This document shows positions 1 to 37,048 of a stretch of DNA of 37,048 bases, piece after piece. Position numbers and translations under genes: made by a program. The stretch spans positions 1 through 37,048 of the forward strand of contig JAUXNY010000016.1 in NCBI GenBank assembly GCA_030682615.1. Reading direction: 5' to 3'. Below the pieces are notes generated by a model. That model was not told the origin of the DNA and ran no database searches. It saw nothing but the letters and a program-made list of their open reading frames with translations. Origin of the DNA: Candidatus Aquicultor sp. Its GTDB lineage: Bacteria > Actinomycetota > Aquicultoria > Aquicultorales > Aquicultoraceae. Every line of letters begins with the position of its first letter. The stretch's first letter is position 1.

Positions 1-170
1 ATCTCGATGTGTTTATAGGAGTCGGTCTTTACGAGTCCGGCCATCAACTTCACCATGGCGTTGTCGCTCGCGTCGATGATCTTTTCGCAGCTTGCTATCG
101 TATCGTCTTCGAGCCTAAGCCACTTTTCGACACCTTCTTCGAAATATTCCTTGCGTTCCACTGCAGCCAT
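1..170 (-). CDS. Partial N-terminus of an unrecognised helical protein
   Basis: A minus-strand reading frame opens with ATG at 170 and stays open for 56 codons to the window edge, so it is missing from the ORF track. A strong Shine-Dalgarno (GAGGAGG on the minus strand) lies just upstream of the ATG, which makes the start convincing. The visible protein begins MAAVERKEYFEEGVEKW and continues as charged, amphipathic helix (SCEKIIDASDNAMVKLMAGL). That is reminiscent of small ferritin-like or four-helix proteins, but I do not recognise the family and most of the protein lies outside the window. The plus-strand ORF 9..206 is its shadow. It is divergent from the ferredoxin gene. Confidence 0.75.
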   Translation of the reverse strand, partial: MAAVERKEYFEEGVEKWLRLEDDTIASCEKIIDASDNAMVKLMAGLVKTDSYKHIE

Positions 171-364
171 GATTATTCCTCCTCGTATCTTGCCCTTATA
201 ACCTGAACGAGCATATAGCGTGCGATTTGCCTTCATCTTTACCCGGAACGCGTGCTTCTCACACCTTCGGCGGTACTTAGCGATATTAGATGTTTGGCGG
301 TGATAATCTCTGGTTTTTGCTACAATTGTCTACAGTGGACTCGCTTTAATATTGGAGGATATCG

Positions 365-553
365 ATGATACCAAAGGTAGATCCCGGTCTTTGTATCGGG
401 TGCGGAAACTGTGAGCTGCTATGCCCGCGCGTATTTACCGTCCACAACGATGGGATATCGTACGTTATCAAGGACTCCGATTGCGAGGAGGAGGGCTGCT
501 GTGAAGAGGCGGCAGAAGAGTGCCCTGTGGGTGCGATCAAGACGAGGTGGTGA
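365..553 (+). CDS. Small single-cluster [4Fe-4S] ferredoxin
   Basis: A 62-aa electron carrier. The cysteines C10, C13 and C16 (CIGCGNC), with C20 followed by proline and C53-P54 near the C-terminus, give the pattern of a bacterial 3Fe-4S/4Fe-4S monocluster ferredoxin. C40, C45 and C46 are additional and could form a disulfide, as in Thermotoga/Pyrococcus-type monocluster ferredoxins. The ATG is preceded by GGAGGAT at a good distance. The stop lies 3 nt before the GTG of nth, so the two are probably co-transcribed. The redox partner cannot be told from the sequence. Supply of electrons to the nearby nitroreductase is possible but unsupported. The minus ORF 346..597 is a shadow. Confidence 0.9.
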   Translation: MIPKVDPGLCIGCGNCELLCPRVFTVHNDGISYVIKDSDCEEEGCCEEAAEECPVGAIKTRW

Positions 554-556
554 TAG

Positions 557-1201
557 GTGAAGAGCACCCAAACAGCAAAGCACGCCGGAGAAATCATCAG
601 GAGACTGAAAGACGAATACAGGAACGCAGGAATCGTTCTTAATTATTCTAACGACTTTGAGCTGTTGGTGGCGGTGATTCTCTCAGCCCAGTGCACCGAC
701 AAGAAGGTAAACGAAGTCACAACGGAGCTCTTCAAGAAATATACGGTTGTCGGCGATTATGCGGAGGCCGACCTTAAGGAGTTGGAGAAGGATGTTCGGC
801 CGACCGGTTTTTTCAGAAACAAAGCTCAGAACATAAAGGGCGCTGCTGTGATGGTGCTCGAAAAATTCGGCGGGAAAATCCCATCGACGATGGATGAGAT
901 TCTAGAGCTGCCCGGTGTGGCGCGCAAGACCGCTAATATAGTCCTCGGGAACGCATATGGTGTCGTCGTCGGAATCGCGGTCGACACCCATGTGAAGCGT
1001 CTATCCCGGCGCCTCGGACTCTCCAAGAACGAAAACCCCGATAAAATAGAGCGTGACCTGATGGAGATTATTCCAAATGCCGAATGGTTTGGATTCACCT
1101 ATCTGATGATAGAACATGGCCGGGCTATCTGCGATGCGAAAAAGCCTCGTTGCGATAAATGTCTGCTCAACGATGTCTGTCCCTCGGCCTTTAAAGTCTA
1201 G
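557..1201 (+). CDS. nth: Endonuclease III (DNA glycosylase/AP lyase)
   Basis: Base-excision-repair enzyme that removes oxidised pyrimidines and cleaves at the abasic site. The 214-aa length is normal. Diagnostic features are LSAQCTDKKVN (residues 42-52), the helix-hairpin-helix LPGVARKTAN with catalytic Lys124, catalytic Asp143 in VDTHVKR, and the C-terminal [4Fe-4S] loop C192-x6-C199-x2-C202-x5-C208. All key residues are present, so the enzyme should be active. The start is GTG at 557, three bases after the ferredoxin stop, with a purine-rich GAGGTGG upstream. Regulation is not visible beyond likely co-transcription with the ferredoxin. Confidence 0.96.
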   Translation: MKSTQTAKHAGEIIRRLKDEYRNAGIVLNYSNDFELLVAVILSAQCTDKKVNEVTTELFKKYTVVGDYAEADLKELEKDVRPTGFFRNKAQNIKGAAVMVLEKFGGKIPSTMDEILELPGVARKTANIVLGNAYGVVVGIAVDTHVKRLSRRLGLSKNENPDKIERDLMEIIPNAEWFGFTYLMIEHGRAICDAKKPRCDKCLLNDVCPSAFKV

Positions 1202-1515
1202 ACGACAGCGGCTCTGTTGCGCTGGGCTCGTCAAGAAAGTGAGTGCCGGCTTATCCCGTCAAGCCAACCTTGCGCTCTCTTGTACTATGACCAGGCATAC
1301 TAGACGTTTTACCGTCAACCGCATATAATATTTTCTAATCTGAGCCTTTCAGTATGTAATAAACCGATTAAATATCTCGACTAATATTTGATAAATGGCT
1401 GAAAAAGCTCCTTGATACTTCTAAATCTCAAGATAAAACCGCTCGTTTAAGCCAGTCATTTAATAATAAACCAGTGAATAAGAAGACTAACGAGGCTGAT
1501 CACAGGAGGCGATAA
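1202..1515. other. Gene-free stretch between nth and nitroreductase
   Basis: This stretch is 314 bases long. The first 120 bases resemble the coding composition of the surroundings, but no frame gives a recognisable protein. The rest (about 1325-1500) is clearly AT-rich and probably carries the promoter for the nitroreductase, although I could not find a convincing -35/-10 pair. No terminator hairpin is evident after nth. The ORF 1116..1328 is a shadow running out of nth. Confidence 0.6.
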
Positions 1516-2028
1516 TTGAACTTACTGGAACTCATTCAAACTAGAAGAAGTGTGCGCAAATATACGGGTGAACCCGTCACGGATATGGATATCGACACGA
1601 TCCTGGAAGCGGGCAGGTGGGCTCCCTCGGGTCTCAACAACCAGCCTTGGCGGTTTGCCGTGATACGCAGCAAAGAGACGAAAAAACGGCTTGCGGTAGC
1701 GACAAAATATTCAACTATAATTCTTGGCTCGGACACCCTCATAGCGGTCTTCCTCGACCGCCTCGTCATATATGATAAGACAAAAGACGCCCAGGCTGTG
1801 GGCGCTTGTATTCAGAACATGCTTCTGCAGGCCCATGGAATGGGTCTTGGCGCGTGCTGGTTGGGTCAGATACTTGCCAAGGCCGAGATGGTAAGGCAGG
1901 CTATAGACGCGCCCGAAAACTACGAGCTGATGGCGGTAGTTGCCGTGGGTCATCCCGAGCCGGCGAAGCTGATAGGGAAACGTGAAGAACTCGACAAGCT
2001 GGTGTTCTTGCGCGAGAAGATCCAATAA
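1516..2028 (+). CDS. Nitroreductase-family FMN oxidoreductase
   Basis: A 170-aa protein of the NADH oxidase/nitroreductase fold (FMN-dependent, cytoplasmic, usually a homodimer). Evidence is the N-terminal RRSVRKY motif that binds FMN phosphate, APSGLNNQPWRF (substrate/FMN-side segment), the central GACIQNMLLQAHGMGLGACW helix-loop, and the closing VAVGHPE motif. The start is TTG at 1516 with an excellent AGGAGGCG 5 nt upstream. The physiological substrate cannot be read from the sequence, because this family includes nitro-, quinone- and enone-reductases and flavin-destroying BluB relatives. It is monocistronic and converges on the sugar dehydrogenase gene. Confidence 0.92.
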   Translation: MNLLELIQTRRSVRKYTGEPVTDMDIDTILEAGRWAPSGLNNQPWRFAVIRSKETKKRLAVATKYSTIILGSDTLIAVFLDRLVIYDKTKDAQAVGACIQNMLLQAHGMGLGACWLGQILAKAEMVRQAIDAPENYELMAVVAVGHPEPAKLIGKREELDKLVFLREKIQ

Positions 2029-2069
2029 TATATGCAGAAAAGACTAATAATCTTTGATGTAAGTGATTG

Positions 2070-3167
2070 TTAGGGCTCTAGCCGGTCAATTCTCTTAATG
2101 GTGTTGGATCCGATCACATAGAAAGCACCGTCGGGTGCTTGTGCGACGCCAACGACCTGTTCGTCGAAGTTCATGACAACGTTATCCGCGGCGACCGTAT
2201 CGAAATCAGGTTCGGCGAACTTGATAGCCCGAATCTCACGCGTTTTGTAGGAGCCAAAAACGAATGCATCACGTATTTCGGGGAAGCGGTCTCCGGCGTA
2301 GAATATAGCTTGCGTCGGCGCGATAGATTTCCTATAGACCGCGACCGGGTCTACGAATCGCTTGTCCCGGGCCTTTCCGGTCACCTCGGGCCAGCCGTAG
2401 TTCTTGCCCGCTTCGATTCTGTTTACCTCATCATTGTTTGTGGGGCCGTTCTCCGTTACGAAGAGCGTATTTGTGACCGGCTGAATCGCCATTCCGAATA
2501 TGTTTCGATGCCCATACGAGTAGACCGGCGAGCCGGGGAACGGGTTGTCGGACGGGATCTTGCCGTCCGCGTTCACCCGCAGGACTTTGCCGCCGGTCGA
2601 TTTGATATCCTGAGCCAGGCTGGTATCTCCAGTCTCTCCGGTAGAGACAAAGAGCCTGTCGTTCGGCCCGAAGACGAGGACGCCGCCGTTATGGATTCTA
2701 GCGCCCGGGATGTTGTCTATTATGATTTCGGGCCCGGGCTGAGCGTCGCCGTCGGCTTTGAACCTTACGACCTTGTTGAAGAGCTTACCGTCTTTATCGT
2801 ATGTGTGGTAGACGTAAACATAAGGAAGAGCTTGATAGCTAGGAGGTATGGCGATTCCTAGAAGCCCGGTTTCATGGTACCCGAGCATCCGCGGGACTTT
2901 TATAGTGGCGAAGGGCTCCGCTTGGAGCTTGCCGTCTTTGAAGACGCGCACGCGACCGACCCTCTCGGTTATAAATATGCGGCCGTCGGGCGCGAACGCC
3001 ATCGACGTCGGGGAGTCGAGGCCTTTTATCTCGGCCGGGTACGTTGAGGTCGGCGCGGTGGTCGTGGTCTTCTTTATTGTCTGCTCGACGCATCCGGCCA
3101 GGAGTAGGACGACTATAGCGAAGAGATAAATTGCATAGCGATGAATCGGCGACCCTGTCGTTTTCAT
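2070..3167 (-). CDS. PQQ-type sugar dehydrogenase (GDH/YliI family) lipoprotein
   Basis: A 365-aa predicted lipoprotein. The N-terminus is a signal sequence ending in the lipobox LLAGC (lipidated Cys26), followed by a Thr-rich linker and a six-bladed beta-propeller of the soluble aldose sugar dehydrogenase family. Typical segments are FAPDGRIFITERVGRVRVF, RIHNGGVLVFGPNDRLFVS, the YSYGHRNIFG motif and the NNDEVNRIEAGKNYGWPEV calcium/PQQ-side motif. Members oxidise sugars with PQQ outside the membrane, but many homologues lack proven activity and no PQQ biosynthesis genes are seen here. ATG at 3167 has only a weak ribosome site. It is divergent from nadD. Plus ORFs 2139..2861 and 2848..3129 are shadows. 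Confidence 0.9.
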   Translation of the reverse strand: MKTTGSPIHRYAIYLFAIVVLLLAGCVEQTIKKTTTTAPTSTYPAEIKGLDSPTSMAFAPDGRIFITERVGRVRVFKDGKLQAEPFATIKVPRMLGYHETGLLGIAIPPSYQALPYVYVYHTYDKDGKLFNKVVRFKADGDAQPGPEIIIDNIPGARIHNGGVLVFGPNDRLFVSTGETGDTSLAQDIKSTGGKVLRVNADGKIPSDNPFPGSPVYSYGHRNIFGMAIQPVTNTLFVTENGPTNNDEVNRIEAGKNYGWPEVTGKARDKRFVDPVAVYRKSIAPTQAIFYAGDRFPEIRDAFVFGSYKTREIRAIKFAEPDFDTVAADNVVMNFDEQVVGVAQAPDGAFYVIGSNTIKRIDRLEP

Positions 3168-3302
3168 GCTCGATTTTTACCCCGGCATCGACCTGTTTAA
3201 ACCAACCGGTACTCACATAAGCGATTAAGGGCTTTGTGACCCAAAAATCCATCGTCTAATCGTTCTCGGGGCTTGCCTGTTAAGTCGCTGATTTGCCGGC
3301 GA

Positions 3303-3331
3303 TTTTCGCGCCCCCTATTTGCTGCTATAAT
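3303..3331 (+). promoter_or_regulatory. Extended -10 promoter upstream of nadD
   Basis: TGCTATAAT is a perfect extended -10 (TGnTATAAT; the hexamer is at 3326-3331). A weak -35 (TTTTCG, 3303-3308) lies 17 bases upstream. It sits about 65 bases before the nadD ATG and probably drives nadD-yqeK-LCP-rsfS. Inferred from consensus match only. Confidence 0.65.
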
Positions 3332-3396
3332 TACTGACAGCGAAGGACTTGCCTGCAAACACAGACCTGCTAGCGGGTTGTTGAGAAAGGGAAGAG

Positions 3397-4035
3397 ATGT
3401 CGATGGAAGAAAAAATATCGCGCCTTGGGGTCATGGGCGGTACTTTCAACCCGATTCATTACGGACACCTGGTCACGGCCGAAGAGGCTCTATCGCAATT
3501 CAAGCTCGACAAGGTTATGTTTATGCCGGCGGGCGTTCCGCCGCACAAGAGCGACCCGGAAATTCTCTTGCCGGAGGAGCGGTATCTTCTCACAGTCATA
3601 GCCACAGCCTCCAACCCTGATTTCGTCGTCTCGCGCCTTGAAATCGAGCGGAAGGGACCGTCTTATACGATAGACACACTCGCCCAGCTGCAGCAGATAT
3701 TCGGTCCCGACACCACGGTATTCTTCATCACCGGGGCGGATGCGGTGTGGGAGATTCTTACCTGGAAAAACGCTGAAGAACTGGTCGAGCTTACCGAATT
3801 TATCGCCGCGACGCGACCCGGTTACAGCCTCGAGAAGTTTAAGAAACTCCATGTTCTTCCCGAGGGTGAGGGCAGAGAGCCCGGCAGGCCGAGGGTGTCG
3901 ATTATGGAGATACCCGCGCTCGCCATCTCGTCAACCGATATTCGCAGACGCGTGCGGGAAGACCAGCCCATCCGGTATCTGGTTCCCGAAGGTGTCGCGA
4001 GCTATATTAAGAAGTCCGGGTTTTGGAAGGACTAA
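3397..4035 (+). CDS. nadD: Nicotinate-nucleotide adenylyltransferase
   Basis: Cytoplasmic NAD-biosynthesis enzyme that transfers AMP from ATP to nicotinate mononucleotide to give deamido-NAD. The 212-aa protein has the nucleotidyltransferase signature GGTFNPIHYGHL near residues 14-25, the ribose/base contact region MPAGVPPHKSD, FITGADAVWEI, and the C-terminal ISSTDIRRR motif. The length is typical. ATG at 3397 is preceded by AAAGGGA. A second in-frame ATG two codons later is an alternative start. It is the first gene of a tightly packed block with yqeK, an LCP-like gene and rsfS, the usual arrangement in many Gram-positive and actinobacterial genomes. Confidence 0.96.
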   Translation: MSMEEKISRLGVMGGTFNPIHYGHLVTAEEALSQFKLDKVMFMPAGVPPHKSDPEILLPEERYLLTVIATASNPDFVVSRLEIERKGPSYTIDTLAQLQQIFGPDTTVFFITGADAVWEILTWKNAEELVELTEFIAATRPGYSLEKFKKLHVLPEGEGREPGRPRVSIMEIPALAISSTDIRRRVREDQPIRYLVPEGVASYIKKSGFWKD

Positions 4036-4046
4036 AAGGGTCGAGT

Positions 4047-4628
4047 ATGCACGACGTTGGATTCATAAAAGAAAAACTCAAAGCCCGGTTGACGCCGCGA
4101 CATTTTGAGCATAGTCTCGGCACGGCGCAGACGGCCGCGGATATGGCCCACGCCTATGGCTTGGACGAGGAGAAAGCATACCTCGCGGGCTTGCTCCATG
4201 ATTATGCCAAATCCATGAGCGGCGGCGAACTGCTGGCGGCGGCGGCCGGATACGGTATCGAGGCCAATCCGGTCGAAATCGAGGCGCCGTATCTCTTGCA
4301 CTCTGAACTCGGTGCTTGTATGGTCAAAGAAGAACTCGGAATAGTCGACCAGGAGATACTCGATGCCATCGCGTATCACACAATAGGGTCTTGTTCGATG
4401 ACCGACTTTGATAAGATAATCTATATAGCGGATATGATAGAGCCGGGCCGGGCATATCCGGGGCTGGATAGGCTCCGTCACATGGCGTTGGAAGGGCTGG
4501 ACGAGGTGTTTCGCGAGGCGTACGCGCATTCGCTGGCACACCTTATCAAGGCTGGAAAGTTGATTCACCCGGTAACGGTCGAAGTATGGAATAGGTTAGT
4601 AGCACAAGAATATGGACGACTTCTTTGA
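4047..4628 (+). CDS. yqeK: YqeK-type HD hydrolase (symmetrical Ap4A hydrolase family)
   Basis: HD-domain metal hydrolase. YqeK proteins split diadenosine tetraphosphate to ADP, and the family is normally encoded beside nadD. Motifs seen are RHFEHSLGTAQTAADMA (first His), AGLLHDYAKSM (HD pair), LLHSELGA, and IAYHTIG followed by DKIIYIADMIEPGR. All metal-binding His/Asp positions are present. The track starts at 4023 inside nadD. I prefer ATG 4047 because AAAGGG lies 6 nt before it and it gives the usual N-terminus (193 aa). The 3' end overlaps the next gene by 17 bases, indicating translational coupling. Confidence 0.93.
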   Translation: MHDVGFIKEKLKARLTPRHFEHSLGTAQTAADMAHAYGLDEEKAYLAGLLHDYAKSMSGGELLAAAAGYGIEANPVEIEAPYLLHSELGACMVKEELGIVDQEILDAIAYHTIGSCSMTDFDKIIYIADMIEPGRAYPGLDRLRHMALEGLDEVFREAYAHSLAHLIKAGKLIHPVTVEVWNRLVAQEYGRLL

Positions 4629-5712
4629 AGCACAGGAAACCGATAGAGCTACCTCGCGCGCCGACCGCCTGAAGAAGGAAAAAGGCAGGCGCCGTCGGAG
4701 AAACCTCCTTTTATTCTTTTCAGCGGTAGTGTTGTTAGCGGTTGTCATCTTTATTGCTTGGGGGATCTATAGCGGTATGTTTGCGCGGTCGGCGACCCAG
4801 GCGACGAAGCCGGGCAAGAATACCGCTCACAGTGCTGTCGAGGCTAAGACGGAGGTGCCGACCGAGAGCGCCCAGGGCTTGACCGACGATGAGCCGCAGC
4901 AGTTAGCCATGCGCAAGCTGATGAATCTGTTGATTATCGGTGTAGAGGAGACTGCGGGCCGCAAGAGCGCAAAGGGATTGCTCTTGGCAAAGGTAGATTT
5001 TCAAAACGGCTCCATTAAGGCGATCAGCATCCCCGACAAGGTCTATCTCAATATTCCGGGGCTCGGACTCGACCAGATAAGTCAATCGTACAACGTCAGC
5101 TTGAACTCGACCCGTAAAGCCGTTGAGGACCTGCTGCAGGTTCCTATCGAAAACCACGTCGTACTCCACTACGGCGATTTCGAATATCTCATCAACGAGA
5201 AGCGCTTCAACGTAGTCTTCGACAAAGCCGTAGAGACGGGATTCTTCGAAAACGAGGTTCGGGGCTACAGCCGTGAAGTAGACAAGATTAATTCGGCCAA
5301 TACCGATATCATTCCGTTGCCGGTAAAGTTTGTCAGCATCAACGGGGAGCCGTATTATGAGCCCAACAATGACGAGGTAAACCGGCTGGTTTTTGCGCTG
5401 TGGGGAATAAAGCGGGTAGTCAAATCGGATACGATCCGTGTGATAATATTGAATGGATCAGGGACGCCCGGGATAGGGCGCGAGATATCGCAGCGGCTGA
5501 CGTCGAATGGATTCATGGTCACCGATGTCAAGAACGCCAGCAATTTTAGCTATTCGAAGACCCAGATAGTCGTATATAAAGAGGAGTATAAAGAGAAAGC
5601 CAAGACCATCCAGCAGATACTCGGCGTCGGCACGGTGGCGACGCACCTTATCTCGCAGGATGTGGCGGAAATCGCGATAATAGTGGGTAAGGATTTTAAG
5701 AGCACCAATTAA
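4612..5712 (+). CDS. Membrane-anchored LCP-like/LytR_C protein with degenerate active site
   Basis: A 366-aa predicted type II membrane protein with a basic cytoplasmic stretch (KKEKGRRRRR), one membrane helix (about 31-52), then an extracellular part. Residues about 104-192 align by eye with the start of LytR-CpsA-Psr domains (NLLIIGVEE, then KAISIPDKVYLNIPG, DQISQSYN, VPIENHVVLHY). Residues about 275-360 are a LytR_C domain (IRVIILNGSGTPGIG to AIIVGKDF). LCP ligases attach glycopolymers to peptidoglycan using an Arg/Asp set (RSDT, SIPRDT). Here these read KSAKG and SIPDKV, so the catalytic Asp and Arg appear lost. It may be a non-catalytic binding or scaffold protein. It sits between yqeK and rsfS, where a normal LCP gene is common. 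Confidence 0.8.
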   Translation: MDDFFEAQETDRATSRADRLKKEKGRRRRRNLLLFFSAVVLLAVVIFIAWGIYSGMFARSATQATKPGKNTAHSAVEAKTEVPTESAQGLTDDEPQQLAMRKLMNLLIIGVEETAGRKSAKGLLLAKVDFQNGSIKAISIPDKVYLNIPGLGLDQISQSYNVSLNSTRKAVEDLLQVPIENHVVLHYGDFEYLINEKRFNVVFDKAVETGFFENEVRGYSREVDKINSANTDIIPLPVKFVSINGEPYYEPNNDEVNRLVFALWGIKRVVKSDTIRVIILNGSGTPGIGREISQRLTSNGFMVTDVKNASNFSYSKTQIVVYKEEYKEKAKTIQQILGVGTVATHLISQDVAEIAIIVGKDFKSTN

Positions 5713-5727
5713 CTAGGAGGCCACAAA

Positions 5728-6075
5728 CTGGAAGCGCAAGAAATAGTAGAGATAGCCGCGCAAGCGGCGGCAGAGAAACAAGCGACCGACATATCCATCA
5801 TCGATGTCAGCGGCATCTTCGTCATCACCGATTATTTCATGATTTGCAGCGGCCAAACCGGCCGCCAGGTGCTGACTATCGCCGAGAACATCGAGGACAA
5901 GCTGCGCGAGCTGAAGGTGCGAAAAATCGGTCTGGAGGGTGACAAAGAAAAAAGCTGGATATTGTTGGATTTCGGCGCGGTCATCGTCCATGTCTTCACG
6001 CAAGAGCAGCGCAATTTCTACCAACTCGAGAAGTTGTGGTCGGACGCTCCGCGGCGCACCTGGGAAACGGGCTAG
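5728..6075 (+). CDS. rsfS: Ribosomal silencing factor RsfS, CTG start
   Basis: RsfS binds ribosomal protein uL14 and blocks 30S-50S joining in starvation. The frame reads EAQEIVEIAAQAAAEKQATD, then ISIIDVSGIFVITDYFMICS, LEGDKEKSWILLDFGAVIVH, and FYQLEKLWSDAP, a full RsfS/Iojap domain. The ORF track shows only 5839..6075 (from an internal ATG), which would delete the first strand and helix. Upstream of that ATG the frame has no ATG, GTG or TTG back to the stop at 5710. It has CTG at 5728, 7 nt after a perfect AGGAGG (5715-5720), giving 115 aa, the normal family length. I therefore infer a CTG start. The gene begins 15 nt after the LCP-like stop. Confidence 0.9.
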   Translation: MEAQEIVEIAAQAAAEKQATDISIIDVSGIFVITDYFMICSGQTGRQVLTIAENIEDKLRELKVRKIGLEGDKEKSWILLDFGAVIVHVFTQEQRNFYQLEKLWSDAPRRTWETG

Positions 6076-6101
6076 GCATAACGGCTCGAACTCGCTATAA
6101 T
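6073..6101 (+). promoter_or_regulatory. Promoter of tRNA-Ala
   Basis: TAGGCA (6073-6078) and a perfect TATAAT (6096-6101) are separated by 17 bases. The -35 overlaps the rsfS stop codon. The -10 lies about 22 bases before the mature tRNA 5' end. This is a good sigma-70-type match. Confidence 0.7.
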
Positions 6102-6123
6102 AGTCGAGTGCGCGTAGACGAAT

Positions 6124-6195
6124 GGGGCCATAGCTCAGCGGGAGAGCACTTGGCTGGCAGCCAAGGGGTCGAGGGTTCAAATCCCTCTGGCTCCA
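6124..6195 (+). tRNA. tRNA-Ala (anticodon GGC)
   Basis: A complete cloverleaf can be folded by hand. The acceptor stem is GGGGCCA/TGGCTCC, the D stem GCTC/GAGC, the anticodon stem CTTGG/CCAAG with loop CTGGCAG (anticodon GGC, reads GCC), and the T stem GAGGG/CCCTC with TTCAAAT. The G3-U70 wobble pair, the alanine identity element, is present. The 3' CCA is not encoded (A73 is followed by CAA), so CCA must be added by a nucleotidyltransferase. Antisense ORFs here are the familiar tRNA translation artefact. Confidence 0.97.
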
Positions 6196-6202
6196 CAAAA
6201 AA

Positions 6203-6228
6203 GCCACCTTTTGCGGGTGGCTTTTTTT
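6203..6228 (+). terminator. Rho-independent terminator after tRNA-Ala
   Basis: GCCACC (6203-6208) and GGTGGC (6216-6221) form a GC-rich stem around a 7-nt loop, followed directly by seven T (6222-6228). This is a textbook intrinsic terminator that separates the tRNA from leuS. Confidence 0.95.
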
Positions 6229-6251
6229 GAATATGCAGTTGGAGGGTGAAG

Positions 6252-8732
6252 ATGGCCGACCGATACGACCACAAAGAAATCGAAGCCAAATGGCAGAAGA
6301 GATGGGCGGAGCAGGACATCTACCGCACCTACGAGGATGCCTCAAAGCCCAAGAAGTACATCCTGGAGATGTTCCCTTATCCATCGGGCGCGCTTCATAT
6401 GGGCCATGTTCGCAATTATTCGATAGGCGATGTCGTCGCCAGATATAACAAGATGAACGGCTATAACGTGCTCCATCCGATAGGCTACGACGCCTTCGGC
6501 ATGCCGGCCGAGAACGCGGCGATAGCGCGAAGCATCCATCCGAAGAAATGGACCTTTAGCAACATCGAAAGCATGCGTGAGCAGCTCAAGCAGATGGGTT
6601 TGAGTTACGATTGGAGCCGTGAGGTAAACACGGCTAGCCCCGACTATTACCGCTGGGGCCAGTGGCTCTTCCTGAAGTTCTACGAGCGCGGCCTGGCGTA
6701 TCGCAAAAAAGCGACGGTCAATTGGTGCCCGAGCTGCGAGACGGTTCTCGCCAACGAGCAGGTGGAGGACGGCGGGTGCTGGCGTTGCGGCGCCGTCGCC
6801 GAGCAGCGCGAGCTGGAGCAATGGTTCTTCAAAATAACCGACTACGCTGAGCGTTTGCTATATGATTTGGACGACCTTGACGGATGGCCGGAACGCGTCA
6901 AGATAATGCAGCGCAACTGGATAGGCCGGAGCGAAGGCGCCTATGTCGACTTCGAGATAAAAGGCGGCGACGAAAAGGTTACCGTCTTTACTACCAGGCC
7001 GGACACGCTATACGGTTCGACTTTCTTCCTGCTGGCGCCGGAGCACCCGTTGGTCGATAAACTCGTTGCGGGCACGGCCTATGAGGCGGGCGCGAAGGAG
7101 TTTCGCCATAAAGTCGCGGCCGAGACCGAAATCGACCGCACCTCCGCCGAGAAAGAGAAGAACGGCTTCTTTACGGGAGCCTATGCCATAAACCCGGTAA
7201 ACGGAGAGGAAATTCCCGTTTATCTTGCGGATTACGTGCTTATGGGTTACGGGACCGGCGCGGTCATGGCGGTTCCCGCGCACGACCAGCGCGACTTTGA
7301 GTTCGCCACCAAATACGACCTGCCTATCAGGGTCGTCATCGAGCCGGAAGGTGAGCAGCTAGCTTCCTCGATGATGACGCAAGCCTACGAGGGCGAAGGG
7401 GTTATGGTCAACTCCGGGCCGTTCGACGGCACACCACAGGCCCAGGGGGTCACCAAGGTCACCGAGTATCTAAAGGAGCGCGGCGTCGGCGAGGCGGCGG
7501 TCAACTACCGCCTGCGCGACTGGCTCATATCGCGCCAACGCTATTGGGGCAACCCGATACCGATGGTCTACTGCGATAGCTGCGGCGTCGTGCCGGCAAA
7601 AGAAGAAGACCTGCCGATTAGGCTCCCGGACGACGTGGAAATAACCGGCTCGGGCGGCTCACCACTCGCTCGCCATGAGTCATTTATACATACAGCCTGC
7701 CCGGCATGCGGCGGCGCGGCGCGGCGCGAAACCGACACTATGGACACCTTTATCGATTCATCCTGGTACTTCTTGCGCTACTGCAGCCCACATGATGAGA
7801 CGCTGCCGTTTGCGAAAGAGGCGGTAGACTACTGGATGCCGGTCGACCAGTATATAGGAGGCATCGAGCATGCGGTTTTACACCTGCTGTACTCGCGCTT
7901 CTTCACGAAGGTTCTGAGCGATATGGGGCTTGTCGGCGTCATCGAGCCGTTTACAAACCTGCTTACGCAGGGGATGGTAATAAAAGACGGGGCGAAGATG
8001 TCCAAGTCGAAGGGGAATGTCATAGACCCCGGCGCAATCATCAGCCGCTACGGCGCGGACACCGCGCGCCTATTTATCCTGTTCGCGTCGCCGCCGGAGA
8101 AAGAGTTGGAGTGGAGCGACCGGGGCGTCGAGGGCTCGTACCGCTTCCTGAACCGCGTGTGGCGCTTGGTCGAGGATAGTAAGGGACTTATCGCCGGTGT
8201 AGCCGCGGCGGGCGCGCGCTCTGCCGACAACTTAGGGCCCGACGAACGCGAAGTGCGCTTTATGGTCCATCGCACCATCAAACGCGTGACGGAAGATATC
8301 GAGCGTTTTAGCTTCAATACCGCGATAAGCGCGGTCATGGAGCTGGTAAACACCCTGTACAAATATAACGAGTCTGCTCAGCGTAACCCCGCGGTTATGC
8401 GCGAAGCTATCGATAGCCTTGTGTTGCTGCTCGCGCCGTTCGCGCCGCATCTCATAGAGGAGCTGTGGGAAGGGCTAGGCAATGCCGACAGCGTCCACCT
8501 GCAGACTTGGCCGGCGTTCGACCCCGAGCTTGCCAAATCCGAAGAGGTCACCCTGGTCGTGCAAATAAACGGCAAGGTGAGAGACAAAATCACCGTCGCA
8601 GCCGATATCGCCGAAGACGAGATGAAGGAGATAGCGCTCGCCTCAGACAAGGTCAAGGCGCACGTCGGGGACGCGGATGTTAAGAACATCTTCATCGTGC
8701 CGGGCAAACTCGTTAATATTGTGATCAAGTAG
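6252..8732 (+). CDS. leuS: Leucyl-tRNA synthetase
   Basis: Bacterial-type class I synthetase that charges tRNA-Leu; 826 aa is normal. Visible elements in order are [15 protein letters not shown] (HIGH box HMGH at 49-52), a zinc-finger-like [10 protein letters not shown] to CWRCGA insertion, and the CP1 editing domain with [12 protein letters not shown] and [19 protein letters not shown]. These are followed by WYFLRYCSP, the catalytic KMSKS at 582-586 and an anticodon-binding helical domain ending in a beta-rich tail. The track start (GTG 6246) overlaps the ribosome site. ATG 6252, 5 nt after GGAGGG, is the better start. The gene follows the tRNA-Ala terminator and must have its own promoter or rely on read-through. 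Confidence 0.97.
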
Positions 8733-8796
8733 TCGCATATAAAAATTCTGCATTTCCCGGCAGGAAACCGCCTTCATCCCATCGAACAACGCATAT

Positions 8797-9531
8797 ATGC
8801 AAAAGCACATCGGAACGACAGACAACCCTAAAGACAAGCGCAAAGCAGAAGAAATCGTCGTCGACATACGAGACAAGCTCCAGGACAGCGGTTTTTCGAT
8901 TGACAATCGCCAGCTGGCAGCGATTATCGTGCTTCTCATAGTAACGGTCGTCGGTAGCGCGTTGTTCTATATAAACTCCAGGCCAAAGCCGGTGGTCGTA
9001 GTCAAAGCGGACGAGCGAAAGACGGCATCGCAAGAGAAACAAGAGGACCCAGAGGCGACGCCTGCGAAAGAACCGGCCCAACTCTATGTCCATGTCGCGG
9101 GCGCGGTAGCCAAACCCGGCGTCTACGCGCTTAAAGACGGGAGCCGCATCGTAGACGCGATTGGTGTCGCGGGAGGCGGCGCGCCCGATGCCGATGAAGA
9201 CGCTCTCAATCTCGCCGCCAAGCTTATCGATGGACAACGCGTCTACGTGCCGAAAAAAGGCGAGACGCCCCAACCCGTGAGCGGGATGAGCGCGGGGGGC
9301 GATGCGGGCGTCATCGGTGACCCGGCCGCAGCGGGCGGCAAAATCAACATAAACCTAGCCTCTGCCGAGCAGCTCGATTTCTTATCGGGGGTGGGCGAGG
9401 TGACCGCCAAGAAGATCATCGACCACCGCACGAAAAATGGTCCATTCAGGCGCGTCGAGGATATCATGCAAATCGACGGCATCGGCCAGAAGAAGTTCGA
9501 AAAGCTCAAAGACGAGATATCGGTCGAATGA
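8797..9531 (+). CDS. comEA: ComEA-family DNA receptor for competence
   Basis: A 244-aa membrane-anchored DNA-binding protein. It has a cytoplasmic N-terminal stretch, one membrane helix (LAAIIVLLIVTVVGSALFYI, about residues 48-67), an SLBB domain (LYVHVAGAVAKPGVYAL to LIDGQRVYVPKKGE), and a C-terminal double helix-hairpin-helix (INLASAEQLDFLSGVGEVTA, then IMQIDGIGQKKFEKL). ComEA binds incoming double-stranded DNA outside the membrane and delivers it to ComEC. The ATG at 8797 lacks a strong ribosome site, so the start is less certain than the domains. Its stop overlaps the comEC start by 4 nt (ATGA), which supports a shared transcript. Confidence 0.95.
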   Translation: MQKHIGTTDNPKDKRKAEEIVVDIRDKLQDSGFSIDNRQLAAIIVLLIVTVVGSALFYINSRPKPVVVVKADERKTASQEKQEDPEATPAKEPAQLYVHVAGAVAKPGVYALKDGSRIVDAIGVAGGGAPDADEDALNLAAKLIDGQRVYVPKKGETPQPVSGMSAGGDAGVIGDPAAAGGKININLASAEQLDFLSGVGEVTAKKIIDHRTKNGPFRRVEDIMQIDGIGQKKFEKLKDEISVE

Positions 9532-11873
9532 AAAGGGCAGTTCCACCACTGGCGTTCTTTGCCATCGCTTTTATGGTGGGTATCGCAGTTTCCGAATGGC
9601 TCGATATAAGGTTGAGCTATCCGCTTTACGCATTACTAGCAGGTAATATAGTTCTTATCTTAAGCACAAGGAAAAGGGTATACTATAGGTATATACTGGC
9701 GGTGATTGCCCTTGTTTTGCTCGGCGTGATCCTAACGGCACTCGCATCAGAACGGCTGGACGCGGGCCTTCTGAACAAAGCGGCCGCTGACGGCGCGTAC
9801 GTCCAGGTGGAAGGGATTCTCATAAACGACGCCGTCTCCCGCCGGGGGCAGACGCGCTTCGATATCCGGGTGGCGCAGCTCGATGATGGAAGGCAGGACT
9901 GGGCGCTCAGGGAATATGCGCGTGTCCAAATCCGCTCAGACAAACGACTTGATCTGCACGCAGGGCAATCAGTCAGCGTCTCGGGCAAGGCAAGCCTGCC
10001 GAAATCAACCGGAGAATTCGACTACCGGCGCTACCTTTACTATCGCGGCATAACAGCTACTATTAATTCCAATCCAGTAGATATAACGTTGATAGAATCA
10101 AATCGGGGTGACGTCTGGGCGCTGCTCTTAAGCGGGGCGGGCGCTTCTCGCGATTGGATAAAAGAGCGCAATGCGGCCCATCTGCCGGGTGACGCGGCGG
10201 GCCTGCTCAACGGCATCGTTTTGGGAGACACCTCGATGTTGGGCGAGCGCGTCGATGAGTCGTTCAAGACGACCGGCTTGACACATATCGTGGCGGCCTC
10301 CGGCATGAACATCGCGCTCATCGTCGGCGCACTCTGGCCATTACTGCGCCTCTTACGGCTGCGCGCTCGCTTCCAATACGTCGTCCTCATTGCGGCAGCC
10401 GCCTCCTATACGCTTTTGAGCGGCATGCAGCCTTCGATTACCAGGGCGTTTCTTATGGCGCTCGTGGCCCTTAGTGCGTGGCTCTTCGGCAGAGGTAAGA
10501 ACCACCTGGCGTCGCTTGCGGCGGCGGCGCTCATCATCTTAATAATAAATCCGTTTTCCCTTTACGACATCGGGTTTCAGCTCTCGTTTGCCGCGACCGC
10601 CGCTATCATCCTGCTCGTGCCGCTTTTAGAGCAAATGCTCGCCGATGCCCCGCGTTCACTCCGCTCAGCCCTGGCGGTCACACTTGCCGCGCAAGTCGGG
10701 GTGCTGCCTATCATGATATATTATTTCGGCTACATCTCGACGATATCGCTGCTCGCGAACCTCATCGTCGCCCCGCTCGCCGGCCCAGTACTCATTCTCG
10801 GGATGGTCGTTGTGCCGGTCGAGGCGGCCTCCACAATGCTGGCGAGCCCTTTTTATTTGGTGCTGCGCTGGTTGTTGACCGCGATGATATCCGGTGCCGA
10901 GCTCCTCGCGAACGCGCCCGGCAGCGCTATCTACTTCAAGCAGCCGGGTTTAGTTATCGCAGCCGCGGCTTACGTCGTCTTAGGCGCCGGCCTGTTCTTC
11001 CTGCGCACGCTAAATGTGAGGTTAAGGCTTGCGCATATAGTGATGCTCTTAATAGCGGTTTCCGCTGCATCTATATGGTGGCAGGCGGGGATGGCGATGG
11101 CTCCAGCGCAACTCGAGGTGGTCTTCTTGGATGTAGGCCAGGGCGATGCCGCGTTGCTAACTGCGCCGGATGGAGCGCGGGTGCTCGTCGACGCGGGGCC
11201 GAACGCAGCCGTGCTCAAGCGGCGGCTCGCTGAGCGGGGAGTCAACCGAATCGACACGATTATCTTCAGCCATGAGCACGCCGATCATGTCGACGGGGTC
11301 CACGGGATATTGCGGGTCTGCAACGTGGGCGCGGTCGCGTATCCTCGCGCGATGGAGGAATCCGATGAGGGCAGGGCGCTAATCGGTCAGATAGAGAAGA
11401 GCGGGATAGAGCTGATAGCGCTCGATGACGGCGACACCCTGGAATTAGGTTCGGTGTTGAGGCTGGAAATCTTTGTTGCGAGCGAATACGCGGGAGACGG
11501 CCGCGACGATTCGGCGGTCTTTGCGGCCCGGTACGGAGACTTCGATATCCTGTTCACCGGCGATGCCGGAGATGAGACCGAGGCCTCGCTGCTAGCGCGG
11601 GGCGACGAGGTCGACGTCGACGTCGACGTCTTGAAAGTCGGCCACCACGGGAGCGCGTATTCGAGCGGCGATGATTTCCTGGGCGCGACTAAACCCGAGG
11701 TGTCGGTGATATCGGTAGGCCAATATAACAGGTACGGCCACCCGGCACGCCCCGCGCTCGACAGACTCAAAGCAGCCGGCTCTAAAATCTACCGCACAGA
11801 CCTCCACGGGGATGTTACAATTAAGTCTGACGGTGAGACCTACCGCGTCTACGTGGAGAAGCAGGCAGACTGA
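9528..11873 (+). CDS. comEC: ComEC/Rec2 DNA-uptake channel with metallo-beta-lactamase domain
   Basis: A 781-aa polytopic membrane protein that passes single-stranded DNA into the cell during transformation. It has N-terminal membrane helices and a DUF4131/OB-like region (EYARVQIRSDKRLDLHAGQSV), the Competence core (GLTHIVAASGMNIALIVG to SFAATAAIILLVPLL), and a C-terminal metallo-beta-lactamase-like domain. That domain carries VVFLDVGQGDAALL, SHEHADHVDG (H582, H584, D586, H587), FTGDA and LKVGHHGS. Nuclease metal ligands look intact. A hexamer repeat GTCGAC near 11610-11628 encodes an Asp-Val tract. The gene is coupled to comEA (4-nt overlap) and lies 2 nt before holA. Confidence 0.96.
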   Translation: MKRAVPPLAFFAIAFMVGIAVSEWLDIRLSYPLYALLAGNIVLILSTRKRVYYRYILAVIALVLLGVILTALASERLDAGLLNKAAADGAYVQVEGILINDAVSRRGQTRFDIRVAQLDDGRQDWALREYARVQIRSDKRLDLHAGQSVSVSGKASLPKSTGEFDYRRYLYYRGITATINSNPVDITLIESNRGDVWALLLSGAGASRDWIKERNAAHLPGDAAGLLNGIVLGDTSMLGERVDESFKTTGLTHIVAASGMNIALIVGALWPLLRLLRLRARFQYVVLIAAAASYTLLSGMQPSITRAFLMALVALSAWLFGRGKNHLASLAAAALIILIINPFSLYDIGFQLSFAATAAIILLVPLLEQMLADAPRSLRSALAVTLAAQVGVLPIMIYYFGYISTISLLANLIVAPLAGPVLILGMVVVPVEAASTMLASPFYLVLRWLLTAMISGAELLANAPGSAIYFKQPGLVIAAAAYVVLGAGLFFLRTLNVRLRLAHIVMLLIAVSAASIWWQAGMAMAPAQLEVVFLDVGQGDAALLTAPDGARVLVDAGPNAAVLKRRLAERGVNRIDTIIFSHEHADHVDGVHGILRVCNVGAVAYPRAMEESDEGRALIGQIEKSGIELIALDDGDTLELGSVLRLEIFVASEYAGDGRDDSAVFAARYGDFDILFTGDAGDETEASLLARGDEVDVDVDVLKVGHHGSAYSSGDDFLGATKPEVSVISVGQYNRYGHPARPALDRLKAAGSKIYRTDLHGDVTIKSDGETYRVYVEKQAD

Positions 11874-11875
11874 TC

Positions 11876-12880
11876 ATGAATAAAAAACCGGCTCAAAGCG
11901 CAAAACAAAAACCATTAAAACCCGTCTATCTAATACACGGCGATAAGAAATTAATCGACGAAGCCCTGGCGCGCCTCAAAAAGCGCATCTCCGCCCAGTT
12001 TGACCTCGATTTCAACTACGACCAATTCAACGGCGCGGAGGTAAGCGCCGCGAAGGTCATCCAGGCCGCAAATACGCTGCCGTTCATGTCCGAGAAACGC
12101 CTGGTCGTCGTTAAGAACGCCGAAAAGCTCTCGCGAGACGATGCGGGCCAACTCGCCGAATACGCCGAGAAACCGTCCGAGTTCGCATGCGTAGTCTTTG
12201 TCTCGAACAGCGCCAACAAGACGAGCCGTCTCTACAAAGCGGTCGAGAAGACGGGCGAAATCGCCGAATATTCACTCAAAATCCTAAACAAAAGCCCCAC
12301 AGTCTGGATAAAAGAGCAGTTTGCGGCGCGCGGCAAACTCGTCTCCGATGCCGTCGCCAGACACTTGCTGCACGTGGTCGGATCCGACCTCAACCGGCTT
12401 GCCACCGAAATCGAGAAGATCAGCCTCTACTGCGAAGATGAGCGCATCATCGACCCCGACGAGGTCGACCCGGTCGTCACCAGGTCAACGGAGGTATCGA
12501 TATTCGACCTCTCGACGCACATAGGGGAGCGCAACGTCCCAAAAGCTATCGAGCTGCTTGACCAGCTGCTCACTCAGAAAGAGGCGCCGCTCGGCCTCCT
12601 TAGCCTCATCGCCCGCCACTTCCGTCTTATCCTGCGGACGAAGGTGTGGACAGAAGCGGGGCGCGACAGCAGATACCTAGTCGAGAACCTGACAGGCGAG
12701 GGCGGGAAGAAACTGCCGCCTTTCGTCGTCTCCAAATACCGCGAACAGAGCCGCAACTTCTCCATCGAAGAGCTTAAGCGAGCATTCGAGCTGCTGCTTA
12801 AGGCCGACATCGCCCTCAAATCCAGCCCCCAACCTCCCGAGGCCGTGTTAGAGGATTTGGTTGTGCGGTTGGCTGTTTAA
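11876..12880 (+). CDS. holA: DNA polymerase III delta subunit
   Basis: The clamp-loader delta subunit, which opens the beta clamp. The 334-aa length is normal. Features are YLIHGDKKLIDEALARL at the N-terminus, FDLDFNYDQFNGAEVSAAKV, the LPFMSEKRLVVVKNAEKL segment that contacts the clamp, and the C-terminal region (STEVSIFDLSTHIGERNVPKAIELLDQLL, LLSLIARHFRLILR, LLLKADIALKSS). holA after comEC is a conserved order in Gram-positive and actinobacterial genomes. There rpsT commonly follows, but here an accessory island begins instead. No convincing terminator was found after the stop. Confidence 0.95.
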   Translation: MNKKPAQSAKQKPLKPVYLIHGDKKLIDEALARLKKRISAQFDLDFNYDQFNGAEVSAAKVIQAANTLPFMSEKRLVVVKNAEKLSRDDAGQLAEYAEKPSEFACVVFVSNSANKTSRLYKAVEKTGEIAEYSLKILNKSPTVWIKEQFAARGKLVSDAVARHLLHVVGSDLNRLATEIEKISLYCEDERIIDPDEVDPVVTRSTEVSIFDLSTHIGERNVPKAIELLDQLLTQKEAPLGLLSLIARHFRLILRTKVWTEAGRDSRYLVENLTGEGGKKLPPFVVSKYREQSRNFSIEELKRAFELLLKADIALKSSPQPPEAVLEDLVVRLAV

Positions 12881-12966
12881 GGTTCTTCTAAAAACCGGCT
12901 TTTTATATTATAGTGAACTAACAGTGAACTAACAGGTCTTTGTTTGAGGATAGCCTTACTTGAGGT

Positions 12967-13389
12967 GTGGTTTTAGTGCGAGAACCAACAAAACAGGAGA
13001 TAACCGAAGTTTGTAGTAAGTACGGGGTCGAGTTTCTGGCTCTCTTTGGCTCAAGAGCAGCCGGGGAAGCAAGAAAAGAAAGTGACATAGACCTGGCCGC
13101 TTTCTTTAGCCGACGTATTTCAACAAGGGAAGAACTCGATTTCTTCTACGAGCTTGTGCGGCTGTTTGGAACCGATCGACTTGATCTTATTGTGCTGGAT
13201 AGAGCCAACCCACTACTTCTAAAGGAAGTGGCCCTTTACGGAGTACCGCTTTTTGAACGGCGTAAAGAATCTTTTGATGAGTTTATCATCCTGGCCATAG
13301 CTAAATATCATGATACCAGGAAAAACAGGCGTTTTGAAAAAGAACTTACAGAAGAGTTCTTAGAGGAGAAGAAGCGTGAAGCGGTTTGA
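12967..13389 (+). CDS. MNT-type nucleotidyltransferase antitoxin (MntA family)
   Basis: A 140-aa minimal nucleotidyltransferase. The signature GSRAAGEARKESDIDL (GS at 28-29, D40, D42) is followed by RLDLIVLDRANPLLL, typical of MntA proteins, which AMPylate and neutralise a HepT/HEPN RNase. GTG at 12967 is the track start. GTG 12976 (VREPTKQ) is a reasonable alternative, and the upstream TTGAGG is only a moderate ribosome site. A short tandem repeat (AGTGAACTAAC twice) lies just upstream. The 3' end overlaps the HepT-like remnant by 14 bases, the usual coupled layout, but that toxin is broken. This gene may be an orphan antitoxin. Confidence 0.88.
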   Translation: MVLVREPTKQEITEVCSKYGVEFLALFGSRAAGEARKESDIDLAAFFSRRISTREELDFFYELVRLFGTDRLDLIVLDRANPLLLKEVALYGVPLFERRKESFDEFIILAIAKYHDTRKNRRFEKELTEEFLEEKKREAV

Positions 13390-13642
13390 TCCTGATATTT
13401 ACGATTCTTTCGTTAAGTTAGGTGAGCAGGATATGGTTCCGATGGAATTTGCATCAAAGATAGCGCCATCATCCGGCCTGAGAAGTCGTCTGGTCCACGA
13501 GTATGATAGGATCGATGACGCAATTGCCCATGCGAGCACTAAAGTTGGCGGTATAAAAAAACTCACCCCCTATAGATTTCTCGGCGGTGTCCAATTGCAA
13601 TCACTAGAACAACCAATTCGCCGTTATCGATTGTGTAAATAA
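13376..13642 (+). pseudogene. HepT-like HEPN toxin with internal deletion
   Basis: GTG at 13376 (GAGGAG upstream) gives MKRFDPDIYDSFVKLGEQ, then MVPMEFASKIAPSSGLRSRL and VHEYDRIDD. The segment GLRSRLVHEYDRID is the HepT catalytic motif (R-x4-H-x-Y). Family members have some 50-60 helical residues between the N-terminal 'F..DVY' and the 'LGE..VIP.EFA' segment. Here the two are fused directly (DIYDSFVKLGE), consistent with an in-frame deletion. After about position 13550 the frame merely reads the antisense of the relE 3' end, so the natural C-terminus is also gone. I read it as a decayed toxin partner of the upstream MNT gene. A short active variant is less likely. Confidence 0.72.
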
Positions 13643-13820
13643 TTCTAAAAGCTCCAACTCTTAATTTCCAACGATCCTTTAGTTTACCTACTAAAGGGAA
13701 GCCAATTTGCGGATCGTCCTCAATTCTTCGTAGGGCTTTAAGCATTCTCAAGAAATCTTTCTTTTGAAGGTTATCAAGGTCCTTCTGGGCTTGTTTGGAG
13801 AGCCGAAGCTCATATTTCAC
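13563..13820 (-). CDS. RelE/ParE-family toxin
   Basis: An 85-aa protein of the RelE/ParE superfamily: MKYELRLSKQAQKDLDNLQK at the N-terminus, central GFPLVGKLKDRWKLRVGAFR, and IIYTIDNGELVVLVIAIGHR, with HRREIYRG at the C-terminus. This is the classic RelE-type fold and length. RelE members cut mRNA on the ribosome, while ParE members poison gyrase. The YTID...IGHRREIY end favours a RelE-like mRNase. It is translated from the same transcript as the upstream antitoxin, with a 4-nt overlap (13817-13820). The toxin 3' end lies opposite the HepT remnant. Confidence 0.92.
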   Translation of the reverse strand: MKYELRLSKQAQKDLDNLQKKDFLRMLKALRRIEDDPQIGFPLVGKLKDRWKLRVGAFRIIYTIDNGELVVLVIAIGHRREIYRG

Positions 13821-14101
13821 GCAAGCCTCTCTTCTCGATCCTTAAGGTATTCGTTTAGCGAGGCAATATCGCCCCTTTTGATATCTTCTTCGCCTTCCTG
13901 GACGGCCTTCATGAGTTCAGGATCGCTCAACACATCAAGTGTTTCCAGCAATCTTTCGTATTCCTCATATGATAGGAGAATCGCTAAAGGCTTTCCTCTT
14001 CTTGTGATAATGACGTGTTCCCCAAGGTCTTCAATCTCATTTAACAATGAAGCAAGCGAAGCCCTGGCCTCTGCTGATGATACAACTTTATTAACCGGCA
14101 C
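13817..14101 (-). CDS. Phd/YefM-family antitoxin
   Basis: A 94-aa DNA-binding antitoxin. The N-terminus NKVVSSAEARASLASLLNEI, ITRRGKPLAILLSYEEYERL and an acidic extended C-terminus (AVQEGEEDIKRGD) match Phd/YefM proteins, which dimerise on operator DNA and wrap the toxin with the C-terminal tail. The start is GTG at 14101 with AGAGGGGTG upstream on the minus strand. It precedes and overlaps the RelE-type toxin gene by 4 nt. A perfect palindrome 33-56 bases upstream is the likely autoregulatory operator. Confidence 0.93.
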   Translation of the reverse strand: MPVNKVVSSAEARASLASLLNEIEDLGEHVIITRRGKPLAILLSYEEYERLLETLDVLSDPELMKAVQEGEEDIKRGDIASLNEYLKDREERLA

Positions 14102-14133
14102 AATTAATCACCCCTCTTAAGTTCGATAATGTT

Positions 14134-14157
14134 AATTGTACATAATCATGTACAATT
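14134..14157 (-). promoter_or_regulatory. Palindromic operator/promoter of the Phd-RelE operon
   Basis: AATTGTACAT (14134-14143) and ATGTACAATT (14148-14157) are a perfect 10-bp inverted repeat with a 4-nt spacer. On the minus strand the palindrome contains TTGTAC, a plausible -35, with CATTAT about 18 bases further as a -10. This is the expected position for Phd-type autorepression. It lies in the divergent gap with the HTH-nucleotidyltransferase gene. Confidence 0.7.
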
Positions 14158-14318
14158 CATCAATTATAGTTATGGGCACGCTCTCAATCCGCTGGACTTA
14201 TCAAACCTACCCGCATAGAAGCAGTCTATTTATTCTTATATTTGCTTACAATTTCTTATATTTTCATGTTTGCTTGTCGATAATAGGGTAAAATTAGGAT
14301 TCATAGGAGATGAATAAA

Positions 14319-15059
14319 ATGTCTGAGTCCTTGATGACAGTTAAAGATGTTGCTAAATATTTAGGTTTGAGCGAACGGACACTCTACAGCATGATTAAGC
14401 GTGAAGAGATTCCGTATGTTAAGGTCGGCGGGCGATATCGATTCAATCGCGAAAAAGTCGAAGAGTGGCTTGAGCGGAAATCAACAGAAAGAATGCTCAC
14501 AGCAAAAGAAAAAATGCCTACTGCGTTACAGCGGGTAGAAGAGACCGCCGACCCGCTCACAAAAAGGCTGTTGTTTATTGGTCTCCTAACCCGAGAGCTT
14601 GAGAAGGATAACATCAAACCGATCATCGTCGGTGGAAATGCGGTTGAGTTTTACACGGCTGGCGGTTACGCGACTTATGATATAGATGTGATTGCTCCCA
14701 GCGAGCCCCTGGACAAGGTTTTGAAAAGATGGGGCTTCGATAAGGTCGGCAGGCACTGGATAAGCGAGAAACTCGATATTGTTATCGAAGCTCCGGCGTA
14801 TGCGTTAGAGACTGCGGAGCAACGCGACAAATTATACGAGGTCGAAATAGACGATCTTAAAGTCTACGTTCTAGGTATCGAGGACCTGATTGTCGATAGA
14901 CTTAACGCCTATGTCCACTGGAAGTCCCAAGATGATGGGATTTGGGCCAAGGAGCTGATGGTTTTGCACTCCAAGGAAATCGACTGGGATTATTTGGCGA
15001 AAAGAGCGGGAGAGGAACGGGTTGAAGCTGCTCTTGCGGATCTAAAAGAGGAGTTTTGA
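14319..15059 (+). CDS. HTH_17 DNA-binding domain fused to a nucleotidyltransferase domain
   Basis: A 246-aa two-domain protein. Residues about 5-55 form an excisionase/BldC-like winged HTH (LMTVKDVAKYLGLSERTLYS, then IPYVKVGGRYRFNREKVEEW). Residues about 85-230 form a nucleotidyltransferase of the DUF6036/AbiEii-like type (IIVGGNAVEFYTAGGYATYD). GG at 105-106, D121 and D123 in DIDV and D153 in KLDIVI supply the metal site. Related nucleotidyltransferases act as toxins or antitoxins, but the target here is unknown. ATG 14319 is preferred over the track's 14310, since AGGAG ends immediately before 14310 and sits 9 nt before 14319. A 73-aa gene follows 4 nt downstream. Confidence 0.82.
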   Translation: MSESLMTVKDVAKYLGLSERTLYSMIKREEIPYVKVGGRYRFNREKVEEWLERKSTERMLTAKEKMPTALQRVEETADPLTKRLLFIGLLTRELEKDNIKPIIVGGNAVEFYTAGGYATYDIDVIAPSEPLDKVLKRWGFDKVGRHWISEKLDIVIEAPAYALETAEQRDKLYEVEIDDLKVYVLGIEDLIVDRLNAYVHWKSQDDGIWAKELMVLHSKEIDWDYLAKRAGEERVEAALADLKEEF

Positions 15060-15063
15060 GAAT

Positions 15064-15285
15064 ATGAGAAAGATAAACTGGGATGAATACAAGGCTAAAA
15101 GAGCTGGTTTTGCAAGGGTTAAAGCTCAGCTTGGTCTTGATAGAAAGCCTTCCTCCCGCGTTAGAGACATGGATGAGAGAAACCTCTTAATCCAGCTCGA
15201 TAAGGCCCGGCTCGAAGCTTGGAAAGAAGAGGGTAAATTCGAGATTTTGGGCCCTAGAAAAATCAGATTCCAGGTCAATCAGTAA
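15064..15285 (+). CDS. 73-aa hypothetical partner of the HTH-nucleotidyltransferase
   Basis: A small, highly charged protein (MRKINWDEYKAKRAGFARVK to FEILGPRKIRFQVNQ) with no family I recognise. It starts with ATG 4 nt after the upstream stop, with AGAGGAG 10 nt before it, so it is almost certainly co-translated with the HTH-nucleotidyltransferase. It looks helical for residues 1-55 and ends in a short basic strand. Its size and position suggest a toxin-antitoxin-like partner, but that is inference from context only. Confidence 0.7.
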   Translation: MRKINWDEYKAKRAGFARVKAQLGLDRKPSSRVRDMDERNLLIQLDKARLEAWKEEGKFEILGPRKIRFQVNQ

Positions 15286-15305
15286 ACGCGAGGGACGGGC
15301 GCAAG

Positions 15306-15332
15306 GGGACGTACATCGGATATATCGGTTTC
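15306..15332. repeat. Left inverted end of the RAYT element
   Basis: A 27-nt end starting GGGACGTACATCGG, inverted relative to 16472-16498 with 22 of 27 positions matching. Copies of the same motif with GGGA(T/C)GCGCATCGG occur at 33846 and 35797 inside the long direct repeats. Confidence 0.75.
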
Positions 15333-15340
15333 TATTATTT

Positions 15341-15395
15341 AGCTTTGCTCAGGAACACGGCGTCGTGCTGTGGTTGGCGCCAGGGCTGCTGCCAT
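15341..15395 (+). repeat. Short diverged duplicate of the transposase 3' region
   Basis: About 55 bases here (starting AGCTTTGCTCAGGAACACGG) match the transposase coding region at 16248-16302 (AGCTTTGCTCGGGAACAAGG) at roughly 80-85% identity by eye. The fragment lies upstream of the transposase start, between the left inverted end and the promoter. It is therefore a relic of an earlier element copy or of an internal rearrangement. Confidence 0.75.
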
Positions 15396-15425
15396 ATATG
15401 TGCGATAACATATTAGCACAAATGC

Positions 15426-15454
15426 TTGACGGATATTAGTCCAAGCGCTAATGT
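15426..15454 (+). promoter_or_regulatory. Promoter of the RAYT transposase gene
   Basis: TTGACG (15426-15431) and TAATGT (15449-15454) are separated by 17 bases, 6 bases before the ATG at 15461. Transcripts from it would be nearly leaderless. The same arrangement (TTGACA, 17 bases, TAGTGT) is kept in the long repeats at 33906 and 35857. Confidence 0.55.
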
Positions 15455-15460
15455 TGGATT

Positions 15461-16435
15461 ATGCCAAGAAAACCACGGCTCGATGCGCCAGGGTTTGTTC
15501 ATCATGTTATTGTGCGCGGCATCGAGCGAAGAGACATCTTTGTTGATAACGCTGATAGGTATGAATTCTTAAAACGCCTATCAGTGGTTGCGGGAGCCGA
15601 GAACAACCAGCTCTTTGCCTTTGCACTCATGCCAAACCACGTACACCTTCTGATGCGCACACTTGCGCTTCCACTTTCTTCATGTATGCGCCGCCTCTTA
15701 ACCGGCTATGCGATTTATTTCAACCGCAGGCACAACCGATGCGGCCACCTTTTTCAAAACCGCTATAAGTCGTTTATCGTTGATGAGCATGCATACCTTT
15801 TGGAACTCGTCCGTTACATACATTTGAACCCCGTGCGCGCAGGACTCTGCGCGGATGTAGGCTCGCTCGCTAAAAGGCCTTTTTTTGGCCACGCCGTACT
15901 TATGGGGAGGGCGGCTTACCCGTGGTTTGAGCCGGCGCATACACTGGCGCTCTTTGGTAGCTCGTATACTGGTGCACGCGAAAAACTCGTTAAGTTCATG
16001 GTAGACGGACTTGCCAAAGGAAGGCGCGATGACCTGGTCGGCGGTGGCTTAAAGCGGAGTCTGGCCGCACTCGACCCATCCGAGCGCGCACAGATAGTCG
16101 CCCACGATGAGCGTATCTTGGGTTGTGGAGACTTTGTCGAGGCGGTTCTTGCCGCATTAGAACAGAATGAAGTCCCCGCCTTAAAAGAGATATCACTCGG
16201 CGAATTCATCGAGCAAACCGCAGCACATTTTGGCCTTACATCGCAAGAGCTTTGCTCGGGAACAAGGCGTCGTGCTGTGGTTAGAGCCAGAGCCGCCGCC
16301 ATCTGGCTTGGTATGAAGCGGCATGGTTTTTCAGCTAATGAACTCTCAGAAGCCCTATCGATCAGCAGAACGCGCATTTATGAGATTCTCAACTTGGGCA
16401 GAGGAGAGAAGGAGAGCGATGGTGTTGTAGTCTAG
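15461..16435 (+). CDS. REP-associated tyrosine (Y1, HUH) transposase
   Basis: A 324-aa single-strand DNA transposase of the IS200-like superfamily, TnpA-REP branch. The N-terminal Y1 domain starts KPRLDAPGFVHHVIVRGIER, carries the HUH motif MPNHVHLLM (H60, H62), and has the catalytic Tyr119 in LVRYIHLNPVRAG. A long C-terminal region (about 200-324) ends in a helix-turn-helix resembling DnaA domain IV/sigma-like folds (ARAAAIWLGMKRHGFSANEL, SISRTRIYEIL), a usual extension in this branch. All catalytic residues are intact. It has no adjacent cargo gene, and its own inverted ends suggest a still-movable unit. Confidence 0.93.
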   Translation: MPRKPRLDAPGFVHHVIVRGIERRDIFVDNADRYEFLKRLSVVAGAENNQLFAFALMPNHVHLLMRTLALPLSSCMRRLLTGYAIYFNRRHNRCGHLFQNRYKSFIVDEHAYLLELVRYIHLNPVRAGLCADVGSLAKRPFFGHAVLMGRAAYPWFEPAHTLALFGSSYTGAREKLVKFMVDGLAKGRRDDLVGGGLKRSLAALDPSERAQIVAHDERILGCGDFVEAVLAALEQNEVPALKEISLGEFIEQTAAHFGLTSQELCSGTRRRAVVRARAAAIWLGMKRHGFSANELSEALSISRTRIYEILNLGRGEKESDGVVV

Positions 16436-16472
16436 CACGAGTATAACGCGAGTACAGCACGAGTACAGCACG
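16434..16472. repeat. Short tandem ACGAGTACAGC-like repeats
   Basis: Three to four imperfect copies of a roughly 11-bp unit (GCACGAGTATAACGCGAGTA and onward) lie between the transposase stop and the right inverted end. They could fold weakly or serve as transposase recognition sequence, but no function can be read from the sequence. Confidence 0.55.
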
Positions 16473-16498
16473 TTTCCGATATACTCGATGTACGTCCC
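16472..16498. repeat. Right inverted end of the RAYT element
   Basis: 27 nt ending CGATGTACGTCCC, the inverted partner of 15306-15332. It is followed by the pyrimidine-rich repeats TTCCTATCCTAT at 16511 and 16531. Confidence 0.72.
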
Positions 16499-16602
16499 TG
16501 GTTTCCTAGCTTCCTATCCTATCCTATGGTTTCCTATCCTATATATGTTTAAGGATGGTTTAAACGGGTATATAACAACCCATGGCGTAGTATGCCAACA
16601 TA

Positions 16603-16631
16603 TTGCTATATGCTGGAAATTAAATTATAAT
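16603..16631 (+). promoter_or_regulatory. Promoter upstream of the LPYTG protein gene
   Basis: TTGCTA (16603-16608) and a perfect TATAAT (16626-16631) are 17 bases apart. This would give an untranslated leader of about 120 nt before the ATG at 16760. I recognised no riboswitch in that leader. It may be the first promoter of the surface polysaccharide locus. Confidence 0.5.
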
Positions 16632-16759
16632 GTTTCTTAATAGGTAGGCGAGCGCATGGGATTCTTTCGATTAGTGTCCTATGGATAGATTATAAGCACC
16701 ACGATTAGCAGCCTCTTTGTAGTAAGGGAATGGCGTCTACGAAAAGAAAGGAGGTTGTT

Positions 16760-17323
16760 ATGAAAAGATTTACAATTATTATTCTTACCTTTGTTCTCTT
16801 GCTCTTAGCAAACGTTGCCTTTGGGGCGAGCCAGGGCACACTTAATGTGAGCCCTGCTACCGTAGATCCAAATGGGACGGTTGCAGCCACAGGCGGTGGT
16901 TTTCTGTCGATGGCCGACGTAACAGTCAAGTTCGACGGGGACGGCGCCAAAGTCATAAAGGCGGATATCCACGGCAACATATCATTTAGCTACGATGTTC
17001 CGCCAAGCATAAGCAAGGGCATGCATTCCTTGTCGGCCCAAGGTCCTTCAAGCGGAACCCATCCTGATGATGTCAGAGAAGCGTACTCCCACGGAAGCCG
17101 CGTTCTCGTTGGTTCTGTGAATGTAGTTGATAAGAAGACAGTCTTAGGCGAGCAGGTAACGCCAGAGCAGCCAGTTGCACCGGGCGCACCAGGCGAGCCG
17201 GTAGTAATATCGGTAGCGGGGCAATTGCCATACACCGGCGGCACGCCGCTGTGGGCTCTGCTTATGGCCGGTCTAGCTCTAACGGTTGCCGGTTTTGGCA
17301 TCAAGGTCATCAAGAGGACTTAG
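16760..17323 (+). CDS. Secreted protein with LPYTG sorting signal
   Basis: A 187-aa surface protein. The signal peptide (MKRFTIIILTFVLLLLANVA) has a likely cut after AFG or AFGA. The mature part has a beta-rich Ig-like domain (TLNVSPATVDPNGTVAATGG to SFSYDVPPSISKGMHSL). A Pro-rich stretch follows (TPEQPVAPGAPGEP), then LPYTG at 156-160, a membrane helix and a basic tail (KVIKRT). This is the full tripartite sortase signal. ATG 16760 is chosen over the track's 16730 because AAAGGAGG lies 5 nt upstream and it yields a clean signal peptide. The sortase encoded 3.6 kb downstream is the probable enzyme. The ligand or partner of the Ig-like domain is unknown. Confidence 0.88.
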   Translation: MKRFTIIILTFVLLLLANVAFGASQGTLNVSPATVDPNGTVAATGGGFLSMADVTVKFDGDGAKVIKADIHGNISFSYDVPPSISKGMHSLSAQGPSSGTHPDDVREAYSHGSRVLVGSVNVVDKKTVLGEQVTPEQPVAPGAPGEPVVISVAGQLPYTGGTPLWALLMAGLALTVAGFGIKVIKRT

Positions 17324-17350
17324 GATATCGGCCGACAGCCGCCGGTATCC
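17323..17350 (+). other. Hairpin at the end of the LPYTG gene
   Basis: GGATATCGGC (17323-17332) and GCCGGTATCC (17341-17350) pair at 9 of 10 positions around an 8-nt loop, starting at the stop codon. No T-run follows, so it may be an mRNA-stabilising or attenuating hairpin and not an intrinsic terminator. Confidence 0.55.
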
Positions 17351-17445
17351 TGACAACATCCCACAAAATCAACCTGCGATAAGCCGCAAACAGAGACTTG
17401 CACATGAGTAATGTCAGCGGTTGCGCTGCATGCTGATTGCGACAT

Positions 17446-17475
17446 CACACGTCCACGCAGAAGAAGTGACGTGTG
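17446..17475. other. Inverted repeat in the leader of the Wzz/BY-kinase gene
   Basis: CACACGTC (17446-17453) and GACGTGTG (17468-17475) form a perfect 8-bp inverted repeat with a 14-nt spacer, about 43 bases before the GTG start. It could be an operator or an RNA hairpin. There is no sequence clue to which. Confidence 0.45.
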
Positions 17476-17517
17476 CCGCGCGCAGCATGTATGTAGCATC
17501 CTTATCATGGAGTTTAT

Positions 17518-18891
17518 GTGGAAGATCAACTTGAAATCGTTCAGTTTCTCAAGATAATCGCGAAAAGGAAGGGCATTGTCATAATCGGCACTGTCCTCTG
17601 TGTTCTATTGGCCATGATTGCGACGATGTATATGACGCCGCAGTATAACGCGACGGCCAAGATCTTGGTCGCGCAGGCTCAGGCGCCGATCAACAACCAG
17701 TCATCTTCTGAATCGTATCAGTCCGTCCTCCTTGGCCAACAGCTCGCCAAGACCTTTAGTGAGATAATGGTCAGCCGGACGTTGGCGGAACGGGTAATCG
17801 CACGGCTTGAGCTTCCTTTGTTGCCGGATGACCTGATGAAAAAAGTAAAGGCGCAGCCCATACGAGACACGCAGCTCATCGTCCTTAAAGTAACAGACAC
17901 GAATCCCAAACGGGCGAAGGACATCGCCAATATGTATGCGGAAGAATTCATCGATTTTATTCCGTCGACTGTACCTACGACTTCGCAGATGAAAGTCAGT
18001 GCGATCGAGCTGGCCGTTGTACCGCTGAAGCCGGTCACTCCAAAACCGCTCTTAAACACCATACTGGCCTTTGTGATCGGTTTGAGTATGAGTATAGGTT
18101 TCGCCTTCGTCCTCGAGAAACTCGATGTGACCGTGAAAGAGTCGGACATGCTCGAACAACTTCTCGGGATAACGTCGTTAGGCCTTGTGTCAAAATCACA
18201 GCAGCCGCTCCTGCTGGGCGACAATAACACTGATACGTCTGAATCGATGCGACGCATCAGGACCAATCTTCAGTACCTCAATTTTGACCAGTCGATACGA
18301 TCGTTTGCGGTGGCGAGCCCCGAGACAGGGGATGGCAAGACCACCGTAGCATCGAATCTAGCTATAGTCTTTGCCCAGGCCGGGCAGAATGTTTTACTTG
18401 TCGATTGCGATTTGAGAAGACCATCCATCAGTCAAGTGTTCCATCTGCCTGACGCACGAGGGCTCTCAAATGTTCTCATAGGCGCCGCCGATGCCGACTC
18501 GGTTGTTCTTGCGAGTGGCGTAGACGGTTTAAGTGTTATTACAAGCGGGCCGATTCCGCCAAATCCCGCCGACTTGTTGAATTCGGAGCGGATGGATGAT
18601 TTGCTGGCGAAATTCGAAGGCCGGTTTGATATCGTTATTCTTGATTGCCCGCCGGTGCTGGCTTTATCCGACACGGTGATTCTCGCGTCGAAAGCGGACG
18701 CTGTTCTTATGGTTTCGAGTTTCGGCAAATCGAAGAAGGCCGATATGCTTGCCGCGCGGAACGCACTTGCTAAGGTGGGTGCACGGATTCTCGGCTTTGT
18801 CATAAACGGTGCGCGGACTTCAAAACAGAATGGTTATTATAATCAACCATACACTAGCCGGCAGGCTCTACGTGATGCACCTTTAAACTAG
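17518..18891 (+). CDS. Wzz chain-length domain fused to BY-kinase (CpsC-CpsD type)
   Basis: A 457-aa membrane protein that regulates polysaccharide polymerisation and export. The N-terminal Wzz domain begins after QLEIVQFLKIIAKRKGIVII (first membrane helix) and ends at a second helix near residues 178-200. The cytoplasmic P-loop tyrosine kinase has Walker A SPETGDGKTT (K274), Walker A' LLVDCDLRRP (D296, D298) and Walker B VILDCPP (D376). A small tyrosine cluster (Y440, Y441, Y445) at the C-terminus is the likely autophosphorylation tail, short compared with Wzc. GTG 17518 has GGAG 5 nt upstream. It heads the polysaccharide operon. Confidence 0.93.
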   Translation: MEDQLEIVQFLKIIAKRKGIVIIGTVLCVLLAMIATMYMTPQYNATAKILVAQAQAPINNQSSSESYQSVLLGQQLAKTFSEIMVSRTLAERVIARLELPLLPDDLMKKVKAQPIRDTQLIVLKVTDTNPKRAKDIANMYAEEFIDFIPSTVPTTSQMKVSAIELAVVPLKPVTPKPLLNTILAFVIGLSMSIGFAFVLEKLDVTVKESDMLEQLLGITSLGLVSKSQQPLLLGDNNTDTSESMRRIRTNLQYLNFDQSIRSFAVASPETGDGKTTVASNLAIVFAQAGQNVLLVDCDLRRPSISQVFHLPDARGLSNVLIGAADADSVVLASGVDGLSVITSGPIPPNPADLLNSERMDDLLAKFEGRFDIVILDCPPVLALSDTVILASKADAVLMVSSFGKSKKADMLAARNALAKVGARILGFVINGARTSKQNGYYNQPYTSRQALRDAPLN

Positions 18892-18911
18892 CCCCATAAT
18901 ATAAGAGGTGT

Positions 18912-20882
18912 TTGATTACTATCGGTGTTTTAAGTAAGCAGATGGATCACAGCAACGCATCGCGTGCCCATAAAGATAAAAAAGACCGCGACAAGAAGCG
19001 CAGAACAAGACTGGCCTTGCTCGTGCTTTTATTTGCGCTCACGGCCGTGGTAGTCGGCCGCAGCATCGTCGGCGACCTATTAGGCGTGCAGAAGAGGCTC
19101 ATCAAGGGCCAAGATAATCTGCAATCGGCCTATGCTGCTGCTGAGAAAGCGGAATTCGACAAATCCCAGCCATATTTCAAACAAGCGCAAGATAGTTTCA
19201 TAGATGCCGGCAGAATCATGAGCAAGCCCGGCGTGACTATGCTCGCGATTATCCCCGTTGCTAACTCCAATCTCGAAGCGGTTCGGCGCCTGTCGGAGAC
19301 CGGTATAGAGGTCTCATATGCCGGCGAGGCACTCATGCAGGCCTCGGCGAAGTTTTCTAAGAAACAAGGCAAGTTCGATATCAGCATTGAGAACGGAAGG
19401 GTGGATGTTGAGCCTTTCATAGACGCAAAACCCGATATCGACAGGGCGCACCTGCATGTGCTTCAAGCGATGGCGGCTTACAATAAGATACCCGAAGGAT
19501 ACCTTATTCCCCAAATAGAGAACGCGAAAAACAGACTCGGCAAAGAGCTTCCCGCGCTGAAAACGCTGGTCTCGAAAGCCAAAGTGACCTTTGACGTTTT
19601 ACCGAGCGTCATGGGGGGCGAAGGGAGGAGACGCTATTTCCTCGCGATTCAGAACAACGCTGAATTGCGCGCGACGGGCGGGCTTATCGGCAACTATGGG
19701 ATACTAACGGTCGACAACGGGGCCATCAAGCTCGATGAATTCGATGAGATTCTGGCTATCGAAAGTCCGGGTAAGCCAATAGAAGCCCCCGAGGATTTTG
19801 CCGCTCGGTATAGCCGTTTCGAAGGGGCGCGCATCTGGTCGAACGCGAATATGAGCCCCGACTTTCCGACGGTCAGCAGGGTCATGCTCAAGCTTTTTGA
19901 GAGTGCGCGGGGCGAGAAGCTCGATGGAGTCATCAGTGTTGACCCGGTCGGGCTCTCGTACTTGCTCGATGCAATCGGGCCACTCACCCTTGCTGATGTG
20001 GGCGTCACGATTGATGCGGACAACGCTGTCGAGTGGACGCTTGTCAAGGCATACAGGGACTTTCCGGAGCGCGATACGCGTAAGGATTTCTTGGCGGATA
20101 TCGCGCAAGCGGTCTGGGGGCGTATCGCCACAGGGCAGGTCGCGGATAAATCGAAGCTCATCGAACAGTTCGGGCTTGCGTTATCCGAAAAACATATGGC
20201 CGTGTACAGCACCAACGAAAAAGAGCAAAAGTTAGCGGAGAGCCTGGGTTACGCCGGTGAGTTGATTCCGACGACCAATGATTACCTGCAGGTCGTTATT
20301 CAAAACCACGGGGCGAACAAGGTCGATGTCTATATGTACGAAGACATACGGCATGCGATAGCTCTGCGGCCGGACGGCTCGGGGCTCGCGACCCTGTCTA
20401 TCAAGATATCAAATAAAACGCCGGCTTCGGGTCTGCCGACCTACGTGACAGGTGAGAACCCGATTGGGGCTAAGGGCGGTCTTAGCAATACATGGCTGAG
20501 CGTCTATGTGCCGAGGGGCGCCCAATTGATGAGCGCTAAGCTTAGTGGCGAGAGCAGCGTAATCGAGATAAACCGCGAAAAAGACAAGACCGTTTTTTCA
20601 AGATACGTGATAGTTCCACCCGGCGTGAGCAAGACTGTTGAACTCTCGTATGAACTCCCGTATGTACTTGTTTTTGATAAGAGCGGCATACGTTACGCAT
20701 TTGATTGGCAGGCTCAGCCGGTTATCAATAAACCCACGGTCACTTCGAGTATCACGATTCCCGACGGGTTTGCCATCAACGAGCTGCCCGACGGATTTAC
20801 GCGGAAGGGCCACAATGCTACACACTCCGGAACTCTCGCAAAGGATAAGTCTTTTAATTTTAGGCTTGTCGATAACCGATAG
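18912..20882 (+). CDS. DUF4012 membrane protein of the polysaccharide locus
   Basis: A roughly 650-aa protein with a basic cytoplasmic N-terminus (HKDKKDRDKKRRTRL), one membrane helix (about residues 33-52) and a large outside domain. The segment RYFLAIQNNAELRATGGLIG (about 241-260) is the hallmark of DUF4012, a family of unknown biochemical role found in actinobacterial and other Gram-positive exopolysaccharide clusters. The C-terminal quarter is beta-rich (ELSYELPYVLVF) and may be a carbohydrate- or wall-contacting domain. The start is uncertain. TTG 18912 is too close to AGAGGTG, and ATG 18942 lacks a ribosome site but keeps the helix. It sits between the BY-kinase and sortase genes. Confidence 0.85.
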   Translation: MITIGVLSKQMDHSNASRAHKDKKDRDKKRRTRLALLVLLFALTAVVVGRSIVGDLLGVQKRLIKGQDNLQSAYAAAEKAEFDKSQPYFKQAQDSFIDAGRIMSKPGVTMLAIIPVANSNLEAVRRLSETGIEVSYAGEALMQASAKFSKKQGKFDISIENGRVDVEPFIDAKPDIDRAHLHVLQAMAAYNKIPEGYLIPQIENAKNRLGKELPALKTLVSKAKVTFDVLPSVMGGEGRRRYFLAIQNNAELRATGGLIGNYGILTVDNGAIKLDEFDEILAIESPGKPIEAPEDFAARYSRFEGARIWSNANMSPDFPTVSRVMLKLFESARGEKLDGVISVDPVGLSYLLDAIGPLTLADVGVTIDADNAVEWTLVKAYRDFPERDTRKDFLADIAQAVWGRIATGQVADKSKLIEQFGLALSEKHMAVYSTNEKEQKLAESLGYAGELIPTTNDYLQVVIQNHGANKVDVYMYEDIRHAIALRPDGSGLATLSIKISNKTPASGLPTYVTGENPIGAKGGLSNTWLSVYVPRGAQLMSAKLSGESSVIEINREKDKTVFSRYVIVPPGVSKTVELSYELPYVLVFDKSGIRYAFDWQAQPVINKPTVTSSITIPDGFAINELPDGFTRKGHNATHSGTLAKDKSFNFRLVDNR

Positions 20883-20970
20883 TGGAAGTAGAGATGACCT
20901 TATATTGCCGCGCGCCTCGAGCTAATGAACGCGAGACGGGCTGCGAGTAAGAATTGGAGGATTGGCGCAA

Positions 20971-21669
20971 GTGAAGAAAGAGCGTTCTAAAGACACTTTG
21001 AATAAAGTCGCTAATCTGATGTTGGCTGTTGGGCTTATTTGTCTGGTGGTTCCGACCGGACTATGGCTTAACGCAAAGTACTACCAGTGGCACGAAGTAA
21101 AGAAATGGCAGCCGGTCGCACGCGTCTCGGCTGATAGTGACCGCTCGGTCTCGGATAACGCGAAAGACGGCAACTATAGCATGAGTGTGTCTAGCGATGG
21201 GAGCGCCACAGCCGGTGATATTGCGGACTTGGTAGCCGGCGGCCCCGGTAAAACAGGGAAGAGCATCGCGTTCATCGTTATACCAAAGCTCGACCTTAGC
21301 CTTAGTTTTATAGAGGGTGAAAGCTGGTCTTACCTTGCTAAGGGCCCGGCCCGTGTCTCTAAGACCGCGCAAATAGGCGCCGTCGGTACCTCTCTTATAT
21401 CAGGACACCGCACGATGTATGCGGCACCCTTCCATGACCTGGACAAGCTCGATATCGCTGACCGCGTGTACGTATATACCGAGCAAGCGCTATTTGTCTA
21501 CACAGTCGCTGGGATAAAGAGAGTGAAGCCAGACGACTGGAGCGATATCAAATCCGATGGCGAGCGAAGGCTCGTTCTCTCGACATGTGACCCCATGTAT
21601 TCGGCGGCCAAACGTCTCTTAATCATCGCGCATTTGAGCGAGGCTCAGAAGCTTGATGGTGCGAACTAG
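20971..21669 (+). CDS. Class E-like sortase
   Basis: A 232-aa membrane-anchored transpeptidase with an N-terminal membrane helix (LMLAVGLICLVVPTG) and a sortase domain with catalytic His146 (SGHRTMYAAPFHDLDKL), Cys206 (LVLSTCDP) and Arg215 (SAAKRLL). The GHRT.Y.APF.DLD and LSTC.P.YSA.KR patterns resemble actinobacterial class E enzymes, which usually prefer LAxTG. The only sorting signal in the window is LPYTG, so either specificity is relaxed or the class call is off. GTG 20971 is preferred over the track's TTG 20962, since GGAGG ends one base before the TTG and 10 before the GTG. It may anchor the LPYTG protein. Confidence 0.92.
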   Translation: MKKERSKDTLNKVANLMLAVGLICLVVPTGLWLNAKYYQWHEVKKWQPVARVSADSDRSVSDNAKDGNYSMSVSSDGSATAGDIADLVAGGPGKTGKSIAFIVIPKLDLSLSFIEGESWSYLAKGPARVSKTAQIGAVGTSLISGHRTMYAAPFHDLDKLDIADRVYVYTEQALFVYTVAGIKRVKPDDWSDIKSDGERRLVLSTCDPMYSAAKRLLIIAHLSEAQKLDGAN

Positions 21670-21811
21670 CAACGGGATGCGCCGTGCCAACTGCAAGAAA
21701 TCTCAAATCGAGCGGTGGTTCGCGTCGAATAGTTCTATCAAGAATTGACCTCTTTAACCCGATAAAACAGGGTATCGGAGGAGACGAAATCGACACTATG
21801 ATTGGGCGATT

Positions 21812-23761
21812 ATGTCAAGAGTAAACAATGATACGTCAGGACAACCCTATACAGTGCGAGCGGAGTTTCTTGAGCGTATGATAAAGCAGCTAAAGTTTAC
21901 AAAGCTAAAGCAGCCTGTTTTCTTGCTGGTAGACGCGGCACTCGTCGTCATCGCTCTTTTTATGTCTTTTCTGCTGCGTTTTGGCATGAGCATCCCACAG
22001 GCATATATGCTAACGCTCTTTACGATTTTGCCAATCGCGATATTGACGAAAGTGCCGGTTTTCTATATCTTCGGTTTCTATCATCAGCTGTGGCAATACG
22101 CGAGCATGAAAGAGGGCATGAGGTTGATGAGGGGGATAACGTCTGCCTCGTTTCTATTCCTCGGAGTTCTCTGGCTGACTCACAATATTACCATTCCGCG
22201 CGGAGTTTTTGTCATCGACTGGATGCTGACTTTGTCACTCGTCGGCGGCAGTTATTTCTTGATTAGAGCCCAAAAAGATCTTTTCCCAACATTCAACTTC
22301 ACGGTTCGCGACGGGGAAGGGACGCAGGTTATTATCGTAGGCGCGGGCGCCGCTGGGAGCAGCCTGGTCAAACAGATGCAGTCGAGTCCTGAATGCGGCT
22401 ATCGACCTGTCGCTATTTTAGACGATGATACTGCGAAGAACGGGCTGATGATTCACGGGATAGAGGTCGTCGGTACGACTGCCATGCTCCCTGGAATCCT
22501 CGTGAAATATCCTGTCGACGAACTCATCATGGCTATTCCCGCTGCCGCAGTGAGAGATAGACGGCGCATCGCATTGGGGTGCCGGGAGATAGGCATTGCC
22601 TGTAAGACCGTACCCGACCTATCCGAGCTTGTCGGTGGCAACATCAACCTCGCGCAGATTCGCGATATCGAACCGAAAGAGCTGCTCGGCAGAGCAGAGG
22701 TCGATACCGATTTAAGAGATACGATTACTTACTATGAGAACAGGACCGTATTGATTACCGGAGCGGCTGGTTCCATTGGCTCCGAGATTTGCCGCCAAGT
22801 CGTTTACCTGAAACCAGCCAGAGTGATTGCCACCGATGTTTCAGAGAACGGCCTCTACCACCTCGACGAGGAGATGAAGGCTAGTTTAAACTCAGGCCGG
22901 GCGCCGTTTGAGATCAACATAATGGATGTTAGGGACAAGCGAGCCATAGAGCGGGTCTTTGACACCTATAAGCCGGATATAGTATTCCATGCCGCCGCCT
23001 ATAAGCATGTGCCTATGATGGAGAAACATGTGCTCGAGGCCTTGGAAAACAACTTCGTTGGTACGCGGAATGTGATAGATGCTGTCATGCGCTACGAGTG
23101 TGAGCGGTTTACGCTAATATCTACGGACAAAGCCGTTAACCCGACAAGTATCATGGGTTTATCTAAGCAGTTAGGAGAACGGTCTGTCCGGGTGGCGGCA
23201 AGCAAGAACGCCGGCACCAAGTTCATGGCGGTCAGGTTCGGCAACGTTTTGGGCAGTAACGGCAGTGTTATTCCTAAATTCAAGAGGCAGATACGTGACA
23301 ATGAACCGATAACCGTCACGCATCGGGATATAACGCGGTATTTCATGACTATCCAAGAAGCTGTTTATCTGGTCACCCAAGCGACCGCTATTGGCAATGG
23401 CGGGGAAGTGTTCGTACTCGATATGGGTGAGCCGATAAACATCTATGATTTAGCCGTGAGCATGGTTCGGCTCTCGGGTTTTGAGCCCGATGAGGACATA
23501 CCGATTCAGGTGACGGGTTTGAGGCCGGGAGAGAAGCTGTATGAAGAACTATTTGCCGCTGGCGAAGAGATTAATCGGACTATTCATCCTAAGATAAATG
23601 AGGCGTGGAACGAATACGATAGAGTTGCGGATGCCGGTTTCTTGAAAGGGCTTGAAGATATCGTAAGAGCGGGCGATGAAGAAAGGCTTGTAAGACTCTT
23701 GAGTGATGCGTCTCTTGCAGCATCCGATGAATCCGATAAAAACATTCGCTTCGGGGCATAA
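21812..23761 (+). CDS. PglF/CapD/WbpM-type membrane NDP-sugar 4,6-dehydratase
   Basis: A 649-aa nucleoside-diphosphate-sugar dehydratase. It has four N-terminal membrane helices (about 30-160) and a CoA-binding-like Rossmann segment (TQVIIVGAGAAGSSLVKQMQ). The SDR catalytic domain has the NAD motif TGAAGSIGSE (317-323) and the variant active site STDKAVNPTSIMGLSK in place of YxxxK, as in FlaA1/PglF/WbpM. These enzymes convert UDP-GlcNAc to a 4-keto-6-deoxy sugar, the first step to bacillosamine or QuiNAc. Later enzymes in the locus (DegT aminotransferase, PglC-like transferase) fit this. ATG 21812 has no close ribosome site. GGAGGAG lies about 27 bases upstream. An 8-codon ORF overlaps the start. 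Confidence 0.94.
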   Translation: MSRVNNDTSGQPYTVRAEFLERMIKQLKFTKLKQPVFLLVDAALVVIALFMSFLLRFGMSIPQAYMLTLFTILPIAILTKVPVFYIFGFYHQLWQYASMKEGMRLMRGITSASFLFLGVLWLTHNITIPRGVFVIDWMLTLSLVGGSYFLIRAQKDLFPTFNFTVRDGEGTQVIIVGAGAAGSSLVKQMQSSPECGYRPVAILDDDTAKNGLMIHGIEVVGTTAMLPGILVKYPVDELIMAIPAAAVRDRRRIALGCREIGIACKTVPDLSELVGGNINLAQIRDIEPKELLGRAEVDTDLRDTITYYENRTVLITGAAGSIGSEICRQVVYLKPARVIATDVSENGLYHLDEEMKASLNSGRAPFEINIMDVRDKRAIERVFDTYKPDIVFHAAAYKHVPMMEKHVLEALENNFVGTRNVIDAVMRYECERFTLISTDKAVNPTSIMGLSKQLGERSVRVAASKNAGTKFMAVRFGNVLGSNGSVIPKFKRQIRDNEPITVTHRDITRYFMTIQEAVYLVTQATAIGNGGEVFVLDMGEPINIYDLAVSMVRLSGFEPDEDIPIQVTGLRPGEKLYEELFAAGEEINRTIHPKINEAWNEYDRVADAGFLKGLEDIVRAGDEERLVRLLSDASLAASDESDKNIRFGA

Positions 23762-23783
23762 ATTTTAGCTATTACGTGGTGGT

Positions 23784-25160
23784 GTGACGTCATTGCAGCA
23801 GAACGACGCAGGAAGAGAACAAGCACATATAGCAGCTGAGACATTAACGATTTCTGGACTATCGTTGAGGCAGAACTTCTCCTGGACCCTCGTGGGAAAT
23901 ATTGTCTACGCGGCTTGCCAGTGGGGGATGCTGGTCATCCTTGCGAAGATTGGTAGCCCGGTGATGGTCGGGCAGTTCGCGCTGGGGCTTGCCGTAACGG
24001 CGCCCATCATCTTATTTGCCAGCCTACAGCTACGTGCCGTCCAGGCGACCGATGCCCGGCACGAATACCTCTTCGAAGATTACCTCGGCCTTCGCTTGGC
24101 CACGACCGTTATGGCGCTCGCTGCTATCGCAGGCGTGGTCATCTTCTCGGGATACAGAAGCGAGACGGCGCTTGTCATCTTGGCGGTGGGGGCGGCTAAG
24201 GCGTTCGAGGCGATAAGCGATGTATTCTATGGACGGCTCCAGCAGCATGAGCGCATGGATAGAATCGCCAAATCGATGATGATAAAGGGTCCGCTATCAT
24301 TGCTGGCTCTTGGTATTGGCGTCTATTTTACTAAAAGCACGCTGTGGGGCGCGGTTGGCCTGGCTATTGCCTGGGCACTCGTTCTCATCGGCTACGATAT
24401 TCGCAGCGGTATGACGATCAAGGGGCGTGATGCGGTTGCGATTGATGTTGTCGCAGATGGAGGTAGACGAGCGACGTTGAGGCCTCGTTGGCGTAATGTG
24501 ACATCTTTCTCTTTAATAAAATTGTCGCTTCCTCTCGGTTTCGTGATGTTGTTGATATCACTCAACGCCAACATCCCACGTTATTTTATCGAGCATTATC
24601 TCGGCGAGCGGGAGCTTGGTATCTTTGCCGCCGTAGCTTATCTCATGGTCGCGGGGACTATGGTTGTAAACGCGCTCGGGCAATCCGCGAGCCCTCGTCT
24701 GGCTAAATATTATGCTGCGGCCGAGGCCAAGGCGTTTCGACATCTTCTCGGCAAGCTTATCGTGATATCTGTACTGTTGGGTGTTGCGGGTGTGGCGCTT
24801 GTCGTTGCTGCCGGCGAGACCATCTTAACGATGATATACAAGCCCGAGTATGCGCAACATGTCGATGTCTTTCTCCTGCTTATGGTCGCGGCGGGACTTG
24901 GTTTTTTCGCCTCGTTTCTCGGCTATGCTATGACAGCAGCCAGGTATTTCAGGGTGCAAGCGCCGCTGTTTGCTGTGGTCACAGGCGTGACGGCACTAGC
25001 ATGCTTATGGTTGGTCCCATTATATGGGCTTCGCGGTGCTGCTATGGCGCTGGTTATTGCTACGGCGGTGCAGCTCTTGGGCAGCCTGGCGATTACCGTA
25101 TTTGCGATTTATAAACTTAACATTTGCGCGAAGGGAGCGATGGCACATGGCTCCCTCTAG
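23784..25160 (+). CDS. Wzx-like polysaccharide flippase
   Basis: A 458-aa polytopic protein of the MOP/Wzx flippase superfamily. About 12-14 hydrophobic helices are visible, beginning NFSWTLVGNIVYAACQWGML, the typical N-terminal helix of O-antigen/teichuronic flippases, with further segments such as LPLGFVMLLISLNANIPRYF and LFAVVTGVTALACLWLVPLY. It should move lipid-linked oligosaccharide across the membrane. The start is GTG at 23784, 22 nt after the dehydratase stop. Its 3' end overlaps the next glycosyltransferase by 14 bases. Confidence 0.9.
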   Translation: MTSLQQNDAGREQAHIAAETLTISGLSLRQNFSWTLVGNIVYAACQWGMLVILAKIGSPVMVGQFALGLAVTAPIILFASLQLRAVQATDARHEYLFEDYLGLRLATTVMALAAIAGVVIFSGYRSETALVILAVGAAKAFEAISDVFYGRLQQHERMDRIAKSMMIKGPLSLLALGIGVYFTKSTLWGAVGLAIAWALVLIGYDIRSGMTIKGRDAVAIDVVADGGRRATLRPRWRNVTSFSLIKLSLPLGFVMLLISLNANIPRYFIEHYLGERELGIFAAVAYLMVAGTMVVNALGQSASPRLAKYYAAAEAKAFRHLLGKLIVISVLLGVAGVALVVAAGETILTMIYKPEYAQHVDVFLLLMVAAGLGFFASFLGYAMTAARYFRVQAPLFAVVTGVTALACLWLVPLYGLRGAAMALVIATAVQLLGSLAITVFAIYKLNICAKGAMAHGSL

Positions 25161-26289
25161 CGTGAGACCCATTAGGATAATGCACGTAGTCGGCGGTATG
25201 AACCGTGGCGGGGCGGAGACGTGGCTTATGCATGTCTTACGAAACATCGACCGCGATGAGTTCAAGATGGACTTTGTAGTCCACACCGACCAGCCCTGCG
25301 CTTTCGATGATGAGATTCGGGACTTAGGCTCAAAGGTCATACCTTGCTTGAATCACTCGAGTCCGGTCGCGTACGCTCGCAATCTCAACAACATTATGCG
25401 TTGTTATGGACCTTACGATGTCGTCCATAGCCATGTTCACAGCTTTAGTGGCTATATTCTCGGGCTTGCGCGCCGGGCGGGCGTGCCTATGCGTATCGCC
25501 CATAGTCACTTAGACACCAGTGATTTTGACGACGCCGCATCATACGCCAGGCGCCTATATATATCTGCGACAAAGCGGATGGTTAGGCGCAACGCGACTC
25601 TCGGCTTGGCCGCAAGCGACAAGGCGGCGAAAGCGCTCTTTGGTGAAGATTGGGCGGCCGACGTCAGGTGGCGGATTCTTTACTGTGGCATCGATCTCGC
25701 GGCCTTTGCCGACCCGGTCGACGCAACGGCCATGCGCGCCGAATTGGGCATACCCGCTGACGCGTTTGTCATCGGTCATGTCGGCAGATTTATGGAGCAG
25801 AAAAACCACACGTTCCTCATCGATATCGCGGCAGAGGTCGCGCAGCGCGAGCCGAATATGCGTCTGCTGCTCGTTGGTGACGGCCCGTTAAGGGTGTCGA
25901 CAGAGCAGAAAGTAGTCGAGGCCGGTTTGTCGGATAAGGTCATATTCGCCGGAACCAGGCCCGATGTGTCACGGTTGATGCTCGGCGCTATGGATGTTTT
26001 TGTCATGCCTTCGCTCTATGAGGGGTTGCCGCTTGTAGGTATGGAGGTTCAGAGCGCTGGCCTGCCCATGGTCATTTCCGACGCTATCACGGAAGAACTC
26101 GATGTGGTCAAGCCATTGGTGCGAAGGGTTTCCTTATCGAAGCAGGCATTGGCGTGGGCCGAAGAGGTTCTGGCTATGAGAAATATCGTGGGCGCGATTA
26201 GTCAAGCGCAAGCTCTATCACATATGGAGCAGAGTGGTTTTAATATCGTTCTGGGCATGAAGGATCTGGAGGCGATTTACCGTGGCTAA
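25147..26289 (+). CDS. GT4-family glycosyltransferase 1
   Basis: A 380-aa GT-B fold enzyme. N-terminal IMHVVGGMNRGGAETWLMHV is the acceptor-side motif of EpsF-like GT4 enzymes. The C-terminal donor domain has IGHVGRFMEQKNHTFLIDIA, LLLVGDGPL and the EX7E motif EGLPLVGME (E292, E300). It transfers an activated sugar in repeat-unit assembly, but donor and linkage cannot be told. The track start at 25024 lies within the flippase gene. ATG 25147 (MAPSSVRPIRI) is better, with AAGGGAG upstream. The stop overlaps the next start by 8 nt. Confidence 0.93.
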   Translation: MAPSSVRPIRIMHVVGGMNRGGAETWLMHVLRNIDRDEFKMDFVVHTDQPCAFDDEIRDLGSKVIPCLNHSSPVAYARNLNNIMRCYGPYDVVHSHVHSFSGYILGLARRAGVPMRIAHSHLDTSDFDDAASYARRLYISATKRMVRRNATLGLAASDKAAKALFGEDWAADVRWRILYCGIDLAAFADPVDATAMRAELGIPADAFVIGHVGRFMEQKNHTFLIDIAAEVAQREPNMRLLLVGDGPLRVSTEQKVVEAGLSDKVIFAGTRPDVSRLMLGAMDVFVMPSLYEGLPLVGMEVQSAGLPMVISDAITEELDVVKPLVRRVSLSKQALAWAEEVLAMRNIVGAISQAQALSHMEQSGFNIVLGMKDLEAIYRG

Positions 26290-27592
26290 CCATGCGCCGG
26301 TCGAGGTAGACGCGATGTTAAGAGAGTCGCAACAGGAAGAAAACGTTCGCTATGGTTTCTTGGATTATATAATCGTCGCATACATATTGTTTCTCCCAGT
26401 TCAATTTCAAACGGGTCAGTCGATTCGAATCGCGCCTTCTGACGTATTCTTAGTTGCCTATCTAGCTTTTGGCTTTATGCGTTTAAAGTTTGTTAAGCAC
26501 ACTTGGAGCATGTGGCACGCGGGATTATTTTTTACTTTCGCGATGGGGATGGTTGTGGCCATCGCCAACACCGGATACATATCCCAGTACGCAATTATTC
26601 AAAAAGGTATAGGGTTGTTGGTTCTTTTTGCGGCTTATTTGGCCATAACGTCAACGGCTGCTGATTGGGCTAAGATTGGATGGCTTCTTAAGGCTTTGAT
26701 CATTGGAGTCGTCTTTCAAAACACTATAGCACTCGTCGCTTTTGCCGCGTCTCAGCTCGCCGGTTACTCTGCTTCTTGGATGAACTATGGTGACACCCGT
26801 CTTTCAGGCATGCTCGTCGACCCGAATGCCTATGGGGGGTTATTAGTGCTGGTATTTGCCATACAGGCCACGACGTATTTTCTCAAGAGACCGCTTTTAG
26901 CGGGTATGTTTGGGTGGTATGCGAACATAACCCTTGGCATCGGAATCATTCTTACATTCTCACGTTCTGCATGGATAGGGATGGCTATTGTACTCATGAC
27001 TAATGCGTTTATCTCTGCAGTGGCGTTTAAGCCAAAAGTTTTGCTCCGCCTTGGCCTGGTAGGTGTGTTTGCGGTATTAGCGTTATACGTCGTTTTCGGA
27101 GCGGGTTTCCTGGATGTATTCATGGCAATGGCGACCCGTCAATCTCAAATCCAGGATCGTTTCGAGATTATCGGGGACGCGTTGGCGATGTTTGCGGATA
27201 GCCCCGTGTTCGGTATAGGTATCGGTGTTTTTGCGGAGACTCACGACATAATTATCCACAATACGCCACTCTGGATTCTTACCGAATTCGGGCTTCTGGG
27301 TTTTATGCTGTTTCTCGGGTTTAGTCTTTGGTTTGTCACAAAGGGTATACATGTATACAAATCGGTCGGAGAGGACCTCAAACCCATGATTCTGGGGCTG
27401 GTCATGGCCTACATGGCCATGGCTGGTCTTTCGCTTGGAATAGAGGCTCTATACCAGCGCCACTGGTGGTTGATAATGGCCCTTCTCGCTTCGAGCTACG
27501 GTATTGTTTGCAGAGAGAGCAGAATTCTTGATATCGAGCGGCCTTTAAGGCTCGACACAGAATTACCCAGGGGAGTGTCGGCTAGAACATGA
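26282..27592 (+). CDS. Wzy/WaaL-like O-antigen polymerase or ligase
   Basis: A 436-aa protein with about ten to twelve membrane helices. The central region (LSGMLVDPNAYGGLLVLVFA and LTFSRSAWIGMAIVLM) and the loop DRFEIIGDALAMFADSPVFG, followed by IGIGVFAETHDIIIHNTPLW and ILTEFGLLGFMLFL, are typical of the O-antigen ligase (Wzy_C) family, including the outside loop with His. It should polymerise or ligate lipid-linked units after flipping. The two roles cannot be separated from sequence. The start GTG 26282 overlaps the preceding gene by 8 nt. Locally lower GC hints at a foreign origin, as is common in such loci. Confidence 0.9.
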   Translation: MANHAPVEVDAMLRESQQEENVRYGFLDYIIVAYILFLPVQFQTGQSIRIAPSDVFLVAYLAFGFMRLKFVKHTWSMWHAGLFFTFAMGMVVAIANTGYISQYAIIQKGIGLLVLFAAYLAITSTAADWAKIGWLLKALIIGVVFQNTIALVAFAASQLAGYSASWMNYGDTRLSGMLVDPNAYGGLLVLVFAIQATTYFLKRPLLAGMFGWYANITLGIGIILTFSRSAWIGMAIVLMTNAFISAVAFKPKVLLRLGLVGVFAVLALYVVFGAGFLDVFMAMATRQSQIQDRFEIIGDALAMFADSPVFGIGIGVFAETHDIIIHNTPLWILTEFGLLGFMLFLGFSLWFVTKGIHVYKSVGEDLKPMILGLVMAYMAMAGLSLGIEALYQRHWWLIMALLASSYGIVCRESRILDIERPLRLDTELPRGVSART

Positions 27593-27593
27593 G

Positions 27594-27758
27594 AATATCA
27601 ATCGGATAGCCGTTTATGATATCGAGCGCACGTTGGCTGATGCTATTCGCTCGATATTCGCACAGACCTTTGAGGACTGGGAACTCATTCTTATCGATGA
27701 CGGTTCGACCGACGGTTCCGTAGACATCGCGCGTGCGAAGCTAGCGATAGCGATATAG
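27594..27758 (+). pseudogene. N-terminal remnant of a GT2 glycosyltransferase
   Basis: In the gap after the polymerase gene one frame reads VYDIERTLADAIRSIFAQTF, then EDWELILIDDGSTDGSVDIA and RAKL. It ends at TAG 27756-27758. This is unmistakably the start of a family 2 (GT-A) transferase, with the nucleotide-binding DDGSTDGS motif, normally preceded by 'VSVIMPVYN'. The first codons are degraded, there is no start codon, and everything after about 50 residues is missing. The gene is dead. It shows that the locus once held another glycosyltransferase here. Confidence 0.85.
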
Positions 27759-27873
27759 ACTGCAGGGCATACGTGCAACCGGAGAGTCGAGTGAGCTGAG
27801 AAGGCATTGAAAGGATAACAGTGCTTAAGAGTAGCACGCACAGACGACTTAGCGATATTGAGGTGTTTATAAG

Positions 27874-29082
27874 ATGAACGTGACTATATTACTTGAATCT
27901 AGGTTTGATCGCACGCCCGACGGGGCGGTTTGGACACGAACAACATTTTCATACACGGCATGGTCTCGGTATTTAGATGTCTTTGATGAGGTGCGCGTCG
28001 TAGCCCGAGTACGCGATGTAGCCGAGGCGCCATCAGACGGGAAGCGTGTTGACGGTGACAGAGTATCGTGTGTAGCTGTGCCATATTATATAGGACCATG
28101 GCAGTATATTTTGCACTACCAGAGTATCAAGAGGGTCGTTAAGAAAGCTGTCGAGCAGGCCGATGCCGTCGTCCTCCGTATTTCGTCACCGATAGCCAGA
28201 ATCGCCTCCCCGCTCATGCGAAAGAATGGAAACCCCTACGCCGTTGAAGTCGCCGCAGACCCTTATGACGTTTTCTCCCCGGGTTCGGTAGACCATCCGC
28301 TGAGGCCGGTATTCCGCAGGCTTTTTACCTGGCAGACGCAGCGACAATGTCGGGAAGCATGCGCAGCATCCTACGTCACCTCACACGCCCTCCAGCGGCG
28401 TTATCCATGTCCTCAGTATTCTGTCGGGATATCGGATGTGGTTCTACTAGACGAAGCCTTTGTCCAAAATAAGAAGCGCGTCTTCGAGAGTTCGCGTACA
28501 ACAGAACTCATCTTCGTTGGCACTCTTGAACAACTCTATAAGGCGCCGGACATATTGATAGAAGCCGTCGGAATGTGTGTCCGCAAGGGCCTAGATATTA
28601 AGCTGGCTTTTGTTGGCGACGGTCGACAGATGCCGGCGCTCCAAGACAAGGTGGCAGTGCTTGGCTTAAATGACCGAATTGAATTTCTCGGTAACCTTCA
28701 GGCCGGAGAAGCCGTACGAGCACAGCTCGACCAGGCCGATTTATTCGTTCTTCCGTCGAGGCAAGAAGGATTGCCTCGTGCTCTAGTTGAGGCCATGGCC
28801 CGCGGCTTGCCGTGTATAGGCTCAACCGTAGGAGGCATACCCGAGCTTCTGCCGCCAGAAGATTCAGTGCCTTCCGGCGATGCTGGCGCACTGGCCGACA
28901 AAATTCGAGAGATGATCACAGACCAAAAGCGAATGGTCGATGCTTCAAACCGGAATCTAGACAAGGCTTCGGAGTACAGGGAAGAGCTTCTGCAGAAGAA
29001 AAGGATAGAGTTCTACCGATATGTCGAAGAGGCGACCCGGCAAGCTAAGTCGATCCACGAAGTGTCTTTGGCGGGGTCGTAG
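27874..29082 (+). CDS. GT4-family glycosyltransferase 2
   Basis: A 402-aa GT-B transferase. The N-terminus MNVTILLESRFDRTPDGAVW is unusual for GT4 but is seen in some exopolysaccharide enzymes that start with 'TRTTFSYTFWSRYL'-like motifs. The C-terminal domain is standard: ELIFVGTLEQLYKAPDILIE, AFVGDGRQMPAL, IEFLGNL, EX7E EGLPRALVE (E298, E306) and GSTVGGIPELL. Donor and acceptor are unknown. ATG 27874 follows the GT2 remnant, and its ribosome site is weak (GAGGTG, about 14 nt upstream). Confidence 0.92.
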   Translation: MNVTILLESRFDRTPDGAVWTRTTFSYTAWSRYLDVFDEVRVVARVRDVAEAPSDGKRVDGDRVSCVAVPYYIGPWQYILHYQSIKRVVKKAVEQADAVVLRISSPIARIASPLMRKNGNPYAVEVAADPYDVFSPGSVDHPLRPVFRRLFTWQTQRQCREACAASYVTSHALQRRYPCPQYSVGISDVVLLDEAFVQNKKRVFESSRTTELIFVGTLEQLYKAPDILIEAVGMCVRKGLDIKLAFVGDGRQMPALQDKVAVLGLNDRIEFLGNLQAGEAVRAQLDQADLFVLPSRQEGLPRALVEAMARGLPCIGSTVGGIPELLPPEDSVPSGDAGALADKIREMITDQKRMVDASNRNLDKASEYREELLQKKRIEFYRYVEEATRQAKSIHEVSLAGS

Positions 29083-29083
29083 C

Positions 29084-29284
29084 ATGGCGGATTATTATTT
29101 TTGTCTCAACCAAAGGTATCATGGGCTGCATGCTACCAGGCGGGATTTAGACTGGGCGTTCGCGATAGACGCGCCGCTCGCTAGGGAAGAAGGGTTTGCG
29201 ATATGTAAGCTACACCTACATCTTGCCGTCGGCAATAGCCTATGCATATCTAGGAATGGTGATCGACACAGGTACAGGGTTTGA
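29084..29284 (+). CDS. Unrecognised 66-aa ORF or gene remnant
   Basis: ATG 29084 lies just after the GT4-2 stop and gives MADYYFCLNQRYHGLHATRR and onward to TGA at 29282. No family is recognised and no good ribosome site is present. Another frame over 29200-29318 reads LRYVSYTYILPSAIAYAYLG, then MVIDTGTGFD, which looks like a membrane-protein tail. The 253-base gap is therefore more likely a decayed gene than a real small protein. Both readings are weak. Confidence 0.3.
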   Translation: MADYYFCLNQRYHGLHATRRDLDWAFAIDAPLAREEGFAICKLHLHLAVGNSLCISRNGDRHRYRV

Positions 29285-29335
29285 CGTTGAGACCGATACT
29301 CTGAGAGGCGGTCGGTGATGAACAGGGGATTTTAA

Positions 29336-30499
29336 ATGAGCAGTGTGTTGTTTGTGACAACGGTCTCGCGTACTTTGAGGGCTTTCTTGCTGCCTTTTGC
29401 GCAGCATTTTCGCGCTCAAGGATGGAGGGTGGACGCGGCGGCAAGCGGGGTGTCGGAATGCGATGATTGCCGGCCCGTCTTCGACAACGTTTATGATATA
29501 GAGTGGTCGCGCGACCCGAAGAACCCAGCGAATTTTCTGCATGCACCTCGAACGATTCGCGAAATCGTCGAACGTGGAGAGTATGATATAGTCCATGTCC
29601 ACACGCCGATAGCTGCTTTTGTCACACGCTATGCGTTGCGCAAGTCGCGAAATCATGGCGGCCCAAAAATAATCTATACGGCGCACGGTTTTCACTTCCA
29701 TAAAGGTGGGCCGGCGCTTACCAACGGCGTCTTTCTCGGTATAGAACGGTTAGCCGGACACTGGACCGATTACCTTGTTGTGATGAACGAAGATGATCAC
29801 GAGGCTGCGCACAGGTATCGTATCTTGCCCGGCGAACGCATCCATTACATGCATGGTATTGGCGTAGACACAGAGTTGTTCTCACCCGACCGGATTTCGG
29901 ACGAGGAGGTCTCCAGGGTGCGCGCCGAGATCGGCATCGGCAACGCGGAGCTGCTATTTCTGATGGTCGGGGAGTTTATCCCACGAAAGCGCCACCATGA
30001 TGCGCTCGAGGCTTTTGCGCGCTTAAAACACTCGCAAGCACATCTGGCGCTAGCTGGCCGGGGGCCATTGCGAGCGGACATGGAAACCCTAGCTGATCGA
30101 CTCGGCATAACGCACAAGGTGCATTTCCTCGGTTACCGCAGGGATATACCGCGTCTTATCAGGTCATCGCAAGCGGTACTTTTACCCTCTGCCCAGGAGG
30201 GGTTGCCGCGCAGCGCCATGGAGGCGCTGAGTCTCGGCGTGCCGGTTATAGGCTCGGATATCCGGGGAACGCGAGACTTGCTCGCCGACAATTGCGGGCT
30301 TCTTATGCGCGTGGGTGATATCGATGGTCTTGCCGAGGCGATGACCTGGATTCTTGAGCATCCGGACGAGGCGAGAGCCATGGGGCAGCGGGGTCGAATT
30401 AAAATGAAGGGCGAGTACGACACTCGAAACATTGTTAAGTTGCACGCTCAGCTTTACGCTGACGCGTTAGGAGTTGGTCATGCGCATGCTAAAGTTTAA
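29336..30499 (+). CDS. GT4-family glycosyltransferase 3 (EpsD-like)
   Basis: A 387-aa GT-B transferase. The N-terminus SVLFVTTVSRTLRAFLLPFA, the HVHTPIAAFVTRYALR segment and IYTAHGFHFHKGG match the EpsD/CapM-like group that adds the second sugar to an undecaprenyl-linked amino-sugar. The donor domain has FLMVGEFIPRKRHHDALEAF, LALAGRGPL, VHFLGYRRDI and EX7E EGLPRSAME (E288, E296). Its 3' end overlaps the PglC-like gene by 20 bases, the same neighbour relation as in Bacillus-type eps and Campylobacter-type pgl clusters. Confidence 0.93.
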   Translation: MSSVLFVTTVSRTLRAFLLPFAQHFRAQGWRVDAAASGVSECDDCRPVFDNVYDIEWSRDPKNPANFLHAPRTIREIVERGEYDIVHVHTPIAAFVTRYALRKSRNHGGPKIIYTAHGFHFHKGGPALTNGVFLGIERLAGHWTDYLVVMNEDDHEAAHRYRILPGERIHYMHGIGVDTELFSPDRISDEEVSRVRAEIGIGNAELLFLMVGEFIPRKRHHDALEAFARLKHSQAHLALAGRGPLRADMETLADRLGITHKVHFLGYRRDIPRLIRSSQAVLLPSAQEGLPRSAMEALSLGVPVIGSDIRGTRDLLADNCGLLMRVGDIDGLAEAMTWILEHPDEARAMGQRGRIKMKGEYDTRNIVKLHAQLYADALGVGHAHAKV

Positions 30500-31097
30500 G
30501 CGCCTAGCTGATTTTTGTATGGCCGTGCTGGGGCTAATCGTTCTATCACCGTTTCTATGTATACTCGCGGCACTCGTCCGCCTATATATAGGCTCACCCG
30601 TACTATTCCGGCAAGTGCGACCTGGTTTAAACGGCCGATATTTTACTCTAAGCAAATTCCGGACCATGAGCGACGCGAGAGACCGAGAAGGAAATTTGCT
30701 ACCGGATGCGCAACGCTTGACTAAATTCGGAAGTTTCTTGCGCAGCTCCAGTCTCGATGAACTCCCCGAGTTGTTAAATGTATTAAAAGGGGAGATGAGC
30801 ATCGTTGGACCGCGCCCCTTGCTCGTTGAATACCTTGACCGCTATAGCCCGGAGCAGGCTCGCAGGCATGAGGTCAGGCCGGGAGTAACCGGCTGGGCTC
30901 AGATAAATGGCCGAAATGCGATTACCTGGGACAACAAGTTTGTTCTTGATGTGTGGTATGTTGACAACTGGACGGTCTGGCTTGATGTGAAGATAATCGC
31001 ATTGACCATTCTTGCGGTCTTTAAGCGACAAGATATCAATGCCGAGGGATCTGCTACTATGCCGACGTTTCTGGGATCGGAGAAGGAACAAGCATGA
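30480..31097 (+). CDS. PglC-like monotopic phosphoglycosyl transferase
   Basis: A 205-aa initiating enzyme that moves a sugar phosphate from UDP-sugar to undecaprenyl phosphate. It has one re-entrant membrane helix (FCMAVLGLIVLSPFLCILAA), GSPVLFRQVRPG, FTLSKFRTM, the catalytic Asp-Glu dyad D93-E94 (SSLDELPELLNVLKGEM), SIVGPRPLL and RPGVTGWAQINGRN. The small size (no extra N-terminal helices) is the PglC/WcaJ-C type. ATG 30480 is chosen over the track's TTG 30474, because AGGAG lies 6 nt before the ATG. With the PglF-like dehydratase and the DegT aminotransferase it suggests that a diacetamido- or amino-deoxy sugar is the first residue. Confidence 0.95.
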   Translation: MRMLKFKRLADFCMAVLGLIVLSPFLCILAALVRLYIGSPVLFRQVRPGLNGRYFTLSKFRTMSDARDREGNLLPDAQRLTKFGSFLRSSSLDELPELLNVLKGEMSIVGPRPLLVEYLDRYSPEQARRHEVRPGVTGWAQINGRNAITWDNKFVLDVWYVDNWTVWLDVKIIALTILAVFKRQDINAEGSATMPTFLGSEKEQA

Positions 31098-31392
31098 TTG
31101 CAGAGTTTATCGAAGCAGGCCATGAGGTTTTTGATCTGGGTGGCGGCGTGGGCGGCAGCGGGGATCCTTTATTTCGATTCAAGGCAGGATTCTCAGTTGT
31201 TGTGCCGACTATTATACATACAGGATGATTCTTGATGAGCTAAAATATGAGTGGTTATCGGATGCAAAGAGAGAGCGAATCGCGCATGCGAATGATGCAA
31301 ACGGCTACCCCTTGTTCTTCCCGGCGTATCGTCGGCCAAGAAGTGCTGGAAGTTGCCAAGAACCTGATTTGAAAGGAGCAGCGTTCTCATGA
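31094..31392 (+). pseudogene. C-terminal remnant of a FemAB/GNAT-type protein, frameshifted
   Basis: One frame from 31094 reads IEAGHEVFDLGGGVGGSGDP, then LFRFKAGFS. It is then shifted, and another frame continues YRMILDELKYEWLSDAKRER and ANGYPLFFPAYRRP to TGA 31390-31392. Together these form the C-terminus of a GNAT/FemAB-like aminoacyl- or acyl-transferase (the LGGGVGG.D.LFRFKAGFS motif). The N-terminal two-thirds are missing and a frameshift lies near 31200-31220. The old stop overlaps the ATP-grasp start by ATGA, so the lost gene was once coupled to it. No intact copy is in the window. Confidence 0.82.
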
Positions 31393-32513
31393 ACATATTG
31401 TTAACCTGTGCAGGGCGTCGTAATTATTTGGTCGATTATTTCAGAGAGGCGTTACATGGTCGCGGCAAGATATTTGCTGCCGACACAAATGCAGACGCAG
31501 CTGCACTACAAGAAGCCGATGATTATTTCCTGGTACCGCCTGTCGACGATTCAGAATATTTCGATAAATTGAGAGATATCTGCCGGTTACATCGAATAAG
31601 CCTTTTGATATCGCTTAATGATTTGGAACTTCCTCTTCTTGCACGGGAGCGCGGAAGCTTTCTTGAGATAGGGACTGTGCCGGTCATATCTTCGGCGGAG
31701 ATTATCGATATGTGCTTCGATAAATACAAAACGGACGAGTTCTTAAGGGCACATAATATTGCTGTTCCTTTGACATATACGACGCTAGAAGAGGCACAAG
31801 TAGCTCTTGAGCGAGGCGATATCGCATTTCCGCTAATAATCAAACCTCGTTGGGGTACTGCGTCGATTGGTATCGACTATATAGAAGATATCGGCGAGCT
31901 GGAACTTGCATATCGGCTAGCCAGAAAACGGATTACGAGAACCATTCTGGCGGAAGTGAGCAGGGGCGATATCGATAGGTCTATTCTGATACAAGAATGT
32001 ATTGCCGGCGAGGAGTTCTGTCTAGACATTACAAACGATTTGCAGGGTGACTATGTTTGCACTTTTGCAAAGCGCAAGCTCTCTAAGCGTGCCGGCGAGG
32101 CGGACAGGATGACTACAGTCAATGATGGCGAGCTAGATGCTTTAGGGGCGCTGATTGGAAGAACGCTTGGCCACACCGGGATTCTCGATTGTGACGTATT
32201 TAGACGTGACGGCAAGTGCTATTTAATCGATATTAACCCGCGCTTCGGCGGTGCCTATCCGTTTGCGCATGTGGCGGGGGCCAATATCCCCGCAGCGTTG
32301 ATCGCTTGGGCGAATGGTGAAAAGCCTGACTCAAACTGGCTAAGGGTCAGGCCGAACGTTACCTCATCCAAATGCGACCGGCTGGTTATTAGTGCTCACG
32401 GTTCGACACTTTCGGTTGATGAGCGGGGGAGTGCGCCAGGGTTGGCTGAGCTTCGAACCGGCGACCCCCGAGTTCGGGATAATGCGACAAGCGCAAAGGG
32501 TGAATCCCTGTGA
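31389..32513 (+). CDS. ATP-grasp enzyme (CarB/PylC-like)
   Basis: A 374-aa ATP-dependent carboxylate-amine ligase-like protein. The N-terminal pre-ATP-grasp fold is NILLTCAGRRNYLVDYF. The ATP-grasp domain has FPLIIKPRWGTASIGIDYIE, ILIQECIAGEEFCLDI and the metal-site motif YLIDINPRFGGAYPF. Homologues are frequent in polysaccharide loci, where they probably attach an amino acid or other carboxylate to an amino sugar, but the substrate is unknown. AAAGGAG lies 10 nt before the ATG. The GTGA overlap with the aminotransferase gene downstream implies a joint role. Confidence 0.9.
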   Translation: MNILLTCAGRRNYLVDYFREALHGRGKIFAADTNADAAALQEADDYFLVPPVDDSEYFDKLRDICRLHRISLLISLNDLELPLLARERGSFLEIGTVPVISSAEIIDMCFDKYKTDEFLRAHNIAVPLTYTTLEEAQVALERGDIAFPLIIKPRWGTASIGIDYIEDIGELELAYRLARKRITRTILAEVSRGDIDRSILIQECIAGEEFCLDITNDLQGDYVCTFAKRKLSKRAGEADRMTTVNDGELDALGALIGRTLGHTGILDCDVFRRDGKCYLIDINPRFGGAYPFAHVAGANIPAALIAWANGEKPDSNWLRVRPNVTSSKCDRLVISAHGSTLSVDERGSAPGLAELRTGDPRVRDNATSAKGESL

Positions 32514-33727
32514 GTCTTTTGACTGATTTAGCCATCGATGGCGGGACTCCTATCCGCACCAAACCCTTCGCGCCGTGGCCTTGTTTTGAGCAAGACGAAA
32601 TCGAGGTGGTCGCGGTTGTCCTAGAATCCGGCAAGGTCAACTACTGGACGGGTGATGAAGGCCGGCTGTTTGAGCGCGAATTTGCGGCTTATACCGGCTG
32701 CGACTTTGCTGTGGCCTTGGCTAACGGGACCGTCGCGCTTGAGTTGGCGCTGTACGTTTTGGGTATCGGCCCGGGCGATGATGTCATCGTGACGAGCAGG
32801 ACGTTTATTGCATCGGCAAGCGCCATCGTTATGCGCGGCGCGACGCCCATTATGGCCGATGTCGATCCGGTGAGCCAGAACATAACCGCCGGGACCGTTG
32901 CTGCTGCCATGACTCCGAAGACGCGGGCGATAATAGCGGTGCACCTTGCGGGATGGCCGTGCGATATGGATTCCATCATGGAATTGGCCGGGAAACACGG
33001 CCTCAAAGTAATCGAAGACTGCGCCCAAGCGCATGGCGCTATGTATAAGGGGCGCCCGGTCGGTTCACTCGGCGACGTCGCCGCGTTCTCGTTCTGCCAG
33101 GATAAGATAATAACGACCGGTGGGGAAGGCGGTATGCTTACCACTAACGACAAAGACGTCTGGGAGAAAGCCTGGTCGTATAAGGATCACGGTAAGAGCT
33201 TTGACGCGGTATACAACCGCCAGCATCCACCGGGTTTTCGCTGGCTGCACGAATCTTTTGGAACTAATTGGCGGTTGACCGAGATGCAATCCGCGATTGG
33301 CAGGGTTGCACTTAAGAAACTCCCGGCTTGGGTGGAGACAAGGCGAAAGCACGCGGCAAAGCTTACCGAGTGTCTCGCACACGTCCCTTCGCTGAGAATT
33401 GCTGTCCCAACGAGTGAGTTCCATCACTCCTACTACAAGTTTTATGCTTTTGTGCGCCCGGAAAAGCTGCGCGAAGGGTGGAATCGTGACCGCATCGTGG
33501 AAGCCATCAACGCTGAGGGTATCCCATGCTCAACGGGGAGTTGTAGCGAGATATATCTCGAGAAAGCATTCGACAGGGACGGTCTTCGCCCGACTAAACG
33601 TCTCGAGGTGGCAAAAGAACTCGGCGAGACGAGCCTCATGTTTCTTGTTCATCCGACCCTGAGCGAAGAAGACATAGCCGATACATGCGCCGCAGTTGAG
33701 AAGGTCATGACTGTAGCTACGATGTAA
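32510..33727 (+). CDS. DegT/DnrJ/EryC1/StrS-family PLP sugar aminotransferase
   Basis: A 405-aa PLP enzyme that transaminates a keto sugar. Evidence is the family start (INTYWTG-like VNYWTGDEGRLFEREFAAYT), HLAGWPCDMD, EDCAQAHGA (PLP-ring Asp), FSFCQDKIITTGGEGG with the Schiff-base Lys199, and NWRLTEMQSAIG. The likely substrate is the 4-keto product of the PglF-like dehydratase, as PglE/WbpE-type enzymes act, although DegT enzymes also serve 3-keto sugars. The GTG start overlaps the ATP-grasp stop (GTGA). It ends 1 nt before the 226-bp repeat begins and has no visible terminator. Confidence 0.95.
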   Translation: MSLLTDLAIDGGTPIRTKPFAPWPCFEQDEIEVVAVVLESGKVNYWTGDEGRLFEREFAAYTGCDFAVALANGTVALELALYVLGIGPGDDVIVTSRTFIASASAIVMRGATPIMADVDPVSQNITAGTVAAAMTPKTRAIIAVHLAGWPCDMDSIMELAGKHGLKVIEDCAQAHGAMYKGRPVGSLGDVAAFSFCQDKIITTGGEGGMLTTNDKDVWEKAWSYKDHGKSFDAVYNRQHPPGFRWLHESFGTNWRLTEMQSAIGRVALKKLPAWVETRRKHAAKLTECLAHVPSLRIAVPTSEFHHSYYKFYAFVRPEKLREGWNRDRIVEAINAEGIPCSTGSCSEIYLEKAFDRDGLRPTKRLEVAKELGETSLMFLVHPTLSEEDIADTCAAVEKVMTVATM

Positions 33728-33728
33728 A

Positions 33729-33954
33729 CATCAGGGTTAGATGCGGATACTGCCAACAGCTCCTCACCCGTGACCTCTTTAGCCGCGCTAAATGAGAATA
33801 GTACATCCGCTGACAATTATACGATCGAAGACGCACGTAGCCAAAGGGATGCGCATCGGATATAGAGGTTTCTGCAATAATGTATAAGCCCAATAGCACA
33901 ACAGCTTGACATACAATAGGTCGAGAACTAGTGTTAAACCATGCTACAGAAACC
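33729..33954. repeat. Long direct repeat, copy A (RAYT left end)
   Basis: 226 bases that match 35680-35905 with 10 mismatches and no gap (about 96%). Nine of the ten differences are transitions. The repeat contains GGGATGCGCATCGG (33846), related to the left inverted end of the RAYT element at 15306. It also holds a promoter TTGACA-17-TAGTGT (33906-33934) and the first five transposase codons (MLQKP, from ATG 33941). It is thus the 5' end of a RAYT-like element, cut off where the ISL3 remnant begins at about 33955. Confidence 0.9.
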
Positions 33955-34603
33955 GGTTCTACTGGCATTTGTGTGGGTACATAGACAACTTGCCGCAGTG
34001 AAACAGGATAGCGATCCGGTAGTTGTCGAAGTTCCTAAAGCCCCTAGCCATGGCCTTGATTTGTTGAATCTTGCTGTTAAGCCCTTCGGCCACGGCGTTG
34101 GTGATCCGGTGCTTGAGATAGGTTATGACCCGGTTAAAGTGGCGCTCGATGGTCTTGGCGGCTTTGATCATGGAATCCAGCCGCGAGTGGGTGGCCCAGA
34201 AGAACCACTTGCGGAAGAACTTGGTCGCCGACTTAACGTAAGAATAATTCCAGAAATTGCCGAATGTCTCCTTGATCGCCCAGGCCCGGCCGACCTTAAG
34301 GCCGATATCCTTTAGCTCTTTAAACGAGGCTTTCTGGGCAGCTGTCCAATTGTTCGGGTTTGCCAACCACAGGTACTTGGTGCCGGCGAGAATGCCGCTG
34401 TCTTGACCTTTGAGGGCTTTGTGTTCTTGCCTTCTGACCTTATCCACGGCCTCGTTCAAGTATTTGGCGACATGGAACTTGTCGTGGACGATATCGGCTT
34501 TTGGCAACAGTTTGATCTTTCGGGCGTAGCCCCACCACGTGTATTCGTCACTATCCGTTGCCCTTGCGGGTGACTTTAGGTATCCTGGAGACACCAAGCG
34601 CAA
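33955..34603 (-). mobile_element. ISL3-family insertion sequence remnant
   Basis: Right-hand part of an ISL3-type element. The probable IS end GGTTCTACTGGC begins directly after copy A of the repeat, 4 nt from the transposase stop. The other end is missing, and the sequence past about 34600 belongs to the MNT-HEPN unit. The element seems to have inserted into a RAYT left end and then lost its 5' half. Confidence 0.75.
33959..34603 (-). pseudogene. 5'-truncated ISL3-family transposase
   Basis: 214 codons of a DDE transposase, against about 400-430 in intact ISL3 enzymes. Kept are ADIVHDKFHVAKYLNEAVDK (second Asp region), GTKYLWLANPNNWTAAQKAS, WAIKETFGNFWNYSYV, and the final ITNAVAEGLNSKIQQIKAMA (Glu) with RGFRNFDNYRIAILFHCGKL. 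The zinc-finger/HTH N-terminus and the first catalytic Asp region are missing, and the TTG at 34603 is just the first possible start in the remaining frame. It cannot be active on its own. The C-terminus (MYPHKCQ) is complete. Confidence 0.9.
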
Positions 34604-34639
34604 CTACAGAAGGAAAATAGAGATATAGGAGAAAAATCG

Positions 34640-34987
34640 ATGGCCTTGTATTTGACTGAGATCGAGGAACAGGCTGTTAATGCTCTTAAAGAAAATTTAA
34701 TTAAACATCTACCAAATCACATCAGATCAATAACGCTTTTTGGTTCTAAGGCTCGGGGAGAAGGTGGCCCGTACTCTGATATTGATTTGCTTGTTACAGT
34801 GGATCAAGAAGAACTTGAGCTTTGGGACAAAATCCAAGAGATTTCAAGCGAAATTTCCATAGAGTATGATGTCCTTCTCTCGGTTAAAGTGATGGATTTA
34901 CCACATTTAGAATTATTAAGAAATGTTCAGAGCGGCTTTATCAGAAACATAGAAAAGGAAGGCTCTGTTATATGGAAAGCAGCCTAA
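34640..34987 (+). CDS. MNT-type nucleotidyltransferase antitoxin
   Basis: A 115-aa minimal nucleotidyltransferase. TLFGSKARGEGGPYSDIDLL contains the GS pair (35-36) and D47/D49 of the metal site. The C-terminal half (IEYDVLLSVKVMDLPHLELL) is standard. MntA-like enzymes AMPylate the partner HEPN RNase and so block it. ATG 34640 has AGGAG about 9 nt upstream. It overlaps the HEPN gene by 16 bases. The pair is AT-richer than the neighbouring polysaccharide genes and lies between two direct repeats, which suggests transfer as a unit. Confidence 0.92.
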   Translation: MALYLTEIEEQAVNALKENLIKHLPNHIRSITLFGSKARGEGGPYSDIDLLVTVDQEELELWDKIQEISSEISIEYDVLLSVKVMDLPHLELLRNVQSGFIRNIEKEGSVIWKAA

Positions 34988-35373
34988 AAGAAAGAATCGC
35001 CAAAAGTCTTGAAAAGGCGAATGAGGCTCTTAAGGAAGCAGAAACGCTGTTACTACAAAAGCTATACGGAGGGACGGTATCAAGAAGCTACTATGCTGTT
35101 TTTCATGCTACTTGCGCTCTTCTCTTGATTAAAAATTTAGAGTTCTCTAAACATTCGGCAGTGATTGCTGCTTTTGGTCATCAATTTATAAGAGAGGGTT
35201 TGCTTGACAAAAAATACCATAAGATACTTATTGGTGCCTATGAAGCTAGGCAGCTTGCCGAATATGATATTTTTAAGAAAATAAACCCTGAATTTGCCGG
35301 CAAGATTTTTGAAGAAGCAAAAGAGTTTGTTTTAATGGCAGAAGAATACACGAAAGCTCATGCGGGAGGTTAG
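34972..35373 (+). CDS. HEPN-domain protein (toxin of MNT-HEPN pair)
   Basis: A 133-aa all-helical HEPN protein of the COG1895 group. VSRSYYAVFHATCALLL (37-53) and the second conserved helix YEARQLAEYD (R93) are typical. HEPN toxins are usually metal-independent RNases with an R-x4-6-H motif. Here the second motif reads R-QLAEYD with Tyr instead of His, as in many MNT-linked HEPN proteins of this subgroup. RNase activity is thus plausible but not certain. ATG 34972 lies inside the MNT gene end, so translation is coupled. Confidence 0.9.
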   Translation: MESSLKERIAKSLEKANEALKEAETLLLQKLYGGTVSRSYYAVFHATCALLLIKNLEFSKHSAVIAAFGHQFIREGLLDKKYHKILIGAYEARQLAEYDIFKKINPEFAGKIFEEAKEFVLMAEEYTKAHAGG

Positions 35374-35679
35374 AAGCAACGTATCCCCAAACGCCCCCAA
35401 TTACAGCTAACGGTTCAACCGGCAAACCTACTACATGTCGAAAACGATCTGACTCAGGGCGCCATCATTGTATTCGAAGAGGCCTGCATTCGGGTTCGTT
35501 TTTTGCCCATTGGCGAAACCCAAGAATAAAGTGGACGGCTTAGCCCGGAATCAGTGGTTGATTTGGGTCGGCATACGCACCGGAACCAGCTGGTAGATTG
35601 GTTGCGCGGTGTCTGACACCCTGACTGACATTTCTTTTTGAAAACGCAGGCGAGATTGCCTTAGGCGAGGTCGACATAT
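35374..35679. other. Gene-free stretch with a possible minus-strand remnant
   Basis: No intact gene. On the minus strand, about 35431-35550, a 38-codon open stretch reads STLFLGFANGQKTNPNAGLF, then EYNDGALSQIVFDM and stop. Its composition is protein-like and it may be the C-terminal relic of a lost gene. No family recognised. The rest shows nothing clear. Confidence 0.35.
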
Positions 35680-35905
35680 CATCAGGGTTAGATGCGGATA
35701 CTGCCAACAGCTCTTCACCCGTGACCTCTCTAGCTGCGCTAAATGAGAATAGTACACCCGCTGACAATTATACGATCGAAGACGCACGTAGCCAAAGGGA
35801 CGCGCATCGGATATAGAGGTTTCTGCAATAATGTATAAGTCCAATAGCACAAAAACTTGACGTACAATAGGTCGAGAACTAGTGTTAAACCATGCTACAA
35901 AAACC
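35680..35905. repeat. Long direct repeat, copy B (RAYT left end)
   Basis: Partner of 33729-33954 at a constant offset of 1951 bases (10 mismatches, no indel). Copy B runs on into a slightly longer piece of transposase coding sequence, and also contains the GGGACGCGCATCGG end motif (35797) and the TTGACG-17-TAGTGT promoter. Between the copies lie the ISL3 remnant and the MNT-HEPN pair. Confidence 0.9.
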
Positions 35906-35948
35906 AAGGCTCGATGTATCAGGGATTGTGCACCGCATGCATTTTTGA
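35892..35948 (+). pseudogene. First codons of a dead RAYT transposase
   Basis: ATG 35892 gives MLQKPRLDVSGIVHRMHF then stop. This matches the start of the intact transposase at 15461 (MPRKPRLDAPGFVHHV). The homology ends after about 15 codons, so only the 5' tip of the gene survives. Confidence 0.8.
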
Positions 35949-36057
35949 TACGCAAGGCAAGCTTACTATAATCATATATTAAAGATAAAGTAATGTTAGC
36001 TTGGTAACATGAATAGAAACGATTAGAATTGGACATGTATTTCATAGGGAGACTGTC

Positions 36058-36279
36058 ATGGGAAGACATTTTATGATATGCGTTGACAACGGCGGTTACG
36101 AATCATCACTGGAGACAAGAAAACTCTATGAGGTGTTAACCGACACAGTGGCTGAAAAACATCAGCAGATAAGAGTCATTGATGAATCAGGCGAGGATTA
36201 TCTATATCCCGAAAGGTTTTTTGCTCCAGTAAGATTACCCCGTGTCACAAAAGAAAAGCTAGAATCGATAACGGCATAG
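36058..36279 (+). CDS. Conserved 73-aa protein of unknown function
   Basis: A small soluble protein: MGRHFMICVDNGGYESSLET, RKLYEVLTDTVAEKHQQIRV, then IDESGEDYLYPERFFAPVRL. I recognise the pattern (CIDNEGYEASLE.RKLY, then RVIDESGEDYLYP) from a widespread short hypothetical protein found in many bacterial phyla, often near mobile or toxin-antitoxin genes. Its function is unknown. GGGAG upstream at a proper distance supports ATG 36058. It is likely expressed alone. The preceding 110 bases are AT-rich and may hold its promoter. Confidence 0.85.
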   Translation: MGRHFMICVDNGGYESSLETRKLYEVLTDTVAEKHQQIRVIDESGEDYLYPERFFAPVRLPRVTKEKLESITA

Positions 36280-36414
36280 TGCCAAACACGGTGCTTGGCA
36301 GTCAGCACGTCAAGGGTCAGACCTCATTACGTATCAGCCTACATTCCATCACTCCTATGCCGTATCGCCGTTATGTTGACGAACCCAAGCAAGAGCTTTA
36401 GTATCTGCAGTGAA

Positions 36415-36948
36415 ATGAATTCCTTAAAGAGCTTTAAAATATATCAAACCCTCGGCCGATGGCTTCTTGTCCTCATCTGCCTGACGGCAATTGCGTACCT
36501 CTCCGGCCAAACTTTTGCGGAGCAGGATTTACGACCCAAAATCCGTCAACAAGAGCGCATTGTCGAGGCGATCAAAAGTCTACCCGAGGTCGAGTTCACA
36601 TATAGTAGAAGATCGCTGAATAACCTGCGAAATCCGGTTGATTTTGCCCATTTCTGGATTCGAAAGGGCGCACACGTCTTCGTCTACGGCATCTTTGGGC
36701 TAGCGCTCTTGGCGGCATTGGGAGACCTGCGCGTGCGTTTTTGGAAGCGGTGGATGCTCGTTCTTGTGCTGGTATTTATCGTTGCCTCGGTAGATGAGTG
36801 GCACCAGTCAATTGTCGGCGATCGGACAGGTATGTTCAGGGACGCCATACTCGACGCGGCGGGCTTCGTAGTGGTCTCTAGTCTTGCGTTCTCGACGCGA
36901 ATCGCCACACGCCGTTTTGGCCGGAGCCGCCAGGACACGCCCGGCTAA
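36415..36948 (+). CDS. VanZ-like membrane protein
   Basis: A 177-aa protein with about four membrane helices. VanZ-family marks are HFWIRKGAHVFVYGIFGLAL and SVDEWHQSIVGDRTGMFRDA, followed by a last helix and a basic tail. VanZ proteins alter teicoplanin sensitivity in some species, but most homologues, like this one, have no known role. The track start at 36295 yields an unlikely N-terminus. ATG 36415 (MNSLKSFKIYQ) starts shortly before the first helix, though without a clear ribosome site. ATG 36373 is also possible. Confidence 0.85.
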   Translation: MNSLKSFKIYQTLGRWLLVLICLTAIAYLSGQTFAEQDLRPKIRQQERIVEAIKSLPEVEFTYSRRSLNNLRNPVDFAHFWIRKGAHVFVYGIFGLALLAALGDLRVRFWKRWMLVLVLVFIVASVDEWHQSIVGDRTGMFRDAILDAAGFVVVSSLAFSTRIATRRFGRSRQDTPG

Positions 36949-36964
36949 GCGAAAGAACGCTTTT
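36947..36964 (+). terminator. Weak terminator-like hairpin after the VanZ-like gene
   Basis: AAGCG (36947-36951) and CGCTT (36958-36962) around a 6-nt loop, then TT. The stem is short and the T-run minimal, so this is only a candidate. Confidence 0.3.
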
Positions 36965-37048
36965 GGTAATAGGAAGGATATCAGAGAAGCATTGGTCAGG
37001 GATTATAGCTTACAGGAGTGACAAGATGTAGACTCCACAGAACACCGT

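Follow-up and report, generated by a model that had tools for sequence, protein, structure and literature searches.

Initiation of rsfS, the gene for the ribosome silencing factor, at a CUG codon is close to certain in the uncultured genus Candidatus Aquicultor, and comparison across genomes shows that selection has fixed this codon as the start codon throughout the order. Taken as a whole, the observations are quite probably best explained by a CUG start at position 5728 that is served by a strong Shine-Dalgarno (SD) site and would have been kept non-canonical for the sake of weak initiation subject to discrimination by initiation factor IF3.

The window, i.e., the whole stretch of 37,048 nucleotides analyzed here, has its closest public record in Candidatus Aquicultor primus MELI01000044 (class Candidatus Aquicultoria, Actinomycetota). 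On its forward strand, rsfS is located in the gene order nadD - yqeK - LytR_C gene - rsfS - tRNA-Ala - leuS. These are the nicotinate-nucleotide adenylyltransferase gene nadD (3397-4035; NF000840, 267 bits), the HD-domain hydrolase gene yqeK (4023-4628; TIGR00488, 136.6 bits), a gene with a LytR_C domain (4612-5712), rsfS itself, a tRNA-Ala (GGC) gene (6124-6196), and the leucyl-tRNA synthetase gene leuS (6246-8732 in the ORF list, with a start at 6246 or 6252; TIGR00396, 1138 bits). The frame of rsfS opens behind the TAA stop codon of the LytR_C gene (5710-5712). It is followed by the SD sequence AGGAGG (5715-5720), a spacer of 7 nt, and the CTG (5728-5730), and from the opening of the frame until the ATG at 5839-5841 the window contains no in-frame ATG, GTG, or TTG. 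This is the arrangement that the preliminary description had reported, and it was found again here.

Translation from the CTG gives a product of 115 amino acids (5728-6075, including the TAG stop codon at 6073-6075), which matches the Pfam RsfS profile (PF02410) with 112.2 bits over positions 2-98 of 98 and TIGR00090 with 113.5 bits over positions 2-99, the cut-off of the latter being 56.9. As the match spans the whole domain and exceeds the curated cut-off, the Aquicultor protein is a predicted member of the RsfS family. The mechanical ORF that begins at ATG 5839 encodes 78 amino acids and covers profile positions 32-98 or 33-99 only (80 bits), so that about 30 positions, the first third of the RsfS domain, would be lost. 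Thus, the earlier statements that the domain reaches 37 codons upstream of the first ATG, and that automatic annotation would yield a truncated product of 78 residues, both hold. The SD pairing score of rsfS is 16, which is at the 90th percentile among 286 sampled genes of G002, a genome of the same genus. The pattern alone is not rare, as AGGAGG-N5-9-CTG is present three times in the window, compared with 0.96 expected by chance. Therefore, the significance of the rsfS start rests on its conservation.

Conservation was assessed in 12 genomes of the order, representing seven genera and two families (four genomes from the same genus, seven from other genera of the family, and one from the other family). 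The homologous codon is CTG behind a strong SD site in all 12 and is ATG, GTG, or TTG in none, the result that the preliminary description had proposed to look for in orthologues of the clade. The spacer between the SD site and the CTG is 7 nt in 11 of the genomes and 6 nt in G004. In G005, G007, G008, G009, and G010, an in-frame stop codon lies two codons or fewer before the CTG, so the start of rsfS cannot be further upstream. No canonical start is present through codon 12 in 10 genomes; in the other two, an ATG occurs within the gene, at codon 6 or 9, but has no SD site or a weaker one, and in G008 the first canonical start does not appear before codon 78. The codon corresponding to ATG 5839 (codon 38) is not conserved and encodes valine in the other genera. 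Among the 31 invariant amino-acid columns of RsfS, 28 have degenerate codons, and only at codon 1, the CTG, do all 12 genomes share one and the same codon; the remaining invariant leucine columns use four to six codons. Synonymous differences between genera amount to 0.67-0.95 per site, which is near saturation, and the dN/dS-like ratio of codons 2-37 is similar to that of codons 38-110. The frozen CTG and the purifying selection on codons 2-37 show that the CTG is maintained for its role as a start signal and that the 37 upstream codons are coding. With its lack of a canonical N-terminal start, its conserved codon, and its conserved SD spacing, rsfS belongs to the genes with a conserved non-canonical start.

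The gene infC, which encodes IF3 and starts with AUU, AUC, or AUA, is the textbook example of an IF3-controlled gene and is autoregulated via start-codon discrimination. As expected for such autoregulation, infC begins with ATC behind GGAGGTG in all 11 genomes of the order in which it was read (L154 was not recovered). The IF3_N domain is present in all 12 genomes, and G005 has a typical initiator-type tRNA-Met with a GGG:CCC anticodon stem. Hence IF3 and an ordinary initiator tRNA, which control of the infC or sigR type requires, are found in the same lineage. CUG is known to pair poorly with the initiator tRNA at the first codon position, as shown for a variant initiator tRNA (PMC11497404).

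How common such starts are was assessed in a genome-wide control, in which G002 (1.10 Mb) was compared with G005 of the same family (1.09 Mb) over 424 non-overlapping reciprocal best ORF pairs. Under strict rules, the only shared SD-backed non-canonical starts were those of infC (ATC/ATC) and rsfS (CTG/CTG). Other candidates from the strict scan were rejected as 23S rRNA, antisense or out-of-frame shadows, short overshoots, or, in one case, a TGA-interrupted thioredoxin-like ORF. A sensitive scan added gpsA (CTG/CTG), an M50 protease gene (ATT/ATA), and an unknown ORF (ATT/ATC), and the claim that only two genes have such starts was given up; a further match, A9157, looks like an antisense shadow. 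Shared non-canonical starts thus number about five among about 400 genes, or about 1%, and rsfS is one of few but not unique.

Some of these loci are of interest in themselves. The glycerol-3-phosphate dehydrogenase gene gpsA (G002 C5 ~26313, minus strand; G005 C12 ~147628, plus strand) has its common CTG behind GGAGG. The gene for the M50 (RseP-like) protease (G002 C5 ~9932, minus; G005 C15 ~12616, plus) has an apparent ATT in G002 versus ATA in G005 behind a GGAG-type site, and in G002 a TTG is located three codons inside the apparent non-canonical start. The third is a conserved ORF of about 280 amino acids without a Pfam match (G002 C30 ~126345, minus; G005 C6 ~58491, minus), which has an apparent ATT or ATC start and a strong SD site. 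In the thioredoxin-like ORF (G002:C30:179253-179493, plus) and its relative in G005, the TGA directly precedes PAC or PTC in both genera, and it likely encodes selenocysteine at the first cysteine of the CxxC motif.

In the wider class, the best-placed rsfS start in 35 loci is CTG in 20, TTG in nine, GTG in three, ATT in two, and ATA in one, as called by a mechanical rule based on SD pairing and spacing, with L118, L125, and L028 among the ambiguous calls. No ATG with a good SD site was found at rsfS in these 35 loci; in two families of the class an ATG sits on the SD site itself (spacer 0-1), with a CTG or TTG behind it at the proper spacing. Lineages outside the order were surveyed in part. 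The best 80 genome-contig matches include rsfS genes of Enterococcus and Tetragenococcus that have no canonical start to codon 12 and carry ATA or ATC behind AGGAGG or AGAGGTGA. Among 30 sampled loci of Enterococcaceae, a cultivable group, the start behind AGGAGG-type sites is ATA in 26, ATT in one, and ATG in three, so that ATA appears as the family-wide rsfS start (L275, L280-L308); in G060, the centre genome of this sample, it is ATC. In the loci read from Lactobacillales outside Enterococcaceae, rsfS mostly starts with ATG or TTG. Similar-looking single loci were found in a Dadabacteria MAG (ATC) and a Dehalococcoidia MAG (CTG). The comparison shows that rsfS has, as judged from these predicted starts, repeatedly acquired weak or non-canonical starts outside Aquicultoria. 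As the rsfS start is canonical in most of the bacteria sampled, RsfS does not need a weak start in order to function. Our search of open-licence papers found none that describes a non-canonical rsfS start.

By binding uL14 on the 50S subunit, RsfS blocks subunit joining (PMC7125091), an activity known for the proteins of S. aureus and E. coli (PMC7125091, PMC13246957). We propose that the ordinary initiator tRNA, guided by the strong SD site, would translate rsfS from CUG 5728, and that the retained non-canonical start would make initiation inefficient and expose it to IF3 discrimination, by analogy with infC and sigR. Little RsfS would then be made as long as IF3 is abundant in relation to 30S subunits, and relaxed start-codon discrimination would allow more. 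Throttling of rsfS through IF3 in this manner is likely to be the reason for the CUG start. It has precedents in the repression by IF3 of the GTC start of sigR (PMC5472188) and in S. aureus, where a non-canonical start combined with a strong SD site lowers initiation (PMC13009471). Translational coupling or re-initiation is possible in addition, as ribosomes terminating at the TAA of the LytR_C gene, 15 nt upstream of the CTG, may re-initiate there. In E. coli without RimM (delta-rimM), IF3 and RsfS, both of which keep the subunits apart, rise together (PMC13246957); joint control of the two anti-association factors is therefore an attractive idea, although an unproven one. E. coli rsfS expression peaks during exponential phase (PMC10917681), which is not the pattern that simple induction by starvation would suggest. 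The earlier proposal that a weak start could tune the RsfS level fits the recurrence of non-canonical rsfS starts and the infC precedent, and the pattern reaches beyond the clade considered in that proposal.

Explanations that deny the CTG its role find little room in these data. It is scarcely credible that ATG 5839, despite being the first standard start codon in frame, is used to make a truncated RsfS of 78 amino acids: this reading costs 30 domain positions, places the start at a codon that is not ATG in the other genera, leaves G008 without a canonical start before codon 78, and is already contradicted by the similar dN/dS-like ratio of codons 2-37 and the rest. A sequencing error or recent mutation of ATG, GTG, or TTG has nothing in its favor and, given the identical codon in 12 separate genomes from seven genera, can be regarded as refuted, with hardly any probability left. 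The LytR_C gene and rsfS share a frame in the window, with the TAA between them, as production of RsfS by read-through or frameshifting from the upstream gene might lead one to expect. However, the stops shortly before the CTG in the five genomes mentioned above, and the fact that the SD site and its spacing are what is conserved, make this reading scarcely credible, too.

Other explanations accept the CTG as the start and differ as to why it was kept. Lineage-wide relaxation of start-codon selection, with rsfS as one neutral case of many, could point to the five shared non-canonical starts from the sensitive scan, but such starts are still rare, the rsfS codon does not drift but is frozen, the initiator tRNA seen in G005 has a normal anticodon stem, and other genes use ATG, TTG, or GTG; we consider it very improbable. 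A less remote, though still unlikely, alternative is that the CTG is kept merely for low, constant RsfS, with no control by IF3 or by conditions. Combined with a strong SD site, a weak start would give a fixed low output, and the same pattern is found in non-ribosomal genes: as gpsA and the M50 protease gene have no link to the ribosome, a plain need to keep the product low would suffice. Yet a weaker SD site or a TTG could achieve this, while CTG is invariant in the order and ATA near-invariant in Enterococcaceae; moreover, most predictions of this alternative are shared with throttling by IF3.

A broader version of throttling by IF3 is tentative and, in our judgment, rather doubtful: rsfS may be the second general target of start-codon discrimination after infC, with IF3 on the 30S subunit and RsfS on the 50S subunit co-regulated by initiation fidelity and the balance of free subunits. 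Selection would then have brought rsfS under IF3-sensitive starts repeatedly, with the CUG of Aquicultoria, the AUA of Enterococcaceae, and possibly the AUC of the Dadabacteria MAG and the CUG of the Dehalococcoidia MAG. Like infC, rsfS combines a strong SD site with a conserved non-canonical start, and both products act on the association of ribosomal subunits. RsfS differs from IF3 in that its target is the 50S subunit and in that it takes no part in reading the start codon. Control of rsfS would therefore not be direct autoregulation, and the codon is CUG (or AUA) instead of AUU. Streptomyces sigR (GTC) is also from Actinomycetota, and its conserved non-canonical start keeps a regulator low (PMC5472188); however, it encodes a sigma factor, and the effect of IF3 is experimental there and inferred for rsfS. 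The S. aureus genes ccpN (AUA) and cvfC1 (AUU), found by retapamulin profiling, likewise combine conserved weak starts with extended SD sites (PMC13009471), but they are different genes, and rsfS is not mentioned in the main text of that study. E. coli rsfS is the same gene and starts with a minor codon, UUG (PMC10917681). In contrast to this standard minor start, CUG, AUA, AUC, and AUU are much weaker and lie outside the default settings of gene callers. In a reconstruction of start-codon changes that covered tens of thousands of starts in 36 groups of prokaryotic genomes, very few switches to CUG were seen (PMC5622118), which makes a CUG kept through a whole order unusual.

One practical consequence is that gene callers limited to ATG, GTG, and TTG would, in these groups, either shorten rsfS or overlook it. 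The order-wide CTG and the independent weak rsfS starts in unrelated bacteria such as enterococci suggest that cells deliberately throttle the RsfS ribosome brake at translation initiation. Non-canonical starts recur at this one gene across unrelated phyla, which points to a circuit that controls ribosome hibernation and is directly testable in the cultivable Enterococcaceae.

Follow-up and report, generated by a model that had tools for sequence, protein, structure and literature searches.

A DUF6036 nucleotidyltransferase fused to an HTH_17 domain and its small partner as a probable toxin–antitoxin module

Among the described systems closest to the locus analyzed here is MenAT1, in which the antitoxin MenA1, a helical protein of 68 aa, inhibits the toxin MenT1 (PMC10435456) and induces its auto-phosphorylation at T39, two residues before D41 (PMC11375011). 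MenAT1 has been reported not to autoregulate (PMC11375011). According to the canonical rule, the antitoxin's domain binds the operator of the toxin–antitoxin operon, one described exception involving a third regulator gene (PMC8630535); an antitoxin-borne DNA-binding domain is nevertheless usual rather than universal in type II systems, since MenA1 also has none (PMC10435456). As for the DNA-binding proteins relevant below, BldC protects DNA tracts one helical turn apart (PMC5859096), and RdfS is bound at one molecule per 10 bp (PMC11963761).

The locus lies in a window of 37,048 nucleotides from Candidatus Aquicultor sp. (the whole stretch of DNA that was analyzed) and consists of two genes on the forward strand. 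The first ORF (14310..15059) joins an HTH_17 domain of the BldC/excisionase-like winged HTH type (14331..14480, aa 8-57; PF12728, E 8e-19; TIGR01764, E 4e-18) to a DUF6036 nucleotidyltransferase (NTase) domain (aa 98-236, Pfam E 5e-10), whose match to PF19502 reached 39.9 bits against a curated cut-off of 23.6. Translation probably starts at 14319 (MSESLMTVK...) rather than at 14310, because position 14319 follows a TAGGAG motif by 9 nt and fits the N-termini of the homologues. The NTase stop codon is followed after 4 nt by the second ORF (15064..15285), which encodes a basic protein of 73 residues, for which nothing above threshold was found in Pfam, NCBIfam or PADLOC. The preliminary description, made from the sequence alone, had recognized both an excisionase-like HTH fused to a complete NTase site and a closely coupled protein of unknown family, and both features were confirmed. 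To our knowledge, no function has been assigned to DUF6036, and a search of 5.39 million open papers yielded no mention of it.

Conservation of the enzyme was assessed over 50 NTase homologues, 45 of which matched DUF6036 at E<=0.01. G108, T122, D124, D126, E160, D192, D196 and R197 were identical in all 50 and G109 in 49, so that the active site formed by G108-G109, T122-x-D124-x-D126 and E160 (14631..14789, +) is not only intact, as first described, but invariant or nearly so across the homologues. The AlphaFold model of the HTH-NTase has a pLDDT of 93. Among solved structures, its best Foldseek match was to the MenT1 chain of the MenAT1 complex (8an5, E 1e-5); ANT(2'')-Ia came next and scored almost as well, TglT/MenT3 was a weaker match, and the TM-scores were moderate (0.35-0.57). 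For the HTH domain, Foldseek retrieved BldC bound to DNA (6ama, TM(target) 0.73) and RdfS (8dgl, TM(target) 0.68). The combination characteristic of MenT-type enzymes, an NTase fold with a DxD motif preceded by Ser/Thr two residues ahead, is present here, the motif T122-x-D124-x-D126 being shared by all 50 homologues. The invariant D196-R197 falls within the stretch where a catalytic Lys (K137 in MenT1) might be expected. No DUF1814/MenT/AbiEii family was among the Pfam matches to the NTase listed at E<=1, and a search of PDB sequences with the NTase profile returned no match. The enzyme is thus not DUF1814/MenT by sequence, and what we claim is that it works like a MenT, not that it is one.

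A scan of GTDB representative contigs, made with the NTase alignment because that of the partner was too poorly conserved, yielded 51 loci, and in 46 of them, spread over many phyla and in either gene order, the small gene stood beside the NTase (partners were called with an iterated partner profile, the count including L070, found individually, and L064, at a cut-off contig end). Of the five loci without the partner, L076 has a truncated NTase and the other four (L093-L096) form a sister clade. Cultured relatives are also represented, namely Moorella mulderi, Thermosediminibacter litoriperuensis and Halanaerobium (L077, L081 and L072). The NTase-partner order was observed in Actinomycetota, Desantisbacteria, WOR-3 and others, and the partner-NTase order in most Bacillota, Synergistota and one Myxococcota locus. 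Within the same phylum as the window the occurrence is patchy, with the partner gene in 12 of 397 genomes; it lies 3' of an NTase homologue in ten of these carriers, and the other two (G061 and G073) keep only an NTase stub. Additionally, all 12 NTases with near-full-length matches in a sample of 200 Bacillota genomes, which overlap partly with the loci of the earlier scan, have the partner. The conserved two-gene operon typical of type II toxin–antitoxin systems is therefore present, and both features on which the preliminary description had made its interpretation depend, linkage of the two genes elsewhere and conserved catalytic residues, were found. That description had treated the HTH-NTase and its small partner as one system, which stands for the pair but not for the HTH domain: about half of the NTase family is devoid of the HTH and still keeps the partner, indicating that the partner goes with the enzyme and not with the HTH. 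Pattern and profile searches of viral contigs revealed no relatives of the partner and none of the NTase.

Plasmids also carry related genes. A match on a Nitratidesulfovibrio plasmid (H1) was rejected as an HTH-bearing homologue because stop codons interrupt what looked like the HTH; the gene encodes an NTase lacking this domain, and the partner profile does not recognize the small gene downstream of it. On plasmids of Nitratidesulfovibrio vulgaris and Croceicoccus marinus (L170, L171 and L172), DUF6036-like NTases are directly followed at the 3' side by a small gene of unknown family, none of the three being recognized by the partner profile, and in L172 this pair adjoins a HipA toxin–antitoxin pair.

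The model of the partner (pLDDT 86, pTM 0.50) consists of two helices plus a beta-hairpin and matches no known fold; a Foldseek search with it gave nothing significant, and the partner profile found no match among PDB sequences. When 42 partner members were compared with Pfam, no convincing family emerged (best E 0.017, in single members), and a HEPN (HepT) match was absent in all 42. Not one residue is invariant across these members, and the mean identity of 30%, versus 41% for the NTase, shows that the partner diverges faster. Fast divergence and the lack of invariant residues fit an antitoxin better than an enzyme, and we propose the 73-aa protein as a member of a new candidate antitoxin family.

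Upstream of the operon, the sequence TTCTTATATTT occurs in exact copies at 14233 and 14253, which had been interpreted as two sites two helical turns apart. The repeats are real, but these 11-bp copies are units 1 and 3 of an array of four tandem 10-bp direct-repeat units with a period of one turn (14232..14271, +), namely ATTCTTATAT (14232-14241), TTGCTTACAA (14242-14251), TTTCTTATAT (14252-14261) and TTTCATGTTT (14262-14271). From its sequence and lag-10 periodicity this array is predicted to be the binding site (operator) of the HTH_17 domain, and a -10-like box, GATAAT (14279..14284, +), lies at its end. An 11-bp exact direct repeat had a chance of ~1% in dinucleotide-matched simulations of the intergenic region and, taken alone, is suggestive without being decisive; the array is convincing because the 10-bp periodicity recurs in homologues. 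Within the 100 bp upstream, the lag-10 periodicity had a mean z of 2.37 in HTH-bearing operons (n=20) versus -0.02 in HTH-less ones (n=30), with a Mann-Whitney p=2.6e-7 that is nominal since several HTH-bearing loci share ancestry, and over lags 7 to 14 the HTH-bearing operons exhibited no periodicity other than at 10. The geometry of 10-bp units followed by GATAAT is also found in three further loci (L046, L048 and L049). The unit sequence varies by subclade (TTTCTTATAT versus TTCCTATAGN) while the 10-bp period is kept, and owing to this drift a simple count of the repeat-unit motif did not separate HTH-bearing from HTH-less operons (p 0.12), whereas the periodicity test did. The BldC/Xis-like spacing of direct repeats, about one turn of the helix, thus accompanies HTH-bearing operons only, which implies autoregulation of the operon by the BldC/Xis-like HTH_17 domain on the NTase; this predicted binding agrees with the self-regulation proposed earlier. 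Given the overlap of the array with the region where a -35 element is expected, repression by the HTH-NTase would be the simplest outcome.

The sister clades of DUF6036 NTases keep other neighbors. In L093 and L094 the NTase start is overlapped by a Phd/YefM-type gene (Pfam above threshold), and inspection showed the same architecture in L124-L128 and L130-L132, which include some of the genomes of L093/L094; a winged-HTH gene accompanies the sister NTases of L133-L138, L141 and L145, and an Xre-type gene that of L024. The last 18 residues of the winged-HTH partners resemble the core motif of the small partner in L133, L138 and L141 (p ~0.005-0.009), more weakly in L135 and L136 and not at all in L134, L145 and L146, giving p<0.06 in five of eight proteins; a divergent partner of 61 aa (L162) matched the motif with p<0.0005. 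The motif was not seen in the Phd-type partners, and hhalign comparisons of the partner with the winged-HTH and Phd proteins were not significant. Because this profile-profile comparison gave no support, we treat homology between the partner and the winged-HTH C-terminus as a lead only.

Decay of the pair proceeds in one direction. The NTase is disrupted beside an intact partner in five loci (L035, L039, L163, L166 and L167), and no locus of the family proper has an intact NTase without the partner or another antitoxin-type neighbor, the exception among the sisters being L096/L123, in which an intact NTase has no recognizable antitoxin. The relative G061 has lost the beginning of the NTase gene together with a large part of the RelE/Phd pair, and it retains the partner at 90% identity. 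A paralogue lineage without the partner (L002 and L014-L019, same bacterial family) has a dead active site.

The latter lineage includes the paralogue on contig C10 of the same genome, which was considered as a second copy of the system and discarded, its active site being dead and the partner missing. This gene (L002, G000:C10:5902-6456) and L017, L018 and L019 constitute a conserved dead-site DUF6036 paralogue in several genera of the family, possibly domesticated. The HTH_17-NTase homologues L014:1501-2205, L015:1501-2181 and L016:1501-2208 (G138, G095 and G049) belong to one genus of this family, and in all three species a single in-frame TGA occupies the same codon (KC*DFPV). Their differences favor third codon positions both before and after the TGA, ~18 nt downstream of it there is a hairpin whose loop is GGTC and which shows a compensatory change, and two of the three genomes have strong tRNA-Sec matches; the TGA is a possible selenocysteine codon in the DNA-binding domain. 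These three genes likewise have a dead NTase active site and no partner.

Other toxin–antitoxin genes surround the operon. A RelE/ParE-type toxin with a Phd/YefM antitoxin (13563-14101, reverse strand) is divergent from it, with its promoter region adjoining the iteron array, and a type VII MntA/HepT pair (12967-13642) lies ~1 kb upstream. The MntA antitoxin is intact; HepT matches only profile positions 56-105 of 120 and is apparently cut at both ends, so that this pair looks like another case of toxin lost and antitoxin kept. A second MNT-HEPN pair is located in the window at 34640-35373. In L035 (G061:C28), compared with window positions 10663-15294, the remnant of the toxin–antitoxin genes separates comEC from the gene after it (equivalent to window 11902-12879), unlike the window, where the island comes after that gene; judging from this arrangement, the island has moved between the two.

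Together, the computed pairing, the antitoxin-type neighbors of the sister clades, the one-sided decay, the invariant catalysis, the MenT1 match and the HTH-linked array argue that the pair is probably a toxin–antitoxin module of a MenT-like NTase toxin and a small antitoxin. We infer from these features toxicity, its neutralization, an RNA target and repression. By analogy with MenT, the DUF6036 NTase would act as the toxin, probably by nucleotide transfer to RNA such as the tRNA 3' end; the 73-aa antitoxin would bind and silence it; and the toxin-fused HTH_17 would occupy the 10-bp array that covers its own promoter, with one protomer for each turn of the helix, much as in BldC, Xis and RdfS. 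The DNA-binding domain, located on the antitoxin (Phd or winged-HTH) in related DUF6036 pairs, would here have moved to the toxin. Whether the wiring is reversed to its full extent is, in our estimate, an even call: the toxin would be its own repressor, forming a filament on the 10-bp iterons, the antitoxin, having no DNA-binding domain, would control activity only, and members of a single NTase superfamily would differ, through movement of the domain, in whether the antitoxin (Phd, winged-HTH), the toxin (HTH_17) or neither protein bears it.

The assignment of roles deserves scrutiny, since the usual residence of the DNA-binding domain on the antitoxin mildly counterbalances the NTase-toxin interpretation. 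If the roles were reversed, the HTH-NTase would be antitoxin and autorepressor, nucleotidylating a 73-aa toxin as MntA does HepT, and NTase antitoxins do exist, one with its HepT being encoded 1 kb upstream. We consider this unlikely, however, given that the partner outlives the broken NTase in five loci and is not enzyme-like in having no invariant residue across 42 members, and that sister NTases have Phd, winged-HTH and Xre antitoxin-type genes beside them. These alternative neighbors, several and unrelated, also weigh against an ANT-like enzyme that modifies small molecules or antibiotics and is self-regulated together with an accessory protein, an explanation that the near-equality of ANT(2'')-Ia and MenT1 structures in Foldseek would favor; with the partner gene present in such a small share of the genomes of its phylum and decaying one-sidedly, we regard it as quite improbable.

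The membership of HTH_17 in the Xis/RdfS/BldC group could also be taken to mean that the gene is a mobile-element regulator, whose excisionase-like HTH serves recombination and whose NTase is incidental. No loci were found in viral contigs, the array is promoter-proximal and absent where the HTH is absent, and half of the family keeps the pair without the HTH, which makes such a role very improbable. The preliminary description had left the choice between an uncharacterized toxin–antitoxin type and a defense type; a toxin–antitoxin module is the better supported of the two, and defense is unsupported, with no viral-contig loci and the HTH domain as the sole PADLOC match.

This evidence links the whole DUF6036 NTase family to toxin–antitoxin biology. 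What is new relative to known systems is the family of the enzyme, that of the candidate antitoxin, and the position of the DNA-binding domain on the putative toxin. Loci with this domain on the antitoxin, on the toxin or on neither form a natural series for probing toxin–antitoxin autoregulation, which also bears on conditional cooperativity where toxin and repressor would be one protein.

Compared with MenAT1 of Mycobacterium tuberculosis, whose toxin belongs to DUF1814/AbiEii, the locus shares the minimal NTase fold, the T39-x-D41 phosphoacceptor spacing of MenT1 (T122-x-D124 here) and a small helical antitoxin candidate without a DNA-binding domain, but differs in its Pfam family, in antitoxin sequences that are unrelated as far as tested, and in the HTH fused to the putative toxin, MenAT1 being reported not to autoregulate (PMC11375011). 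The AbiE (AbiEi/AbiEii) and COG5340-DUF1814 systems similarly combine an NTase toxin with a partner, and their winged-HTH antitoxin has a parallel in the sister DUF6036 clade; here, unlike in those systems and in usual type II modules, the proposed toxin (the NTase) and not its partner carries the DNA-binding domain. Type VII MntA/HepT is likewise a two-gene module with a minimal NTase, although the partner described here is not HEPN and the roles would be reversed. Finally, the BldC, RdfS and Xis winged-HTH proteins resemble the HTH_17 domain in fold and in a direct-repeat DNA target with one-turn spacing, but those are stand-alone small regulators, whereas here the domain is fused to an enzyme.
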